DNA from: Streptomyces sp. NBC_00569
GTDB lineage: Bacteria > Actinomycetota > Actinomycetes > Streptomycetales > Streptomycetaceae
NCBI RefSeq assembly: GCF_036345255.1
Contig: NZ_CP107783.1
Coordinates: 1,674,001-1,738,000 of the forward strand
DNA length: 64,000 bases
Direction: 5' to 3'
In this document: one piece after another, positions 1 to 64,000 of the stretch
How positions within the stretch are numbered: position 1 is the stretch's first letter
Layout: every line of letters begins with the position of its first letter
Program-made: the position numbers and the translations under genes
Notes under the pieces: model-generated
The model's database searches: none
Seen by the model: only the letters and a program-made list of their open reading frames with translations
Told to the model about the DNA's origin: nothing

Positions 1-687
1 CTCACCCAGAACCAGAACCTCATCAAGCAGCTCCACGACGACAATCTGCTCAACTGCTTCGCCCCGCGCGCCTACTTCTACGCGGGCCAGTCGCTGACCG
101 ACTGGGACAGCGACTTCGACGCCGCCATCAGCCGCGACACGGCCATGGCGCCCACCCACCCCATCTACCCCTACGTCAGCCCCACCGCCTTCAACGGCGG
201 CGGCTACGTGGCGGGCAACACCTGGGCGCACATGTTCTCCAAGGTGAAGGCGTCCGCCGACGGTGTCGTCGTCTGGGAGCCGTCCGCCACGGACTCCAGC
301 GCCTGCGCCTGGGTGTCGCAGAACTCGTACGAGATGGGCGCCATCACCGGCACCGCCAGCAGCGGCCCCCTCAGCGCGACCGCCGCGCCACCCAGCGGCA
401 ACTGCACCGTCACCCGCGGCTCCCAGGTCGCCGTGCCCGTGACCCTCACCAACACCTCCTCCTCCACCACCGCCGCCACCTCCATGCAGACCCTCAGCGG
501 TCTCCCGGCCGGGGTCCACGGCTACGACACGACATGGCAGTACTGGAACGTCCCCTCCCTCGCACCGGGCGCCTCCTGGACGACGACGCTCTACCTGCAG
601 ACAGACACGAGCGAAACGGCCGGCACCGTGCTGCTCCACATCAAGACCGGTATCAGTGACACGCGTTGGTCCTTCATCGTTGTCTGA
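1..687 (+). CDS. C-terminal part of a secreted protein (possibly a glycoside hydrolase)
   Basis: The reading frame is open from the first base and stops at 685-687, so only the last 228 codons are present and the start lies outside the window. The first ~110 residues are rich in Trp, Tyr and Asp, with phrases such as WDSDFDAAIS and GVVVWEPSA, as in the end of a TIM-barrel polysaccharide hydrolase. The last ~100 residues are Ser/Thr-rich and look like an immunoglobulin-like beta-sandwich (CARDB/NEW3 type), common as a C-terminal module of exported actinomycete enzymes. That it is exported and acts on a polysaccharide is inference from composition; no catalytic motif is visible in the part present. 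Confidence 0.55.
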   Translation, partial: LTQNQNLIKQLHDDNLLNCFAPRAYFYAGQSLTDWDSDFDAAISRDTAMAPTHPIYPYVSPTAFNGGGYVAGNTWAHMFSKVKASADGVVVWEPSATDSSACAWVSQNSYEMGAITGTASSGPLSATAAPPSGNCTVTRGSQVAVPVTLTNTSSSTTAATSMQTLSGLPAGVHGYDTTWQYWNVPSLAPGASWTTTLYLQTDTSETAGTVLLHIKTGISDTRWSFIVV

Positions 688-798
688 GTCCGAGAAGGCC
701 GAGGGGCGGCACCGGAGGATTCCGGCGCCGCCCCTCGCGTTGTGCCGCGGTCAGCGAACGAGGCTCCGGCGAGCGCTTCCGGCTGTCCGCCTACGTGC

Positions 799-1550
799 TC
801 ACGAGCCCGACAGGGCGTCCCCGAACATGGGGTCGTCCCCCGACTTCCCGATGCCCACGGACGACGCACCGAAGCTCACCGCGCCGGTGGCCGTGACGCC
901 TGCCGTGGAGCCGCGCAGGACCCACACGGCGCCGTCGTCGCTGTTCTCGCCGCCCGCGCCCACCGACAGATCGGCGCGGCCGTCCTTGTTGTGGTCGGTG
1001 AGGTGGATGGCGTCGCCGAACAAGTCCGACGACTCATTGGCGCCCGGGACACCCGCGGTGCCCTGGTTGAAGGACTGGGCGCCGGTTCCCGTCAGGCCAG
1101 AGGCGCCGCCGCGCAGCACCCAGACGTTGCCTGCCTGCTCGGCGGAGCCGATGGTCTCGAAGTTCGCGCCGACGGCGAGGTCCGGGTAGCCGTCACCGTT
1201 GACGTCGCCGGCGGCGAGCGCGCCACCGAAGGAGTCGTGGTACTCGTCCGTTCCCGGCACACCCGCGGTGTCCTGGCTGAACACGGCGGTACGCGCGGTG
1301 TCGACGCCCGCCGCGCCGCCGTAGAACACGGTGGCGTAGCCGCCCTTCGCCGTCTGATCCGTGACGGAGACGAAGTCGGAGCCGACGACCAGGTCGTCGT
1401 GTCCGTCGCGGTCGAAGTCGGCCACGGCGAACGCGCCCGCGTACCCCGGGCCCGCCTCGGTCTGCAGGGTGGGTCCGGTCGAGGCGCCCAGGTAGACGAA
1501 GGCGTCGCCGCCGCCGAAGCCGCCGGCCAGGTGCTGGGCCAGCCGGCCGC
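799..1550 (-). pseudogene. 5'-truncated FG-GAP repeat (integrin alpha-like) protein
   Basis: The frame ending at 799-801 encodes at least three FG-GAP beta-propeller repeats with Ca-binding loops of the form DxDxDG: DFDRDGHDDLVVG, DVNGDGYPDLAVG and DHNKDGRADLSVG. Each is followed by VFYGG/VWVLRG strands. Upstream of about 1550 the frame stays open but becomes Arg/Gly/Pro-rich and loses all repeat character, and no signal peptide or start is present. It reads as the last 240-250 residues of an exported FG-GAP protein fused by rearrangement to unrelated DNA. The intact family usually has 400-500 residues and seven repeats. It is probably not expressed. Confidence 0.6.
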
Positions 1551-1935
1551 ACTGGATGAGGACCAGGCCGCAGGCGTCATCGAGGCGCATCAGCGGGGCA
1601 CCGCCGTCAGGGCCCTCGCCCGGCAGCATCAGGGCGCCCCGAAGACCATCCGCCGCGTCCTCGACGCCGCCGGCGCCCGCGCACTGTCCACGCACCTCGA
1701 CGTCGTCGAGCCGACCCCGGCGACCAACTGCCCGCTCCAACGCCGGACCTGGACGTGGTACTCGACCTGCCCGGCCTGGTGACCGACCACCTGGACACCG
1801 CCGGCGACGAGACTGTCCGTCAGACGCTCGCCGCCGGCCGGACCATCCGCCGCGGCCAGGGCCACTCACTCCGGATCACCGCCCCGCTCGAACTCCACCG
1901 CGCCGCGCCGCAGCCGGGAATGCCTCCTCCCGCCA
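1550..1935 (+). pseudogene. Remnant of a small helix-turn-helix protein
   Basis: One frame (about 1550-1745) encodes a helix-turn-helix-like stretch with AVRALARQHQGAPKTIRRVL, the kind of HTH found in resolvases and transposases. The continuation (about 1750-1905, VVLDLPGLVTDHLDTAGDE followed by an Arg-rich stretch) is in another frame. I infer a single ~120-residue gene broken by a frameshift near 1745. It starts where the FG-GAP remnant on the other strand ends, so this point is probably a rearrangement junction. From 1935 to 2070 nothing is recognisable except that GC content falls just before the next gene. Confidence 0.35.
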
Positions 1936-2070
1936 CGGCCGCCGCGCCGCCGAGATGGACCGGCGGCACGGGCTCGTCACCCTCGGGCATCCGAGGTCCC
2001 CCGTATGCCGGGTCCCCCGTATGCCGCATGCGGTGTAACGCTCTCCGTTCATGAACCGCTTTCATGCAAT

Positions 2071-4341
2071 ATGTCGCTAATGACCCATGGAAGTGCATTG
2101 CCACGGTTCAGTGTGATTGTTCCCGTTTATAAGGTGCAGGCATATCTTCATGAATGCCTTGAATCCGTCCTGCAGCAGCCGTTCACAGATCTGGAGCTGA
2201 TCGCGATCGACGACTGCTCACCGGATGCCAGCGGGACGATTGTCGACGAGTTCGCAGCCCGCGATCCCCGTGTGCGCGCCGTGCATCTGACGGAGAACGT
2301 GGGTCTCGGCCGTGCCCGCAACGCGGGTCTCGAACACGCCACCGGCGATTATGTGATCTTCCTGGACAGCGACGACGCCCTCACTCCGGACGCGCTGCAC
2401 GCGATCTCGGACCGGCTCAAGGACACCGACGGCCCTGACGTCCTGGTCTACGACTACGAACGGTCGTACTGGACCGGCGGGACGGTGCCCAATCCCGTCA
2501 CCGCTCATCTCGCCGAGGAGGGTCCGTCGTCGTTCACCCTCGACGACAGGCCGGGCCTGCTGAGGGTCCTGCACGTCGTCTGGAACAAGGCATACCGCCG
2601 CGAGTTCCTGGAGCGCGCGGGCTTCACCTTCGCTCCGGGCTACTACGAGGACGTCTCCTGGACCTATCCGGTACTGGTGACCGCCGAGTCGATCGCGGTG
2701 CTCGACCGCGTCTGCGTGCGTTACCGGCAGCGCAGAATGGGAGCGATCACCTGCTCCCCCGGGCATAGGCACTTCGAGATCTTCGGCCAGTACGACCGGG
2801 TCTTCGCCTACCTGAGTGCACACCCCGAAACGGCGCGCTGGCGGCCCCTCGTCTTCCGCCGGATGCTCGACCACTTCAGCACGGTGTTCACGGCGCCCGA
2901 CCGTCTGCCGCGCGGCACTCGCGCGGCGTTTCTGCGCCAGGCCCGGACGTACTGCCGCCGCTACCGCACCCCGGGCGCGACTCCCCCTCTGCGCACCAGA
3001 ATCCGGCACGCTCTCGTACGTCTGGGCGCGCACCGCAGCTACCGGACCCTGCACTCGGCACGGGCTCTGCTGCGACGTGTCCGCCGCGCCGCCGTCGCCG
3101 CTCAGCGTGCCGTCTCGGCGGGCGTCGTCCAGATCCATTACCGCATCCAGCGGCTCCTTCCGCTGCGCGAGAACGACGCCGTGTTCTCCGCCTACTGGGG
3201 CCGCGGCTACGGCTGCAACCCGGCGGGCGTCGAGGCGAAGGTCCGCGAACTGGCGCCCCACATCCGCACCTCCTGGATCGCCGACCCGGCGCACCACCAC
3301 ACGATCCCGCCGGGCACCCGCCGTCTCACCTCCGGCACGGCCGCGTACTGGACGGCGCTGGCCCGCTCCAAGTACCTGGTCAACAACGTCAACTTCGACC
3401 GCAGACTCGTCAAGCGCCGGGGCCAGGTGTTCCTGCAGACCCAGCACGGCACCCCGCTCAAGCGCATGGGCCTCGATCTCCTCGACCGGCCGGCCGCCGT
3501 CGGCGACACCGACGTCCGGCGCATGCTCGCCAACTGCGGCAAGTGGGACTACGTCCTGTCCGCGAACCGCCATTCCACGCTGGTGTGGGAGCGGGTCTAC
3601 CCCGGTGACTACACCACGCTCGAATACGGCTATCCGCGCAACGACCTCTATCAGAACGCCACCGGCAAGGACGTGGCCCGGCTGCGTGACACCCTGGGCA
3701 TCCCCCAGGATTCGGTCGCGATCCTGTACGCCCCCACGCACCGGGACTACCGCCGCACCCAGCGCCACGCCATCGATCTGGAACGCATGCTGCGCTCCCT
3801 CGGTCCCCGCTTCATGGTGCTCGTGCGCGCCCACCATCTGTCCGCGATTCCGCCGGTGGGCACACACTCGTCCCAACTCGTCGACGTCTCGGACCACCCC
3901 AGCGTCGAATCCCTCTGTCTGGCGAGCGACGTCCTGGTCACGGACTACTCCTCGCTGATGTTCGACTACGCCAATCTGGACCGCCCGATCGTCCTGTACG
4001 CCGACGACCGGGAGGCCTACGAGGCGACCCGTGGCACCTACTTCGACCTCCGGAGTTTCCCTCCCGGCGCGGTCGCCACCGGCGAGGACGAGCTCATCGA
4101 CATCTTCGTGACCGGCGAGTGGCGCAGCGCCCGCTCCGCCCGGCGGCGGGCCGCATTCCGTGAACGCTTCTGCCCGCACGACGACGGGGGCGCCGCCGAG
4201 CGGGTCGTGCGGCATGTCCTGCTGGGGGAGAAGGCGGGCCTGCCGTCCGCGGTACCGCTGGAGGAGCGGCGGCCGGCGCCGGCACCCGGTCCGCGGCAGG
4301 AGCCGGAGGCCAGCGTGACTCTGCCCACCAGCGCCGTTTGA
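2071..4341 (+). CDS. GT2 glycosyltransferase fused to CDP-glycerol phosphotransferase (TagF-like), copy 1
   Basis: The 756-residue protein has a family-2 glycosyltransferase domain (residues ~10-240: FSVIVPVYKVQ, ELIAIDDCSPD and the acidic DSDD motif at ~99-102). A basic linker follows, then a TagB/TagF-type CDP-glycerol:poly(glycerophosphate) glycerophosphotransferase domain (~380-730) with QTQHGTPLKRMG around His459, LVRAHH and VTDYSSLMFDYA. Known relatives add sugar and polyol-phosphate units to wall teichoic-acid-like polymers at the inner membrane face, so that is the likely role. ATG 2071 (or in-frame ATG 2080) is chosen because similarity to the two following paralogues begins there. 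No strong ribosome-binding site is visible, and the region before it is AT-richer, as expected of a promoter. It is the first gene of a same-strand run. Confidence 0.88.
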   Translation: MSLMTHGSALPRFSVIVPVYKVQAYLHECLESVLQQPFTDLELIAIDDCSPDASGTIVDEFAARDPRVRAVHLTENVGLGRARNAGLEHATGDYVIFLDSDDALTPDALHAISDRLKDTDGPDVLVYDYERSYWTGGTVPNPVTAHLAEEGPSSFTLDDRPGLLRVLHVVWNKAYRREFLERAGFTFAPGYYEDVSWTYPVLVTAESIAVLDRVCVRYRQRRMGAITCSPGHRHFEIFGQYDRVFAYLSAHPETARWRPLVFRRMLDHFSTVFTAPDRLPRGTRAAFLRQARTYCRRYRTPGATPPLRTRIRHALVRLGAHRSYRTLHSARALLRRVRRAAVAAQRAVSAGVVQIHYRIQRLLPLRENDAVFSAYWGRGYGCNPAGVEAKVRELAPHIRTSWIADPAHHHTIPPGTRRLTSGTAAYWTALARSKYLVNNVNFDRRLVKRRGQVFLQTQHGTPLKRMGLDLLDRPAAVGDTDVRRMLANCGKWDYVLSANRHSTLVWERVYPGDYTTLEYGYPRNDLYQNATGKDVARLRDTLGIPQDSVAILYAPTHRDYRRTQRHAIDLERMLRSLGPRFMVLVRAHHLSAIPPVGTHSSQLVDVSDHPSVESLCLASDVLVTDYSSLMFDYANLDRPIVLYADDREAYEATRGTYFDLRSFPPGAVATGEDELIDIFVTGEWRSARSARRRAAFRERFCPHDDGGAAERVVRHVLLGEKAGLPSAVPLEERRPAPAPGPRQEPEASVTLPTSAV

Positions 4342-4363
4342 ACGCCCATCGAAGGAGAGTGCG

Positions 4364-6592
4364 TTGCCCCGCTTCAGTGTTGTCGTTCCGGCCCACGACG
4401 GGCCGGGGCGGCTGCCCGACTGTCTCGCTTCGGTGCTCGGCCAGGCCTTCGCCGACGTCGAGCTGATCGCCGTCGTCAGCTCCCCGCAGGGGCTGTGTGC
4501 CTCGATCGTGGCCGCGCACGCGGACCGCGATCCACGGATCAAGGTGGTGCGCTCGCCGGCGGGCGACGGTCTGCCGGGCGCGCGGAATGCCGGGATCGCG
4601 GGCGCGGAGGGAGAGTTCGTCCTCTTCCTCGACGGCGACGACACGCTGGTACCCGGGGCACTGGGACTCCTCGACGCCCGGCTCGCCGAGTCCGGCGAGC
4701 CGGATGTGCTGCTCTTCGACCACGAGCGAGTGCACTGGTTCGACGGCGGCATGGGGGCAACGCTCGGGCGGCTGTGGCAGGACGCGCTGACCGGGGCCTT
4801 CTCGGTGGAACAGCACCCGGCGCTGCCCGACGTAGGGGTGCCCGCGTGGAGCGGTGCCTATCGCCGCGACTTCCTGGCCCGGCACGAACTGGCCTTCGTG
4901 CCCGGCATGTTCACCGACACGGTGTGGAGCGTACTGACCACGCTCCAGGCCGAACGGATCGCGCTGCTCGACCGGATCTGCGTCCGTCATGTGCTGCGCC
5001 GCCAGGGCAGCCGGAACTACCTGCCCGGACTTCACCACATGGACCTGCTCCACCAGTTCGACCTGGTGATGCGCGGGGCGGCCGAGCTGAAGCCCGACCC
5101 GGCGGTGCTCGACAGGGTCTTTCACCAGCTGGTGAGCGCGGTGCTCAAGACCGCGGCATCCCCCTGGCGGTTGCCGAGCCCGGCGGCGCGGCGGCAGTAC
5201 TTCCGGCGGGCCACCCGGCTCTACCGTCGGCACCGCCCGGCGGGGAACCGACGGCCAGGTGGGAGCGTGGGGCTGCAACATGCGTTGCTGGCTGCCGGCT
5301 CCTACGCGGCATTCAGCGCGCTGCGCGGCACGAAGCGGCAGCTGGGCAGGGTGGCCCGGTCCGTCGCGCGGTGCCTGAGGTGGCTGCGCAGGCGCGGCGG
5401 CAATCCGTACAGGGCTTTCCTCAGGCGGCCGGTCGACGAGAATCTCGCGGTCTTCTCCTCGTACTGGGGCCGCGGTTACACCTGCAACCCCGCCGCCATC
5501 CACGCGGCGGCGCGGCGCCTGGCTCCGCATATCAAGACGGTCTTTCTGGTGACCGCAGCGCATGCGGAGCAGATGCCCGACGAGGTGGAGAGCGTCGTGA
5601 TCGGAAGCGACCGCTATTGGGAGGTCATGGCCACCGCCAAGTACACCTTCAACAACGTGAACTTCGAGATGGCGGTGAAGAAGCGACCCGACACCGTCCA
5701 CGTGCAGACCCAGCACGGCACCCCGCTCAAGCGCATGGGTGTGGACCTGGTGGAGTACCCGGCGGCTGCGGCCGCGGTCGGCCCGCTGGGCAAGCTGCTC
5801 CAGCGCGTGGACCGATGGGACTTCAACATCTCCTCGAACCATCACTCCACCGAGGTCTGGGAGCGGGCCTACCCGGGTGCGTACGAGAGTCTGGACGTCG
5901 GCTATCCGCGCAACGACGCGTTCTACACGTCGACGGCCGAGGACGTCGCCGCGATCCGGCGCCGCCTCGGTGTGCCCGAGGACCGTGTCGCCGTGCTGTA
6001 CGCGCCGACCCACCGCGACTACCGCACGGACTTCCTCCCGCAGCTGGATCTCGTCGCGTTCTGCCGGGCGCTCGGCGACGAGTTCGTCGTGCTGCTGCGG
6101 GCCCACCACTCCTACGAGGGGTCCGCGGGCCTCGAACGGATGCTGCGGTCCGGCGCGTTGATCGACGTGACGAAGCACCGCTCGCCCGAGGAGGTGTGTC
6201 TCGCCGCGGACGCTCTGATCACGGACTACTCGTCGGTCATGTTCGACTACGCCAACCTCGACCGCCCGGTCGTCGTGCACGCCGACGACTGGGACATCTA
6301 CCGGGAGACACGGGGCGTCTACTTCGATCTGCTCGCCGCGCCGCCGGGTCCGGTGGCCCGTACCCAGGACGAGCTGACGAGGATCTTCCGCAGCGGTGAG
6401 TGGCGGGGCGAGACCGCGGCCCGGCTGCGCGACGCGTTTCGTCGGCGATTCTGCGAATTCGACGACGGGCTGGCCGCGGAGCGGGTGGTGCGCCGGGTGC
6501 TGCTCGGTGAGCCGGCCGAGGCGCTGCCGCCGGTCGTTCCGCTGGGCGAGCGCGTTCCGGCCCCGGCCGCCGCCCGCGTCCTCCACCGCTGA
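4364..6592 (+). CDS. GT2 glycosyltransferase fused to CDP-glycerol phosphotransferase (TagF-like), copy 2
   Basis: This 742-residue paralogue of the preceding gene lies 22 bp downstream. It starts at TTG 4364, supported by GAAGGAG at 4351-4357. The GT2 domain keeps the acidic FLDGDD motif (~88-93), but the usual nucleotide-binding DDCSPD segment is replaced by VVSSPQG. Donor binding may therefore differ, or the GT2 half may be weak. The C-terminal phosphotransferase half is well kept: QTQHGTPLKRMGVDL, LRAHHSYEG and ITDYSSVMFDYANLDRP. It probably acts with copies 1 and 3 on the same wall polymer. Arrangement and spacing indicate one operon. Confidence 0.88.
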   Translation: MPRFSVVVPAHDGPGRLPDCLASVLGQAFADVELIAVVSSPQGLCASIVAAHADRDPRIKVVRSPAGDGLPGARNAGIAGAEGEFVLFLDGDDTLVPGALGLLDARLAESGEPDVLLFDHERVHWFDGGMGATLGRLWQDALTGAFSVEQHPALPDVGVPAWSGAYRRDFLARHELAFVPGMFTDTVWSVLTTLQAERIALLDRICVRHVLRRQGSRNYLPGLHHMDLLHQFDLVMRGAAELKPDPAVLDRVFHQLVSAVLKTAASPWRLPSPAARRQYFRRATRLYRRHRPAGNRRPGGSVGLQHALLAAGSYAAFSALRGTKRQLGRVARSVARCLRWLRRRGGNPYRAFLRRPVDENLAVFSSYWGRGYTCNPAAIHAAARRLAPHIKTVFLVTAAHAEQMPDEVESVVIGSDRYWEVMATAKYTFNNVNFEMAVKKRPDTVHVQTQHGTPLKRMGVDLVEYPAAAAAVGPLGKLLQRVDRWDFNISSNHHSTEVWERAYPGAYESLDVGYPRNDAFYTSTAEDVAAIRRRLGVPEDRVAVLYAPTHRDYRTDFLPQLDLVAFCRALGDEFVVLLRAHHSYEGSAGLERMLRSGALIDVTKHRSPEEVCLAADALITDYSSVMFDYANLDRPVVVHADDWDIYRETRGVYFDLLAAPPGPVARTQDELTRIFRSGEWRGETAARLRDAFRRRFCEFDDGLAAERVVRRVLLGEPAEALPPVVPLGERVPAPAAARVLHR

Positions 6593-6644
6593 CCCGCCCG
6601 ATGCGCACGCCCACACCCCCATCCCTACGACCATGGAAGAGCCC

Positions 6645-8888
6645 GTGCCTCGTTTCAGCGTCATCGTCCCCGTCTACAAGGTCCAGGGCTACCTGCGCGA
6701 GTGCCTCGACTCGATCCTGACCCAGTCCTGCACCGACATCGAGGTCATCGCGGTCGACGACTGCTCGCCCGACAACTGCGGCGCGATCATCGACGAGTAC
6801 GCGGCGCGCGACGCCCGTGTCACAGCGGTCCACCTGCCTCAGAACGTCGGCCTCGGCCGGGCACGCAACGCGGGGGCCGGTCACGCCACGGGTGACTACT
6901 TGCTCTTCCTCGACAGCGACGACAGTTACACACCCGGGGCGCTGCAAGCCATCGAAGAGCGGCTCACCGCCACCGACGACCCGGACATTCTCGTGTTCGA
7001 CCATGTGCGCACGCACTGGTGGGGCCGTGGCGGCAGGAGCATGACGGCGGATCTGCTCGCCTCCGCGGGTACGGACACGTTCGACATCGTGAGCAGTCCC
7101 CAGTATCTGCATCTGTTCCTGGTGGCCTGGAACAAGGCATACCGCCGCGACTTCTTCACGGGCCACGGATTCACCTACCGGCCAGGCCTGTACGAGGACG
7201 CCCCGGTCACCTATCAGGCGCTGATGTCCGCGCGTCGCATCGGGTGTCTGGACCGGGTGTGCGTCGAGTATCTGCAGCGCAGGAGTGGCGCGATCACCCG
7301 CACCCCGGGACGAAGGCACTTCGACATCTTCACGCAGTACTCGGGACTGTTCGCGTTTCTCGACGACCACCCGGAAATGCACGAGTCGAGACCACTCCTC
7401 TTCGAGCGGATGATCAACCACTTCCTGGCGACGATGCCGCTCAGCGAGCGGGTGCTGCCCGAGGACCGGTCCGCCTTCTACCGGGAGACGGTGGACTTCT
7501 ACCGGCGCCACAAGCCGGATGGTTTCACTCCGCCGGACGATGCCTACCGCGCCCAGTGGCGCCTGATCGCGCGCAGCCCCTACTCCGTGTTCCAGGCGTA
7601 CGCGCTGGCCGAGCGGCTGGGGCGCGCGTCCCTGCGCAAGCAGCGCAAACTGTGCGCGGCGACCACCCGGCAGGTCAAGCGCGCCTACGCCGGGACCCAG
7701 CGCCGGCTCCGTCTCGATCCGAACCTCGCCGTGTACTCGGCCTCCTGGCACCGCGGTGTTCTCGGCGATCCCGCGGCCGTCCATGAGGCGGCCCGCATGC
7801 TGGCCCCGCACATCGACGCGGTGTGGGTGGTGCGGCCGGACGCTGTGGCGCAGCTGCCGAGTGGCATCGACTACGTCACTCCGGACACACCGCGCTACCA
7901 CCGGGTGACGAGCCGCGCCACGTACTTCGTCAACAACGTCGACTGGACACTCGGCCTGGTGAAGCGCCCGGGGCAGATCCATGTCCACACCCACGAGGGC
8001 ACGCCTCTGGGGCACATGGGCGTCGACCTGCTCAGCCGTCCGGCCGCCAAGTATCGCGCCGATGTCCGCGCGCAGCTGCGGCGCGCGGACCGCTGGGACT
8101 TCAGCCTGGTCTCCAGTCCGTACGCGCAGCAGATCTGGGACCGCGCCTATCCCTGTCACTTCACCTCACTGCCGACCGGCGCCCCGCGCAACGACGTGCT
8201 GGTGAGGGGTGACCATATGCGGAAGGTCGCCCTGCGCAAGCGGCTCGGTGTCCCGGACGGCAACACGGTGGTGCTCTACGCCCCGACCCGGCGCGACCAT
8301 CGCAAGTCGTACGTCCCGCGGCTCGACTTCGAGCAGCTGCTGCGGGGGCTCGGGCCGACGGTCACGCTGCTCGTCCGGTTGCATCCGAAGGACGCGCAGG
8401 CCCCGTTCCGCGGTCTGCAGCTACGCGACCTCCAGCGGCGCGGGCTGCTCCTCGACGTCACCGACGAGCCCTCGGCCGTGGACATGATGCTCGTCTCCGA
8501 CGCCCTCGTGACGGACTACTCGTCCCTGCTGTTCGACTACGCCAACACCGACCGCCCGATCATCGTCCATGGCGATGACTGGGAGGCGTACCGGGCGGCC
8601 CGCGGCGTCTACTTCGATGTGCTGGCCGACCCGCCGGGCCATGTCACCACCACTACCGACGAGTTGACGGATCTGTTCGCCTCCGGGGCGTGGCAGGACG
8701 CGCGCTCCGCCGCTCTGCGCGCCGACTTCCGCCGGCGGTTCTGCCCCTACGACGACGGGCACGCGGCCGCCCGGGTGGTCTCTCTGGTCATGCTCGGCCG
8801 GGAGCACCCCCCGTCGGTCATTCCCCAGCAGGACGCACGACAGCTCCGACAGTCCGCACGCTCCGCTCTTCCGGACGGCACACGCTGA
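6645..8888 (+). CDS. GT2 glycosyltransferase fused to CDP-glycerol phosphotransferase-like domain, copy 3 (altered active site)
   Basis: Third tandem paralogue, 747 residues from GTG 6645 with GGAAGAG just upstream; ATG 6633 is an in-frame alternative. The GT2 half is canonical (FSVIVPVYKVQ, VIAVDDCSPD, FLDSDD). In the C-terminal half the signature HGTPLKRMG of copies 1 and 2 reads HEGTPLGHMG. The histidine before Gly-Thr, taken as catalytic in TagF-type enzymes, is replaced by Glu, and the following Lys is lost. The second His region reads LVRLHPKD, and VTDYSSLLFDYA is kept. It may be inactive as a glycerophosphotransferase, use another acceptor, or work mainly through the GT2 half. Confidence 0.87.
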   Translation: MPRFSVIVPVYKVQGYLRECLDSILTQSCTDIEVIAVDDCSPDNCGAIIDEYAARDARVTAVHLPQNVGLGRARNAGAGHATGDYLLFLDSDDSYTPGALQAIEERLTATDDPDILVFDHVRTHWWGRGGRSMTADLLASAGTDTFDIVSSPQYLHLFLVAWNKAYRRDFFTGHGFTYRPGLYEDAPVTYQALMSARRIGCLDRVCVEYLQRRSGAITRTPGRRHFDIFTQYSGLFAFLDDHPEMHESRPLLFERMINHFLATMPLSERVLPEDRSAFYRETVDFYRRHKPDGFTPPDDAYRAQWRLIARSPYSVFQAYALAERLGRASLRKQRKLCAATTRQVKRAYAGTQRRLRLDPNLAVYSASWHRGVLGDPAAVHEAARMLAPHIDAVWVVRPDAVAQLPSGIDYVTPDTPRYHRVTSRATYFVNNVDWTLGLVKRPGQIHVHTHEGTPLGHMGVDLLSRPAAKYRADVRAQLRRADRWDFSLVSSPYAQQIWDRAYPCHFTSLPTGAPRNDVLVRGDHMRKVALRKRLGVPDGNTVVLYAPTRRDHRKSYVPRLDFEQLLRGLGPTVTLLVRLHPKDAQAPFRGLQLRDLQRRGLLLDVTDEPSAVDMMLVSDALVTDYSSLLFDYANTDRPIIVHGDDWEAYRAARGVYFDVLADPPGHVTTTTDELTDLFASGAWQDARSAALRADFRRRFCPYDDGHAAARVVSLVMLGREHPPSVIPQQDARQLRQSARSALPDGTR

Positions 8889-8952
8889 CGTGCGCCCTCA
8901 GGCATCACCTCCCGACGGCCGCTTCGGTCCGGACACCCAGGAGATCTCCGCC

Positions 8953-10491
8953 ATGTCAGACGCCCTTCACCGTTCCTGGCCACGGACCGCGACCGCGAAG
9001 GCACGGGCGCTGTGGACGCGCGTTCCGGCGGCGCTGCGGTTGCCGCTCGTCGTCCTCCTTTCCTGCCAGGCCTGTTACCTGCTCTGGTGGATGGCCTTCT
9101 ACCCGGGAATGATCGACTACGACGCGCTCGCGTACACCTGGCAGGTCACCACCGATCACTGGATCTCGAACCATTCGGTCCTCTACAACTCCCTTCTCTG
9201 GCTGAGTCTCAACACCACCGGTGGCTTTGCAGCCCTGACGCTGTTTCAGACGATGGCGATGTCCGCCGTGCTCGCCTACGCGTGCGCGAGCCTGCGCACC
9301 GTCGGCGTACGCGGGCGATGGAGCGCACCGGCCGCGCTGGCGTGCGCCCTGGCCCCGCCGCTCGCCTCGTTCACCGTCTACGTGGGGAAGGACGTACCGT
9401 TCACGATCTGTGCGTTGCTGGTGTTCGCCGTCACGGCACGGCTGACGGGCAGGCGGCTGCGGGGAACCTGGAACGGCTGTCTGCGTCGCTCCGAACTCCT
9501 GCTGCTGTGCGTCGGCTTCTTCGGAATCAGCCTCTTCCGCAACAACGGCTTCCCTGTCGCCGTGATCGCCGCGCTGTGCCTTCTTCCGGTGCTGCCCGGT
9601 GCGCGGCGCGTGATCACCACGCTGGTCACCCTCACCACTGCCGTGACCTTGACGCTGATGTTCGTCGTCTACGCGGCGGTGGGCATCCAGAAGCCGCCGA
9701 AAACGCTCGTCTACAACCTCCACTACGCGGACCTGTCGGTGACCTACGCGCAGGCACCCGAGCTGTTCACCAAGGACGATCTGCAGCTGATGGCCAAGAC
9801 GGCGCCGCTCTCGGACTGGCGCACGACGGGAACCACATGCTTTGCCTCCGACCCGCTGTACCGCAAGCTCAACCGGCACGTCACCGACCAACTCACCCAG
9901 CCACTGGTCCAGTTGTGGTGGCGCACCCTGCGCAAGGCCCCCCAGAAGGTGATGGGCGCACGGCTGTGCCGCGGACACATCGCCTGGGCCGTCTTCCCCG
10001 GGCCGCAGGATCAGGGCGGCCGGACGTACAACGCTCTCAACCGGGTGGATCCGGTGTTCTACAAGTGGTACTCGGAGATGCGGACGAGCCCGTACAACAG
10101 GGCGGCCCAGCCCCGGCCCCTGTCCGAAGGCCTCCACCACGTCGGCTCCTTCGCGTACGCCGCCGCCCACGTCCCCCAGCTGGAGTGGCTCCTGTGGCGC
10201 GGCGCCATCTGGTCCTACGCCACCTATGCGCTCGTCACCCGGCTCGCCCGGTCGCGCCGCTGCCGCCCCCTGTTCGCGCTGACGGGCGTCACCTTCGGCA
10301 CTCAGCTCACCGTGTTGGTCGCGACCCCCTCGCCGTGCTTCCGCTACATGGCGGCCCCCATGTTCATCGGCGTGCTCTGCCTGTCACTCATCCCCGCGCT
10401 GCGCGGTGCGGTGAGTCCCGTCGCCCCGCCCTGGGTGCCCGGAGCGAGGCCGGCCACCACCGTGCCGAAGAACGTGGAGTACGCCCCGTAG
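8953..10491 (+). CDS. Polytopic membrane protein, copy 1 of a tandem pair (DUF6020/GT-C-like)
   Basis: The 512-residue protein starts at ATG 8953 with AGGAG nine bases upstream. A 63-base in-frame extension to GTG 8890 would nearly touch the previous gene but has no ribosome-binding site. It has about ten hydrophobic segments. Features shared with the next gene are ACYLLWW, YTWQVTT, HSVLYN, LFRNNGFP, YNLHYADLSVTYA and CFRYMAAPMFIGVLCLSLIP. The charged loop with Asp near the first membrane segment and the large extracytoplasmic loop before the last helices resemble GT-C-fold lipid-linked sugar transferases and the uncharacterised DUF6020 family; this assignment is tentative. Its place after three TagF-like genes suggests a role in polymer decoration or export. 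Confidence 0.8.
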   Translation: MSDALHRSWPRTATAKARALWTRVPAALRLPLVVLLSCQACYLLWWMAFYPGMIDYDALAYTWQVTTDHWISNHSVLYNSLLWLSLNTTGGFAALTLFQTMAMSAVLAYACASLRTVGVRGRWSAPAALACALAPPLASFTVYVGKDVPFTICALLVFAVTARLTGRRLRGTWNGCLRRSELLLLCVGFFGISLFRNNGFPVAVIAALCLLPVLPGARRVITTLVTLTTAVTLTLMFVVYAAVGIQKPPKTLVYNLHYADLSVTYAQAPELFTKDDLQLMAKTAPLSDWRTTGTTCFASDPLYRKLNRHVTDQLTQPLVQLWWRTLRKAPQKVMGARLCRGHIAWAVFPGPQDQGGRTYNALNRVDPVFYKWYSEMRTSPYNRAAQPRPLSEGLHHVGSFAYAAAHVPQLEWLLWRGAIWSYATYALVTRLARSRRCRPLFALTGVTFGTQLTVLVATPSPCFRYMAAPMFIGVLCLSLIPALRGAVSPVAPPWVPGARPATTVPKNVEYAP

Positions 10492-10553
10492 AGGCACCCG
10501 CAGCAGCTCACACCCCTCGCCGGTCCGGCCCGAACGCCCAGGAGATCTCCACC

Positions 10554-12098
10554 GTGTCAGATGCCCGCCTCCCCTCCGCAGTCCGGGCCGGTGGATCCGG
10601 GGTGACGGCGGCCTCGAGGGTACGGGCCCTCCGGTCCCGCGTACCGCCGGCACTGCGTCTGCCCGTGGCCGTCTTCCTCGCGTGCCAGGCCTGCTACCTG
10701 CTGTGGTGGGCGGCCTTCTACCCGGGTCTGATGAGCGTGGACTCCGTGGTCTACACGTGGCAGGTCACCACCGGCCACTGGCGCTCGGACCACTCGGTGC
10801 TCTACAACGCGCTGGTCCGGCTGACCCTCGACATCACGGGGGACCTCTCGGCCCTGACCCTGCTGCAGACCATCGCGATGTCCGCCGTCCTCGCCTATGC
10901 CTGCGCGGGCCTGCGGACTCTGGGTGTACGGGGGCGGTGGAGCGCACCGGCCGCGGTGGCCTGCGCGGCGACTCCACCGCTCGGGTCCTTCATCGTCTTC
11001 ATGTGGAAGGACGTGCCGTTCACCATCTGCGCGGTGCTGGTGTTCGCCGTGTCCGTACGGCTGTTGGGCAGGCGTGCGCACGGCACGTGGAACGGCCGTC
11101 TGCGGCACTCGGAGCTCTTGCTGCTGTGCACCGGGCTGCTGGGTGTCGACCTCTTCCGCAACAACGGCTTCCCGGTGTCCGTGATCGCGTCGCTGGCCCT
11201 TCTCCTGGCGCTGCCCGGGGCCCGGCTCCTGATCGCCGGGCTGGCGTCCGCCACCACCACTCTGACGCTGTTGCTCGCTCTCGTGATCTATCCGGCGGTC
11301 GGCATCGAGCAGCCGAGCAAGGCGTTCCTCTACAACCTGCACTACGCCGACCTCGCCGTGACGTACGCGCGCACACCGGGACAGTTCACCCCGGCCGATC
11401 TGCGGCTGATGGCCCAGGTGGCACCACTCTCGACCTGGCACGACGCCGGTACCAACTGCTACGTGTCCGACGTCCTTTACTACAACCCGACGCTGAACCG
11501 GGCCGCGGCCACCCAGCTCACCGAACCGCTGGTGGGGTTGTGGTGGCGCACCCTGCGCCGGTCTCCGCAGGAGATCCTCGGCGCACGCCTGTGCCGAGCC
11601 CACATCGCCTGGGCCGTCTTCCCCGGACCGGCGGACAAGGACGCCAGGACCTGGACGTACGGCACATCGATCCCCGCCGACCTGTGGGGCTTCAGCCCGA
11701 TCGAGGACAGCCCGTACCGGTCGCTGCTCAAGGCCCGACCGCTGTCCCGCGCTCTTCACCACGCCGCCACGTTCGGCCGCTCCGCCTTCGGCGTCCCCCA
11801 GCTGGAGTGGCTCCTCTGGCGTGGCGCCACCTGGTGCTACGCCACCTATGCGCTGGTCGCCCTGCTCACCCGGGCCCGCCGCCGACGTGCCCTGCTCGCC
11901 CTCGCGGGCGTCTCTCTCGGCGTGCAGCTCACCGTGCTCGTCGCCAACCCCGCGCCGTGCTTCCGCTACATGGCGGCACCCATGTTCATCGGCGTGCTGT
12001 GTCTGTCGCTGATCCCGGCCCTCAGGGCCGAACCCGCCGAACGCTCCAGGAACGGAAGCCGCGGCGACTTGATTCGACCGGCTGCGCCATCCGCATGA
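10554..12098 (+). CDS. Polytopic membrane protein, copy 2 of a tandem pair (DUF6020/GT-C-like)
   Basis: This 514-residue protein starts at GTG 10554. The leader CCCAGGAGATCTCC is almost the same as that in front of copy 1, so the duplication included the ribosome-binding site. The protein follows copy 1 along its length (ACYLLWWAAFYPG, VYTWQVTTGHW, LFRNNGFPVSVIA, YNLHYADLAVTYA, CFRYMAAPMFIG) and differs most in the large loop before the C-terminal helices. That pattern suggests divergence in substrate rather than in fold. A very long antisense open frame exists here but has no coding character. It is likely an integral membrane enzyme of the same glycopolymer pathway. Confidence 0.8.
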   Translation: MSDARLPSAVRAGGSGVTAASRVRALRSRVPPALRLPVAVFLACQACYLLWWAAFYPGLMSVDSVVYTWQVTTGHWRSDHSVLYNALVRLTLDITGDLSALTLLQTIAMSAVLAYACAGLRTLGVRGRWSAPAAVACAATPPLGSFIVFMWKDVPFTICAVLVFAVSVRLLGRRAHGTWNGRLRHSELLLLCTGLLGVDLFRNNGFPVSVIASLALLLALPGARLLIAGLASATTTLTLLLALVIYPAVGIEQPSKAFLYNLHYADLAVTYARTPGQFTPADLRLMAQVAPLSTWHDAGTNCYVSDVLYYNPTLNRAAATQLTEPLVGLWWRTLRRSPQEILGARLCRAHIAWAVFPGPADKDARTWTYGTSIPADLWGFSPIEDSPYRSLLKARPLSRALHHAATFGRSAFGVPQLEWLLWRGATWCYATYALVALLTRARRRRALLALAGVSLGVQLTVLVANPAPCFRYMAAPMFIGVLCLSLIPALRAEPAERSRNGSRGDLIRPAAPSA

Positions 12099-12196
12099 CC
12101 CTCGGCCCGACCAGATCGTGTCGATTCTTGCGCGTGGACAAGTGACACACAATCATCCCTGCTCACGACTGCTTGTCCGGGAGGGCACCGAAAGAT

Positions 12197-14248
12197 ATGG
12201 CCTACGACCCTCAACAACGGTTCTTGAACTTGGTGCCCGGTGGCAACGGAATTATTTACACCATTCAGGCCGACGGAAATCTTTACTGGTATCGGCACAT
12301 CAACTGGACCACCGGCACTCCCCCGTCCTGGGCGAACTCCGGATCTGGCCGGCTCATCGGGACCAGCTGGCACAAGTTCCGCTTCGTCCTGGCCGCGGCC
12401 GACGGACAGATCTTCGCGTTCATGCCCAACGGTGACCTGCTCTGGTACCGATACATGCTGTCCGACATCAACACCGGTGCCGGCAGCTGGCACTCGGCGA
12501 GCGGCAGCCGAATCGGCACCCAATGGAACTTCCCGCGGGTGATCGGCGGATGGAACAACGTCCTCTACGCGGAGGACGGCAACGGAGACCTGCGCTGGTA
12601 CAAGTACACCGGCACCAACGGCTCCTTCAGCTGGGCGGAGAATTCGGGTTCCAAGATCGGTTCGCAATGGCAGACCTACACCCAGCTGTTCGCCGACCCC
12701 AACGGGGTGATTTTCGGAACGCGGCACGGCAGCGCTCTCAGCTGGTTCCGCTACCTCGGGACAAACGGAACGTTCAACTGGGCGAACGGCGGCGTGCCTG
12801 TCGACACCACCATTCTGGGGCCGTTCGAGAGGGGGCTCTTCTCCAACGGTTCCGGTGCCGTGTACAAGATCAAGACGAACACCGCCAACCCGCCGGGCCC
12901 CGACAACCAACTCCAGTGGTATCGCCTGCTCAACTCCGAGACCGTCAACACCAGCGGTGTCCAATGGGCCAGCGGGTCAGGCGCCGTGGTCGGCTCGGGC
13001 TTCACCCGCGAGAACTCCGCGGCACTGCAGGGATATCCGACGTCGTTGTCCACCCGACAAGGCACGAGTCTCGGCATTCACGTGTCGACGACCTTCCCTT
13101 CGTACACGTCCTCCACTCTTCGCCTCGCTCCCACCACGGGCGCCCCCGTCGTAGTCACCCAGCCCACCACTCGAACCGGGCAGTTCCAGCCGCTGCAGAG
13201 CGGATACCACAGCGCGGGATGCGGGTGGAGCCAGTCCTTCTCCGTCTCCGTGGGAACCGGGACAAGCTGGCCCTCGGGCGTCTACGCCTCACAATTGAAG
13301 TCACCCCAGGGCAAAGAACACAACGTCATGTTCGTCGTGCGGCCTTCAACACCGCAGCGACAGATCGCCGTCCTGGTGCCCACCAATACGTACAATGCCT
13401 ACAATTTCTGGGGCGGGCACAACCAATACACGACCGGCCAGGCCGGTGCACAGCGCACCGTCACCATGCAGCGCCCCCAAATGGGAACCTCGTGGGACAA
13501 CTTCTACACGACCGCGACCGGCATCATCGACCATCTCCTCTACAGTGACCTTCAGCTGTTTCGATGGATGAGCTCAAAGAGCGTCGCATACGACTGCTAC
13601 GCCGACACCGACCTGCATGCGACGGGCTCCAACTGGCTGCGGACTCCCTCGCAGGGCGGACATTACAAGGCGCTGGTACTGACCACGCATCCCGAGTACT
13701 TCTCGCAAACCGCGCGTGACAACGTCGTGGCCTTCCAGAACAACGGCGGGCGCATCATCTACCTGGGCGGCAACGGCATCTATGAACGGATGCAGTACAC
13801 CGCGGACGGTAACGCGATCATTTTCCGGCGGCCCGACGGCAGTCGAGATGTCTACGCGGACTCCGGACAGTCCGAATCGCAAATCCTGGGCGTATCCCAC
13901 TACCAGCCGACATATATGAGCTTCGCCCCGTACCAGGTGCGCGACACCACCAGCAATCCCTTTACCGCGGGTACCGGCCTGAGCGTGGGAGACACCTTCG
14001 GCAGCGTCTCCTACGACATCGCCGCCAGCGGCTGGGAAGTCGACCGCCGGCAGGGTGCCGTGCCCGGTTCCGTACTCATCGCGGAAGGCCTCAACACGAC
14101 GGGCGGGGCCGAAATGCTGTACGTGCCGGCCAGCGACACCAAGGGCTGGGTGTTCTCGGTCGGCTCCCTGTCCTTCACCGGCAGCGTTCCGATCGACACC
14201 GCGATCCAGAAACTCCTGCTGAACGTTTTCACGCAAGCGGTGGCCTAG
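12197..14248 (+). CDS. Tachylectin-like beta-propeller fused to an N,N-dimethylformamidase beta-subunit-like domain
   Basis: The 683-residue protein starts at ATG 12197, with GGGAGGG about 12 bases upstream; a TTG at 12173 is in frame. Residues ~1-250 hold repeated blades of the type DGNLYWYRH, NGDLLWYRY, NGDLRWYKY and SALSWFRYL, each followed by a W...SGS(R/K)IG strand. This is the five-bladed tachylectin-2-like propeller, a GlcNAc/GalNAc-binding fold. The C-terminal ~420 residues contain VLVPTNTYNAYNFWGG, LVLTTHPEYFS and GGRIIYLGGNGIYER, typical of the large C-terminal domain of the N,N-dimethylformamidase beta-subunit family, which is class I glutamine amidotransferase-like. No signal peptide is visible. 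A lectin guiding a hydrolase or amidase-like domain to an amino-sugar polymer is inference. Confidence 0.8.
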   Translation: MAYDPQQRFLNLVPGGNGIIYTIQADGNLYWYRHINWTTGTPPSWANSGSGRLIGTSWHKFRFVLAAADGQIFAFMPNGDLLWYRYMLSDINTGAGSWHSASGSRIGTQWNFPRVIGGWNNVLYAEDGNGDLRWYKYTGTNGSFSWAENSGSKIGSQWQTYTQLFADPNGVIFGTRHGSALSWFRYLGTNGTFNWANGGVPVDTTILGPFERGLFSNGSGAVYKIKTNTANPPGPDNQLQWYRLLNSETVNTSGVQWASGSGAVVGSGFTRENSAALQGYPTSLSTRQGTSLGIHVSTTFPSYTSSTLRLAPTTGAPVVVTQPTTRTGQFQPLQSGYHSAGCGWSQSFSVSVGTGTSWPSGVYASQLKSPQGKEHNVMFVVRPSTPQRQIAVLVPTNTYNAYNFWGGHNQYTTGQAGAQRTVTMQRPQMGTSWDNFYTTATGIIDHLLYSDLQLFRWMSSKSVAYDCYADTDLHATGSNWLRTPSQGGHYKALVLTTHPEYFSQTARDNVVAFQNNGGRIIYLGGNGIYERMQYTADGNAIIFRRPDGSRDVYADSGQSESQILGVSHYQPTYMSFAPYQVRDTTSNPFTAGTGLSVGDTFGSVSYDIAASGWEVDRRQGAVPGSVLIAEGLNTTGGAEMLYVPASDTKGWVFSVGSLSFTGSVPIDTAIQKLLLNVFTQAVA

Positions 14249-14287
14249 TTCCTCGTGGCCCGACCCCACTGACGGAGAGAAGAGAAC

Positions 14288-14716
14288 ATGCAGGAGATGT
14301 CGCGGCGCACCGTACTGGTCGGCGCCACAGCGTCGACGATCGCGCTGGGCCTTCCCACCTCGACAGCCGACGCGGAGCCCGCGCGTGAGGCACCGCCGGT
14401 CACGAGTGTCTGCAAAGCCCTGGGCAGCACACAGGTCTGCGTCACGGCACGAGAGGTCCAGGACGTGACCGGCCTCCAGTACGTCATCACCAACGGCGGC
14501 GCTCGGCCGATGACTTACACGGTGTGGTACGTGGATGTGACCGGGGGCCCCGAATCCGGCAAGGTCAAGGAAACGGTGGAGGCAGGAGAGACGGTCGTCG
14601 GATACTTCTACGGCGCCATCCAGCACTGCTTCACGCTGCACTTGTGCGATGAGGCAGAGACCCAATGCGTCGCCCTCGGTCCCGTCTGCGGCCCGTATCC
14701 GTCGGCCTGGGAGTAG
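14288..14716 (+). CDS. Small exported cysteine-containing protein
   Basis: The 142-residue product starts at ATG 14288, preceded by GGAGAGAAGAG. The N-terminus MQEMSRRTVLVGATASTIAL with a later Ala-rich cleavage area is a signal peptide with a twin-arginine-like SRRTVLVG core. The mature part (~110 residues) has five cysteines and a beta-rich pattern (YVITNGGARPMTYTVWYVDV). It ends in two Cys pairs that could form disulfides outside the cell. I recognise no family. It lies 39 bp after the lectin/DMFase-like gene on the same strand and is probably co-transcribed, so it may be an extracellular partner. Confidence 0.7.
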   Translation: MQEMSRRTVLVGATASTIALGLPTSTADAEPAREAPPVTSVCKALGSTQVCVTAREVQDVTGLQYVITNGGARPMTYTVWYVDVTGGPESGKVKETVEAGETVVGYFYGAIQHCFTLHLCDEAETQCVALGPVCGPYPSAWE

Positions 14717-14761
14717 ACCAAGTCCCCGCACCCAGATGCCCGCCGGGTCGTTCCACAGCAC

Positions 14762-15385
14762 ATGAAGCAGAACAGTGAAGTGTCCCTCGCTCCGGTCCGG
14801 ACGGCAGCCGGGGCCCAGGTCGACGAGTCGGCCGCACTGGGCCCCGGCACCGCCGTGTGGGAACTCGCCCAGATCCGTGAGCAGGCCGTGCTCGGCGATG
14901 ACTGCGTCGTGGGGAGAGGCGCCTATGTCGGCCCCGGGGTCCGGATCGGCGACGGGGTCAAGATTCAGAACCTCGCTCTGGTCTACGAGCCTGCGGAGCT
15001 CGGCAACGGCGTCTTCATCGGCCCCGCGGTCGTACTGACGAACGACCACAACCCGCGCTCGGTCGATCCCGAAGGGCGCCCCAAGGGACGCGGCGACTGG
15101 GAGCCCGTGGGGGTCACGGTCGCCGAGGGCGCATCGCTCGGCGCGCGCTCCGTCTGCGTGGCCCCGGTCCGCGTCGGCCGCTGGGCGATGGTCGCCGCCG
15201 GCGCCGTGGTCACGCGGGACGTGCCGGACTTCGCGCTCGTCGCCGGCGTCCCGGCCCGTCACATCGGCTGGGTGGGCCGCGCGGGACAGCGGCTCCGTGA
15301 GCTCCCCGGCTCGCCCGGCATGTGGGAGTGCCCGCACACCGGCGTGCTGCACACCGAAAAGGACGGCGTACTCACAGAGGCCTGA
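14762..15385 (+). CDS. Left-handed beta-helix sugar N-acetyltransferase (WbpD/WlbB-like)
   Basis: The 207-residue protein shows isoleucine-patch hexapeptide repeats (VLGDDCVVGRGAYVGPGVRIGDGVKIQ, written here as one continuous run of the helix, then GVFIGPAVVLTNDHNPRS). The N-D-H triplet is characteristic of the acetyl-CoA-dependent 3-amino-sugar acetyltransferases WbpD/WlbB. The segment GARSVCVAPVRVGRWAMVAA and the end VAGVPARHIGWV are also family-like. Together with the WbpB-like and WbpE-like genes at 17-19 kb it would complete the making of a UDP-2,3-diacetamido sugar. ATG 14762 has no clear ribosome-binding site; GTG 14780 is an alternative. It faces the next gene tail to tail. Confidence 0.82.
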   Translation: MKQNSEVSLAPVRTAAGAQVDESAALGPGTAVWELAQIREQAVLGDDCVVGRGAYVGPGVRIGDGVKIQNLALVYEPAELGNGVFIGPAVVLTNDHNPRSVDPEGRPKGRGDWEPVGVTVAEGASLGARSVCVAPVRVGRWAMVAAGAVVTRDVPDFALVAGVPARHIGWVGRAGQRLRELPGSPGMWECPHTGVLHTEKDGVLTEA

Positions 15386-15436
15386 TGCAAAAAGCCGCCG
15401 TCCCTTATCCGCAGCCGCCGGTCACGCCCCTCCGAT

Positions 15437-16405
15437 TCAGACAGTGGCGGCCCGGCGGTCCGGACTCTCCTGGATATCGAGCATGAGGGCGCCGATGAGA
15501 AAGTGAATCCCGGTGAGGATCGGCAGGGAAGCCAGCAGGACACTTCCTGCGCTGGCACTCGCAGGCCCGAGCGTGTGGATCAACACCCAGGTGCTCGCCA
15601 CGCCACCGAAGGTGATGAGACACAGTCCCGCCAGGAGCAGGAGAGCGATCGGCGAGAAGGAGAAGACGACGTACTTCAGGACGACACGCCGGCCGGTCCC
15701 GCGCGCCAACTGAGCGATCAACGCGGGAATGACCTTGTGCATCCGCATCGTGGACACCTCACTCCCGTAGACCGCGGGGATAGGGACGTCACAGGCCGGA
15801 ATCCTGAGGATGTTCAGATTGATGAGAAGGTCGTTCTCGAACGAGTAGTCCTTGGCCACGCGGTCGAGATTGAGCCGTTCCAGTGCTGTCCTGTGGATCG
15901 CGGTGTACCCGTTCTGAGGGTCGAACAGATGCCAGTACCCGGATGCCAGCTTGGTCATGAAAGAAAGAATGATGTTCCCGAGAATCCGGTATTTCGGCAT
16001 GCCCCGGTAGGAGTCGCGGGAGTAGAAACGGTTGGCCTTCGTGAAGAGAGCGGTCCCGTCACAGATCGGAGCGATCAGGGCAGGCAGATAGGCCGGGTCC
16101 ATCTGTCCGTCGCCGGCCATGACCACCGAGACGTCGCAGCCCAGCCGCAACGCCTCCAGGTGCCCGTCGCACACCGCCCCACCGACACCGGTGTTGTCCT
16201 CGTGCCGGATGAGGACCATCCGCGGATCGCCGGCGGCGATCGCCTCGGAGGCCGTCTCGTCACTGCTGGCGTCGTCGATCACCACGATATGGTCGACGAA
16301 ATCGGGCATCGTGCTGATCGTCCGGGCGATCAGCTTTTCCTCGTTGTACGCCGGCACCACGACGGCGACTCGCATGTTTTGATACACGAAGAAAAACCCT
16401 CTCAC
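15437..16405 (-). CDS. Membrane-anchored GT2 glycosyltransferase (polyprenyl-phosphate glycosyltransferase type)
   Basis: The 322-residue protein has a family-2 domain (VAVVVPAYNEEKLI, HIVVIDDASSDETAS, and VVMAGDGQMDP as the DxD-type motif). This is followed by two C-terminal membrane helices (~235-300). That layout fits transferases that load a sugar onto undecaprenyl phosphate for flipping and transfer outside. GTG 16405 is preceded by AGGAAAAGGACC; ATG 16375, where family similarity begins, is an alternative with a poorer site. The divergent neighbour is a GtrA-type protein. GT2 plus GtrA is the usual pair for making and flipping polyprenyl-phosphate sugar, here presumably to decorate the wall polymer. 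Confidence 0.85.
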   Translation of the reverse strand: MRGFFFVYQNMRVAVVVPAYNEEKLIARTISTMPDFVDHIVVIDDASSDETASEAIAAGDPRMVLIRHEDNTGVGGAVCDGHLEALRLGCDVSVVMAGDGQMDPAYLPALIAPICDGTALFTKANRFYSRDSYRGMPKYRILGNIILSFMTKLASGYWHLFDPQNGYTAIHRTALERLNLDRVAKDYSFENDLLINLNILRIPACDVPIPAVYGSEVSTMRMHKVIPALIAQLARGTGRRVVLKYVVFSFSPIALLLLAGLCLITFGGVASTWVLIHTLGPASASAGSVLLASLPILTGIHFLIGALMLDIQESPDRRAATV

Positions 16406-16477
16406 GGTCCTTTTCCTGGAACCCGCCTGCGACGACGGCCTTGAGCACGGAGGAAGGTATCAGAAATCATTCAGAGA

Positions 16478-16933
16478 ATGTGGAACTCCGCCCGCCGCCT
16501 CTCATCGGCCGATACGACAAGATTCCTTCTCGTAGGAGGGCTCTGCTACAGCATCGACGTAGGGACACTGGTCCTGCTGCACGGTGTACTTCATATGCCA
16601 TTGGCCGCGGCCACCTCACTGGCGTTCGTCACCGTATTGGCGGTCAATTTTAGCCTCAACAGATCCTTCGTCTTCCGAAGCGGAGCGATGGCCCGCCCGG
16701 CCATTGTCAAATACCTCGTCCTCGTCGCATTGAATTACTGTGCAACCCTGGCAACGGTCACCGGGTTGACCGCTCTGGGCCTGGCTTACGTAGCAGCCAA
16801 GACGGCGTCGACCATCATCAATGCCGTGGCAAATTACGGTGCGTTTCGATGGTGGGTCTTCAGATCCCCCGCCGCGCGAGAGACCCGCAGTCCGGGCAGT
16901 CCGGGCCGGCCCGAGCCGATCCGAGAGCCGTGA
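16478..16933 (+). CDS. GtrA-family membrane protein (putative polyprenyl-phosphate sugar flippase)
   Basis: The 151-residue protein has four predicted membrane segments (FLLVGGLCYSIDVGTLVLL; LAAATSLAFVTVLAVNFSLN; YLVLVALNYCATLATVTGLT; a fourth at ~105-125). The GtrA-type NFSLNRSFVFRS and NYGAFRWWVFRS signatures after helices 2 and 4 are present. The family is thought to move undecaprenyl-phosphate-linked sugars across the membrane. It is transcribed away from the GT2 gene, with 72 bp between their starts, so the two probably share a bidirectional promoter. The short Arg/Pro-rich tail is unremarkable. Confidence 0.85.
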   Translation: MWNSARRLSSADTTRFLLVGGLCYSIDVGTLVLLHGVLHMPLAAATSLAFVTVLAVNFSLNRSFVFRSGAMARPAIVKYLVLVALNYCATLATVTGLTALGLAYVAAKTASTIINAVANYGAFRWWVFRSPAARETRSPGSPGRPEPIREP

Positions 16934-16960
16934 CCGCGCACCACGTGGCGACGACCATTC

Positions 16961-17016
16961 CCCTGGCCCTGTGCGTTCGTTGGGCGCGGAGAACCGAACG
17001 AGCCCACAGGCCAGGG
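16961..17016. terminator. Bidirectional hairpin between convergent genes
   Basis: CCCTGGCCCTGTG at 16961-16973 pairs with CACAGGCCAGGG at 17005-17016 with a one-base bulge. Inside the loop CGTTCG and CGAACG can extend the structure. It fills the gap between the GtrA gene and the oppositely oriented oxidoreductase gene and probably ends both transcripts. Confidence 0.6.
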
Positions 17017-17020
17017 TGAC

Positions 17021-18058
17021 TCAGGACCGCTGGGTGACCGCCGCCAGATTCCGGGGATGGTGGATCTGCAGCGGCAGGGACGCCTTGCGCCGTGCCGAGT
17101 CCAGGACCACCTCGGCGACCTCCACCGTCCTCAGCCCCTGGCCGAGAGTGACGATGTCCATGGCCTTGCCCTCGACGGCGTCACGGAACCGCTCGTGCTC
17201 GACCAGCAGCGGCTCGCGCTTGAGAATCGCGAACCGGACCATGTCACCCTCGGCGGCCCCGCGGAACGTGCTCAGCGCTTCCCACTCCGTGGCGAAGGCG
17301 CCATTGGCATGGAAGGTGAGATCAGCGGTGAGGGTGTCCGCGATGAAGCAGCCCTTCTCGCCGGTCACCGCCGTGAAGCGCTCCTTGAGCGGGCTGAGCC
17401 AGTTCACGAGATGACTGACCATCGTGCCGTCGGTGAGCTCACCGACGACCGCGACCATGTCCTCGTGCGGGCGGCCGCTCTTGGACACGGTGCGGGCCGC
17501 CACGGAGGCGTAGCGGCAACCCGTCACCCAGCTGGTCAGATCGATGTCGTGGGTCGCCAGGTCCTTGACGACACCCACGTCCGCGATGCGCTGCGGGAAA
17601 GGCCCCTGCCGTCGCGTGACCACCTGGAACATCTCGCCGAGCTCGCCCGCCTCCAGACGCGAACGCAGGCTCTGCAGCGCCGGGTTGAAGCGCTCGATGT
17701 GCCCGACACCGGCGGTCAGGCCGGCGCCCTCGAAGGCGTCGACCAGTCGCCGGGCCGCGGCCGCGGAGTGGGCGAGCGGCTTCTCGATCAACGCACACAC
17801 GCCGTTCGCGGCCAGAGCGAGGCCGATCTCCTCGTGCAGCACCGTGGGGCAGGCGACCACGGCGTAGTCGAGGCCGAACGCGAGCAGCTCGGGCAGAGTG
17901 GCGACGACCGGCGCGCCACGAGCGGCACCCGTGGGGTCCCCCGCCGGGTCCAAGACGCCGACGAGTTCGACCCCGTCGAGCGACGACAACACCCGCGCGT
18001 GGTTGCGTCCCATCGCCCCCAGACCGACAAGCCCCGCACGCAACGTCTGCTTGCTCAC
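17021..18058 (-). CDS. Gfo/Idh/MocA-family oxidoreductase (WbpB/WlbA-like)
   Basis: The 345-residue protein begins with a Rossmann fold (LRAGLVGLGAMGRNHARVL) and has the family motif CALIEKPLAHS, with the Lys that acts in the active site, followed by VGHIERFNPAL. This HxERFNPA form is typical of the branch that contains UDP-N-acetyl-hexosaminuronate 3-dehydrogenase (WbpB/WlbA). It is translationally coupled to the upstream aminotransferase by an ATGA overlap (18055-18058). The pair would oxidise C3 and then aminate it, giving the 3-amino sugar that the acetyltransferase at 14.8 kb could acetylate. The precise sugar is inferred, not shown. Confidence 0.85.
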   Translation of the reverse strand: MSKQTLRAGLVGLGAMGRNHARVLSSLDGVELVGVLDPAGDPTGAARGAPVVATLPELLAFGLDYAVVACPTVLHEEIGLALAANGVCALIEKPLAHSAAAARRLVDAFEGAGLTAGVGHIERFNPALQSLRSRLEAGELGEMFQVVTRRQGPFPQRIADVGVVKDLATHDIDLTSWVTGCRYASVAARTVSKSGRPHEDMVAVVGELTDGTMVSHLVNWLSPLKERFTAVTGEKGCFIADTLTADLTFHANGAFATEWEALSTFRGAAEGDMVRFAILKREPLLVEHERFRDAVEGKAMDIVTLGQGLRTVEVAEVVLDSARRKASLPLQIHHPRNLAAVTQRS

Positions 18059-19152
18059 CGGACACCTCCGGCCACACTCACGGCCCGTGCGATGCGCTCA
18101 AGTTCGCCCTGCCCGAGAGTGGGATGGACCGGCAGAGAGAGCACCTCCGCGGCAGCGCGGTCGGTCTCGGGCAGCGGAGGTCCGGCCGGATCGCGGAACG
18201 GCGCCAGACGGTGGATCGGCGTCGGGTAGTACACCGCACTGCCGATGCCCTGCCCCGCCAGTTCCTGCTGCACGGCATCCCTGCGGCCGTCGGGGATGGC
18301 GACGGTGTACTGGTGGTAGACGTGCCGGGCACCGTCGGCCACGTGCGGCACGGCCAGCCCCTCGATACGGGAGTCGAGCACCTTGGCGTTGGCCCGCCGC
18401 TGCTCGGTCCACGCGGGCAGCTGCTGCAGCTGCACACGGCCCACGGCCGCCGCGACGTCGGTCATACGCAGATTGGCGCCGACGATCTCGTGCGCGTACC
18501 GCTGTTCCATGCCCTGATTCCTGAGCAGCCGCAGAGTGCGCGCCAGCTGGCGGTCAGCGGTGGTGATCATGCCGCCTTCGAGTGCGTGCATGTTCTTCGT
18601 CGGATAGAAGCTGAAGCATGCGGCCTCGCCGAACGTTCCGACGGGCCGTCCGTGCAGCGCGGCGCCGTGCGCCTGGCAGGCGTCCTCGACGACGGCGAGG
18701 CCGTGGCGGGCGGCGAGCGGCAGCAGACGGTCCATGTCGGCCGGATGGCCGTACAGGTGCACGGGGATCAGTGCCGCGGTGCGCGGACCGATCACCGCCG
18801 ACGCGGCGGCCGGATCGAGGCAGTAGGTGCCGGGCGTGATGTCGGCGAAGACCGGTTCGGCGCCCACCAGGCGGACCGCGTTGGCGGTGGCGGCGAACGA
18901 GAAGGAGGGCACCACCACTTCATCGCCCGCTCCGATGCCGAGCGCCATCAGGCTCAGCTGCAGTGCGGAAGTGCCGGAGTTGACGGCGACACAGGTACGT
19001 TCGCCGACCAGCTCCGAGAACTCCTCCTCGAACGCGGCCACCTCCGGCCCCTGGATGACATGGCCGCTACGCAGGACGCGTACGGCAGCCTCGATCTCGG
19101 CCTCGCCGATCACGGGCCGGGCAGCGGGAATTGGCAGGTTGGACCCAGACAC
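18055..19152 (-). CDS. DegT/DnrJ/EryC1-family sugar aminotransferase (WbpE/WlbC-like)
   Basis: This is a 365-residue PLP enzyme. CVAVNSGTSALQLSLMAL is the cofactor phosphate-binding loop, VVEDACQAHGA holds the Asp that contacts the pyridine ring, and SFYPTKNMHALEGGMI contains the Schiff-base lysine (usually S(F/T)xxxKN). Length and motifs fit enzymes that aminate 3-keto UDP-sugars. GTG 19152 has GGAG eight bases upstream. It is the first gene of a two-gene operon with the oxidoreductase. About 70 bases upstream on this strand there is a TTGACA hexamer that may be the -35 element; I see no convincing -10. Confidence 0.87.
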   Translation of the reverse strand: MSGSNLPIPAARPVIGEAEIEAAVRVLRSGHVIQGPEVAAFEEEFSELVGERTCVAVNSGTSALQLSLMALGIGAGDEVVVPSFSFAATANAVRLVGAEPVFADITPGTYCLDPAAASAVIGPRTAALIPVHLYGHPADMDRLLPLAARHGLAVVEDACQAHGAALHGRPVGTFGEAACFSFYPTKNMHALEGGMITTADRQLARTLRLLRNQGMEQRYAHEIVGANLRMTDVAAAVGRVQLQQLPAWTEQRRANAKVLDSRIEGLAVPHVADGARHVYHQYTVAIPDGRRDAVQQELAGQGIGSAVYYPTPIHRLAPFRDPAGPPLPETDRAAAEVLSLPVHPTLGQGELERIARAVSVAGGVR

Positions 19153-19414
19153 GAGCAGTCTCCGTTAGAGAGCGAGGGAGTCGGCCTGTCGTTCAACCTC
19201 AGTTCACTGCGGAGGTTCCGGTTGTCATCATTTGTCAACCCATAAGCAGTATGCGTCAGATGAAGCAATTGGACGCACAACAGTTGTTCACCAAAAAGCA
19301 CCGCCTTCACAGACGCTGGCTGACCGGCGCGGATTCGGACGAACAGCTCGACCGGCGCACCAATGCCGCGCTTGCGCCCCGTGCACATGTCGGTCATGAG
19401 GTGGCGGCGAGGTC

Positions 19415-19563
19415 AGGCCACCCTTGGCGCCCTCGACCAGGGTGGCGGTGCCGGACCCGCACATCGGGTCGAGGACACAGCGATCCGACCGGATGCAGGT
19501 GTGCTGATGGCGTGGGGGCGATCCGACCCGCTCGAACGGTAGAACACGCAGAGTGCCCCACAT
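19415..19563 (-). pseudogene. Fragment with an N6/N4-type methyltransferase motif
   Basis: The minus strand encodes CVLDPMCGSGTATLVEGAKG, which matches the SAM-binding motif I (DPxxGSGT) of DNA/RNA amino-methyltransferases. Recognisable similarity ends on both sides after ~35 residues and the frame then has no methylase features. It looks like a scar of a lost gene. The rest of the gap from 19153 to 19752 shows no gene. Confidence 0.4.
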
Positions 19564-19752
19564 GGATCAAATGACGCTCGCGAACGGGTGTGATTTACGG
19601 TGCCGTCCGCCCTGGCCCGACCATGGAACAGAGTCTGGTCTATGTCTCAAGGCCAATGGGCCGACGGCTGGCACGGAGTTCCGCCCTCCCGATCCGGGTA
19701 GCCGTACGGGCAGCCGCCGACTGCCGACGCCTATCGGAAAAGGAGCATGCCC

Positions 19753-20358
19753 ATGCGCCTCTACGCCCAGACCCCGGCACGTCGAACCCGCCAGATCCTC
19801 GCAGACCTGATCGCGGCAGCCCTGATCTACGCCGCCGTGAAGCTGGCCTTGGTCGTGCACGACGCGATCGGGCGACTGGCCGAACCGGGCCGCAAAGCGG
19901 AAAGCGCCGGCAACAGCCTCTCCGGCGGACTCCACGACGCGGGCGAGGCCGCCTCGAAGGTGCCTTTCGTCGGCGGGCAGTTGAAGAAGCAGCTCGGGTC
20001 CGCCGCCGGCGCCGGCACGGGGCTGGCCGACGCAGGTCGCTCGCTCCAGGACACCGTAGGGCACGTGGCCACGCTGACCACGGTCGTCCTGATCGTCATC
20101 CCGGTGGTTTTCGTGCTGCTGCTGTGGCTGCCCCCGCGCCTGCGCTGGATCCGCCGCAGCGCCGTCACCCAGCGCCTGGCCGCCGGTCCGGGTGGCGCCG
20201 ACCTCCTCGCGCTGCGCGTGCTCACCGGTTCACAACGCGCACTCGCAGCGGTGCCCACGCCACCCGGCGGCCTCGCGGAGGCCTGGCGGCGCGGCGACGA
20301 ACAGGTCATCGCCGACCTGGCGGCGATCGGCATGCGGCAGGCGGGTCTACGCGCCTGA
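19753..20358 (+). CDS. Conserved hypothetical membrane protein
   Basis: The 201-residue product starts at the second ATG (19753). AAGGAG at 19740-19745 has correct spacing for it but is almost touching the ATG at 19747. One hydrophobic segment near the N-terminus (ILADLIAAALIYAAVKLALVV) is followed by a Gly/Ala-rich region with two helices. A second strong membrane segment (VVLIVIPVVFVLLLWLP) and a ~75-residue cytoplasmic tail complete it. Such two-helix proteins are common in Streptomyces, but I know of no function. No operon partner is evident. Confidence 0.7.
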   Translation: MRLYAQTPARRTRQILADLIAAALIYAAVKLALVVHDAIGRLAEPGRKAESAGNSLSGGLHDAGEAASKVPFVGGQLKKQLGSAAGAGTGLADAGRSLQDTVGHVATLTTVVLIVIPVVFVLLLWLPPRLRWIRRSAVTQRLAAGPGGADLLALRVLTGSQRALAAVPTPPGGLAEAWRRGDEQVIADLAAIGMRQAGLRA

Positions 20359-20427
20359 CGGCTGGGCAGCGGGCGAGACCTCAGCGAAGCCGCCAGGCCG
20401 GCCGCTGTACGCTCGCAGGGTGTCTTC

Positions 20428-21107
20428 CTAGTCGGCCATCGCAGTCGCGGTGCGGAACTCGTGGACGGGCTGCGGGAACTCATCCCACAGGATCTGCGAG
20501 CGCACCTCTCCGCCGAGTGCACCGACGAGGAAGCGGGTCACGGTCATGTCGTACCGCTCCCAGTGCTCGCCGGACTCGTCGTTGACCCGGATGGGGCGGG
20601 TGTCGGGGTCGTCGCCCTGCCCCATGAGCCAGTACAGGTACTCGCCGTTGTCCGTGGTTGCCCAGCAGATCAGGCGGGTGGAGCTGTTCCTCGGCGATGT
20701 GGAGCCGCTCGTGGAAGACGCGCCACTGCTCCTGCGTGACGTTGACGGCACGGTCGGAGGTGTGGGCCTCCCAGCCCCAGCTGATGTGGCGCGCCCCGGA
20801 TATCAGCAGAGCCGTCGCCCGGTGCTCCTTGTCGTCCTCGACGGCCCGGCCGATCCAGTCCTGCACACCGTCCAGGTCGGGCCAGTTCGGCCAGGACCTG
20901 GTGGTCGCGGCCGAGATCGAAGGGCGTCAGTGCGGCCTTGACCGCCTTCCAGTCACCCGCCTGGGCCGACTCCACCAGCGCGAGCACCCGCGTGTCCCCG
21001 AGCACGCGCAGCGTGTACATCCCGTTCCTCTGCCTGCGCGAGACGGGAAGGGCGTACGGATCCGCCGCCGGTCTCTCCGCACCCCTGCCGAACATCTTGT
21101 CGAACAT
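20428..21107 (-). pseudogene. SMI1/KNR4-like (SUKH) protein gene with two frameshifts
   Basis: Three overlapping frames on the minus strand make one continuous protein. It begins MFDKMFGRGAERP (from 21107) and runs to about 20895. It then shifts to a frame reading WPDLDGVQDWIGRAVEDD and ending near 20690 (WRVFHERLHIAEE). The last frame reads RLICWATTDNGEYLYWLMGQ, then SGEHWERYDMTVTRFLVGAL, to 20428. The C-terminal part has the W-x-x-T-x-x-G-E-x-L-x-W pattern of SMI1/KNR4 proteins, often immunity proteins against polymorphic toxins. Repaired length would be ~225 residues. Two separate single-base indels mean either a decayed gene or sequencing error. Confidence 0.55.
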
Positions 21108-21422
21108 GCCGCGCCCTCCCCAGGTCCCGCGTGATCATCCGCAGCACTATGAGCGGCATCACTGACACGGTTTCCACAGGGTTTTCACCCGCACTTCACG
21201 GCCCGGGTCCGGGTGGCTCCCCGACCTCTCGCCCCTGAACCGGTCCCCGTCCGGCACCGCCACGACTCCGGCTCGCCGCCGAGCTGTTGTGGACCCTGAC
21301 GCACCTGCCGCCTGTACCGGCTTCAACCGCCGCGAAACGCCCGGGGCAATTCACTCCCGCCTCAGGAGTTGCGGATCTCACAACATAGATCGTTTAGGCT
21401 CTGGGCAGTCTCGAAGCGCACT

Positions 21423-21444
21423 TGAGCCGTCAACTATCGGCTCA
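21423..21444. promoter_or_regulatory. Inverted repeat upstream of the terpene synthase gene
   Basis: TGAGCCG at 21423-21429 and CGGCTCA at 21438-21444 form a perfect 7-bp inverted repeat with an 8-base AT-richer spacer, about 90 bp before the terpene synthase start. It could bind a dimeric regulator or form a short hairpin in the leader. The rest of 21108-21532 shows no gene. Confidence 0.35.
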
Positions 21445-21532
21445 GATCAATCAGTTCGAGTCAGCAGGCGACGACAACGGTCGCCTGTACGCAGGGGCGG
21501 GGGCCTGTGATTCGTCTCAAGAGAGGACACGA

Positions 21533-22564
21533 ATGCCACAGGACGTCAGGTTCGAGCTGCCCTTCAGGACCCCGGTCAGCGAGCACTTGGGCTATGCCCG
21601 GGAGCGGCATCTGCGCTGGGTCTGGGACATGGGACTGGTGCGCAGCCAGGCCGGCTTCGAGGAGTACCAGTCCTGGGACCTCCCCCAGGCGGCGGCACGC
21701 ACCTACCCCTACGCCTCGGCCGACGACATGGTCGTCCTGATGAACTGGTTCTCGCTGGCCTTCCTGTTCGACGATCAATTCGACGCGGGCAGGCCCGACC
21801 GCGCGGACCGCATAGCGGAGGTGGCACGGGAGCTGATCGTCACTCCGCTCCGCCCGGCCGGGACCACTCCCCGAGTGGTGTGCCCGATCACCGTCGCCTG
21901 GACCGAGGTCTGGTCCACCCTCTCGGATGGCATGTCCCTGACTTGGCGGACCCGCTTCGCCGCCTCCTGGGGACGCTTCCTGGCGGCACACACCGAAGAG
22001 GTCGACCTGGCTGCGCACGGCCTGGCGGGAACGCTCAGCCTTGAGGAATACGCGGAATTCCGGCGCCGCACGGTCGGAATCCACCACAGCATCGACGCCG
22101 GCGAGCGCAGCCGTGGCTTCGAAGTGCCGCCGCAGGTGCAGGCCCATCCCCTCATGGTCCGGATGCGCGACCTTGCCGCGGACACCATCGGGTTCATGAA
22201 CGACATCCACTCCTTCGAACGTGAGAAGCGTCGAGGTGACGGCCACAACCTGATAGCCGTGCTGCACCGCGAGCGCGGCTGCAGCTGGGAGGAAGCCGCC
22301 GCCGAGGCGTACCGGATGACGACCGAGTGCCTGAAGGAGTACCTCGAACTCGAGGCCCGCGTCCCGCACATGTGCGACGAGCTCGGTCTCACCGCCACGC
22401 AGCGCCTTCACGTCCAGATGGGTGTGGAGGCCATCCAGCACTGGATCAACGGCAACTACGAGTGGGCCTTGGTTTCCGGCCGTTACAACGCGGCGAAGGA
22501 GGGGCCGGCCGTCACTGCAGAGTTGGCGGGCAAGGGGTCGGTGGACGATCTGCTGACCGTGTGA
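21533..22564 (+). CDS. Class I terpene synthase (sesquiterpene-cyclase type)
   Basis: This 343-residue soluble enzyme ionises a prenyl diphosphate and cyclises it. The aspartate-rich motif is DDQFD at residues 80-84 (FLFDDQFD). The NSE triad is NDIHSFERE at 223-231, giving N223, S227 and E231 for Mg binding. A conserved Arg region (~178) and a C-terminal RY pair (SGRY) should sense the diphosphate. Length and motifs fit bacterial sesquiterpene cyclases; the product cannot be told from sequence. ATG 21533 has GAGG eight bases upstream. It converges on the conservon operon that includes a P450, so the neighbouring P450s are candidate tailoring oxidases. Confidence 0.88.
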   Translation: MPQDVRFELPFRTPVSEHLGYARERHLRWVWDMGLVRSQAGFEEYQSWDLPQAAARTYPYASADDMVVLMNWFSLAFLFDDQFDAGRPDRADRIAEVARELIVTPLRPAGTTPRVVCPITVAWTEVWSTLSDGMSLTWRTRFAASWGRFLAAHTEEVDLAAHGLAGTLSLEEYAEFRRRTVGIHHSIDAGERSRGFEVPPQVQAHPLMVRMRDLAADTIGFMNDIHSFEREKRRGDGHNLIAVLHRERGCSWEEAAAEAYRMTTECLKEYLELEARVPHMCDELGLTATQRLHVQMGVEAIQHWINGNYEWALVSGRYNAAKEGPAVTAELAGKGSVDDLLTV

Positions 22565-22570
22565 CCCACC

Positions 22571-22608
22571 GGTTCCGCCCGGCCGGCTCCTTCCTGCCGG
22601 GCGGAACC
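22571..22608 (+). terminator. Hairpin after the terpene synthase gene
   Basis: GGTTCCGCCCGGC (22571-22583) and GCCGGGCGGAACC (22596-22608) are perfectly complementary 13-base arms with a 12-base loop. It starts seven bases after the stop codon, a typical Streptomyces terminator without a clear U-run. Confidence 0.75.
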
Positions 22609-22796
22609 GCCCGGGGCACGGCCCGGCGCCCGTTCAAGGTGACGCGCGGGCGCCGGCGCGGGCCTGCGCGGTGCGGGCGCAGTGCAGCAGGCTGATCAGT
22701 ACGGGGCGACGGTGTCCAAGGCGGTGTCGACGCCGGCGACAGCCGTCCCACTCTTGAGTGGCGACCTGCGGCGGCGCATCGTGATCTGCACGGCAG

Positions 22797-22833
22797 CGAG
22801 CTCCGGAGGCGGCGAGAATGCCTCCGGAGCTCG
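22797..22833. terminator. Hairpin after the CYP157-type gene
   Basis: CGAGCTCCGGAGGC (22797-22810) and GCCTCCGGAGCTCG (22820-22833) form a perfect 14-bp stem with a nine-base loop. It lies 58 bp beyond the stop of the minus-strand P450 and probably ends the conservon transcript. With the preceding hairpin it insulates the convergent genes. Confidence 0.7.
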
Positions 22834-22890
22834 GTCGTGTCGCAGGTCCGCTCGAATGACGCGGCTCACCCCGCGGTGATCAAACGGCAC

Positions 22891-24159
22891 TCACACCGTG
22901 GCGGCCTGCGCCGTGAACTCAACGGGCAGGGCGTCGAGTCGCGCCTCCCAGGTCGAGGCGGTCGAGGTGAGTTCGTCGGCCGGCACCGCCAGGCGCAGGC
23001 CGGGCAGGCGGTGGAGCAGGCGGTCGACGGCGACCTCGATGATGGCTTGGCCGATGTTCTGGCCGGGGCACTCGTGTGCACCGCCGCTGAACGCCAGGTG
23101 TGACTGGTTGCCCTGGAGCGAGACGCCCGCCTCAGGCCGGATCTCCGGGTCCAGATTGCCGGCCGTGAGCCCCAGAACGAGGAGGTCGCCCTCCTTGACG
23201 TGCTGGCCACCGAGTTCCAGGTCGTTGGTCGCGAAGCGTCCCGGCAGGACGGCCAGCGGCGGCGTGTTCCACATGACCTCCTCGACGACTGTGGAGACTT
23301 GGAGCTGTCCGCTCACGAGTCCCGCGAGGCGGGAGGCGTCGGTGAGGATCAGCTGTAGCACTCGGGCCAGCAGATTGCTGGTGGTGGTGTGCGCTGTGAT
23401 CAGGACCAGGCGCAGATGGTTGTGGATCTCGTCTTCGTCGAGGCCCGCGTCATGGCCGAGCAGACCGGTGGTGAAGTCGGCTCCGGGCTCGTCACGCTTG
23501 CGCGCGGCGAGGTCCGCAAGGATCTGCATGATGCGGTCGTTGTGCGCGAGAGCGTCTTCACCGCCCTTCATGAGCTGGGCGCAGGAGACGGCCAGGTTGC
23601 GCCCCTCGGCCGCGGGGAGCCCGAACAGGCGGGTCAGGACGAGCATCGGCAGGAACTCGGCGTAGTCGCCCACAAGATCGGCGCTGCCTGCATCGGCGAA
23701 GGCGTCGATCTGCTTGTTGGCGAAGTGCTCGACGTGGCGGCGGATGCCGCGTCCCGCGACGGTCTGCAGGCTGTCCGTCACCGCGCCGCGCAGTCTGCGG
23801 TGCGGCGCGCCGTCCTGCGATACGCAGTCGGGGCGCCAGCCGAGCATCGGGATCAGAGGCGAGGTGGCCTCGACGCGGCCTTCCTTCCAGTCCCGCCAGA
23901 TCCGCGAGTCACGGCTGAACTGTCGCGGGGTGTCCAGCACCCACCGGCACTCCCGGTACCCGAGAACGAGCCAGGCAGGGATGTCGCCTTCCAGGAGGAC
24001 CGGCGCCACGGCTCCGTGCTCCTTACGCAGCCGCGCGTAGATGCCGAGCGGGTCGAGCGCCGCTTGGGGCCCGTACAGCCGGGTGAGGTCGCCGTCGCCG
24101 CCGTGTGCGACGGGGCATCCACCAGAGGCGTCGGGGCTGTTTGTGGGCTGGTCGGTCAT
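22891..24159 (-). CDS. cvnE: Conservon cytochrome P450, CYP157-type without the ExxR arginine
   Basis: The 422-residue haem protein has the Cys-ligand loop FSGGAHECPGQNIG and an I-helix with TAHTTTSN in place of the usual AGxDTT. At the K-helix, nearly all P450s have ExxR, but here the segment is VVEEVMWNTPP and Arg is replaced by Trp. CYP157 enzymes linked to Streptomyces conservons are known for lacking ExxR, so this supports that family. It is the last gene of the conservon, coupled to cvnD by an ATGA overlap (24156-24159). Its role could be oxidation of the nearby terpene or redox sensing in the signalling complex. Confidence 0.85.
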   Translation of the reverse strand: MTDQPTNSPDASGGCPVAHGGDGDLTRLYGPQAALDPLGIYARLRKEHGAVAPVLLEGDIPAWLVLGYRECRWVLDTPRQFSRDSRIWRDWKEGRVEATSPLIPMLGWRPDCVSQDGAPHRRLRGAVTDSLQTVAGRGIRRHVEHFANKQIDAFADAGSADLVGDYAEFLPMLVLTRLFGLPAAEGRNLAVSCAQLMKGGEDALAHNDRIMQILADLAARKRDEPGADFTTGLLGHDAGLDEDEIHNHLRLVLITAHTTTSNLLARVLQLILTDASRLAGLVSGQLQVSTVVEEVMWNTPPLAVLPGRFATNDLELGGQHVKEGDLLVLGLTAGNLDPEIRPEAGVSLQGNQSHLAFSGGAHECPGQNIGQAIIEVAVDRLLHRLPGLRLAVPADELTSTASTWEARLDALPVEFTAQAATV

Positions 24160-24761
24160 CGGGACTCCAGAGCGACGGCAGAGCGTTCCTTGAGGTGACG
24201 TATCAACGCGATGAGAACGTCACGGCTCGATGCGCGGTCGCGTGCGTCGCAGGCAACGACCGGGGTGTCCGGGGAGATGTCGAGGGCGTCCCGGATCTCT
24301 TCCACCGGGTGGTCCTTGGAGTCGGGGAAGACGTTCAGAGCTATGACGAAGGGCACGCCCTGCCGCTCCATCTCCTCGATGGCGCGAAAGCTCGAGGCCA
24401 GCCGCCGGGTGTCCACGAGGACCACCGCGCCGAGGGCGCCCTTGAACAGGCCGTTCCACAGGAACCAGAACCGCTCCTGGCCCGGCGTCCCGAACAGGTA
24501 GAGGACGAGGTCCTCATTGATGCCGATCTTGCCGAAATCCAGGCTGACGGTGGTCTGCGTCTTGTCCGCCACACCGATCAGGTTGTCGACGCCTGCGCTG
24601 GCCTGGGTCAGCGTCTCCTCAGTGGTCAGCGGCTTGATGTCGCTGACCGAACCCACCATGGTGGTCTTGCCGGTGCCGAAGCCGCCGGCAATCATCACCT
24701 TCACCGAGCGGGTGCCCCCGGTCGTCTGCCGGTTGGCGTGGTCAAAGCCGTTGAAGTGCAC
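24156..24761 (-). CDS. cvnD: CvnD: small GTP-binding protein of the conservon
   Basis: The 201-residue protein shows the P-loop GGFGTGKTTMVGS (G1), LFGTPGQERF for the D/TxPG G3 region, and ALNVFPDSKD in place of the NKxD G4 motif, as is usual in the CvnD/MglA-like family. GTG 24761 is chosen for the strong GAGGAGG seven bases upstream and because the P-loop domain starts there; the longer open frame is antisense-type residue. It overlaps the end of cvnC by 20 bp. In conservons this GTPase is thought to work downstream of the CvnA sensor, as G proteins do with receptors. Confidence 0.9.
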   Translation of the reverse strand: MHFNGFDHANRQTTGGTRSVKVMIAGGFGTGKTTMVGSVSDIKPLTTEETLTQASAGVDNLIGVADKTQTTVSLDFGKIGINEDLVLYLFGTPGQERFWFLWNGLFKGALGAVVLVDTRRLASSFRAIEEMERQGVPFVIALNVFPDSKDHPVEEIRDALDISPDTPVVACDARDRASSRDVLIALIRHLKERSAVALESR

Positions 24762-25113
24762 TGAGTACCTCCTCGAGGAGCGCAAGGTCGGGCCCGCTGC
24801 CGGCGCTCGACGCCGGGATGGGATTACGGGCTTCGACGCGGCCTGCGTCCAGCAGATCGGCCAGGAGCACCGCGACAATGTTGAAGGGCAGACGCAGGTG
24901 GGCGCCGAGTTCGGCCACCGCCAGCGGATCGCGGCAGCGCCGGATGATCTCCTCGTGCTCGTGCTGCATGCCGGGTACGGCCGCGGCGCGGGAGACGATG
25001 AGGGTCGCCACGTCAAGGCTTGAGGCGGAACCGCCCGGTCCGCTGCGGCCACCCGTGAGGACGTAGTAGCGCTCGAGACCGGACGGGTCCGTGGGCGGGC
25101 GGGGAGCACTCAT
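24742..25113 (-). CDS. cvnC: CvnC: DUF742 protein of the conservon
   Basis: The 123-residue DUF742 protein has ERYYVLTGGRSGP near the N-terminus. A winged-helix-like part follows, with HEEIIRRCRDPLAVAELGAHL and PFNIVAVLLADLLDAGRVEA. This is the standard third conservon component. It begins with ATG inside the stop of cvnB (ATGA, 25110-25113) and overlaps cvnD by 20 bp, so all are made in coupled fashion. Partner proteins in the family form a membrane-associated complex with the sensor; its exact function is not established. Confidence 0.9.
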   Translation of the reverse strand: MSAPRPPTDPSGLERYYVLTGGRSGPGGSASSLDVATLIVSRAAAVPGMQHEHEEIIRRCRDPLAVAELGAHLRLPFNIVAVLLADLLDAGRVEARNPIPASSAGSGPDLALLEEVLSALQRL

Positions 25114-25520
25114 CCAGAATTCTCGTCCAGACGCGGGGTGGTGCCCAGGAGCTCACCCATCCTGCGGGCCAAGTCCCTCATCTGGTGGCCGAGAAGCCCC
25201 TGATCGAGGCCTTCCCTGGCCACCACTCCCAGGTACGTCTCCACGCCTGCCCTCACCACGAAGAGGTGACCTCCGTCGACCTCGATCATGGCGAGCCGCA
25301 GCTGACCGGCGTACTTGGGGAACTGCTCGGCCACCGGCTGGGCCAGCGCCTGCAGGCCCGCGACGACGGCGGCGAACCGGTCCACGTCGTCGGGATCATC
25401 GGCACCGTGGGACGTGATGGCCTTGCCGTCACTCGATGCCACAAGGGCGAAGCGGATCTCCGGGATGCTCTCCGTCAGGTCACGGAGCGCCCAGCTCACG
25501 TCGGTTCCCTGTTGAGTCAT
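25110..25520 (-). CDS. cvnB: CvnB: roadblock/LC7-domain protein of the conservon
   Basis: The 136-residue protein has the roadblock/LC7 fold pattern (ALVASSDGKAITSHG, FAAVVAGLQALAQPV, MIEVDGGHLFVVRAG). Related proteins act as GTPase-activating or scaffold subunits for MglA/CvnD-type GTPases. ATG 25520 lies four bases after the cvnA stop, and homology begins there rather than at the upstream in-frame ATG. It probably links the CvnA sensor to CvnD. Confidence 0.9.
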   Translation of the reverse strand: MTQQGTDVSWALRDLTESIPEIRFALVASSDGKAITSHGADDPDDVDRFAAVVAGLQALAQPVAEQFPKYAGQLRLAMIEVDGGHLFVVRAGVETYLGVVAREGLDQGLLGHQMRDLARRMGELLGTTPRLDENSG

Positions 25521-25524
25521 GTGG

Positions 25525-27204
25525 CTAGTCGCTCTCTTCAGTGCGGTTGAACTCACGTCCGGCGCCGGCGCCGTTGCCTGCCGCCTCGCGGTCCGCGGTC
25601 GTCTCGCGCGGCGGGTCGCTGTGCCGGCCGGCCGTTGCGAAGGCGGCAAGGCCGTCGAAGGACGCGGCCGGCGGCACGACCGCCACGGCTTCTTCCGTGC
25701 GCTCGGCACGCTCTGGCTGCGCCGACACACCATCGCGTCGGCTCCTGCGCCGGGGCAGGCCGCCGGGCGTGGTGTCTGCGGCGCCGACGGTCTCCGACGC
25801 GGCGACGACCGGGGCCGGTTCGGCGCTCGGCGCCGCGGCTGCGGCCGCAGCGGCGGGCTCGGGAACGGCGGCGGGCAGGGGACTGAAGTACTTGTGGGGG
25901 ACCACGACGACCACCGATGTACCGAGCCAGGGAGAGTCCGCGAAGGTGACCCGGATGCCGTAGCGACGTGCCAGGCGACCCACCACGCGCAGGCCCAGGC
26001 TCGCGTCCTCCGAGATGCCGCCGAGGCCGGGGCCCGGCGCGGATCCCGAGAGCGCCTGCTCCGCCTCGAGCTTCTTCTCCTCGCTCAGCCCCTTGCCCAC
26101 GTCCTGGATCTCGATGCCGACGCCGTTGGGCACCTCCTTGCCGGAGACGACCACCGGCTCGGCGGGCGGTGAGTAGCGGGCTGCGTTGTCGAGAAGCTGG
26201 GCAAGGATCAGTGTGAGGTGGTCCACCAGGCCGCCGTCGACACCGAGTTCGGGCAGCTGACGGACCTCGACGCGTTCGAAGTCCTTGATGCGTCCGATGC
26301 CGCCGCGAACGACACTCAGGAGTTTCTGCGGTTCCTGCCACTGCCGGCCGGGCCGGTCCGAGCCTCCGAGAACTCCGATGCTGGCGGCGAGACAGTCTGC
26401 GGGGCCAAGCCCTTGGTCCAGTTCCATGAGTCCTTGGGCGACGGCCGGCAGCCGGCCGTGTTCACCCTGCATCTCGTGCAGGCGCCCGCGCAGCATGCTC
26501 GTCAGGACGTGGATGCGGCTGCCGATGCTGATGACGGCCTGCTCGGCGGAGGTCGAGCGGTCGAGCTCTTCCTCCATGCCGATCAGCGCGGTCCTGAGAA
26601 CCTTGCGCAGCTCGGCCGCCAGCTCGGGCGTGGCATCCAGATCCTCTGTGGCGTCCGGCAGGATGTCGTCGATGGCGTCACCGGCACGCAGTCGCTTGAG
26701 CGCTCCGGGCAGATGTGTCACGGCAAGTTGTGCGACGGCGGCCTGCTGACGGGCGAGTTGCTCCTGCCGGTCTCCCGCTGCGGCGGCGAGCTGAACCTCA
26801 TAGGCCTTCGCGTCCTCGGAGCGCTGGGCCTCAAAGGACGCGGAGTGCTCGGCCAGTTGAGTTTCCAGGCCTGAGTACGCGGCCTTGAACTTCTCTTCCT
26901 GGCCTGCAACATGCTGTTCCCACTGCTTCCCGTGGTGGCTCAGCTGCTGCCGGTACTCGGCCTGCGCGGCGTGGAAGTCGGTGGTGGTACGGCGTAGCCG
27001 GTCCTGGCTGCGCACGAGGAGCCGCACGCAGACGGTGCTGGCCGCTGTGGCCGCCGCCCCGGCGAACGTCGCGGGTATCTGGAGCGTGTCGGGCCCCGCA
27101 ATTGCGTTGGCCACGGTGCCGGCTCCCAAGGCCAGCGGCATCAGCCACCAGGCCTTCAGGGCGACCGGCGCACGCGCCGCTGGGGACGGAGTGGCAGCTT
27201 CCAT
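25525..27204 (-). CDS. cvnA: CvnA: membrane sensor with a histidine-kinase-like ATPase domain
   Basis: The 559-residue protein has two N-terminal membrane segments (residues ~17-65) and a coiled-coil of ~120 residues rich in Gln, Glu and Ala. Next come a dimerisation-like helix region and a GHKL ATPase domain with N-box QLLDNAARYSPP, G1 box IQDVGKGLSEE and a G2-type SLGLRVVGRLA. A ~130-residue Ala/Pro/Glu-rich disordered tail ends it. No clear H-box is seen, as usual in CvnA. The second of two close ATGs (27204) is chosen because GAAGG lies six bases upstream. It is the first gene of the operon cvnA-B-C-D-P450. Confidence 0.88.
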   Translation of the reverse strand: MEAATPSPAARAPVALKAWWLMPLALGAGTVANAIAGPDTLQIPATFAGAAATAASTVCVRLLVRSQDRLRRTTTDFHAAQAEYRQQLSHHGKQWEQHVAGQEEKFKAAYSGLETQLAEHSASFEAQRSEDAKAYEVQLAAAAGDRQEQLARQQAAVAQLAVTHLPGALKRLRAGDAIDDILPDATEDLDATPELAAELRKVLRTALIGMEEELDRSTSAEQAVISIGSRIHVLTSMLRGRLHEMQGEHGRLPAVAQGLMELDQGLGPADCLAASIGVLGGSDRPGRQWQEPQKLLSVVRGGIGRIKDFERVEVRQLPELGVDGGLVDHLTLILAQLLDNAARYSPPAEPVVVSGKEVPNGVGIEIQDVGKGLSEEKKLEAEQALSGSAPGPGLGGISEDASLGLRVVGRLARRYGIRVTFADSPWLGTSVVVVVPHKYFSPLPAAVPEPAAAAAAAAPSAEPAPVVAASETVGAADTTPGGLPRRRSRRDGVSAQPERAERTEEAVAVVPPAASFDGLAAFATAGRHSDPPRETTADREAAGNGAGAGREFNRTEESD

Positions 27205-27444
27205 CTGCATCCTTCGAAAGCAACACGATCGAACAGGGGGTGGGGCGCTGCATGCGTGGGGGAACGCAGCGCGAGTCAACTGAGCGTGTCTACGTCAACT
27301 CGCAGCGCCGCAGGGGAGCTTATCGGTTAAGTGATCGAAAGGATCAACTCCCCTTCCCGTACTGGCGGGTATTCGACCACGCCCTGGCAGTGCTGACGTA
27401 TCGACAAATCTCTTCACTGACGCGCCAGTTGCGAAAGAATTCAA

Positions 27445-27458
27445 CGACCGAACGGTCG
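27445..27458. promoter_or_regulatory. Palindromic candidate operator between cvnA and the divergent P450 gene
   Basis: CGACCG AA CGGTCG is a perfect 14-bp palindrome of the kind bound by TetR-family repressors, ~90 bp before the P450 start at 27549. The same 344-bp gap (27205-27548) also has GCGAGT (27271-27276) facing ACTCGC (27298-27303) with two copies of GTCAACT. That second structure is nearer cvnA and may lie in its leader. No gene is present in the gap. Confidence 0.4.
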
Positions 27459-27548
27459 GATGTGATCAAGTCAGTGGGGTACACCGTGATCGCCGGGGGC
27501 ATGCATGTCACGCCCAGCCCACCGGAATGATCTCGAGGAGACGTACGG

Positions 27549-28967
27549 ATGACTCCCCTGTCGGGTCCCCCCACCGCGGCCCCCACCGCGCCCGGCCGCT
27601 TGCCCCTGATCGGCCACGCCCACCAGCTCGCCCGCCGCCCGCTGGACTTCATGGACTCCCTGCGCCGGCAGGGCAGTGTCGTACGGATCCTCCTCGGCCC
27701 CACCCCCGCCTACGTGGTCACCGACCCTGCCGTCACCCGGCAGGTACTGGTGACGGACGTCGACGCCTACGCCAAGGGCGGGAAAATCATCGATGCCCTG
27801 CGGGTCTTCTTCGGCGACGGACTCGCCACCATCGCCGACGGCGACCTGCACATGAAGCACCGGCGCCTGATGCAGCCGATGTTCAACAAGGCGCACATCG
27901 CGACACGCGGCGACGTCATGATCGAACACGTGAGGGCCGCGACAGACACCTGGACGCACGGGGTCGCACGCGACACCTACGACGACATGAACGACCTCAC
28001 CCTCTCGACCTTCCTCGTCGCCCTCTTCGGCTCGGGCCTGCCCGCCCACGTCGAGGAGGAGTTCACCAGCCTGATGCCGGCAATCATGCGCGGCACGATC
28101 CGGCAGACGATCCTGCCCGGCTGGATGACGAAACTGCCACTGCCCGCGAACCGCGCACACGAACAGCGCGTAGCGCGCCTGCGGGCCCTGATCGACCAGG
28201 CGATCGACCACCACCACGCGCAGTTGTCGGCCCCGGCACCAGCCGCCTCCGAAGCGCCGATCGGCTGCCCGGCGCACGAGCCGGCCGAACAGACCCCCGG
28301 AGGCGGGCTGTTCTCCACTCTCCTCACCGCTGACGATCCCGAGACCGGTCCGCTCTCGCACCAACAGCTCCAGGACGAAGCGATCACCCTGCTCACCGGC
28401 GCCATAGAAACCACCGGCACGACCCTCGCCTGGGCGCTCTACGAGATCAGCAGGAACCCAGAGATCGAGAAGCGCCTGCACGCGGAACTCGAGGCGGCCT
28501 GTGGCTCCCGGCCGCTCGCCCAGGAAGACATCACCGCCCTCCCCTACATGCGCAGCGTCCTGAAGGAGACGATGCGCATGTACGGCCCCGCCTGGCTGGT
28601 CACGCGAACCACCACGCGCCCGGTCACGCTGGACGGTCACCCGATACCCAAGGGCGCGGATGTCGTCTACAGCCCCTACATCCATCAACACGACCCCGAG
28701 GTCTACAACGACCCGAGCGCCTTCGACCCGGACCGCTGGGAACCCGAGCGCGCAAAAAGCCTCAACCGGTCCTCGTTCCTGGCCTTCGGCGATGGCCGCC
28801 GCAAGTGCATCGGCGAAGAGTTCGCCTGGACGGAACTCCTCATCATCCTCGCCACGGTGCTCCAACGCTGGCGGCTGACGCTCACCTCGGCTCCACCGCG
28901 CCCGCAAGCCATCGTGACGGTCAAGCCGGACAAGCTGTCGATGACGCCGCACGCGCGCACGGCGTAG
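27549..28967 (+). CDS. Cytochrome P450 (conventional, membrane-P450-like length)
   Basis: The 472-residue P450 has all hallmark motifs: I-helix TGAIETTGTT, K-helix KETMR (ExxR intact), FDPDRWEPER before the haem loop, and FGDGRRKCIGEEFA with the Cys ligand. Its length and proline-rich N-terminus (GRLPLIGHAHQLARRPLDFM) resemble terpene-oxidising actinomycete P450s such as the CYP170/CYP183 groups more than the short bacterial type. ATG 27549 follows GAGGAG. It is divergent from cvnA and 5 kb from the terpene synthase; oxidation of that terpene is a reasonable guess. A weak 7-bp hairpin (28970-29000) follows the stop. Confidence 0.87.
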   Translation: MTPLSGPPTAAPTAPGRLPLIGHAHQLARRPLDFMDSLRRQGSVVRILLGPTPAYVVTDPAVTRQVLVTDVDAYAKGGKIIDALRVFFGDGLATIADGDLHMKHRRLMQPMFNKAHIATRGDVMIEHVRAATDTWTHGVARDTYDDMNDLTLSTFLVALFGSGLPAHVEEEFTSLMPAIMRGTIRQTILPGWMTKLPLPANRAHEQRVARLRALIDQAIDHHHAQLSAPAPAASEAPIGCPAHEPAEQTPGGGLFSTLLTADDPETGPLSHQQLQDEAITLLTGAIETTGTTLAWALYEISRNPEIEKRLHAELEAACGSRPLAQEDITALPYMRSVLKETMRMYGPAWLVTRTTTRPVTLDGHPIPKGADVVYSPYIHQHDPEVYNDPSAFDPDRWEPERAKSLNRSSFLAFGDGRRKCIGEEFAWTELLIILATVLQRWRLTLTSAPPRPQAIVTVKPDKLSMTPHARTA

Positions 28968-29504
28968 TTGCGGCCTCTGCTGACAGAACCTATAGGCCGC
29001 CCTCTTCAAGCCCAGGCCCTATTCGCGGTGATGGCCTGCGTTGGGGCGTACTGGGCTATCAGCGGAGACCTGCCGTGGCATGGAGGGTGGCCGTCAGGTT
29101 GCAACGACCGCTCTGCTTGCGCCGGCCGTCCTCCTCATGCGGCTACAGCCCGGCAGCCTGCCACTCGGCGTTCCAGCGACTCGGGCAGGGAGGTGGACGC
29201 AGGAACGCGCTGTCCTGGTCGGCCGGTGCGCAGCAGAGCGAAAACCTCGCATGCCAGCATCCGTGAACACGTTGGTTCCAGCTTGTTCTCACTGGTCGTC
29301 GCGCACCGGGTCACGACGCGGTTCACGCGTCCGGCAGGGCCGGGTTGCCACATGGTCCGGTGGCGTGCCAGGCATCTGGCCGTTGCATACCTATGCCGGC
29401 CTCCACAGCCCTGCGCACGCCCGGACCGTGCCCGCGCCACCCAGACAACAGCGGGACGCTGTTCGGCGGCTCAGACAGCTGCGGGCGTCACCGGAGATGC
29501 CCAG

Positions 29505-29750
29505 GGGCTGCTTCTCGTTCCTGCACTGCGCGGGCGGGCCCGCCGACATCCCACGCTGGTTGCACGAAGCCGCTTCGACGGACAGCTCGACGGGGCTGCG
29601 CAAGCACCTGCGCAGCACGCTCCCGCTCCTCTCCCCCACACTCCTCGTCGCCTCCGTCGTCGGTGTCCTCAACACCCTTCAGGCCTTCGAGCAGCCCTAC
29701 GTCCTCACCGACGGTGAGCCGGGCGAGGCGACCCGGACAGCGGTGATGGC
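29505..29750 (+). pseudogene. Remnant of a sugar ABC-transporter permease (MalF-type)
   Basis: One frame encodes IPRWLHEAASTDSSTG, then LRSTLPLLSPTLLVASVVGV, then LQAFEQPYVLTDGEPGEATR. This matches the EAA loop and next helix of binding-protein-dependent sugar permeases (consensus EAAxxDG...LPLLSP). Only ~80 residues remain, without a start or the other helices. The stretch before it (28968-29504) has no recognisable gene. It is a deletion scar. Confidence 0.55.
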
Positions 29751-29793
29751 GGGATCAGGTCGTCGGCCTGAAGGCCTGAGCAACCGCGCAGGG

Positions 29794-30291
29794 TCACTTG
29801 GCGTCCTGAAGGGCGGCCTGCCAGACAGGGCTGTCGACGTAGTGGTTGTCGTACAGCTCCGAAGAGTTCTTGATCTCCTCGAAACCGGCCTCGCCGCGCA
29901 TCACACGGCCCAGCAGGCGCAGGTAGTCGAAGCGCGGCATACCCGGGCTGAAGACGAACAGCACATCCGCCTCGCGGCCCGGCGCCGCGGCGAAGGCGTG
30001 CGGGGTGTGCGGCGGCACCAGCAGGAAGTCGCCCTTCTCCAAAACCTTGACCTCGTCATCGATCAGCACCCGCAGGGCGCCGTCCAAGACGAAGAACAGC
30101 TCGGACGCCTTGGTGTGAAAGTGCGCGGGAGCACCGACCGTGCCCTTCGCGAACGTGGAGCGGTAGCTGGTGAGGCCACTGCCGTCCGTGCCGTAGTCCG
30201 CGAGCAGCGTCATCACGCTGCTGGGGTCAGCGGTGGTCTCGGCGGTGGCGGCACGGGTGAGGACGGCCTGGGGTGCGGTCTGCGCGTTCAT
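29794..30291 (-). CDS. Single-domain cupin protein
   Basis: The 165-residue protein carries cupin motif 1 (PAHFHTKASELFFVLDGAL, with metal-binding HxH and Glu) and motif 2 (GDFLLVPPHTPHAF, with the last His). It belongs to the cupin-2 group of small metal-binding proteins that include oxidases, isomerases and stress proteins; the substrate is unknown. ATG 30291 follows AGGAA. The promoter region is AT-richer than its surroundings and has repeated TTCATG elements (next entry), so it is probably regulated separately. Confidence 0.85.
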   Translation of the reverse strand: MNAQTAPQAVLTRAATAETTADPSSVMTLLADYGTDGSGLTSYRSTFAKGTVGAPAHFHTKASELFFVLDGALRVLIDDEVKVLEKGDFLLVPPHTPHAFAAAPGREADVLFVFSPGMPRFDYLRLLGRVMRGEAGFEEIKNSSELYDNHYVDSPVWQAALQDAK

Positions 30292-30372
30292 AATGGCTTG
30301 TTCCTGCCTGTGAGCTGCGGCTTCGGGTTCTCCCGGCGCCTTGTGAACACCACTCTATGAATTAGATAGACC

Positions 30373-30428
30373 TTCCATGAGGTGCATTTCATGGCCCAGT
30401 TCATGGGTCAATTTGACGGGCATTCATG
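30373..30428. promoter_or_regulatory. Cluster of TTCATG direct repeats upstream of the cupin gene
   Basis: TTCCATG (30373), TTCATGG (30388-30394), TTCATGG (30400-30406) and TTCATG (30423-30428) occur with spacings near 12 and 23 bases, about one and two helical turns. They lie in an unusually AT-rich stretch starting ~80 bp upstream of the cupin start. This looks like a multi-site operator for a regulator binding one DNA face; the regulator is unknown. Confidence 0.35.
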
Positions 30429-30677
30429 CGCGGGGCAGTGCTCACCGGACGTTTCTCCCTCGCCGGTCGACACCGGCGTGTCCGTGGCCGCACTCTCCTG
30501 CCGGGGCACCGCGTCGCTGATGGCCTGGTGCGACAGGTACCTGCGGATCGGGTCGATGGTGAACAGGGCCAGCACGGTGGGCATGGTCTGCCAAGTGACG
30601 GCACGGACCCCGCCGTCAAGGTCGTCGACTGCCCTCCGGCGGGCGGGCCGCACGGCTCGGGGTGATCCTGGTGGCAT
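30408..30677 (-). other. Doubtful small open frame, possibly a gene remnant
   Basis: The frame encodes up to 89 residues, including TWQTMPTVLALFTIDPIRRY and LSHQAISDAV, which read more like protein than the usual GC-rich antisense. There is no ribosome-binding site, no family recognised, and it runs head-on into the FUSC gene start. It may be the tail of a deleted gene between the cupin and transporter genes. Confidence 0.2.
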
Positions 30678-32880
30678 GGGTGGTACCGGTGGCGTTCCCC
30701 GGGTCCGGCTGCCCGTCGCCTACCGGGCGGCGGCCCGCCGCTCCGCGCGGGTCACCGTGGCCGCCGGCGCCGGGTTCTACCTGTTCCTGTACGGCTTCGG
30801 CTCGACCGAAGCGGCGACCTACGCCCTGTTCGCCGCGGTGTCGCTCGCGGGACTGTCACACATCCCCGGGACGGGCCGGCAGCGTGCCGCCGTGGTGGCG
30901 CGACTGCTGCCGGTCAGCATGGTGCTGATCACCGTCGGCACCTACCTGTCGGTGCAGACCTGGACCGCGACGGTGGGGATGCTGGTGATCGGCTTCGCGC
31001 TGGCCTTCTCCGCGGTGGGCGGCCCACGCCCGGCGGGGGCCGCGCCCGGGCTCCAGCTGATGTACATCCTGCCGTCGTTCCCGCCCTACGACCCCGGCTC
31101 ACTCGGCGCCCGGCTGGCCGGAGCCTCGGTGGGCATCGTGCTCCTCGTGCTCGCAGAGATGTTCTTGCTGCCGGATCCGCCCACCGTCCCCTACCGGGAG
31201 CTGGCCGCGCGGGCCGCCGACTGCGCCCGGCGGTGTGCCGAGGAGCTGACCGCGCCGCCGTACGCGGTCACCGCCCGGACAGCGCAGGAGGCCCAGGTCG
31301 CCAGTACCTCACTGCGGTCCTCGCAGGTACCGGAAGCCGAACGGCCGGCCGGGCCGAGCGTGCGGGCCCGGGGCCTGGCCCACACCGGCCTGGCCACTCG
31401 CACCCTGCTGGCACGGCTGACCACTCCCCCGCAGCCGGATCCCGGGCCGGCCGAGTCCGATGTCTGGCTGGTCGTACCGCGCGCGGTACGGGACACGGCC
31501 CGCGAGACGGCCGACCGCCTGCGGGGCCGGGCTACCGCCGCCGATGACGCGCACGCCGAGCTGCTGCGGGCCCGTACCGCCTTGGCCGCCGGCGCGGAGG
31601 CGGACGCCTCGCCGGCCGCGCTGCGCCGGCACGCGGCGGTGCTGGAGCTCGCGGACGCCGCACTGGCGATGTCCACGGCAGCCGCCATCGCCGTACGGGG
31701 CCGGGCTGGCGCGGCACAGGCGGGCCCGGGCCGGTTCTGGTACGCCCGGATGAACACGCCGCAACTGTGGTGGCGGCGGATGGTGGGACACGCGAGCAGC
31801 CGGTCAGTGTTCTTCCAGAACGCGGTACGGATCAGCCTGGCCCTCGCCGCGGCCCGCGTGATCGCGGGGGTGGACACGCTGCCGCACGGCTTCTGGGTGC
31901 TGCTGGCAACCCTGACCCTGACCCGGACCACCGTGCGGGAGACCCGGTCGACGGTACGGGTGGCGCTGACCGGGACTCTGATCGGCGCGCTGATCGTGGC
32001 CGGGCTGTTCACGCTCGTCGGGACGAATATCGCCGTGTACGCGGGCGTGCTGCCACCCCTGATGCTGATCACGTTCACGCTGGGGCCGGTCAAGGGCATC
32101 GGCTGGGCCCAGGCGATGTTCACGCTGGTGGTCGCCCTGGCGTTCGCACAGCTGGCGCCCGCGACCTGGCAGCTTGCCGAGTTCCGGCTGCTGAACGTAC
32201 TGACCGGCAGCGCGATCGGCGCCGTCTTCGGGCTGCTCGCCTGGCCGCGAGGTGCCCACGACGAGCTGCGGCGGTCGATGGCGGTACTGCTGCGCGGTGC
32301 GGCCGAGAACGTGGTGGCGACCACGGCCCAGCTGACCGCGGGCGGGGTGCGGGCGCCGGTGACCGCCGCGCCGGGACACCGCTCGCTGCTGCACTCGCTG
32401 GGCATGGCCGAGGCAGCGTACGCGCAGTTCCAGAGCGAGCCGAAGAACCTGGCCGCCGCCCGCCCCGGCCAGGATGCACGAGGCTCAACAGGCCCCCATG
32501 AACCCCCCGGCCAGGACGGCCCCCAGGACTGGCAGGCAACCCTGATGGCCGCCCACCACACCCTGTGGGGAGCCGACCGGCTGCTGGTCCCGCCCGAGCG
32601 GACCTTCGCACCGCCCCTGGAGCTGGAGCCGACAGCGGCAGTGTCCCGCCTCGGAGACCGCGTCGCAGGGCGGATGCTACTGGTGTCGGCCCGGCTCGAT
32701 CCGTGCGTCGACAACCCGCACGCCCCCGTGCCACTGCGAGACCCCGACTTCGACGGCTTCGCGGTGGAGCCACCGGGCGCGCCGCGGGTGTACTACGCGG
32801 CCGTCTCGTGGCTGGACGCGCTGATGACGGACCTGGAGCGGATCACCGGCGAGGCCGAATCCGTGTCCCGCGGCCGCTGA
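30676..32880 (+). CDS. FUSC-family membrane transporter (aromatic-acid exporter-like)
   Basis: The 734-residue protein has two blocks of about five to six membrane helices: residues ~30-165 (VTVAAGAGFYLFLYGFGS through VLLVLAEMFLLP) and ~370-540 (VFFQNAVRISLALAAARVI, PHGFWVLLATLTLTRTTVRE). They are separated by a ~200-residue Ala/Arg-rich cytoplasmic helical region and followed by a ~190-residue tail. The segment PHGFWVLLATLTL followed by an R-T-x-x-R-x-T loop is the fusaric acid resistance/YccS signature. Such proteins export aromatic acids or relieve membrane stress. The start is uncertain: ATG 30676 has a weak site, and the upstream in-frame extension looks non-coding. Confidence 0.8.
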   Translation: MGGTGGVPRVRLPVAYRAAARRSARVTVAAGAGFYLFLYGFGSTEAATYALFAAVSLAGLSHIPGTGRQRAAVVARLLPVSMVLITVGTYLSVQTWTATVGMLVIGFALAFSAVGGPRPAGAAPGLQLMYILPSFPPYDPGSLGARLAGASVGIVLLVLAEMFLLPDPPTVPYRELAARAADCARRCAEELTAPPYAVTARTAQEAQVASTSLRSSQVPEAERPAGPSVRARGLAHTGLATRTLLARLTTPPQPDPGPAESDVWLVVPRAVRDTARETADRLRGRATAADDAHAELLRARTALAAGAEADASPAALRRHAAVLELADAALAMSTAAAIAVRGRAGAAQAGPGRFWYARMNTPQLWWRRMVGHASSRSVFFQNAVRISLALAAARVIAGVDTLPHGFWVLLATLTLTRTTVRETRSTVRVALTGTLIGALIVAGLFTLVGTNIAVYAGVLPPLMLITFTLGPVKGIGWAQAMFTLVVALAFAQLAPATWQLAEFRLLNVLTGSAIGAVFGLLAWPRGAHDELRRSMAVLLRGAAENVVATTAQLTAGGVRAPVTAAPGHRSLLHSLGMAEAAYAQFQSEPKNLAAARPGQDARGSTGPHEPPGQDGPQDWQATLMAAHHTLWGADRLLVPPERTFAPPLELEPTAAVSRLGDRVAGRMLLVSARLDPCVDNPHAPVPLRDPDFDGFAVEPPGAPRVYYAAVSWLDALMTDLERITGEAESVSRGR

Positions 32881-33078
32881 AGCGAGTCGCAGAAGGCCGT
32901 GAACCGGGCGGTCGAGGCGCGGCGCCGACGGAGGCAGTGCGGCGCGGGGCACGGCGCGTGCGGTGACGTCGGCGGCGTACGCGTCGGTCATCCATCCGTC
33001 CTGGCGCAACTCGGCATAAGTGGGCGAAGGATGCGCGGTCTCCAGGTCGCAGCCGGGTCGCGCGACGGCGCCCGACTC

Positions 33079-33104
33079 TTGACTTGCTCCTCGGGCTGAA
33101 GCCC
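33079..33104 (+). repeat. Orphan IS200/IS605-type terminal sequence
   Basis: This 26-base stretch matches 24 of 26 positions of the end of the IS200/IS605 element at 54245-54270 and contains the hairpin GGGC-TGAA-GCCC. No transposase gene is nearby. It is a solo end left after excision or partial deletion. The rest of 32881-33490 has no convincing gene. Confidence 0.5.
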
Positions 33105-33490
33105 TGCCATCCGGGAGTTGCTGGCGCAGCAGTCCGTGTGCGGTCCGGGCGACGACTGTCACGTGGGCGGCATTCATACCCGAGTGCGGCGCCGCCGCGG
33201 CGTGAGCGGCCTCGCCGTGGCAGGTCAACTCGAGGCGCCGGGAGGCCCGGGAGCTGCTGCCGATCTCGTCGCACCGAGAGGGTGCGCCATCATCGCAACT
33301 TGCTCGTCGTCGAACGCGCCGCCGCGCAGCAGGTGCACCTTGCCGCCGCCCTCCTCTGGGCGCGGGCCGGCGCCGACAGCGCGATCCACGAACAGCGGCA
33401 CTCATTCTGCCCCGTAACGGATGCATCGCTCGGCGGGTCCAACGCTGACGTGGCGTCGGCGAGTGCGGCAGGCAGAGCGGATGCCCGCCG

Positions 33491-34261
33491 TCACACGGTG
33501 GCGGCGACTCCCGCCGTGGTCTCCACTTCGAGCAGCGAAGCGCTGTGCCGCTCGGCCTCGAAAGCGGCATGGCCGCCGCGCAGGCCGAACAGCCGCTTGC
33601 TGAGCAGGATGTACAGCACGGCGAGCACGTTGACGGTCAGGGTGGCGATCTTCACCCAGCTGACCTTCTCGGTGAGTTCGTAGATCTCCAGGGGCAGGAA
33701 GGCAGCTGTCGCCACCACGGTCAGGTACTCAGCCCAGCGCCTGGCCCGCCAGAGGCCGACACCCTCGACGATCTCGATCAGTGCGTAGACCAGCAGCGCC
33801 ACGGCGACGATGACCAGTGTGGAGTGCTTGTAGTCGAACGTCTTCTGGATGGTGTCCACGACCGGCGAGTGGTCCAGGTCGTAGTGGAAGTGCCGGAAGA
33901 CCGGGCGGAAGACGTCGAGGTACTCGTCGAAGAACTGCCGGACCGAGTTTTGACTGTTACTGAACTTCCAGACCGCGATCGCCACCAGCACGATGAAGAC
34001 TCCGCGCACTGCCCGTTCGACCGCGAGGAAGCGCAGGATGAACAGGTCTCTCAGCGCCTTTCCGCGCGGCACCAGAGGCGCGTCTTCCGCAGGGCCCGAA
34101 CCGTGCGGCGCGCCGAGCGCGAAGTCCCCGCAGCGCAGACAGCGCCAGGCTTCACCCAGCCCGGTGTCGGCCCGCAGCCGCTCGCGCAGCCCCTGCTCCT
34201 GAGGCGCATAGGTGAGGTGACCACGGCGCGCACAGGTCCGCCGGTCCCAGTCGATCTTCAT
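33491..34261 (-). CDS. DUF2127-family membrane protein
   Basis: The 256-residue protein begins MKIDWDRRTCARRGHLTYAP, with a short Cys-containing domain (two CxxC-like pairs, RTCARRG and CLRCGDFA). Four membrane segments follow (FIVLVAIAVWKF, LVIVAVALLVYALIEIV, LTVVATAAFLPLEIYEL, TLTVNVLAVLYILLSKR). The phrase YALIEIVEGVGLWRARRWAEYL is diagnostic of DUF2127. ATG 34261 has AGGAAGG upstream; an upstream in-frame start is unsupported. Function is unknown; the Cys-rich N-terminus may bind metal. Confidence 0.82.
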   Translation of the reverse strand: MKIDWDRRTCARRGHLTYAPQEQGLRERLRADTGLGEAWRCLRCGDFALGAPHGSGPAEDAPLVPRGKALRDLFILRFLAVERAVRGVFIVLVAIAVWKFSNSQNSVRQFFDEYLDVFRPVFRHFHYDLDHSPVVDTIQKTFDYKHSTLVIVAVALLVYALIEIVEGVGLWRARRWAEYLTVVATAAFLPLEIYELTEKVSWVKIATLTVNVLAVLYILLSKRLFGLRGGHAAFEAERHSASLLEVETTAGVAATV

Positions 34262-34448
34262 CGCCTTCCTCTCTGTGGCGCCCCGGCCTCCTGAGCACGA
34301 TCGCATCAGCGGAGACTCCAACGGCCATCACTCTGGTTCCCGCCGCGGGTGGTCAACCCGGAGGGTGACATCCAAAGCCGCAGGCCGGCGACTACGCAGT
34401 CTGCGCCGCGCGATACCGCTGGATGAACCTCATTCGTATCCGGGCCGG

Positions 34449-34967
34449 TCAGATGATGTGGCGCACCACATAGGCGGCTCCCACCCTTTCTGCCTCGGAG
34501 GAGTCTGCCTGGATCGCAAGACTCGGCCCGGCCGTAGTGAAGTCGAACCTGTTCGTCATCGGCTGCGTGCAGTCGACGCGCTTGGCTCTCTTGGCGGTTC
34601 CTGAGACGGCCGTGAAGGTGACCGCGCCCTCCCCTGCGCATGCCACCTCTATCCGCAGGACGGTGCCGGGCTTGACGGTCTCGTCCAGGTTCTGTCCGGG
34701 TATCGCGAGGGAGCCGGCCGAGATCAAGCCTTCGTCGTCTGAGTCCAGGCGATCCGTCCTGTGAAGCAAATCGCGGGCCTCCTTGTCCAGCCGCTCCCGG
34801 CCGGACCGGGACCTCGGCTGCGCTGTGGGTGCGGCGGTGGAAGTCGCCGCCTTGTGAGAGTGCGGAACCTTGGATGTCGCGGGCGAGCCAGAACAGGACG
34901 TTGTCATGCCGGTAAGCACCGCAACGGCAGCCAGAGCTTTGCCGATGTGGTGGGTGAATCTGTACAT
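34449..34967 (-). CDS. Putative lipoprotein
   Basis: The 172-residue product begins with a basic N-terminus, a hydrophobic stretch (GKALAAVAVLTGM) and Cys25 in a weak lipobox (MTTSC), then a Ser/Thr/Pro/Arg-rich linker. The remaining ~110 residues form a beta-rich domain with two Cys (IEVACAGEG and RVDCTQPM) that may form a disulfide. Export and lipid anchoring are likely; function is unknown. The ribosome-binding site before ATG 34967 is only a G-run. It stands alone. Confidence 0.7.
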   Translation of the reverse strand: MYRFTHHIGKALAAVAVLTGMTTSCSGSPATSKVPHSHKAATSTAAPTAQPRSRSGRERLDKEARDLLHRTDRLDSDDEGLISAGSLAIPGQNLDETVKPGTVLRIEVACAGEGAVTFTAVSGTAKRAKRVDCTQPMTNRFDFTTAGPSLAIQADSSEAERVGAAYVVRHII

Positions 34968-35063
34968 GGGATCCCCCGGAGTGCACTCAGAAGCCAGCAG
35001 GTCAAAACCAGGTGATCATCTCCTGTGAACAGTCGTATCGCCCAAGCAATCTGGCCACTGGCA

Positions 35064-35156
35064 CTGAGGGCTGTTTCTTAGATCATGTGCTGAGCCTGAT
35101 GGCGAGGGCTGCGAGGGTGACGGTGCCGAGGTAGATGTAGGCGCGTTTGTTGTAGC
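35064..35156 (-). mobile_element. IS5-family insertion sequence remnant (one end plus transposase C-terminus)
   Basis: Reading the minus strand, the last residues NKRAYIYLGTVTLAALAIRL of a common Streptomyces IS5-family transposase are followed by the typical outer end with the sequence GGGCTGTTTCTTAGATCATG on the plus strand (35064-35083). The rest of the element is missing: sequence changes abruptly at about 35156 into a toxin-like reading frame on the other strand. It marks the deletion that removed the start of that gene. Confidence 0.65.
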
Positions 35157-35945
35157 CGGCATCTCCGAAGCCGCCGCGGCCACAGCCACCGCGACCATCG
35201 TCGACCTGGCCGCCACCCTGGGCGTGACCGTCACGACCGAGATCGCCACTATCGCGGGCACCACCCTGGCCACCGCGGCCATAGCCGGCATCGAATCGAT
35301 CACCGTCGACCTGGCCGTCACCCAACCCGTCGCCATGGCCACTGGAGAGAGCAAGGGCCTCAACCTGGACGAGGCCCATCAGGCCCTCCTCTACGGCGCC
35401 CTCACCGGCGGAGCTCTCGGCGGCGCAGGCGCCTCCTACCGCGCCGCGCAGAACGCGGGCGGAATGACCGAACTACTCGGCGGCATACGCATACCCGGCT
35501 TCTGACCACAAGTCGCCATCGCGGGCGGCGAATCGACAAGCCTCGAAGACCTCGGACTGCTCATCCAGGGCGATGGGGAGCCCAGCGCCTGGCCGCGGAG
35601 CAAGCGCAAGGGGGCACAGAAGCCGAAGTACAGAAGTGACCTCGCCGGTGATGAGGGGCAGAAAGGAGCCCACACCATCGACCGGCACGTCGAGAAGACA
35701 GACTGCGAACTGCGTGCCCGACTGCGCTCCGACAAGCAGATCGGAGGTGGCTCCAGCTTCATCAACGAGCAGGCGGCCCAAGACCTCACCGACCGGGCCA
35801 TGATCAGGTAACAGACCAAGGCGAAGCGCTGGCTGGAGAAGACCCCAAGACGGAGCTGGAGCTCTACGTCGGCTACGGCCAGGAGACCACCGGCCGTAGC
35901 ATGTCCTGCGACGACTTCGTCCGGGGCGCAGGCCCGCAAATGTGC
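35157..35945 (+). pseudogene. Decayed polymorphic toxin with an RNase A-like C-terminal domain
   Basis: The frame opens at the IS scar and reads VDLAVTQPVAMATGESKGLN, followed by LDEAHQALLYGALTGGALGG, a segment typical of actinomycete polymorphic-toxin proteins. It stops at TGA 35503-35505, continues in the same frame with GAHTIDRHVEKTDCELRARL and GGSSFINEQAAQDLTDRAMI, and stops again at TAA 35809-35811. After a frameshift YVGYGQETTGRSMSCDDF follows. HxxxRHV-K-T-D and the TGRSMSRDD-like stretch are hallmarks of the bacterial RNase A-like toxin tip. Two stops, one frameshift and a missing N-terminus make it non-functional. Confidence 0.6.
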
Positions 35946-35959
35946 ACAAGGTCTTCGTC

Positions 35960-36095
35960 CCTCACCTCGGACAGCGGTCTCGACCAAGCCACGCGCATCC
36001 TCGGCCTGAGCGTCTATCCGCCCGACGGCGTCTCTCTCCGTCAGTGGCTCACCGACCTCCAGGACATCCTCTCCCACCACCGCCCGCCCACCTGA
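35960..36095 (+). pseudogene. Remnant of a CdiI-type immunity protein
   Basis: The last ~40 codons before the stop at 36093-36095 read RILGLSVYPPDGVSLRQWL followed by TDLQDILSHH. This resembles the C-terminus of small CdiI immunity proteins (pattern LGxxYxPxxDGLSxxxWLxxVxxxL). It lies directly after the RNase A-like toxin remnant, where the immunity gene is expected. Its N-terminal half is not readable. From 36096 to 36369 no gene is supported. Confidence 0.4.
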
Positions 36096-36369
36096 CGGCC
36101 AGGTCATCCCCGCCGCAGGCCATTTGCAGCCGAGCTCCCGAGATGCCCGCCCCAATGTTCATCGCCCTCAATCGGACGGGCATCGCGCCGTGGTGTGGGC
36201 CGGGTGCACGATCGGGCCGTGTTACCCGGCCATGTCGGTCAGGGCCCGTTTGGTGGCGCCGATCACCGCGTCAGTGGCTTTGCGGGCCATCGTCGACTCT
36301 GCGGGGAACCTGGGCCGGAAGCCGTCCACCGCCGCAGCTCGTGGTCGCGGCCCCTCCCCGGCGTGAAAG

Positions 36370-36415
36370 CCGGAGCATCCTCGCAAGAAGGACCGGAGCA
36401 TCCTCGCGAGAAGGA
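36370..36415. repeat. Two tandem 23-bp repeats downstream of rpoA
   Basis: CCGGAGCATCCTCGCAAGAA plus GGA (36370-36392) is repeated at 36393-36415 with one mismatch. It is a simple tandem duplication in the non-coding stretch between the toxin remnant and the end of rpoA. No function is evident. Confidence 0.6.
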
Positions 36416-36499
36416 GGTGACGGGCCCGCGGATGCCGACGCACCGCTGACCCGCCTCCTCTGTCCTCCCGGCTCGCTCGCAGCCCGCTCAGCGCAGCGT

Positions 36500-37522
36500 T
36501 CAGTACTGCTCGGTCTCCACGAACCCGGTGTCGCCGTCGTCCTCCTCGCCGAAGGCGTCGGCGGCAGCGGTCGGAGCGAATCCGGGCGGGCTGTCCTTGA
36601 GGCCCAGACCCATGCCGGCCAGCTTCGCCTTGATCTCGTCGATGGACTTCGCACCGAAGTTGCGGATGTCGAGGAGGTCCGCCTCGGAGCGGGCGACGAG
36701 TTCACCCACGGAGTGGATGCCCTCGCGCTTGAGGCAGTTGTACGACCGGACGGTGAGGTCGAGGTCCTCGATCGGCAGTACGAGGTCGGCGGCCAGGGCG
36801 GCGTCCGTGGGGGACGGGCCCATGTCGATGCCCTCGGCGTCGATGTTCAGCTCGCGGGCGAGACCGAACAGCTCGACCAGGGTCTTACCGGCCGACGCCA
36901 TGGCGTCACGCGGACGCATGGCCTGCTTCGTCTCGATGTCGACGATCAGCTTGTCGAAGTCGGTGCGCTGCTCGACACGGGTCGCCTCGACCTTGTACGT
37001 GACCTTGAGGACCGGCGAGTAGATCGAGTCGACCGGGATGCGCCCGATCTCCTGACCGACCTGCTTGTTCTGGACGGCGGAGACGTAGCCGCGACCGCGC
37101 TCGACGGTCAGCTCCATCTCCAGCTTGCCCTTGCCGTTGAGCGTGGCGAGGACGAGGTCGGGGTTGTGCACCTCGACACCGGCCGGGGGCGCGATGTCGG
37201 CGGCGGTGACCAGACCCGGGCCCTGCTTGCGCAGGTACATCACGACCGGCTCGTCCTGCTCGCTGCTCACGACCAGTTGCTTGATGTTCAGGATGAGGTC
37301 GGTGACGTCTTCCTTGACGCCCGGCACGGTGGTGAACTCGTGCAGGACACCGTCGATACGGATGGACGTGACCGCCGCACCCGGGATCGAGGAAAGAAGG
37401 GTCCGGCGCAGGGAGTTGCCGAGGGTGTAACCGAAGCCCGGCTCCAGCGGCTCGATCACGAACCGGGAGCGGAACTCGTCGACGACCTCTTCGGTCAGGG
37501 ACGGACGCTGAGCGATGAGCAC
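36500..37522 (-). CDS. rpoA: RNA polymerase alpha subunit, outside the ribosomal operon
   Basis: The 340-residue protein is full length and very close to the Streptomyces RpoA. The N-terminal dimerisation domain has [21 protein letters not shown] linker rich in acidic residues leads to the C-terminal domain with [20 protein letters not shown], the RSxNxLKR DNA/UP-element-binding face. GTG 37522 has GGAGG at good spacing. Normally rpoA lies in rpsM-rpsK-rpoA-rplQ; here upstream is a methyltransferase-like gene and downstream there is no rplQ. It is therefore probably a second copy. All key residues look intact, so it could assemble into RNA polymerase. Confidence 0.95.
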
Positions 37523-37652
37523 GAGGTATTGCCTCCAGTGGTTTGGCGCCCGCTATGTGACACCGTGGTCACCACGAAGGGTACGGGCGATCGGGGCGAT
37601 ACGGCTCGCGACGAGACCGAACCGCCCGACTCCGCCCGTCTGACGGCCAGTC

Positions 37653-37686
37653 GTCGGGCCCCGCTTTCGCAGGAGCGGAGCCCGAC
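37653..37686 (-). terminator. Hairpin between the methyltransferase-like gene and rpoA
   Basis: GTCGGGCCCCGCT (37653-37665) pairs with AGCGGAGCCCGAC (37674-37686) with one mismatch and an eight-base loop. It follows the methyltransferase-like gene by ~30 bp and precedes the rpoA start by ~130 bp. The two genes may thus be transcribed separately and rpoA may have its own promoter. Confidence 0.55.
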
Positions 37687-37716
37687 GGTCAGCTGCTCCC
37701 TACTTCTGGGCGTCAG

Positions 37717-38544
37717 TCATACGGAGGGAGGCCGGGACTGGTAGAGGCGGGTGTAATAGCGGCCTTCCGCCTCCAGTCCAGTGGGGTCGTCGCCGGCACG
37801 GAGCACCTGCTCGACGGCGTATCGCTGTTCCGCCGCGCTCGTGAACATCCGCTGGGGATAGGTTCGTGAGGAGTCGGTGGTGGTGATCAGGCCGTGGGCT
37901 TCCAGTTCGGATATCACGGGCCCGTAGGGGACGGTTCGCAGGACGAACGCGCTGACCCAGATCGGCTCCCGTTGACACTCCAGCAGCGCCTGGAAGGTGC
38001 GGCGGGTGATGTAGCCGACGCCTCCCGTGACCGTGATCAGGCCGGTGTCCGCGACGGCGCGCCGCAACCGGGGGCTGGGCGGGTGGTCTTCCAGGTTCTC
38101 GGCATAGGCCTCGTCGAGCAGGCCGACGGCCAGGGCGTACTGGACGGCGTTGTCGGCCGTGTCGATCCCGATGACCGGGGTCGCGTCCGCGCGGCGCCGT
38201 GAGGCGTAGAACTTCTTGTCCTGTTCGATGAGTTCGGTCGGCGTGAGGGCGTCGACCTCGGGGCTGGCGTAGTGCTCGTACAGCTCGGCCAGTGTGACGT
38301 GATGGTTGAGGAGAGCGGCGTTGAAGCCGTAAGAACAGCAGAGGTCGAGGACGGTGACGGGGTCGTCGGTGCTGCCGGCCGCGGAGCGCTCGGTGCGGGT
38401 GCGCCGGAAAACATCCTGGGCTTGGTGCGGTATCTCGTACTCCAACGGGGCGAGCCGGCGGACGTAGGCGCGAGGATCGGGCTCGTTGTAGATGTCGTCG
38501 AACCGAGTCTTCCCTGATGCGGCACTGACAGAGCCTGCGGCCAT
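37717..38544 (-). CDS. Methyltransferase-like protein of unknown target
   Basis: The 275-residue protein has a Rossmann-like SAM-binding pattern: VTVLDLCCSYGFNAALLNH (motif I region, with Cys-Cys where Gly-x-Gly is more common), PVIGIDTADNAVQYALAVGL (motif II) and DTGLITVTGGVGYITRRTF (motif IV-V region). The C-terminal 70 residues end with GRYYTRLYQSRPP. The Gly-poor motif I makes true SAM use uncertain. The N-terminus (TRFDDIYNEPDPRAYVRRLA) looks real, and ATG 38544 is preceded by GGAGG. Position just upstream of the displaced rpoA on the same strand is suggestive but not proof of a link. Confidence 0.7.
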   Translation of the reverse strand: MAAGSVSAASGKTRFDDIYNEPDPRAYVRRLAPLEYEIPHQAQDVFRRTRTERSAAGSTDDPVTVLDLCCSYGFNAALLNHHVTLAELYEHYASPEVDALTPTELIEQDKKFYASRRRADATPVIGIDTADNAVQYALAVGLLDEAYAENLEDHPPSPRLRRAVADTGLITVTGGVGYITRRTFQALLECQREPIWVSAFVLRTVPYGPVISELEAHGLITTTDSSRTYPQRMFTSAAEQRYAVEQVLRAGDDPTGLEAEGRYYTRLYQSRPPSV

Positions 38545-39553
38545 GGGGGTACCTCCGCGGAATCAGGACGGGTGGCTGGAAAGAGACCTCTCTCGGACCG
38601 GTTGCACCGCTCGGTCGGCCTCGCGGCGGGAACCGGGGGTGCCCGCGCCGAAACTGATCGGGCCGGCCGACGGCCGACCGAGGGCGCGATGTCACCTACT
38701 CACAACCCGTGCAGAAAACTTGTGTCCCGTCAGGACTGGCCAATTTGACCTGGCGAACCACCAGGATGGGGCTGACGGCCCGCAGACAGCTCTAGCTCTC
38801 TCGTGACGTTCGGATATCCGTTCGGCGGTAGGAACGCGCCGGGGATTTCTTCGACTTCCTGTCCGGGAACTGGCCGAATGGTCGGGATGCCACGGTGGAT
38901 CATGCCGTGCGCGTCCTCAAGGGGCTCGGCCACCGCGGTATCCGGTGGGCCTGCCCTGGCGGTGCCTGCCTATCGCACCTCTATCGCACCAGGTTGCCGC
39001 GCCGCCGCGTGGGGAGGCGCGGGCTTATTCGTCACAACACAATACCCTCGTACGTCTCGTTCGGCCTGCTGGTCACCCTGCTCGGGCTGGGCGTGGGTGT
39101 GCCGGCGCCGGCACATTCCGCAGAGCGCGATTTCGTCGTCGTGCGCAGACCCGGGTAACTATCTGCAGCGAGCGCACGAGTGTGCGCTGGCCCAGTTCCC
39201 TTTTGAAGGCTGCGGACGCGGCTCGGCTCCGGCGAGCGCGGCGCGGGAGGCGTTGACAGGCACCTCGAAGTCTGACCGGCTCCCGGTCGACGGCGTTCTG
39301 ACCGGCGCGGGCACTGAGATCGGACGAGGCGCACCGCTGGGCGATTGCGCTGGAAAGGATTTTCCGTCCGAGGACGAGTCCGGCTCACCTGGCCGCGTAT
39401 TACCGGCGCGGATGCTGTGGAGCCGGATGGGTGACAGACTGAATATCCGGTTTCGGCGGTCTGCCGAGTCCACCTGGGGCGTGTCCTGGCCGTCCGCTCC
39501 GTTTTGCATCCCAGCAGCGATCGATCGGTTCGCTGAGCAGATGGGAACCGACC
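38545..39553. other. About 1 kb without a supported gene
   Basis: Several open frames exist but none has a ribosome-binding site plus family resemblance. A hydrophobic stretch SFGLLVTLLGLGVGVPAPAH at ~39058-39117 on the plus strand resembles a signal peptide or tail anchor. It stops soon after, which suggests gene debris. The AT-richer part 39020-39065 could hold a lost promoter. Confidence 0.4.
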
Positions 39554-40201
39554 ATGACGTCTGAATCGCCGTACGCACCGGACGAAACCGCGCTTCTGGT
39601 CGTCGACCCGTACAACGACTTCCTTTCCGAGGGCGGCAAGCTGTGGCCCCGAGCGAAGGAAGTGGCGGAAGGCGTCTCACTGCTCGACCACATGGGCACC
39701 ATGCTCGCGACGGCCCGCAGCCAGGGCTTTCGCGTCTTCATCGTGCCCCATCACCGGACGACGCCGAGCGACTACGTCACATGGGATTACCTGTCCCCGA
39801 CACAGCAGCGCATCGTGACACAGCAGACCTTTGCCGAGGGCAGCTGGGGAGCCGAGTGGCACCCCGACTTCCAGCCCCTCGAGGACGAGCTCGTCATCGG
39901 CCAGCACTGGGCCTCGAGCGGTTTCGCCAACACCGACCTCGACTTCATGCTCAAGCAGCATCACATTCGGAAGATCCTGCTGATCGGTATGCGGGCCAAC
40001 ACCTGTGTGGACACCACCGCACGCTTCGGTCAGGAGCTGGGCTACCACGTCACCCTCATCCGCGACGCCATCGCCGCCTTCAGCTGGGAGGAAATGACAG
40101 CGACATTCGAACTCAACGCGCCCCTGTACGCCCACGCCGTCCTCACAACAGAAGAGTTCGTCGACATCGTGAACGGCGGGGCCGGCAAGGGCTCCCCATA
40201 G
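39554..40201 (+). CDS. Isochorismatase-family cysteine hydrolase
   Basis: The 215-residue enzyme belongs to the isochorismatase-like hydrolases. TALLVVDPYNDFLSEGGKLW contains the catalytic Asp, and GMRANTCVDTTARFGQELGY holds the nucleophilic Cys. VIGQHWASSGFANTDLDFML stands where a catalytic Lys often sits, but a branch with HW..SGFxNTDLD is common. The reaction would be hydrolysis of an amide or vinyl ether; the substrate is unknown. ATG 39554 follows GGGAACC. Downstream to 40464 there is no gene, so it is probably monocistronic. Confidence 0.83.
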   Translation: MTSESPYAPDETALLVVDPYNDFLSEGGKLWPRAKEVAEGVSLLDHMGTMLATARSQGFRVFIVPHHRTTPSDYVTWDYLSPTQQRIVTQQTFAEGSWGAEWHPDFQPLEDELVIGQHWASSGFANTDLDFMLKQHHIRKILLIGMRANTCVDTTARFGQELGYHVTLIRDAIAAFSWEEMTATFELNAPLYAHAVLTTEEFVDIVNGGAGKGSP

Positions 40202-40464
40202 TGCCCAATCCCCGGCAGCCAGAATTGGGTTGGCGGGCGCCGAGTTGGGCAAACCCAGTGGCTCACCTACCTGCACATCCCCGACGTGCGTAGGAGCGCG
40301 GCATGAATTGCGCAACCGCGAGGCCCGCCGCTGCCCATGGCATGAAGAGGTGAGCGCCCACGGCGGCAGCACAACAGGAGAACGAGCGCCCGGAGGAAGC
40401 GGAGGCGATCATCCGGGGCGCGCGGAGGGACGTACGGAACCCCTGTTCTGAAGGTGGTGGCCCT

Positions 40465-41223
40465 GTGAATGGGACCGATGGAGGAGCCGGTACAGCGCAC
40501 GGGGGGCTGGCCGGGCAGACGGTCGTGGTCGTGGGAGGAAGCGCGGGCATTGGTCTGGAGACCGCGCGACAGGTGCGTGCAGCCGACGGTGAGCTGGTGC
40601 TCGTGGCGCGCAATGCCGAACGCCTCAAACGGGCGGCGGACGAATTGAACCCCCTGAGCACGGCCGCGTTCGACGCCCAGGACACCGACCGCCTGGAGCG
40701 CTTTCTCGGAGAGCTGCCCGGGCAGGTCGACCATGTGATGGTCACGGCCGGCAGCCCGTCGTACACCCCCCTCGACGACCTCGATCTGGCCGAGGCCGGG
40801 CGTGACTTCGGCGGGCGTATCGCGATGATGCTGGCGGTGGCGCGGGCCGGCCGGGGCAAGGTCAGGGCCGGGGGAACACTGCTGTTCATCGGTGGCACCG
40901 GCGGCCGGCGCCCCGCGCCCGGGATGGCCGTGATGGGCGCCCTCACCGCGGCGCTGCCGGCACTGACCGCCAACCTGGCACTGGAGGTCGCTCCGGTCCG
41001 GGTCAACCTGATCGCGGCCGGATTCGTGGACACGCCACTGTCGGCCTCACTCCTTGGCGACCAACTCGAGTCACGGCGGGAGGAGTTGAGGAAGTTGCTG
41101 CCCATTGGCCGGGTGGTCGGACCGGCGGATGTCGCCGCCCTCGCGGTGCACATCATGGTCAACGGCGCCCTCACCGGTGCCACGTACGACATCGACGGCG
41201 GCCAACAACTCGTCGCACACTGA
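40465..41223 (+). CDS. Short-chain dehydrogenase-like protein lacking the YxxxK catalytic pair
   Basis: The 252-residue protein has a clear SDR Rossmann fold: VVVVGGSAGIGLETARQV (cofactor glycine motif), VLVARNAERL, and a C-terminal GALTGATYDIDGGQQL (the usual end ...DGG). At the catalytic site LLFIGGTGGRRPAPGMAVMG replaces the expected S...YxxxK, with neither Tyr nor Lys. It may be a non-catalytic cofactor-binding protein or use other residues. GTG 40465 follows GAAGGTGG. The upstream region is non-coding. Its neighbours (VOC protein, isochorismatase) suggest small-molecule detoxification. Confidence 0.8.
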   Translation: MNGTDGGAGTAHGGLAGQTVVVVGGSAGIGLETARQVRAADGELVLVARNAERLKRAADELNPLSTAAFDAQDTDRLERFLGELPGQVDHVMVTAGSPSYTPLDDLDLAEAGRDFGGRIAMMLAVARAGRGKVRAGGTLLFIGGTGGRRPAPGMAVMGALTAALPALTANLALEVAPVRVNLIAAGFVDTPLSASLLGDQLESRREELRKLLPIGRVVGPADVAALAVHIMVNGALTGATYDIDGGQQLVAH

Positions 41224-41456
41224 CCGCTTTGCCCTCGGTCGGCCGTGGACCGCGCGGACTGCCGCAGGCAGCACCACCTCGTGCGGCGCGTCACGTGATC
41301 CGCCGCCCGCGAAGTGGACGAGCGTCCACCTGCGGCCTGATCGAACGCTCGCCGGAACACGGCACAGCCGGAGGGCTTAAGGGCGTCGCCACGCCGGGTG
41401 TGGACACAGGGGCTCGCAACGAACCGGGATCCCCTTCGAGACAGGAGGCGCAAGCC

Positions 41457-42074
41457 ATGGACATGAAACTCGAGATCGTCGTAGTGCCGGTGTCCGACGT
41501 CGACCGAGCCAAGGACTTCTATACGGCGCTGGGCTGGAGACTCGACGCGGACATAGCCCCCGACGAGGATTTCCGGGTGGTGCAGGTGACACCGCCGGGT
41601 TCCCCGGCGTCGGTCATCTTCGGCACATCCGTCACCGATCGGGCCCCGGGCTCGGCTCAAGGTCTGTACTTGGTCGTCGACGACATCGAGGCGGCCCACG
41701 AGGAGCTGATGCGGGGCGGCGCCGACCCGAGCGATGTGTTTCACGACGCCGGCGGCGTCTTCCACCACGCCGGCGATGACACCCGGGTGCCCGGCCCTGA
41801 TCCACAACGCGGCAGCTATGGCTCCTTCCTCTCGTTCAGCGACCCGGACGGCAACGGCTGGTTCCTGCAGGAGATCACCACACGGCTTCCGGGACGGCTG
41901 GACCCCGCGACCACATCGTTCGCCTCGGCCGAGGACCTGGCGAGCGCCCTACGGCGGACCGCAGCGGCTCACGGCGAGCACGAGACGCGCATCGGCGCGG
42001 AGGACCCGAACTGGCCGGACTGGTACGCGCGATACCTGGTGAGCGAGCAGGCCGGGACGGAACCGCCGTCGTGA
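41457..42074 (+). CDS. VOC (glyoxalase/bleomycin-resistance fold) protein
   Basis: The 205-residue protein starts at ATG 41457 with AGGAGG eight bases upstream. EIVVVPVSDVDRAKDFYTAL and FLSFSDPDGNGWFLQEIT are the first and last beta-alpha elements of a two-repeat VOC domain. GLYLVVDDIEAAHEELMRGG is the centre. A ~55-residue helical tail (FASAEDLASALRRTAAAHGE to WPDWYARYLV) follows, as in a common actinomycete subgroup. Metal-dependent detoxification or ring-cleavage is possible; the substrate is unknown. Confidence 0.85.
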   Translation: MDMKLEIVVVPVSDVDRAKDFYTALGWRLDADIAPDEDFRVVQVTPPGSPASVIFGTSVTDRAPGSAQGLYLVVDDIEAAHEELMRGGADPSDVFHDAGGVFHHAGDDTRVPGPDPQRGSYGSFLSFSDPDGNGWFLQEITTRLPGRLDPATTSFASAEDLASALRRTAAAHGEHETRIGAEDPNWPDWYARYLVSEQAGTEPPS

Positions 42075-42194
42075 GTGGACGGATGCGCGGTACTCGGCCT
42101 GACAAGACGCCGCAGGGTGTCGGCGGCGCCGACGCGGTCTCCTTTCATTCGTGGCCGTCGGGGCAGCCGGCGTAGCCGTTGATGCCCTCGGCGG

Positions 42195-42600
42195 GAGTGT
42201 CCAGGCCGACGCTGCGAGGCGGTCGCCTCCACCGTCTGGGAGATCCTCCAGGAGGATGGGATCGACCCAGCGCCGGAACGCGCTTCCAGAGCAACTGGGC
42301 GAATCTCCCGCGCTCCCAGGCCGATGCCCTGCCAGCGTGCGACTACCTGGAGACGGTCACGTTGTCCGCGGCACGCCTGCACGAGTTCGCGCGGTGATCG
42401 AGCATGCCAACCGGGCGGATCCAGATCCTCGGCGCCACCGCGCACCCGAGCGCCTCCGGGCGACGCAGACAGCCAAAAATCTCGCCATGGACCTCGAAAA
42501 CGCCGACTGCCGACCACGGTTCCTGGTCCGGGACGCAGCAGCAACCCCTGCGCAGACGGAACATCCGTGCAGACATGACCGGTCGAAGCAGCCTTGAGAT
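42195..42600 (+). pseudogene. Integrase-core (rve) transposase remnant
   Basis: Broken frames encode TVWEILQEDGIDPAPER, FLRSQADALPACDYLETVTL, RLHEFAR, VIEHANR and KNLAMDLENADCRPRFLVRD. In order, they match the middle of a common Streptomyces integrase-core transposase (..VWEILHREGIDPAP..., ..ACDFFHVDTV..., ..FIEHATR..., ..NLAMDL...FLIRDRD). Several frameshifts and loss of the ends make it a fossil. Confidence 0.55.
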
Positions 42601-42610
42601 GCGTTTCCAT

Positions 42611-42628
42611 CCCCGGCTGAAGCCTGGG
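42611..42628 (+). repeat. Hairpin resembling an IS200/IS605 end
   Basis: CCCCGGC-TGAA-GCCTGGG folds into a stem with the same TGAA loop and GGC/GCC pairs as the ends of the IS200/IS605 element at 54.2-56.1 kb. No transposase gene accompanies it. It may be another solo end, less similar than the one at 33.1 kb. Confidence 0.3.
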
Positions 42629-42731
42629 ATACCCACACAGAGAATGGATGAGGACCGCTGTCCGAGAACTTCGGGGCACCTCAGCGAGGCGGCGTGCGGG
42701 GCCCGGACGCGGCCTCTCACGTCAACCACCC

Positions 42732-42761
42732 TTGACAGCCCCCTCCCGTTCCCCGCAGGAT
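42732..42761 (+). promoter_or_regulatory. Promoter of the asparagine operon, probably leaderless
   Basis: TTGACA at 42732-42737, an 18-base spacer and CAGGAT at 42756-42761 form a good vegetative promoter. The expected start of transcription is near 42768, so the GTG at 42769 would begin a leaderless mRNA. No ribosome-binding site is present. Just inside the gene is the palindrome TGTC-A-GACA (42776-42784), a possible autoregulatory operator. Confidence 0.5.
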
Positions 42762-42768
42762 CACCTCC

Positions 42769-43500
42769 GTGAACCTGTCAGACAGCCAGACAGGTGGCTC
42801 GGTGCCGCGGCGCGTCAGCGCCATGGAAGCGGTACTCACCCACCTCCGCAGCGCCATCGAGCGCGGCGAGTACGCCATCGGCGACAAGCTCCCCTCCGAG
42901 GCGGAGCTCTGCCGCCGCCTCGAAGTCAGCCGCCCGGTGCTCCGCGAAGCTTTGCGCGCCCTGCAGGTGATGGGACTGACCGTGTCCCGTACCGGCAAGG
43001 GCACCTTCGTCGTGGCCAACGCCGTCGAGGACCCCACCTTCGGCGACTACGCGGCCAGCGACCTGCTCGAGGTGCGCCGGCACGTCGAGATCCCGGTCGC
43101 CGGGTATGCGGCGACGCGGCGGACCCCGGAGAACCTCGACCACCTCGCCCATCTCATGGAACGGATGGAGCGGGAGACCGACACCACGGCGTGGGTCGCG
43201 ATGGACACGATCTTCCACATTGCCGTGGCCGAGGCCTCTCAGAACCCGGTCTTCCGCCGGGTCATCGAGGAGATCCGGGACGCGCTGGCCCGCCAGTCGG
43301 CCTTCCTGAACGAGCTCGGCGACCGCCGTGAGCAGTCCAACCGCGAGCACCGCGCCATCGTCGAGGCGCTGGTCGACGGGAGCGAGCACGACGCGGTGGA
43401 GGCCATGGCCCACCACCTCGACCGCGTCGAAACCACCCTCACCTCCATCGTGCGCCCCGAGCGCCCGGACTCACCCACAGAAGGCGGACCCCAGGCGTGA
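42769..43500 (+). CDS. GntR/FadR-family transcriptional regulator
   Basis: The 243-residue regulator has an N-terminal winged helix ([20 protein letters not shown] to [15 protein letters not shown]) and a C-terminal FCD helical ligand domain with metal-type residues ([27 protein letters not shown], and a final HHLD). The first gene of the operon, it overlaps the permease start by GTGA (43497-43500). It probably senses asparagine, aspartate or fumarate and controls the operon through the palindrome at its own 5' end. Confidence 0.88.
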
Positions 43501-44963
43501 GCGAACGATCCCTTCAAGAAGACGCGATACAAGAGGCCCGGACGACCCCGGCGGCAGGCCCTGCCAAACACGTCGACGCCGGAGACGCGGGCTACAGCAA
43601 GTCCCTGAAGTCCCGGCACGTCAACATGATCGCCATCGGCGGCGCCATCGGCACCGGCCTCTTCCTGGGCGCGGGCGGCCGTCTCGCCGATGCGGGCCCT
43701 TCCCTCTTCGTCGCCTATGCGGTCTGCGGCGTCTTCGCCTTCCTCGTCGTGCGGGCGCTGGGCGAACTCGTCCTGTACCGGCCGTCCTCCGGTGCCTTCG
43801 TCTCGTACGCCCGTGAGTTCCTCGGCGAGAAGGGCGCCTACGTCGCCGGCTGGATGTACTTCCTCAACTGGGCCACCACCGGTATCGCCGACATCACCGC
43901 TGTCGCCCTCTACACCCATTACTGGGGCATGTTCTCCGACATTCCGCAGTGGGTGATCGCGCTCATCGCTCTCGCCGTCGTACTCACCGTGAACCTCATC
44001 TCGGTGAAGATGTTCGGCGAACTGGAATTCTGGTTCGCGATCATCAAGGTCAGCGCTCTCGTGGTCTTCATGCTGATCGGCATCTTCCTGCTGGTCACGC
44101 AGCACCCCGTGGACGGCCACCACCCCGGCCCGTCCCTGATCACCGACAACGGCGGCATCTTCCCGAGCGGCCTGCTGCCGATGCTGCTGATCATCCAGGG
44201 CGTCGTCTTCGCCTACGCCTCCGTCGAACTGGTCGGCGTCGCCGCGGGCGAGACCGAGAACCCCGAGAAGATCATGCCGAAGGCGATCAACTCGATCATG
44301 TGGCGCGTCGGTCTCTTCTACGTCGGCTCCGTGGTCCTGCTGTCCATGCTGCTGCCCTGGACCTCCTACAGCGCCGCCCAGAGCCCCTTCGTCACCGTGC
44401 TGTCCCACATCGGCATCCCCGCAGCAGGCGGCGTCATGAACCTCGTAGTCCTCACCGCGGCCATGTCGTCCCTCAACTCCGGTCTGTACTCCACCGGCCG
44501 CATCCTGCGTTCCATGGCGGTGTCCGGCTCGGCCCCGAGGTTCACCGGCGTGATGAGCCGCAGCCAGGTCCCCTACGGCGGCATCCTGCTCACCAGCGGC
44601 ATCTGCGTCCTCGGTGTCGGCCTCAACTTCGTCGTCCCCGCCGACGCGTTCGAGATCGTGCTGAACTTCGCGGCGATCGGCATCCTCTCCACCTGGGGCA
44701 TGATCATGCTCTGCCACCTGCTGTTCTGGCGGAAGACCCAGAACGGCGAGCTGTCCCGGCCGGGCTACCGGCTGCCCGGCTCGCCCTGGACCGAGATCGT
44801 CACCATCGGCTTCCTCGTCTCCGTGCTCGTGCTGATGTACGCCGACGGGGGCGCGGGACGTACCACCGTGCTGTGCCTGCCACTGATCGTCGCGGCTCTC
44901 GTCGCCGGCTGGTACGGGGTGCGCCGCCGGGTCGCCGCCGTGCGCGTCGGAACAGACCGGTGA
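43497..44963 (+). CDS. ansP: Amino acid permease (L-asparagine permease type)
   Basis: The 488-residue APC-superfamily protein has 12 membrane helices. The first helix has the substrate-binding loop [17 protein letters not shown], and helix 6 region [20 protein letters not shown] carries the E-x-x-x-x-x-GE signature of the amino acid transporters. Its closest known group is the GABA/asparagine permeases (AnsP, GabP, PheP). Context with an asparaginase and an aspartase supports asparagine uptake. Start and stop overlap both neighbours by GTGA, indicating coupled translation. Confidence 0.87.
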
Positions 44964-46051
44964 ACCCCGCCGTGAATCAAGCAGTGAACCAAGCAATGAA
45001 TCAGGTAGTGAACCAAGCAGTGAAGTACGGCAGTTCGGTGGCCGAGGCTCCCGCGATACGCGAACCTCTCCACGCCCCGGTCGCCCAGCTCGTGCGCGGC
45101 GGGGTCATCGAGGGCATCCACTACGGCTCGGTCGTCGTCCTGGCCGCCGACGGCAACGTGGACCTCCAGATCGGCGACATCGAGGCCGCCTTCTACCCCC
45201 GTTCGGCACTCAAGCCGCTGCAGGCCGTGGCCATGGTGCGCGCCGGACTGCCGCTGGACGGCGAGCTGCTGTCGCTGACCGCGGCCAGCCACTCCGGCGA
45301 GGACCGGCACCTCGCCGGCACCCGGCGCATCCTGGAGCTGGCCGCACTGCCCGAGGACGCCCTGCGCAACGTCCCGGACCTGCCCTTCGACCCGGTGGTC
45401 CGGGAGGCCTGGGTACGCGAGGGGCGCCTCCCCTCCCGGCTCGCGCAGAACTGCTCCGGCAAGCACGCGGCGATGCTGATGACCGCGCAGCTCAACGGTT
45501 GGTCGCTCGACGACTACCTGGACCCGGCGCACCCCCTGCAGCAGGCCATCGCCGAGAGCGTCGAGCATCTCACCGGCCAGGCGATCGCCCAGGTGACCGT
45601 CGACGGCTGCGGCGCGCCCCTCTTCTCCATCTCACTGCACGGGCTGGCACGCGCCGCCGCCCGGATCACCACCGCGGCCCCGGGCACGCCCGAGGCACAG
45701 GTGGCCGACGCGATGCGCGAGCACGCCGAGATGGCCTCCGGCTCGGGCCGCGACGTCGGCGCGCTGATGCGCGCCGTGCCGGGGCTCCTCACCAAGGACG
45801 GCTTCGAAGGCGTCCAGGTCGCGGCCCTGCCGGACGGCCGTGCCGTCGCCGTGAAGATCGCCGACGGCGCCGACCGGGCGCGCGTCCCGGTGACCGCCGC
45901 CGCCCTGGCCCGCTGCGGCATCGATCCGTCCGTGCTCGCCGAGTTCGCGGGCGCACCGCTCCTCGGCGGCGGGGCGGTGGTCGGCAGTATCCGGCCGACC
46001 CGCGCCCTGAACCCGCTCGCGGCTGCCACGCCGTACGGCACCTGCGCCTGA
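44960..46051 (+). CDS. ansA: L-asparaginase of the Rhizobium etli (class 3) type
   Basis: This is a 363-residue protein if started at GTG 44960. The catalytic SxxK motif is in [11 protein letters not shown] (Ser82-Lys85), a second Ser in [10 protein letters not shown], and the zinc-binding residues are in [10 protein letters not shown] (Cys165, Lys168) and VDGCGAP. These match the residues described for R. etli ReAV. The enzyme hydrolyses asparagine to aspartate and ammonia. Relatives have the SxxK near residue 48, so the first ~20-34 residues are extra; they consist of a 4-residue repeat made of repeated start codons (see the repeat entry). True translation may start at GTG 45020 or earlier. 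It overlaps the permease gene. Confidence 0.9.
44972..45019 (+). repeat. Four 12-bp direct repeats, each beginning with a start codon
   Basis: Units GTGAATCAAGCA, GTGAACCAAGCA, ATGAATCAGGTA and GTGAACCAAGCA follow each other in frame, flanked by GTG codons at 44960 and 45020. All read (V/M)NQ(A/V) in the asparaginase frame. The array offers up to six in-frame start codons and can lengthen or shorten by slippage without a frameshift. Confidence 0.75.
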
Positions 46052-46087
46052 CTCACCCGCTCACAGCTGAAGGAAGACCCGCACCGC

Positions 46088-47506
46088 ATGACCACCGCAG
46101 CCTCCCACCGCAGCGAACACGACCTGCTCGGCGACCGCGACGTCCCCGCCGAGGCGTACTGGGGCGTCCACACCCTGCGCGCCACGGAGAACTTCCCCAT
46201 CACGGGCACACCGATCTCCGCCTACCCTCACCTGATCGACGCCCTCGCCGCCGTGAAGGAAGCCGCCGCCCGCGCCAACGAGGAACTCGGCCTGCTCGAC
46301 CCGGCCAAGGCAGCGGCCATCGTCGAGGCATGCCGGGAGATCCGCGATGGCAAACTGCACGACCAGTTCGTCGTCGACGTCATCCAGGGCGGCGCCGGCA
46401 CCTCGACGAACATGAACGCCAACGAGGTCATTGCCAACCGGGCGTTGGAACTGCTGGGCCATGAGAAGGGCCGATACGAGTTCCTGCACCCCAATGAAGA
46501 CGTCAATCTGAGCCAGTCAACCAACGACGTCTATCCGACCGCAGTGAAGATAGCGACCGTGTTCGCGGTGCGCGGGTTGCTCAAGGCGATGGCTGTACTG
46601 CAGGACGCCTTCGCCGGCAAGGCCGTCGAGTTCCGCGACGTGCTCAAGATGGGCCGTACACAGTTGCAGGACGCGGTACCCATGACGCTCGGTCAAGAGT
46701 TCTCTGCTTTTGCCGTCATGATTGGTGAGGATCGCAGCCGTCTTGACGAGGCCGTCGAGTTGATCCATGAAATCAACCTGGGTGCCACGGCGATCGGCAC
46801 CGGACTCAACGCCCCCGCCGGATATGCCGAGTCCGCCCGCCGCCACCTCGCCGACATCACCGGGCTGCCCCTGGTGACGGCGGCCAACCTGGTCGAGGCG
46901 ACCCAGGACTGTGGTGCCTTCGTCCAGATGTCGGGCGTACTCAAGCGGATCGCGGTCAAGCTCTCCAAGAGCTGCAACGACCTGCGGCTGCTGTCCTCCG
47001 GGCCGCGCGCGGGCCTCAACGAGATCAACCTGCCGCCGGTGCAGGCAGGCTCGAGCATCATGCCCGGCAAGGTCAACCCGGTCATTCCCGAGGTCGTCAA
47101 CCAGGTCGCCTTCGAGGTGATCGGCAACGACGTCACCATCACCATGGCGGCCGAGGCGGGACAGCTCCAGCTCAACGCGTTCGAACCGATCATCCTGCAC
47201 TCCCTCTCCGAGAGCATCACGCATCTGCGCAACGCCTGCCTGACCCTCGCCGAGCGCTGCGTCTCCGGGATCACCGCCAACACGGAGGAACTGCGCGCCG
47301 CGGTCGAGAACTCCATCGGCCTGGTGACCGCTCTCAACCCGCACATCGGCTACACGGCCGCCACCGACATCGCCAAGGAGGCCCTCGCCAGCGGCCGAGG
47401 CGTGGCCGAACTCGTCCTGGAGAAGGGCCTGCTGCCCGCCGAGAGGCTCGAAGCGCTGCTGCGGCCCGAAGTGCTCGCCGGTACCGGCGGCCCGCAGGGC
47501 AGCTGA
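46088..47506 (+). CDS. aspA: Aspartate ammonia-lyase
   Basis: The 472-residue enzyme converts aspartate to fumarate and ammonia as a homotetramer. The fumarase/aspartase signature GSSIMPGKVNP is present (residues ~320-330), with GGAGTSTNMNANEVIANRA, NEDVNLSQSTNDVYPT and MGRTQLQDAVPM forming the rest of the composite active site. Length fits the family (~470). It lies 36 bp after the asparaginase with GAAGGAAG upstream. The last ~48 codons are repeated directly downstream (see the tandem duplication). Confidence 0.93.
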   Translation: MTTAASHRSEHDLLGDRDVPAEAYWGVHTLRATENFPITGTPISAYPHLIDALAAVKEAAARANEELGLLDPAKAAAIVEACREIRDGKLHDQFVVDVIQGGAGTSTNMNANEVIANRALELLGHEKGRYEFLHPNEDVNLSQSTNDVYPTAVKIATVFAVRGLLKAMAVLQDAFAGKAVEFRDVLKMGRTQLQDAVPMTLGQEFSAFAVMIGEDRSRLDEAVELIHEINLGATAIGTGLNAPAGYAESARRHLADITGLPLVTAANLVEATQDCGAFVQMSGVLKRIAVKLSKSCNDLRLLSSGPRAGLNEINLPPVQAGSSIMPGKVNPVIPEVVNQVAFEVIGNDVTITMAAEAGQLQLNAFEPIILHSLSESITHLRNACLTLAERCVSGITANTEELRAAVENSIGLVTALNPHIGYTAATDIAKEALASGRGVAELVLEKGLLPAERLEALLRPEVLAGTGGPQGS

Positions 47507-47824
47507 GCCGACGAGCACCAGGACCGGCAGGACGGCAGAACGGTGATCCTGTCCCCCTCGACGACCTTCCAGCCGGTCCTGGAGCGCATCGCGCCACCGA
47601 CATCGCCAAGGAGGCCCTCGCCAGCGGCCGAGGCGTGGCCGAACTCGTCCTGGAGAAGGGCCTGCTGCCCGCCGAGAGGCTCGAAGCGCTGCTGCGGCCC
47701 GAAGTGCTCGCCGGCACCGGCAGCCCGCAGGGCAGCTGAGCCGACGAGCACCAGGACCGGCAGGACGGCAGAACGGTGATCCAGTCCCCCTCGACGACCT
47801 TCCAGCCGGTCCTGGAGCGCATCG
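47361..47824 (+). repeat. 233-bp tandem duplication covering the end of aspA
   Basis: Copy 1 (47361-47593) holds the last 48 codons of aspA, the spacer and the first codons of a glutaminase-like gene. Copy 2 (47594-47824) repeats it with a few substitutions and is two bases shorter. The 7-bp microhomology CCACCGA stands at all three borders (47361, 47594, 47825), so the duplication arose by slippage or end joining between short repeats. aspA itself remains intact. Confidence 0.85.
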
Positions 47825-47965
47825 CCACCGAGACGCACAGACGCCCTGCCGTTCGTGGCCCGCCGACTGCATCCCGGCGCTCACCACCTGCGCCCCGCGC
47901 AGCTTCGGCATGGCCGTCGCCGCGCTCGACGGCCCGGCGTACGGGGTGGGGGCAGTGGCGGGCTG
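47776..47965 (+). pseudogene. N-terminal fragment of a glutaminase gene
   Basis: GTG 47776 begins STTFQPVLERIATET after a short leader and then loses frame. A second frame continues DCIPALTTCAPRSFGMAVAA and LDGPAYGVGAV. Together they match the first ~60 residues of serine-type glutaminases (GlsA: ..FQPVLERI...DYIPALA...FGMAVA..DGTVYGVGD..). The rest, including the catalytic SxxK, is gone. It was probably the fifth gene of the amide-catabolic operon. From 47966 to 48328 no gene is seen. Confidence 0.6.
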
Positions 47966-48328
47966 GTCATTGCTCCTCGCCCACCGGCGAGGCTGCCGAC
48001 ACCTTCCGGTGGGCGCCTCTGGTTGCTCTGACGGTGGCTGTGCGAGGGATGAAAACGCCGTCGTTGAGCAGGGCAGTCAAGGGCAAGGTGCGCAGCGTCG
48101 GCCGCCTTGCGGGCCACTTCGGCGGCCGGCCCCGCAGTCACGCAATCCACCAGGGGAATCGAGCCCCACACGCCGCGTTCTCGGGCGCGCTGCGGCCGCC
48201 GCGTCGCACGGCCAACGAGGTCCGAACGGAGCTCGAAGTGACCGGACTCGAATCGGCGCCAGATCCGCGCAGCGGTCCAGCTGGCCGCGGGCAGGCGGGG
48301 CCGCGGTGCGGCCGCCTATCGTAGAGAC

Positions 48329-48610
48329 ATGGGCGAAGTCCTCATCGTGTACGAGCTCGACAAGGCAGTGACCACGCGTGACTCCCCGCGCGTACCGCGT
48401 GGCACCGACCGGGCCGTCCGCCGGGTGCACGCTGCGCCAGCCGCCCCGGGGACACCCACCGCGACGGGACCACGAACCCTCTGCGGCAAAGACACCTTCG
48501 CCATGGAGACGCCCAGTTGGAAGCCCTCTGAACACTCTGAGGGGCCGTGGTATCCCGAGGAGTACGCGTCCGCGGTGTGCCCCGACTGCGATGCCGTGAT
48601 GGAGACCTGA
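48329..48610 (+). CDS. Small hypothetical protein with paired cysteines
   Basis: The 93-residue frame starts at ATG 48329, with only a weak TAGAGA site. Its end, ETPSWKPSEHSEGPWYPEEY then ASAVCPDCDAVMET, looks conserved rather than random. With the earlier TLCGKDTF it offers a CxGK...CPxC pattern that may bind zinc. I know of no function. The spacer to 48860 contains no other gene. Confidence 0.45.
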   Translation: MGEVLIVYELDKAVTTRDSPRVPRGTDRAVRRVHAAPAAPGTPTATGPRTLCGKDTFAMETPSWKPSEHSEGPWYPEEYASAVCPDCDAVMET

Positions 48611-48859
48611 CCGGCGGGCCGACTGCCCTGACGTCGCTGCGTCCCCGGAGAGAATTCCACTGCCGTCGCCACGGCCATGTGCTCATGCGACCCCGCTCTG
48701 ACCACGTCGACACCCCCTTGAAGGTGCCGACAAACCGCTCCTCCTCCCCGGGTGCCGCACCGGAACATTTCAAGGCTCCCGCGCGGCTGAGCGGCTCCGC
48801 GAACGTGCCTGTCGAGGTCCTGACGGATACAGCTCTGGTCGCCTCCACTCACGCGCTGC

Positions 48860-49345
48860 CCCACCACCACATCGGCGTCGCTTCCCCCATCACGCGCTCA
48901 GCATGACAACCCGGGCCGGGGTGCTGGTCACTGGCACCAGGCGTTGCAGGACGCCCATAGCGCTCCGCCCACTCGGCGGTATCCAGCTCGTCCAGCACCT
49001 CCGGCGCGTGGTGGGCCATGGCCTCCAAGACGGCGCGGACCGCCTCGGTCACCAGTTCCAGGCGGGTCAGCTCCCGTGCGGCGGACAGGATGTGGGTGGA
49101 GTCGGTGCGCTGGGTGCCGCGGCTCTTGAGCAAGCCGGCCCGCCGGATCCGGGTGAGCGCGAGGGCCGGCAGCCGGTCGGCGCGGTCGCCCTCGGCGAGC
49201 CGGTCGCGGAAGTCGGACAGGACGCTGTGGTGGCAGCCGGGTCTTCCAGCTCCAGGCCGAGGACGTAGTTGAAGTCGATGCGGCAGCGCACCGCGACGTC
49301 ACCGGCTCCCAGCGGTCGAGGCCGCCCGCGCCAGTCGACCATTTC
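48860..49345 (-). pseudogene. IS1182-type transposase remnant
   Basis: The minus strand encodes RCRIDFNYVLGLELEDP. After a frameshift it continues LPALALTRIRRAGLLKSRGT, QRTDSTHILSAARELTRLEL and VTEAVRAVLEAMAHHAPEVL. These match in order the N-terminal third of the IS1182-family transposase (..DLKFACGLALDDPGFD..., ..RGKQRTDSTHVL..., ..NRLELVGETLR...). The remainder is absent. It ends just before the MarR promoter. Confidence 0.55.
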
Positions 49346-49375
49346 CATAAACTATGAATATAAAATTGCTATGCT
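49346..49375 (+). promoter_or_regulatory. AT-rich promoter/operator of the MarR-MFS operon
   Basis: The ~35 bp before the marR start are strikingly AT-rich for this genome. They hold the palindrome CATA-AAC-TATG (49346-49356), a TAAAAT element and TATGCT (49370-49375), either of which could be the -10 box. There is no ribosome-binding site before ATG 49382, so the mRNA may be leaderless. The palindrome is a candidate MarR binding site for autoregulation. Confidence 0.45.
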
Positions 49376-49381
49376 TCGAGC

Positions 49382-49840
49382 ATGAGTCGTCAAGACACCG
49401 CTCCTGGCGCGTCCGCCGCCATCGGGGCAGCCCTCTACGGCCTGGCCACCAGGGCCGCGAGACGCCTGCCCCGGGACATGAGCCTGACGTCCGCCGCCAC
49501 CCTGGCCACCCTGGACCGGACCGGACCGCGGCGCATCACCGATCTGGCCGCAGTCGAGGGCGTCACCCAGCCCGCGATGACCGCCCTGGTCCGGGTGATG
49601 GAGAAGTCCGGCCTGGTCGAGCGGCGGGGCAACTCGTCCGACAAGCGGGTCACACTGGTGTGCCTGACCGAGGCCGGCGCCTCCTATGTCCGGACGCGGC
49701 ACCAGGCGGGCGTCCACGCGTTCGAGCGGTTGATCGGCGGGCTCACCGGCGACGAGGTCGAGGCGCTGGTGGCAGCCCTTCCGGCGCTGAAGCATCTGGC
49801 AGAGCTCGAAAGCCAGGACCGCGAAGGCCCGAAGCAGTGA
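49382..49840 (+). CDS. MarR-family transcriptional regulator
   Basis: The 152-residue regulator has the winged-helix core TDLAAVEGVTQPAMTALVRV, continuing to EKSGLVERRGNSSDKRVTLV, whose DxR in the wing (SDKR) is the MarR signature, flanked by dimerisation helices. It is coupled to the MFS gene by a GTGA overlap (49837-49840), the classic arrangement in which the repressor controls its own efflux pump and is released by the pump's substrate. Confidence 0.9.
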   Translation: MSRQDTAPGASAAIGAALYGLATRAARRLPRDMSLTSAATLATLDRTGPRRITDLAAVEGVTQPAMTALVRVMEKSGLVERRGNSSDKRVTLVCLTEAGASYVRTRHQAGVHAFERLIGGLTGDEVEALVAALPALKHLAELESQDREGPKQ

Positions 49841-51270
49841 CCGGGCAGCCGGTCGGCGGGGTCTCGGCGAAGGCGTTCCCGGTGGCACGTTCCGAGGCGC
49901 GGCTGCTGGTCCCCGCCCTGATGTTCATCGCTCTGGTCGTGGCGGCGGTCGCCAGCCTCGGGACGCCACTCATCACCAGCGTGGCGACCTCGTTCCACGT
50001 CTCGCTCGGCAGCGCGCAGTGGACGCTGACCGTCGCGCTGCTCAGCGGCGCCGTCGCCACGCCGGTCCTGGGCCGGCTCGGAGCCGGCCCGCACCGGCGG
50101 GCCACGATCCTCGCCACGCTGGCGGTCGTCGTCGCCGGCAGCGCGCTCACCGTTCTGCCGCTGCCGTTCGCGTGGCTGCTGGCCGGCAGGGCGGCCCAGG
50201 GCGTCGGGCTCGGGCTGACGGCGCTGATGATGGGCGTGGCCCGGGACCACCTCCCCGAGGAGCGCAGCGCGGCCGTGATCGCCCTGATCTCGGTGGTCTC
50301 GATCATCGGGGCCGGCGTCGGCTACCCGCTGACCGCACTGCTCGCCGAGCTCGGCGGGGTACGGGCCGCCTACGGCCTCGGCCTGGTCGTCACCGCCGCC
50401 GCCCTCCTGACCGCTTGGCGCTCCATGCCCGAAGCCCCCACAGGCCGCTCCGCCCACGTGGACGTGACAGGCGCGGTCGTCCTGGCCGCTGCGCTGCTCC
50501 TGGTGCTGTTCCTCGCCGGCGAACGGAATCTGTGGAGCCGGCACCTCGCCGTGGCGGCGGGCCTCGCCGTCGTCGCGGTGGTGCTGCTCTGCGTCTGGGC
50601 CGTCATCGAGCTGCGCAGCACGACGCCCCTGGTCGATGTGCGGGCGGTGCGGCACCCGGCGGTCGCCGGGGCGAACCTCGCCATGTTCGTCGGCGGGATC
50701 GGCATGTACCTCCTGCTCACGCTCATCACCCGGTACGCGCAGACGCCGCGCGGCGCCGGATACGGCTTCGGGCTGACGACCTTCGTCTCCGGGCTGGTCC
50801 TCATCCCGTTCTCGGTGCTGGGGTTCGTCGCCGGCAAGCTCACGCCGCGGGTCCGGACGCGGATCACCGGCCCCCTGCTCCTGGCCGGCAGCGCCGTCGT
50901 GGTCGGCGGCGGGTTCGCCCTGTTCGCGGCGGCCCGGTCGGACCTGGCCGAACTGTTCACGGCGATGGGCGTGCTCGGCGTCGGCGTCGGCGGCTTCTCG
51001 GCCGCGATGCCCGGCGTCATCCTGGCCGTCACCCCCAAGAGCGAGACGTCGAGCGCCATGAGCTTCAACTATGTCGTCCGCAGCGTCGGGTACTCCCTGG
51101 GCAGCGCCATCGGCGGCCTGATCCTCGCCGCGGGCACCGGCCCCGGCCACCTCTTCCCCGACGACGGCGCCTACACCACCGCGGCGCTGGTCGGCATCGG
51201 CGCCATGGCGATCACGACGCTGACAAGCCTCGCTCTCGCCCGCCGACGCTCGTCCGAGACCAACCCGTAA
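49837..51270 (+). CDS. MFS efflux transporter
   Basis: The 477-residue protein has 12-14 membrane helices. Helix-2/3 loop LGRLGAGPHRR is the motif A region (normally GxLaDrxGrr) and WLLAGRAAQGVGLGLTALMM is motif B-like with its Arg. IIGAGVGYPLTALLAEL resembles motif C of drug antiporters. This fits the DHA2-like drug:H+ antiporters. The MarR gene upstream suggests inducible export of a toxic small molecule. GTG 49837 is inside the marR stop. Confidence 0.87.
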   Translation: MTGQPVGGVSAKAFPVARSEARLLVPALMFIALVVAAVASLGTPLITSVATSFHVSLGSAQWTLTVALLSGAVATPVLGRLGAGPHRRATILATLAVVVAGSALTVLPLPFAWLLAGRAAQGVGLGLTALMMGVARDHLPEERSAAVIALISVVSIIGAGVGYPLTALLAELGGVRAAYGLGLVVTAAALLTAWRSMPEAPTGRSAHVDVTGAVVLAAALLLVLFLAGERNLWSRHLAVAAGLAVVAVVLLCVWAVIELRSTTPLVDVRAVRHPAVAGANLAMFVGGIGMYLLLTLITRYAQTPRGAGYGFGLTTFVSGLVLIPFSVLGFVAGKLTPRVRTRITGPLLLAGSAVVVGGGFALFAAARSDLAELFTAMGVLGVGVGGFSAAMPGVILAVTPKSETSSAMSFNYVVRSVGYSLGSAIGGLILAAGTGPGHLFPDDGAYTTAALVGIGAMAITTLTSLALARRRSSETNP

Positions 51271-51303
51271 GTCAGGTGCACTCATCCCCACACTGGAGGT
51301 TCC

Positions 51304-51597
51304 ATGCCCAAGGGCTACTGGGTCAGCGTCTACCGCACCATTTCAGACCCTGAGAAGCTGGCTGCTTACAACAAGCTGGCCGCTCCGGCCGTCAAGGCCG
51401 GGGGCGGCCGGACCTTCGTCCGTGGCGGTCGGGTCGTGGCGCATGACGCCGGTATCGCCGAGCGCACCGTTCTGATCGAGTTCGACAGCTTCGAGCAGGC
51501 CGTCGCGGCGCACGAGAGTGCGGCCTACCAGGAGGCGCTGGTCGCCCTCTCCGACGGCGTCGAGCGCGACTTCCGCATCGTCGAAGGCATCGACTGA
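51304..51597 (+). CDS. DUF1330 protein
   Basis: The 97-residue protein is a typical DUF1330 ferredoxin-like fold: GYWVSVYRTISDPEKLAAYN, GGRTFVRGGRVVAHDAG, TVLIEFDSFEQAVAAHESAA and a YQEAL helix. ATG 51304 follows TGGAGG. It lies 33 bp after the MFS gene and is probably the last gene of the MarR operon. Function is unknown. Confidence 0.88.
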   Translation: MPKGYWVSVYRTISDPEKLAAYNKLAAPAVKAGGGRTFVRGGRVVAHDAGIAERTVLIEFDSFEQAVAAHESAAYQEALVALSDGVERDFRIVEGID

Positions 51598-51818
51598 CCG
51601 CGGTCCAGTCGGATCTTCACTGAAGGCTCTCTGCGGCGCAGCCCGAACCCCACGACGAACGACAATGCGAAGAGCCCACCGAGAACCATCGCCGCGACCG
51701 GGTGGTAGGCGAAGCACGCGACGCCGGTCCCGAGCAGGATCGGCAGGAGCAAGCCGCGCAGCACCGTCCAGAACCTGATCCGTTCCGGCCCCGACGGCTG
51801 CACGCGGTCATGCCACAC
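51525..51818 (-). CDS. Small two-helix membrane protein (boundaries uncertain)
   Basis: The minus-strand frame encodes RIRFWTVLRGLLLPILLGTG, VACFAYHPVAAMVLGGLFAL and SFVVGFGLRRREPSVKIRL: two membrane helices joined by a short loop and ending with a basic tail. GTG 51818 or GTG 51803 could be the start; neither has a good ribosome-binding site. The last ~25 codons run antisense through the DUF1330 gene and are probably an extension caused by a lost stop codon. No family recognised. Confidence 0.45.
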   Translation of the reverse strand: MWHDRVQPSGPERIRFWTVLRGLLLPILLGTGVACFAYHPVAAMVLGGLFALSFVVGFGLRRREPSVKIRLDRGQSMPSTMRKSRSTPSERATSASW

Positions 51819-51988
51819 CTCTAGGTGGTTCCTGGTCGAACAATGCTCAGTTCGCCTGACGCCATCACACCACCGACACCTCGCTACTTGTGTGGTGATC
51901 CGTAAGGAACGGCCCAGCGGTGGACCGACAGGAGCCTCGCGAAGCGCTGTGCCTGTGCGGCTCCGCGCGCGGCCATCGAGCCATACGC

Positions 51989-54052
51989 CTACAGAGCCCG
52001 GGTGACGAGCAGGGCGACGTCGTCGTGGTCGTCGGGGTGGCGCAGGCCGTGCAGCAGGAGGTCGCAGGTTTCTTCGAGGGGTCGATCGGGGGTGTCGAGG
52101 AAGCTGAGGAGGAAGTTCAGGCGGTCGTCTATGGAGTGGTGCCGGGTTTCGACGAGGCCGTCGGTGTAGAGGACGAAGAGGTCGTCGGTGCTGAGCTCGA
52201 CGGTGGTGGTCTCGAAGGGGATGCCGCCGACACCGAGGGGGGCTCCGGGGGGCAGGTCGAGCAGTGCGGGGGTGCGGCCCGGGCGGGCCAGGGCGGGCGG
52301 CATGTGTCCCGCGTTGGCGATGTGGCACTCCTTTGTGTGGGGGTCGTACACGGCGTAGATGCAGGTGACGATGTAGTGCTCCAGGTCGCAGGTGATCTTG
52401 TCCAGGTGCTGGAGCAGGACGCCCGGGGCGAGGTCGAGTTCCGCGTAGGCGCAGGTGGCGGTGCGCAGTCGGCCCATGGTGGCCGCGGCGTCGATGCCGT
52501 TGCCCATGACGTCGCCGATGACCAGGGCGGTCCTGTCGCCGGTCAGGGGAATGATGTCGTACCAGTCGCCGCCGACCTCGCTGGTGGCCTGGGCGGGTTG
52601 GTAGCGGGAGGCGATTTTCAGGCCGGTGTGGTGCGGTGGGTGGTCGGGCAGCAGGCTGCGCTGGAGGGTGAGGGCGGTGTTGCGCACGCTCTGGAACCAG
52701 CGGGCGTTGTCGATGGCCACGGCGGCGCGGCCGGCCAGCTCAGTGGCGAGGGTGACGTCGTCCTGCTCGAAGGGGCGCGGGTTGCGGGTGCGCTTGAGGT
52801 CGAGGGCGCCGAGCACCTCGCCGTGGGCGATCAAGGGCACCGCGAGGTAGGAATGGACGCCGGCGCGGGCCAGAAGCGAGGTGGCCTCGGCGTTACGGGC
52901 GATGCGCGGCAGATCGTGGTCGCCGACATGGCTCACCAGGACCGGCCGACCGGTGTGGACGCACAGGGTGACCAGGCGGTCACTGTCGTAGGCCGCGAGG
53001 TCACCGGGCGGGTCGGCGGCGCGCAGTGCCACGGTGGGGTGGGCCGCCTTGAGTGCAAGGGCGCGGAAGAGCTCCGGGCCGTCGCCGTGTCTGCGTGCGC
53101 GGCAGGCCAGGGCGGAGTCCAGGATGTCCACGGCGACCACGTCGGCGAGTTCGGGGGTGGCGATGTCGGCCAGTTCCTGGGCGGTCTGCTCCACCTCCAA
53201 GGTGGTGCCCACGCGGGTGGAGGCGTCGGCGATGAGGGCCAGGCGTCGTCGGGCCTGGTCGGCCTGGGCAGCCACTCGGTGCCGCTCGGTGACGTCGACG
53301 ACCGAGGTGGCCGCTCCCAGGACCCGCCCGCCGGGGTCCTCCAGCCGGTAGAAGGAGAGGGACCAGGCGTGCTCGTGGTCGGGGTCGGCCGGGGGACGGC
53401 CCACGTGGTACTGGTCGAGCAGCGGGGTGCCGGTGGCGAGCACCTGACGCAGCGCGGACTCGATGGTGTCGACGTCGGGAAAGGGCAGGGTCTCTCTCAG
53501 ACCTCGGCCGATGTGGTCTTCGGCGGGGATGCCGTCGATACGCTCCAGAGCCGGGTTGACCAGGAGATAGTGCAGGGCGGGGTCCATGAGGGCGATGCCG
53601 ATCGGTGACTGGCTGATCAACCGCTCGCACAGCGCCAGGTCGGTCTCGACGCGCTGGAGCAGGTTGTGGTCGGCTGCGATGCCCAGAGCGTGAACACTTC
53701 CGAGATCGTCCACCAGCCGCATGTTCCGGAACTCCGTCAGCCGGATGCTGCCGTCCTTGTGACGGATGGGGAAGGTGCCGGCCCAGCTCCGGCCGGTTTC
53801 CAGCACCTCCGCGAACAGGCGCGTGACGGCCTGCAGGTGCTCGGGATGGATGAACAGCCGTGCCGCGTACTTGCCGAGGGCCTCTTCCGAGGTGTAGCCG
53901 AAGAGTTCCTCGGCCTGTGGGGTCCAGAACACGAGGCGCCCGTCGGCGTCGACGACCAACGCGGCCACGCTCAGCAGGTCCAGCAGTCCAGTCGGCCGAG
54001 GCGGCTCGGGACCGTGCTCGTCACCGTTGGACGGGAAGGGTTCGGCTGCCAT
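51989..54052 (-). CDS. PAS-PAS-GAF-SpoIIE (PP2C) phosphatase, copy 1
   Basis: The 687-residue signalling phosphatase has two PAS domains (~20-130: LVVDADGRLVFWTPQAEELF; ~150-270: IGIALMDPALHYLLVNPALE) and a GAF domain (~285-440, ending ELAGRAAVAIDNARWF). The C-terminal PP2C/SpoIIE domain (~455-687) has EVGGDWYDIIPL, VIGDVMGNGIDAAATM, NAGHMPPAL and DDVALLVTRAL; its Asp residues bind two Mn ions. It dephosphorylates a Ser/Thr target, in this family usually an anti-anti-sigma factor. ATG 54052 has AAGGAGG seven bases upstream. There is no HATPase domain, unlike copy 2. No anti-sigma gene is adjacent. Confidence 0.9.
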   Translation of the reverse strand: MAAEPFPSNGDEHGPEPPRPTGLLDLLSVAALVVDADGRLVFWTPQAEELFGYTSEEALGKYAARLFIHPEHLQAVTRLFAEVLETGRSWAGTFPIRHKDGSIRLTEFRNMRLVDDLGSVHALGIAADHNLLQRVETDLALCERLISQSPIGIALMDPALHYLLVNPALERIDGIPAEDHIGRGLRETLPFPDVDTIESALRQVLATGTPLLDQYHVGRPPADPDHEHAWSLSFYRLEDPGGRVLGAATSVVDVTERHRVAAQADQARRRLALIADASTRVGTTLEVEQTAQELADIATPELADVVAVDILDSALACRARRHGDGPELFRALALKAAHPTVALRAADPPGDLAAYDSDRLVTLCVHTGRPVLVSHVGDHDLPRIARNAEATSLLARAGVHSYLAVPLIAHGEVLGALDLKRTRNPRPFEQDDVTLATELAGRAAVAIDNARWFQSVRNTALTLQRSLLPDHPPHHTGLKIASRYQPAQATSEVGGDWYDIIPLTGDRTALVIGDVMGNGIDAAATMGRLRTATCAYAELDLAPGVLLQHLDKITCDLEHYIVTCIYAVYDPHTKECHIANAGHMPPALARPGRTPALLDLPPGAPLGVGGIPFETTTVELSTDDLFVLYTDGLVETRHHSIDDRLNFLLSFLDTPDRPLEETCDLLLHGLRHPDDHDDVALLVTRAL

Positions 54053-54306
54053 CCCAGACCTCCTTGACCAGCCGGTAGGCCGTGCCCACCCGCGTCGGCA
54101 CCCTCGCGCGCTCGGGGTACCGACCACCTGCACTTCCATGTTGCCCCCGTGCCAGCGCCTTGCCCAATGCGTGGTGCTCGCCGGCGGCGCAGGGCCGCGG
54201 CCCGCTCGGCCACCCTCCCGCCGGCATGGTGCACATCGGGCGGATTGACATGCTCCTCAGGCTGAAGCCCGAGGATTCTGGCCGTCCCGTACGGGAAGCT
54301 GTGCCG

Positions 54307-55548
54307 CTACGCGGCACGGTTTTCGGTACGGGATTCCGTGGCTTCCTGCTTCTTCACATCGTGCCTTGCCCCCGATGATGCTGGGGGTTTGGTCTTACCG
54401 ACGCTCCGCAGGCTCGAACCGCACTGTCCGGCGGCTTTGACGTTCTTCGCGGCGTTGATGTCGCGATCGTGCAGGGTGTCGCAGGCGGGGCAGGTCCACT
54501 CCCGCACGGACAACGGTTTGGGTCCGTCGAGATGTCCGCAGGCGGAGCAGGTGCGGGTGGTCGGGGTGAACCGGCCGATCCGTACGAACTCGCGCCCGTA
54601 CCGCTTCGCCTTGTACTCCAGCATGGCGACGAACTGGGACCAGCCCGCGTCATGCACGCTCTTGGCCAGCCTCGTGCGCGCGAGTCCGTTGACCGCCAGG
54701 TCCTCCACAATCACCGTTTGATTCTCACGGATGATCCAGGTGGAGAGCTGATGGTGGAACTCTCTGCGCGCGTCAGCGACTCGGGCGTGGGCGCGGGCGG
54801 CTTTCAGCCGGGCCTTCTCACGGTTCTTCGATCCCTTCTGTTTGCGGGACAGCCCCCGCTGGGCCTTCTTCAGCTTCTTCTCCGCACGGCGCAAAAACCG
54901 CGGGGAGTCGATCTTCGTGCCGTCGTCCAGGACCGCGAAGTGCGTGAGTCCAAGATCAATACCGAGGCAGGAGCCTGGGTCAGGGGCGGGCATCTTGGCG
55001 GCGTCGGCCACTGGGTCGGTGTCGATGACGAAGCTGGCGAAGTACCGGCCGGCCGCGTCCTTGATCACCGTTACCGTGGACGGCACCGACGGCAGGCTCC
55101 GCGACCACTTCACTCGCACCTCGCCGATCTTCGGCAGGGACAGCCGCCCGCCCTCGGTGATCTTCCAGCGGGCGTTTGCGGTGAACCGGACCGCCTGCCG
55201 GGAATCCTTGCGGGAGCGGAAGGACGGCTCACCGATCTTGGGCCCTTTGCGTTCCCCTTTGAGGGAGGCGAAGAAGTTGGCGTAGGCGGTATCCGCGTCC
55301 CGCAGCGCCTGCTGCAGTACCACCGCGGAAACGTCACCGAGCCATGAACGCCCGGGGCGCTGCTTCGCCTCGGTGATCAGCGACGCCGACAGGACCCTGG
55401 ACGTGGGGTAGGGCCCCTTGGCGGCATAGGCGTCACGGCGGGCACGCACCGCGTCGTTGAACACCACGCGTGCGCACCCGAACGCTCTAGCCAGCGCGGA
55501 TCGCTGGCCGGGCTCCGGGTACAGGCGAAAGCTGTACCTGAGGTGCAT
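54307..55548 (-). CDS. tnpB: TnpB: RNA-guided nuclease of the IS200/IS605 element
   Basis: The 413-residue protein keeps all RuvC-like residues: Asp in GIDLGLTHFAVL, Glu in VIVEDLAVNGLA and Asp in HDRDINAAKNV. The zinc ribbon is also complete (CSACGH... CPACDTLH). The N-terminal helical/REC-like part (HLRYSFRLYPEPGQRSALAR) is intact. ATG 55548 is chosen because family similarity starts at MHLRYSFRLYP; upstream codons overlap tnpA control DNA. TnpB proteins cut DNA matching a guide RNA made from the element's end, helping retain the transposon. The gene looks fully functional. Confidence 0.9.
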   Translation of the reverse strand: MHLRYSFRLYPEPGQRSALARAFGCARVVFNDAVRARRDAYAAKGPYPTSRVLSASLITEAKQRPGRSWLGDVSAVVLQQALRDADTAYANFFASLKGERKGPKIGEPSFRSRKDSRQAVRFTANARWKITEGGRLSLPKIGEVRVKWSRSLPSVPSTVTVIKDAAGRYFASFVIDTDPVADAAKMPAPDPGSCLGIDLGLTHFAVLDDGTKIDSPRFLRRAEKKLKKAQRGLSRKQKGSKNREKARLKAARAHARVADARREFHHQLSTWIIRENQTVIVEDLAVNGLARTRLAKSVHDAGWSQFVAMLEYKAKRYGREFVRIGRFTPTTRTCSACGHLDGPKPLSVREWTCPACDTLHDRDINAAKNVKAAGQCGSSLRSVGKTKPPASSGARHDVKKQEATESRTENRAA

Positions 55549-55573
55549 GACCGTCACCCTACGTACTCGGGTG

Positions 55574-55996
55574 ATGAGCGAGATGCCGAACATCAGAACT
55601 GGCAGGCACCGCGTTTTCGTCATGCACGTCCACTTGGTCTTTGTGACCAAGTTCCGGCACAAGGTGTTCACGGATTCTCATCAGCGGCGCATGGAGGAGA
55701 TCATGCGGGCGGTCTGCGCCGACGTCGAGTTCGAGCTGATCGAGTTCAACGGAGAGAGCAATCGCAATCACGTCCGCCTCCTAGTGAACTTCCCCCCGAA
55801 GGTGGCCGTGACCAAACTCGTCAACTCCCTCAAGGGCGTCTCTTCCCGACGCCTGCGCCAGGAATTCCCTGATCTCGTCCGACACTACTGGCGGGGCAAC
55901 AAGCTCTGGTCCGGGTCCTGCTTCGCCGGCACCGTGGGCGGCGCACCCCTGACCAGCATCAAGCAGTACAGCGAGCAACAGAACCGGCCGACCTGA
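55574..55996 (+). CDS. tnpA: TnpA: Y1 transposase of the IS200/IS605 element with altered HUH motif
   Basis: The 140-residue protein has the REP/IS200 fold: HVHLVFVTKFRHKVF at the start, VNSLKGVSSRRLRQEF and the catalytic Tyr in SIKQYSEQQ. The metal-binding HUH motif, normally HVHLL, reads NHVRLLVNFPP, with the second His replaced by Arg. This should weaken or abolish metal binding and single-strand cleavage. Other conserved parts are intact. ATG 55574 fits family length. The gene diverges from tnpB. Confidence 0.85.
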   Translation: MSEMPNIRTGRHRVFVMHVHLVFVTKFRHKVFTDSHQRRMEEIMRAVCADVEFELIEFNGESNRNHVRLLVNFPPKVAVTKLVNSLKGVSSRRLRQEFPDLVRHYWRGNKLWSGSCFAGTVGGAPLTSIKQYSEQQNRPT

Positions 55997-56170
55997 CCCA
56001 TCACTCCGCCGTAACGCTCCGCGTCACCAGCCCTGAAAAACAGCACCACCCCTCCGCAGGGCACGACACCGCGACGCTCCGCGCCGCAGGTGAAGACTCG
56101 CTTCACCACCGGGCTGAAGCCCGATGCACTGCGAATGAACCCCGATAGCAGGAACATGGTCGTGTAGGGG

Positions 56171-58636
56171 ATGAGGCCCATGGCTTCTGCGCAAAACGGT
56201 TCCGATACGCCCGCGGGACCGCTCGATCGCTTCGACGCATCCACCGACGCGGCCGCGGTCGTGTCCGCGGACGGCGTCGTGGTCGGCTGGACCCGGGGCG
56301 CCGAAGACCTCCTCGGCCACCCGGCACGAGAGGTGGTCGGCGGGTCGGCCGCGCGTCTGCTGGCGATGCGCGGGGACCCGGCACGGGTGGCCGGCATCGC
56401 GCAGAGGTGCCGCGGCGGCATGGGGTGGAGCGGTCTCATCCCTGTACGGCACCGCGACGGCAGCAGCATCGATGTCGATCTGCGTGTCTCCGCGTCCTTC
56501 GGTGTCGGCTCGGGCGAGTGCTTCCTGATCTCGGCGCGGGAGCGGAAGCAGCAGTGGACGGTGAGCCAGTCGGTCCTCGAGGGCTTCCAGACCCGCTCTC
56601 CGGTCGGCATGGCCGTGATGGATTTGGACCTGCGCTACGTGTGGCTGAACGACACTCTGGAACGCTTCGGCGGTGTGCCCCGAGAGCAGCGGCTGGGGCG
56701 TCGGCTGAGCGACCTGTTTCCCGGGCTGCAGGCGGACACCATCGAGAGGCTGATGCGCAAGGTGCTGGTGACCGGCGTCCCGGTGACCGACTACGAGTAT
56801 GCGGGATGGAGTTGGGCCGATCCACACCGCCAACACGCCTACTCCACGTCCTTCTTCCCCCTGCTGGACGCCGACAACTCCGTCACGGGCGTCGGCTACA
56901 TGGTCTCGGACGTCACCGAGCGGTGGAACGCCCGCCAGCTTCTGTCGCTGGTCAACGAAGCGGGGACCAGGATCGGCAGGACTCTCGACGTCATGCAGAC
57001 GGCTCAGGAACTCGCCGACTTCGCCGTTCCCGACTTCGCGGACTTCGTCATCGTCGATCTCCTGGAGCCCGTCCTCAGCACCGAGGGGCACGGAGCGTGG
57101 CTGACCGATGCGGGACCGGCCTCCGCCACGCCGGTGCTGCGCCGCGCCGGAATGAGCTCGGTACGAGAGGGCTGCCCGGAGGCCGTGGCGCGGATCGGGG
57201 AGAGGGCGGACTTCCTGCCCCCGCCGCACGACGCGGAGCTGCTCATCAGCGGCGAGCCGGTCCTCATCCCGACCCTCGCCCCCTCCGAGGACCTGTGGGT
57301 CGCCGAACAGTCCGGGAAGGCGACAAAAATCCGCGAGTTCGGACTGCACTCCCTCATCTGCGTGCCGATGCGGGCCCGGAACACCGCCCTGGGCCTCACC
57401 ACGTTCGTACGGTCGCTCAATACCGTCTCGTTCCAGCCCGACGACGTCTTGCTGGCACAGGATCTGGTGGCACGAGCGGCGCTGTGCGTCGACAACGCCC
57501 GCCGCTACACCAGGGAACACACGGCAGCGGTCACTCTTCAGCGCAGTCTGCTGCCCCATGCCCTGACGGGAGGAACGGCTCTGGAGGTGGCTTCCTCGTA
57601 CCTGCCGGCGGATGCGACGGACGGGGTCGGCGGTGACTGGTTCGACGTGATCCCGCTGTCCGGCGCTCGTGTGGCCCTCGTCGTCGGCGATGTGGTGGGT
57701 CACGGCATCACCGCGGCGGCGACCATGGGCCGACTGCGCACTGCGGTGCAGACACTCGCGGACATGGAGTTGCCTCCCGACGAACTGCTGGCCCATCTCG
57801 ACGACCTCGTGCTCCGGTTGAGCGAGGAGAAGACCGACGACGATGCGGCCAACCGGAGTTCGACCGCCTTCCTCGGAGCGACCTGCCTGTACGCCGTCTA
57901 CGACCCGGTCACCAGGCGTTGCACCATGGCCCGGGCCGGACATCCGCCACCTGTCGTCGTCGCACCCGACGGGCACATCTCCTTCCCGGAACTTCCCGCC
58001 GGCCCTCCGCTCGGGCTGGGCGGCATGGCGTTCGAGGCCACCGAGATCGAACTCGCCGAGAACAGCCTGCTCGGCCTCTACACCGACGGCCTCATCGAGG
58101 GAGTCGACCACGACATGGAGCTGGGCATGTCCCGGCTCGGCGAGGTGCTGGCCCAGCCGGACGTCGGCCTCTCCGACCTGTGCACGTCCGCGGTGCAGCA
58201 GCTGGTGCCGGTTCCTCGGCCCGACGACATTGCCCTCCTCCTGACGCGCACGCACGCCTTGGGTCCCGACCATGTCGTCTCGTGGGACGTTCCCATGGAC
58301 CCCGCCGCCGTCGCCGAAGTCCGGGCCCGGGCGACGCGCCAGGTGGAAGCCTGGGGTCTCGGGGACCTGGCCATGACCACAGAACTCATCGTGAGCGAGC
58401 TGGTCACCAACGCGATTCGCTACGCCGAACCACCCATACACCTACGGCTCCTCCGCGACGCCCGCCTGACCTGCGAGGTCGCCGACGGAAGCAGCACCGC
58501 TCCGCGGCTGAGACATGCGCGGAGCACCGACGAAGGCGGCCGTGGCCTCTTTCTCGTGGCCCAACTCGCCCACCGCTGGGGTGCCCGGTACACGGCGGGC
58601 GGAAAGATCATCTGGGCTGATCAGGAGATCCCGTGA
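56171..58636 (+). CDS. PAS-PAS-GAF-SpoIIE phosphatase with HATPase (anti-sigma kinase-like) domain, copy 2
   Basis: The 821-residue protein has PAS domains at ~20-125 and ~140-260 (GMAVMDLDLRYVWLNDTLER), a GAF domain (~265-445) and a SpoIIE/PP2C domain (~455-680: DGVGGDWFDVIPL, VVGDVVGHGITAAATMGRL, ARAGHPPPV). The C-terminal HATPase_c domain (~695-821) has ELIVSELVTNAIRYA (N-box) and DEGGRGLFLVAQLA (G-box). It combines phosphatase and RsbW-like anti-sigma kinase activities in one chain, a common Streptomyces design for partner-switching control of stress sigma factors. ATG 56171 or 56180 may be used. It overlaps the archease gene by GTGA. Confidence 0.9.
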   Translation: MRPMASAQNGSDTPAGPLDRFDASTDAAAVVSADGVVVGWTRGAEDLLGHPAREVVGGSAARLLAMRGDPARVAGIAQRCRGGMGWSGLIPVRHRDGSSIDVDLRVSASFGVGSGECFLISARERKQQWTVSQSVLEGFQTRSPVGMAVMDLDLRYVWLNDTLERFGGVPREQRLGRRLSDLFPGLQADTIERLMRKVLVTGVPVTDYEYAGWSWADPHRQHAYSTSFFPLLDADNSVTGVGYMVSDVTERWNARQLLSLVNEAGTRIGRTLDVMQTAQELADFAVPDFADFVIVDLLEPVLSTEGHGAWLTDAGPASATPVLRRAGMSSVREGCPEAVARIGERADFLPPPHDAELLISGEPVLIPTLAPSEDLWVAEQSGKATKIREFGLHSLICVPMRARNTALGLTTFVRSLNTVSFQPDDVLLAQDLVARAALCVDNARRYTREHTAAVTLQRSLLPHALTGGTALEVASSYLPADATDGVGGDWFDVIPLSGARVALVVGDVVGHGITAAATMGRLRTAVQTLADMELPPDELLAHLDDLVLRLSEEKTDDDAANRSSTAFLGATCLYAVYDPVTRRCTMARAGHPPPVVVAPDGHISFPELPAGPPLGLGGMAFEATEIELAENSLLGLYTDGLIEGVDHDMELGMSRLGEVLAQPDVGLSDLCTSAVQQLVPVPRPDDIALLLTRTHALGPDHVVSWDVPMDPAAVAEVRARATRQVEAWGLGDLAMTTELIVSELVTNAIRYAEPPIHLRLLRDARLTCEVADGSSTAPRLRHARSTDEGGRGLFLVAQLAHRWGARYTAGGKIIWADQEIP

Positions 58637-59181
58637 AGAACGCAAGGACAGACATCGGCGTCGTGGTTCGCGGGCCGGCCGCCCCGGCGCCGGATCCGCC
58701 GCGCCGGGACGTGAGTGCGCCCGACCGACCGGATCTCCGGACGCCCATGACCACCGGGCCCGGGCATTCTCCACACGGTCATCGTAGTGTTCCGCACACC
58801 GGTGATCTGCGCGTCGAGGCCTGGGCACCGACCCGCGAGGAGTGCATTGCCGAGGCAGTGCGGGGCATGGTCGCCAGCTTCGCCGACCTGCCCGCCGACG
58901 CCTCCTGCGTGGCGCGGGAGTGCGTGGTGGCGGCGGGAGACGACGGCCGGCTCCTGGTCGATGTGCTTGAGGAGGTCGTCTACCGCATGGACGCTGCGGG
59001 CGAACTCCCTGTTGACATCACCGTGACGCCGGAACCGGGTGACGTACGCGTGCAATTCACGATGGCAGACAGCTCGACGGCCACGCAGACCGGGGCCGTG
59101 CCCAAAGCCGTCGCGCTGCACGGGCTGCGACTGGCCCAGGACGCGCACGGGTGGGCGTGCCGAGTGACGCTGGATGTGTGA
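58633..59181 (+). CDS. Archease (RtcB activator) with N-terminal extension
   Basis: The 182-residue product starts at GTG 58633, inside the stop of the phosphatase gene and supported by AGGAG. The archease domain begins at about residue 45 ([19 protein letters not shown], compare the usual DHTADxxxxxxG). It continues with [20 protein letters not shown] and ends [20 protein letters not shown], whose acidic residues bind Ca in relatives. Archease helps RtcB load GMP and turn over. ATG 58747 would give the usual ~140 residues but has no good site. It lies 53 bp before rtcB. Confidence 0.85.
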
Positions 59182-59234
59182 CGTCCGTCCCGGCGTCCCG
59201 CGCCGGAACACCTCGCCGAGGAGGCCGAACCGAC

Positions 59235-60659
59235 ATGGACATCCGGCTCGTGACAGACGGACCCTGGCGGTTCCGCATCGAACAGACCGGCGCCATGCGC
59301 GTACCCGGAGTCGTCCTCGCTCCACGGGAGCTGCTGCCGGACGAGTCCGGCGACCAGGCCCTTCAGCAGGTGGCACATGTGGCCACGCTCCCCGGCATCG
59401 TCCGCGCTTCGTACGCCATGCCCGACATCCACTGGGGTTACGGCTTCCCCATCGGCGGCGTGGCCGCCACCGAAGTCGCGGGTGGCGGCGTCATCTCGCC
59501 GGGCGGGGTGGGCTTCGACATCTCGTGCGGGGTACGCCTGCTCACCGCGCACATCGACCGCACCGCCCTGCTGCACAGACTGCCCGCGCTGATGGACCGG
59601 CTGGACGGACTGATCCCACGCGGGCTCGGGCGCGGCGGACTGTGGCACCTGACGGGCCGGCCGCAGCTGCAAGAAATCCTGCGTGGCGGCGCCCGGTACG
59701 CGGTCGAGCAGGGCCACGGCGTGCCACGTGACCTGGAGCGGTGCGAGGACTACGGAGCCGTCGGCGACGCCGATCCCACCCAGGTCGGCGAACGCGCGCT
59801 GGACCGCGGCGCCGGGCAGGTCGGCAGCCTGGGCTCAGCCAATCACTTCCTGGAGATCCAGGCGGTCGACACCGTCTACGACGAGGCATGCGCGCGGGCG
59901 TTCGGCCTGTGCCCCGGCCTGGTGTGCGTCATGATCCACTGCGGCTCGCGCGGCCTGGGCCACCAGATCTGCTCCGACCACGTGCGGGCCATGGATGCCG
60001 TGATGCGGCGCTACGGCATCGATGTACCCGACCCGCAACTGGCCTGCGCACCCGTCGACTCGGCCGAAGGCCGCGCCTACCTGGGCGCGATGGCCGCCGC
60101 CGCGAACTACGCCCGCGCCAACCGCCAGCTGCTCGCCGACGCCGCCCGCCGTGCATTCCTGCAGCTGACCGGCTCGGACCTGGACCTGCTCTACGACGTC
60201 TCGCACAACCTGGCCAAGCTGGAAACCCACCCCCACGACAGTGCCCGGGCGCTGCTGTGCGTCCATCGCAAAGGCGCCACCCGAGCCCTGCCGCCGGGCC
60301 ACGCCGACCTGCCGGACGCCCTGCGCCGCTTCGGCCAGCCGGTGTTCGTGCCCGGCACGATGGGCACCGCCTCGTACGTCATGACCGGCAGCACCGGCAA
60401 CCGGGCGTTCGACTCCTGCTGCCACGGCGCGGGCCGCGTCTGGAGCCGGCACCGTGCCCACCGCGAGACGTCTGTCCGACAACTGCGCCACGAGCTGGCC
60501 GGTGCAGGGGTCGCGGTGCGCCCCGCTTCCTGGCGCAGCGTGATCGAGGAAGCGCCCGAGGCGTACAAGGACGTCGACGCCGTTGTCCGGGCAAGCGAGC
60601 ACAACGACACGGGCCGCCTTGTAGCACGCCTGGTGCCGCTGGGCGTGCTCAAGGGCTAA
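59235..60659 (+). CDS. rtcB: RNA ligase RtcB (3'-phosphate/5'-OH ligase)
   Basis: The 474-residue enzyme joins RNA 3'-phosphate or 2',3'-cyclic phosphate to 5'-OH ends using GTP and Mn. [12 protein letters not shown] holds the metal ligands Asp95 and Cys98, in the same numbering as well-studied RtcB proteins. [27 protein letters not shown] and DVSHNLAK hold further metal and GTP contacts. His397 in CCHGAGR is the residue that becomes guanylylated. ATG 59235 follows GAGGAGG. It is transcribed with archease and a stress phosphatase, which points to RNA repair after damage. Confidence 0.95.
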
Positions 60660-60881
60660 CGCAGGGCCGCCTCGCACATGGCCGGCAATCGAGCCGCAGC
60701 TCGCCGTCACAGAAGCACACGGCATCACACTCCACCGGCGCAGCGCCAGTGCAGTGGTGACCGCGTCAGCCGGTGTCCTGTGCGCGGTACCGGCCACCAC
60801 ACGAACGTTGGAGGGCCACGAATCCGCCCGAACGGGCGTGTTCCCGGGCGCCGTTGGTACGAGGATCAGATGCGGGCACGA

Positions 60882-61913
60882 TCAGCCTGCGACGCGGACG
60901 CCGAACTGGAAGCTGCCGATCGTGCTCATCGACTCGTAGCGCACCGAGGCCCCCGGGTGCGGCGCGTGCAGCACCTGGCCGTTACCCGCGTAGAGGCCGA
61001 CATGCTCGGTGTTGTTGAAGAAGACCAGGTCACCGGGCTTGAGTGCGCTCATGCCCACCCGGGTTCCGTCGTTGACCTGCGTGTACGTGACCCGGGAGAT
61101 CTGGATACCGGCCTGCGCGTACGCCCACTGCGTGAGGCCCGAGCAGTCGTAGGAGTTGGGCCCCGTGGTGCCACGGACGTACGGCTTGCCTATCTGGGAG
61201 GCGGCCGCGTTCAGGGCGGCGGCGCCAAACTTGGAGGCGGCCACCTCATTGCCGAGGTTGACGCGGCCCGTGGAGGATCGGCTGGCCCGAGCCTCGTCGG
61301 CGGCCATCTTGGCACGCTCGGCGGCAGTCAGGGAGTTCAGCAGCTTCTGCGCCTTGCTGAGCTTGGCCTGAATTTCCTTCTTCTTCTTGCCGAGCTCCGT
61401 GCGGGTGCCGGCGAGGTCCTGGAGCTTCTCTGCGGCCTCCGCGCGCTTCTGGGCCAGCTCGCGCTGCTTCGCCTGAACCTTCTTGAGCGACTCCAGCTGC
61501 CGCGCGGAGAGCGAGTCGAGCGTGGACGCCTTGTCGAGGAAGTCGTCCGGGTCGGCGGAGAGGAAGAGCTGGACCGAGGGGTCGATGCCACCCGAGCGGT
61601 ACTGCTCGCCGGCCATCGCACCGAGGCCCGTACGCAGTTCATTGAGCTCGCCCTGCTCACGGGCGACCTTGTCCTGGAGCTGGCCGATCTCCCTCTCCAG
61701 CTTCTTCTGCTTCTCCTTGGCCCCGTCGTACTGGTTGGTGGCCCGCTCCGCCTCTTCGTAGAGCTTGTCGACCTTCGCCTTGACCTCGCTCTTCGTCGGC
61801 TTGGGGGCCGCGTTGGCGGCCTGCGAAGTAAGGGCCACGGCAGCGGCGGCGGTCGCCGTGAGTACGGTCACACGGGCACGGCTCGACTGCTTGGATCGAC
61901 GGTGGGACGCCAC
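60882..61913 (-). CDS. NlpC/P60 peptidoglycan endopeptidase with coiled coil
   Basis: The 343-residue exported protein starts at GTG 61913 (AAGGAG upstream). A signal peptide (ARVTVLTATAAAAVALTSQA, cleavage after ANA) is followed by a ~190-residue Lys/Glu/Gln-rich coiled coil and an NlpC/P60 domain. Its catalytic Cys is in YDCSGLTQWAYAQAG, one His in EHVGLYAG and the third residue in HAPHPG. It cleaves peptide bonds in peptidoglycan during growth or spore formation; the coiled coil may regulate access. It converges with rtcB; the gap 60660-60881 has no gene and one CGCCCG-AA-CGGGCG palindrome at 60825-60838. Confidence 0.9.
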   Translation of the reverse strand: MASHRRSKQSSRARVTVLTATAAAAVALTSQAANAAPKPTKSEVKAKVDKLYEEAERATNQYDGAKEKQKKLEREIGQLQDKVAREQGELNELRTGLGAMAGEQYRSGGIDPSVQLFLSADPDDFLDKASTLDSLSARQLESLKKVQAKQRELAQKRAEAAEKLQDLAGTRTELGKKKKEIQAKLSKAQKLLNSLTAAERAKMAADEARASRSSTGRVNLGNEVAASKFGAAALNAAASQIGKPYVRGTTGPNSYDCSGLTQWAYAQAGIQISRVTYTQVNDGTRVGMSALKPGDLVFFNNTEHVGLYAGNGQVLHAPHPGASVRYESMSTIGSFQFGVRVAG

Positions 61914-61938
61914 GAAGGCGATCTCCTTCTTCCTCCAG

Positions 61939-61997
61939 CCGCCCACAAACACCCAGTGGGCGGGCCCCCTCCACCGTCACTCACCTCATGTGAGTGA
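61939..61997 (-). promoter_or_regulatory. Two inverted repeats in the leader of the NlpC/P60 gene
   Basis: CCGCCCAC (61939-61946) pairs with GTGGGCGG (61956-61963). Further upstream, TCACTCAC (61977-61984) pairs with GTGAGTGA (61990-61997) around a five-base loop. Both stems are perfect and lie 26-84 bases before the start codon. They could be a transcription attenuator, an operator or RNA stability elements. I looked for, but could not recognise, the c-di-AMP riboswitch often found before such genes. The remaining stretch to 62480 has no supported gene. Confidence 0.4.
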
Positions 61998-62480
61998 TCA
62001 CCCGATCGGAGGTTCGAGACCCGACCCTAGTGACCTTCCTGTGACCATTTCAAAGCCTGACGTGAAAAATCTCGCCCATACCTGCATTCTTTGCACACAA
62101 CTCACGTACAGCGATGTCGATTTGACGCTACGTTGCGTGACTGGGTCACCAACTAGGTGAAACTGAACGGACATTGCAGTTCCAACAGATCTCGGACATC
62201 AACCACGGGACAGTCGCTTCAGGAGTATCCCGGACACAACTGGACGCCCGCACGACCTGGGTCGCGTCCGGCAAAGTCAGGTGAGCCAGGGTCGTCGGCA
62301 GATGACGGCGACCACGGCTTGGTAGAGGCGAGCGCGGCCCGGTCCAGGCATCGGTGGTGTGGAATGCGCATCGCGGACGAGGCCGCGCGTTCGCCTTCCT
62401 CCCTCTCCACCCGGAGGCGGGGCTGCCCTTCCACCCCCGGGCCGATCCGCACGGCATGCTGTACATGCTGCACTGGCCTG

Positions 62481-63122
62481 GTGAACGTCACCTTGCCGCG
62501 CACCATGCCCAGCCCGGACGGCAAACTGCTCCCGCCGCCCGGCACCGCGGAACGCTTCCGGGCCTTTGCCCGCGACATCGCGGCAGGACGGCGCGCCTGG
62601 ACAGCCGAGAGCGCCCAGTTCATCGCCGACCAGTTCGACCAGCTCGCCGCCGACTGGGACACCATGCACGCCACCGGCCGCGACGACCCGTTGCGCGACG
62701 CCCTCACCCGCGGCGGACCGTACCCTGCCGGCCCCTGCGTCGAGATCGGCTCCGGCACCGGGCTCTTCACGCGACTGCTGGCTTCCACCTTCACGAGCGT
62801 GATCAGCCTCGACCTGTCCGAGCAGATGCTTCACCAGGCCGCATCACGCTCACCGAACCGTGTACGCGCCGATGCCGGCCGACTGCCACTCGCCGACGCG
62901 TCAGTAGCGGCCATCGCCGGCATTGACATGCTGCTCTTCCCCGCCGAAGCCGCCCGCGTACTTGCCCCCAACGGCGTACTTCTGTGGATCAACCAACTCG
63001 GAGAGGACGGTCCCCTTTACCTGGCGGCCGCCGACGTCGCCGCAGCGTTGCCCGGACAGTGGCAGGCCCTCGAAGCCAGGGCAGGCTGGGGGAGCTGGGC
63101 CGTCGTCCGACGGACAGCCTGA
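62481..63122 (+). CDS. Class I SAM-dependent methyltransferase
   Basis: The 213-residue protein has motif I PCVEIGSGTGLFTRLLA, motif II VISLDLSEQMLHQAA, the acidic motif III RADAGRLPLADASV and post-motif AARVLAPNGVLLWINQLGED. This is the common small-molecule Methyltransf_11/25 group. The start is uncertain: GTG 62481 or ATG 62505, neither with a good ribosome-binding site. The substrate is unknown, and no biosynthetic neighbours are visible. Confidence 0.8.
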   Translation: MNVTLPRTMPSPDGKLLPPPGTAERFRAFARDIAAGRRAWTAESAQFIADQFDQLAADWDTMHATGRDDPLRDALTRGGPYPAGPCVEIGSGTGLFTRLLASTFTSVISLDLSEQMLHQAASRSPNRVRADAGRLPLADASVAAIAGIDMLLFPAEAARVLAPNGVLLWINQLGEDGPLYLAAADVAAALPGQWQALEARAGWGSWAVVRRTA

Positions 63123-64000
63123 GCCAGGAATCTCGCCCTGCCGCCCGCGTCCCCAGGTCCATGACGAGATCGCGTCCGGCTGGACCACCACTGGGCGGTC
63201 ATCGATCCAGATTCCTTGCGGATGCGCGGGTGCACGGTCCGTCCCGCCGAAGACATCCCAGTACCGACCAGAGAATCTCGGGCATGGACACGGCCTCGCC
63301 CTGTGAAGCACCGGTTGGGGTGGGGGCCGCTCCATGCCTCTTCTGCGATCGAGGTCGACTATCTCTCTGCCCGACACGCGGAAATCTGTGTCGGCCAGAG
63401 TAGACATTGGGTGGTGGCGTGGTTATGGTTTCTCTCGTAGCCGAGATCAAACAAGGCGCGGCAGAGACGAACTGCCGGGCAGCAGTACAGCAGTTCGCAG
63501 GACGGTGCGGTGGTGGAGTGTCGAAGCCAGCGTTGTTGCAGGACGGCGACGGGACTGACGACCGGACCGGGTGGCCCGCAGCGATCAGGGGCCGCCATGA
63601 GCAGTACCGCAGTAGCAGTTCAGTAGGTGCAGTTCGCAGTACAGCAGTGCGTTTGTCAGTGGTTCCTCGGTAAAGGCGTCGGCTGCGGGCGCGCGTGCCG
63701 GGAGGTTCGGCAGTGGGGTTCCAAGCCAGAGCAGATGCAGGACGGGCGACGGGGCTGGCTGCCGAAGGGTGGCGCTGTTGAAGGCCACCAGCAGTACGCA
63801 GGATCAGCAGTATGCAAGTCCCCTTCGGTGAGTGATTGGTTCAGAGGGAAAGAACGGAGGATCCAGGCGCCATCAGGATCGCCCGGGCAGAAGTCTCGAG
63901 CCCGGGTACCGCAGGACATCGATAGTGAGGTGGTCTCCGGTCAAGCAACCGCGATCCCCGCAACCCCGACAGCAGCTCGGTCGGGTCTGCGGAAACACAG
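63123..64000. other. Non-coding tail with diverged direct repeats
   Basis: No reading frame here has a ribosome-binding site and protein-like character. From about 63479 to 63815 there are two related ~110-base segments about 200 bases apart. The shared core contains AAGCCAG (63524 and 63723), GCAGGACGG/GCAGGACGGG and an end rich in GCAGTAC and GCAGT. GCAGTA clusters also stand at 63479-63500 and 63629-63651. The last 150 bases are moderately AT-rich and may be the leader of a gene beyond the window. Confidence 0.5.

Follow-up and report, generated by a model that had tools for sequence, protein, structure and literature searches.

A complete gene for a second RNA polymerase alpha subunit, here called rpoA2, lies on the minus strand at positions 36500..37522 of the window, by which we mean the whole stretch of 64,000 nucleotides of Streptomyces sp. 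NBC_00569 DNA that was analysed. It starts with GTG and encodes 340 amino acids, and its product is full-length, scoring above the Pfam cut-off for all three alpha domains (the N-terminal domain (NTD), the insert domain and the C-terminal domain (CTD)) and reaching 654 bits against the NCBIfam equivalog PRK05182.1-4, for which the cut-off is 434. The open reading frame, the ribosome binding site (RBS), the Pfam domains and the equivalog score thus bear out the first-pass annotation, in which the gene had been described as an intact, full-length rpoA. When the whole genome (10,324,489 bases in 1 contig) was searched for another rpoA, two matches were found, the window copy and G000:C1:4516428-4517447(-), and the two proteins are 96% identical. 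The gene order at the latter, at 4.516 Mb, is rpsM, rpsK, rpoA, rplQ (names assigned from translations), and since the housekeeping rpoA sits in this ribosomal block the window gene is indeed, as had been claimed, a second rpoA outside the ribosomal operon. A wider duplication of RNA polymerase is ruled out because rpoB and rpoC each gave a single match in the genome. That the window gene is the sole rpoA displaced by rearrangement is ruled out by the housekeeping rpoA in the ribosomal block of a single-contig genome, and an assembly artefact is ruled out, or at the least made very unlikely, by the single contig and by the recurrence of this gene type in many other, independently assembled genomes; we give these two readings together hardly any probability. 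Start aside, the window RpoA2 differs from the housekeeping alpha at 12 residues (H89Q, V196I, A248V, E253D, E255D, V297I, A307G, D316A, A326E, D327E, A330G and A332T), with two differences within residues 2-230. The genes differ in the regulatory region and, mildly, on the CTD surface and in the tail.

Upstream of rpoA2 and on the same strand, at 37717..38544, is a gene for 275 amino acids that had been called methyltransferase-like. The name stands to the extent that some relatives of this frame are named 'SAM-dependent methyltransferase' or 'methyltransferase type 12' in their source records, but the frame itself has no Pfam, NCBIfam or PHROG match. A 2.6-kb block (36467-39092) that holds rpoA2 and the methyltransferase-like gene is present in the distant genome G122 at 85%. 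A methyltransferase-like gene is found upstream of rpoA2 in the loci L070 and L167 too, and in L251, from another genus, a convergent 57% relative of it adjoins a different second rpoA. The 'toxin graveyard' that had been proposed downstream was not confirmed, as the open frames 34449-34967 and 35224-35505 have no Pfam or PHROG match. When the window was compared with G161, the nearest relative in our tree (98.1% identity over 2601 nt of housekeeping flank), it was found that rpoA2 lies in a variable 9.35-kb segment (32881..42234, unstranded) which has no counterpart at the corresponding place in G161, where window positions 32880 and 42235 are only 346 nt apart, the right anchor of this comparison being short (144 nt, 86%). 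G161 has a second rpoA some 114 kb from this place on the same contig, and its entire match to the window covers 36451-37808, so that the shared 3' flank is short (36451..36499, minus strand). No tRNA that might mark an insertion site and no Rfam match were found within the window. A phage origin was rejected: there was no PHROG match, 0 viral contigs carried the leader pattern described below, and the matches to rpoA in the phage collection were distant (1 record at 60-80% and 22 below 60%).

The leader of rpoA2 (37523..37600, minus strand) has a GGAGG RBS at 37532-37536 and a 31-nt core at 37555-37585, and it probably contains the promoter. With up to 2 mismatches allowed, the core, GTCTACGGCGTCA, was present in 27 of 31 extra copies versus 1 of 79 housekeeping leaders, a count for which the extra copies were found independently of the leader and in which about one genome was counted twice. 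In the window copy the core has 3 mismatches and the wider block is clear, and a search of the whole genome with a 31-nt form of the block, tolerating 3 mismatches, gave a single occurrence. The block that is conserved upstream of the extra copies is about 75 nt long, and the flank beyond it is not conserved in loci without the Tudor-like gene described below. A sister branch that starts with ATG has the same leader core, behind ATACCGTGCGG. The leader is not wholly private to rpoA2, since it is homologous to the housekeeping rpsK-rpoA leader, although diverged from it, and it seems that the duplication took rpoA together with this leader, which then changed in a paralogue-specific manner. A consensus fold of the rpoA2 leader gave nothing convincing. 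The consensus of the rpsK-rpoA leader (n=75) has an 11-bp inverted repeat, CGGGCGGTACG ... CGTACCGCCCG, directly before TACCCTTG, which is possibly a regulatory hairpin; the housekeeping leader of the window's own genome looks unlike this consensus.

The rpoA2 family and its probable movement

At least two rpoA matches were obtained in 39 of 199 genomes of the genus, 36 of which were re-searched, and an extra rpoA was judged present in 33 of the 199, the window's own genome included, although in five of them (G021, G032, G084, G097 and G146) the copies are fragments at contig ends; most sampled species are without rpoA2. Outside the 33 are the ambiguous G115 and G075, also G001 and G198, which have fragment matches (79% and 81% complete) from the original search alone, and G025 and G060, in which the second match is merely weak and CTD-like. 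The weak matches in the last two (G025:C1:6804063-6804266 and G060:C49:1633-1851; 44% and 50% identity) lie inside other open frames and are possibly stand-alone CTD-like proteins. Most of the housekeeping copies examined encode one identical alpha. The full-length extra copies that were compared, 30 from 27 genomes plus the window copy, show recurrent changes, namely the start codon (GTG in 28/31 and ATG in 3/31), H89Q, A248V, E255D, I269V, V276L, L284M, M304L, A307G and changes in the acidic tail, and a two-residue deletion at 321-322 is frequent. The window copy was placed in this family by its leader core with 3 mismatches, its GTG start and its CTD signature, in which A248V, E255D and A307G are present and I269V is absent. 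When named GTDB contigs were searched for the leader-plus-GTG pattern, 76 stretches were found, 74 from Streptomyces, one from Actinacidiphila and one from an 'Actinobacteria bacterium'; of the 46 named copies with a frame closing inside the stored stretch, 4 are interrupted, which leaves 42 intact. In G232:C4:759167-804112 (L244 and L245), from another genus, two extra rpoA genes of the ATG branch lie less than 40 kb apart. A recent local duplication is ruled out for the window copy because its leader, start and 3' end are family-like. Independent local duplications may have happened elsewhere, in L087 and L088 (both in G175) and in L249 and L251 (other genera), whose leaders are 5-6 mismatches from the leader core.

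Among 97 merged loci, a flanking block of at least 300 nt at a similar distance was common to groups of two or three loci at most (12 such groups upstream and 5 downstream); these 97 include at least one probable duplication of a locus (L065 and L163, whose contigs are equally long), and they count as one the similar loci L159 and L165, which come from different records. On a tree of 72 genomes made from housekeeping flanks the 27 carriers of the gene need at least 14 changes, 13 of which are forced by well-supported branches. The carriers are nevertheless clustered, with 14 changes versus a shuffled mean of 21.9 and 0 of 500 shuffles as low, and because of this clustering some of the descent of rpoA2 is vertical. 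Between the window genome and G161 the housekeeping genes are 97.6% identical in nt 700-950 and the second copies 91.6%. The gene was also found on 21 Streptomyces plasmid records. In the eight that were examined, linear and circular, the leader core was present in 8/8 with at most 1 mismatch, two being of the GTG type and six of the ATG type, and in the six with gene tables no ribosomal-protein gene was seen in the displayed stretch, these tables being incomplete. On one 130-kb linear plasmid a terminal-protein gene is some 1.2 kb away from rpoA2, and insertion sequence (IS) elements are near some plasmid copies. The sequence common to rpoA2 copies extends some 110 nt beyond the gene on its upstream side and a few tens of nt on its downstream side, and no element ends were recognised there. 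Genes like rpoA were seen as well in a Tsukamurella plasmid record (80% identity) and in 12 records from Clostridioides difficile, about 97-150 kb in size (48%) (H63 and H71-H83); these may be real or may be pieces of chromosome.

A gene for a 73-aa protein lies divergent to rpoA2, within 650 nt of its start, in 22 of the 94 loci with enough flank (L086, L077 and L128 among them) and 3.7 kb from it in one further locus. The C-terminal half of this protein is similar to the UvrD1/PcrA Tudor domain (9dci_A, E = 2.9e-5) and also to the end of an open frame in the window's genome that we take for PcrA, and its matches to Pfam CarD_TRCF_RID and PcrA_UvrD_tudor are below the cut-off. In PcrA the PcrA/UvrD Tudor-like domain is described as binding RNA polymerase (PMC5397179); there it is part of a helicase, whereas the 73-aa relative is free-standing. 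Tudor-like relatives occur in 195 of 199 genomes, the PcrA-type match included, mostly away from rpoA2, and when 30 stand-alone Tudor-like loci were checked rpoA2 adjoined in two (L204 and L231). This is the sole family that recurs near rpoA2 in many loci and it is absent at the window locus, so a conserved partner gene for rpoA2 is ruled out; in the loci carrying both, the Tudor-like protein is a possible functional partner. In L119, L128, L086 and others a conserved short frame, about 65 codons with ...TNPFQAPDFGEDE..., lies behind the Tudor-like gene, roughly 450-740 nt upstream of rpoA2, and judged by eye it seems to start at ATC.

Probable gene conversion, selection and the C-terminal domain

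When the 27 copies with their own housekeeping gene in hand (L089 excluded) were each compared with 73 housekeeping genes, that of the same genome was nearest over nt 1-700 in 19 of the 27, the mean of 2000 shuffled trials being 0.9 and the maximum 6. Over nt 700-950 it was nearest in 11 of the 27 (shuffled mean 0.8, at most 5), and since similarity within a genome is above chance here too, the conversion-like resemblance extends in some genomes beyond the 5' part. Identical runs between second copies and the housekeeping gene are up to 770 nt long. The window copy has 49 differences from its own housekeeping gene, 16 of them within nt 1-700 and the other 33 at position 738 or later, with a dS of 0.049 in the 5' part versus 0.298 in the 3' part. 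Its ends are family-like and its middle is local, a pattern that agrees with gene conversion but not with a fresh duplication. Selection was examined with dN/dS in 600 random pairs per group, using the 56 usable second copies of the 97 loci, L079, L087-L089 and any copies of insufficient length, with interruptions or ambiguities or with a different N-terminus having been dropped. For the two parts of the gene the median dN/dS was 0.059 and, in the 3' part, 0.097 in second copies versus 0.022 and 0.026 in housekeeping copies. Selection on rpoA2 is therefore purifying, and it is weaker than on the housekeeping rpoA, because these ratios are 2.7 to 3.7 times those of the housekeeping gene and 4/46 copies are interrupted. 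The first-pass annotation had explained the near identity to the usual protein by a recent copy or by strong selection. A recent copy fails as the whole reason, as the gene belongs to a multi-species family with its own leader, start and signature, whereas purifying selection does contribute; the near identity is owed largely to conversion-like patches from the housekeeping gene together with this selection.

The numbering of the Streptomyces alpha CTD is that of E. coli minus 6 by alignment. Eight CTD positions (259, 262, 263, 288, 290, 292, 293 and 296 in Streptomyces), which we take to be DNA contacts, are unchanged in all of the 56 usable second copies; in one plasmid copy there is a K292R change at one of these presumed contacts. 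E255D is present in 20/56 and E253D in 8/56 second copies, and these positions, 255 and 253, align with E. coli 261 and 259, presumably sigma and activator contacts. The recurrent changes are conservative and are not uniform across the family. The suggestion that a second alpha gives an alternative promoter preference or tolerance of an inhibitor thus found no direct support; the changes of E to D at 253 and 255 and those in the tail may have a tuning role. Because the CTD contacts are unchanged and residues 2-230 differ at two places only, RpoA2 would be expected to dimerise and enter the polymerase like normal alpha.

Possible roles of rpoA2

What we consider probable, from sequence comparison, is that rpoA2 is an intact member of a scattered and in part plasmid-borne Streptomyces family with a remodelled leader, and that its likely role is to provide additional, interchangeable alpha free of ribosomal-operon control. 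The leader would drive expression of rpoA2, and its product would enter RNA polymerase as a homodimer or in a mixed dimer. Conversion from the housekeeping copy would create the patches in rpoA2 and keep the assembly domain of its product compatible with the polymerase of each host, plasmids would move the gene between strains, and the small changes that the CTD and tail have undergone may adjust contacts with sigma or activators. Supply and timing are, however, a likelier benefit than such tuning. A bolder reading, which we hold only tentatively, is that of a mobile alpha gene traded by plasmids and chromosome arms, where conversion would match the assembly domain to a new host while the gene's own regulatory and C-terminal parts retune transcription, the window copy being a chromosomal capture.

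In our judgement a separately controlled supply of alpha is the likeliest role, a specialised promoter preference comes second and a functionless passenger third. A specialised alpha, in which the changed CTD and the acidic tail would give the RpoA2 polymerase other promoter, sigma or activator preferences, draws on the concentration of changes in these two regions, on the faster 3' part seen in dN/dS and on E255D and E253D, which align with the sigma and activator contacts assumed above; yet the changes are conservative and differ across the family, and the presumed DNA contacts are all kept, which makes this reading unlikely. Somewhat more doubtful is a passenger spread by plasmids and arm rearrangements and kept intact mainly by conversion from the housekeeping gene. 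Its irregular presence among genomes, the clear conversion-like patches and the few interrupted copies would be expected of such a gene, but 42/46 copies are intact, the leader and RBS are conserved where the further flanks are not, and dN/dS stays far below 1 even in the 3' part, in which the dS between the window copy and its own housekeeping gene is 0.298. That RpoA2 is a protective alpha, resisting an inhibitor, a phage protein or a toxin that acts on normal alpha, strikes us as quite improbable: no biosynthetic or toxin gene is a conserved neighbour across the loci and no recurrent change falls at the tested contact positions, and in its favour stand the scattered single-gene distribution and plasmid carriage, as with resistance genes, and the analogy with the duplicated rpoB of Nonomuraea (PMC5431353). 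In the part of that account available to us the Nonomuraea gerenzanensis rpoB is likewise a naturally duplicated gene for a core subunit of RNA polymerase, also in an actinomycete, but it is another subunit, and resistance and development are indicated there.

Two rpoA genes in one Streptomyces genome have been known since 2011, when S. avermitilis MA-4680 was listed among two-rpoA genomes and more cases were expected (Mukhamedyarov et al. 2011, PMC3294249). As here, one rpoA is in the ribosomal operon and one is elsewhere, and the second was called fairly recent; the portion of that paper available to us is without a leader, gene conversion, genus-wide spread or plasmid carriage, and the comparison is with the published description alone, no S. 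avermitilis record being among our matches. The alpha1 and alpha2 genes of Francisella, in the same source, also lie one inside and one outside the ribosomal operon. There the NTDs have diverged and the heterodimer alone assembles well, whereas the NTD of the window RpoA2 is nearly identical to that of the housekeeping copy, so a subfunctionalised pair of the Francisella type is not indicated by sequence. Within the literature that was covered, which leaves out most subscription journals and is seen in part, no published work on a second, paired, duplicated or converted rpoA in Streptomyces or actinomycetes was found that treats the rpoA2 family, its leader, the conversion or the plasmid carriage.

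Core RNA polymerase genes serve as markers of vertical descent, and in a 2026 Streptomyces pan-proteome paper, as far as its available part goes, rpoA is among the conserved, vertically transmitted genes (PMC13118837). Typing based on rpoA, and assembly as well, would be complicated by an rpoA2 that relocates, travels on plasmids and swaps sequence with the housekeeping gene; several draft genomes have an rpoA split between contigs. The family is also a natural system in which to ask why a cell would maintain a second source of the subunit with which the assembly of RNA polymerase begins.
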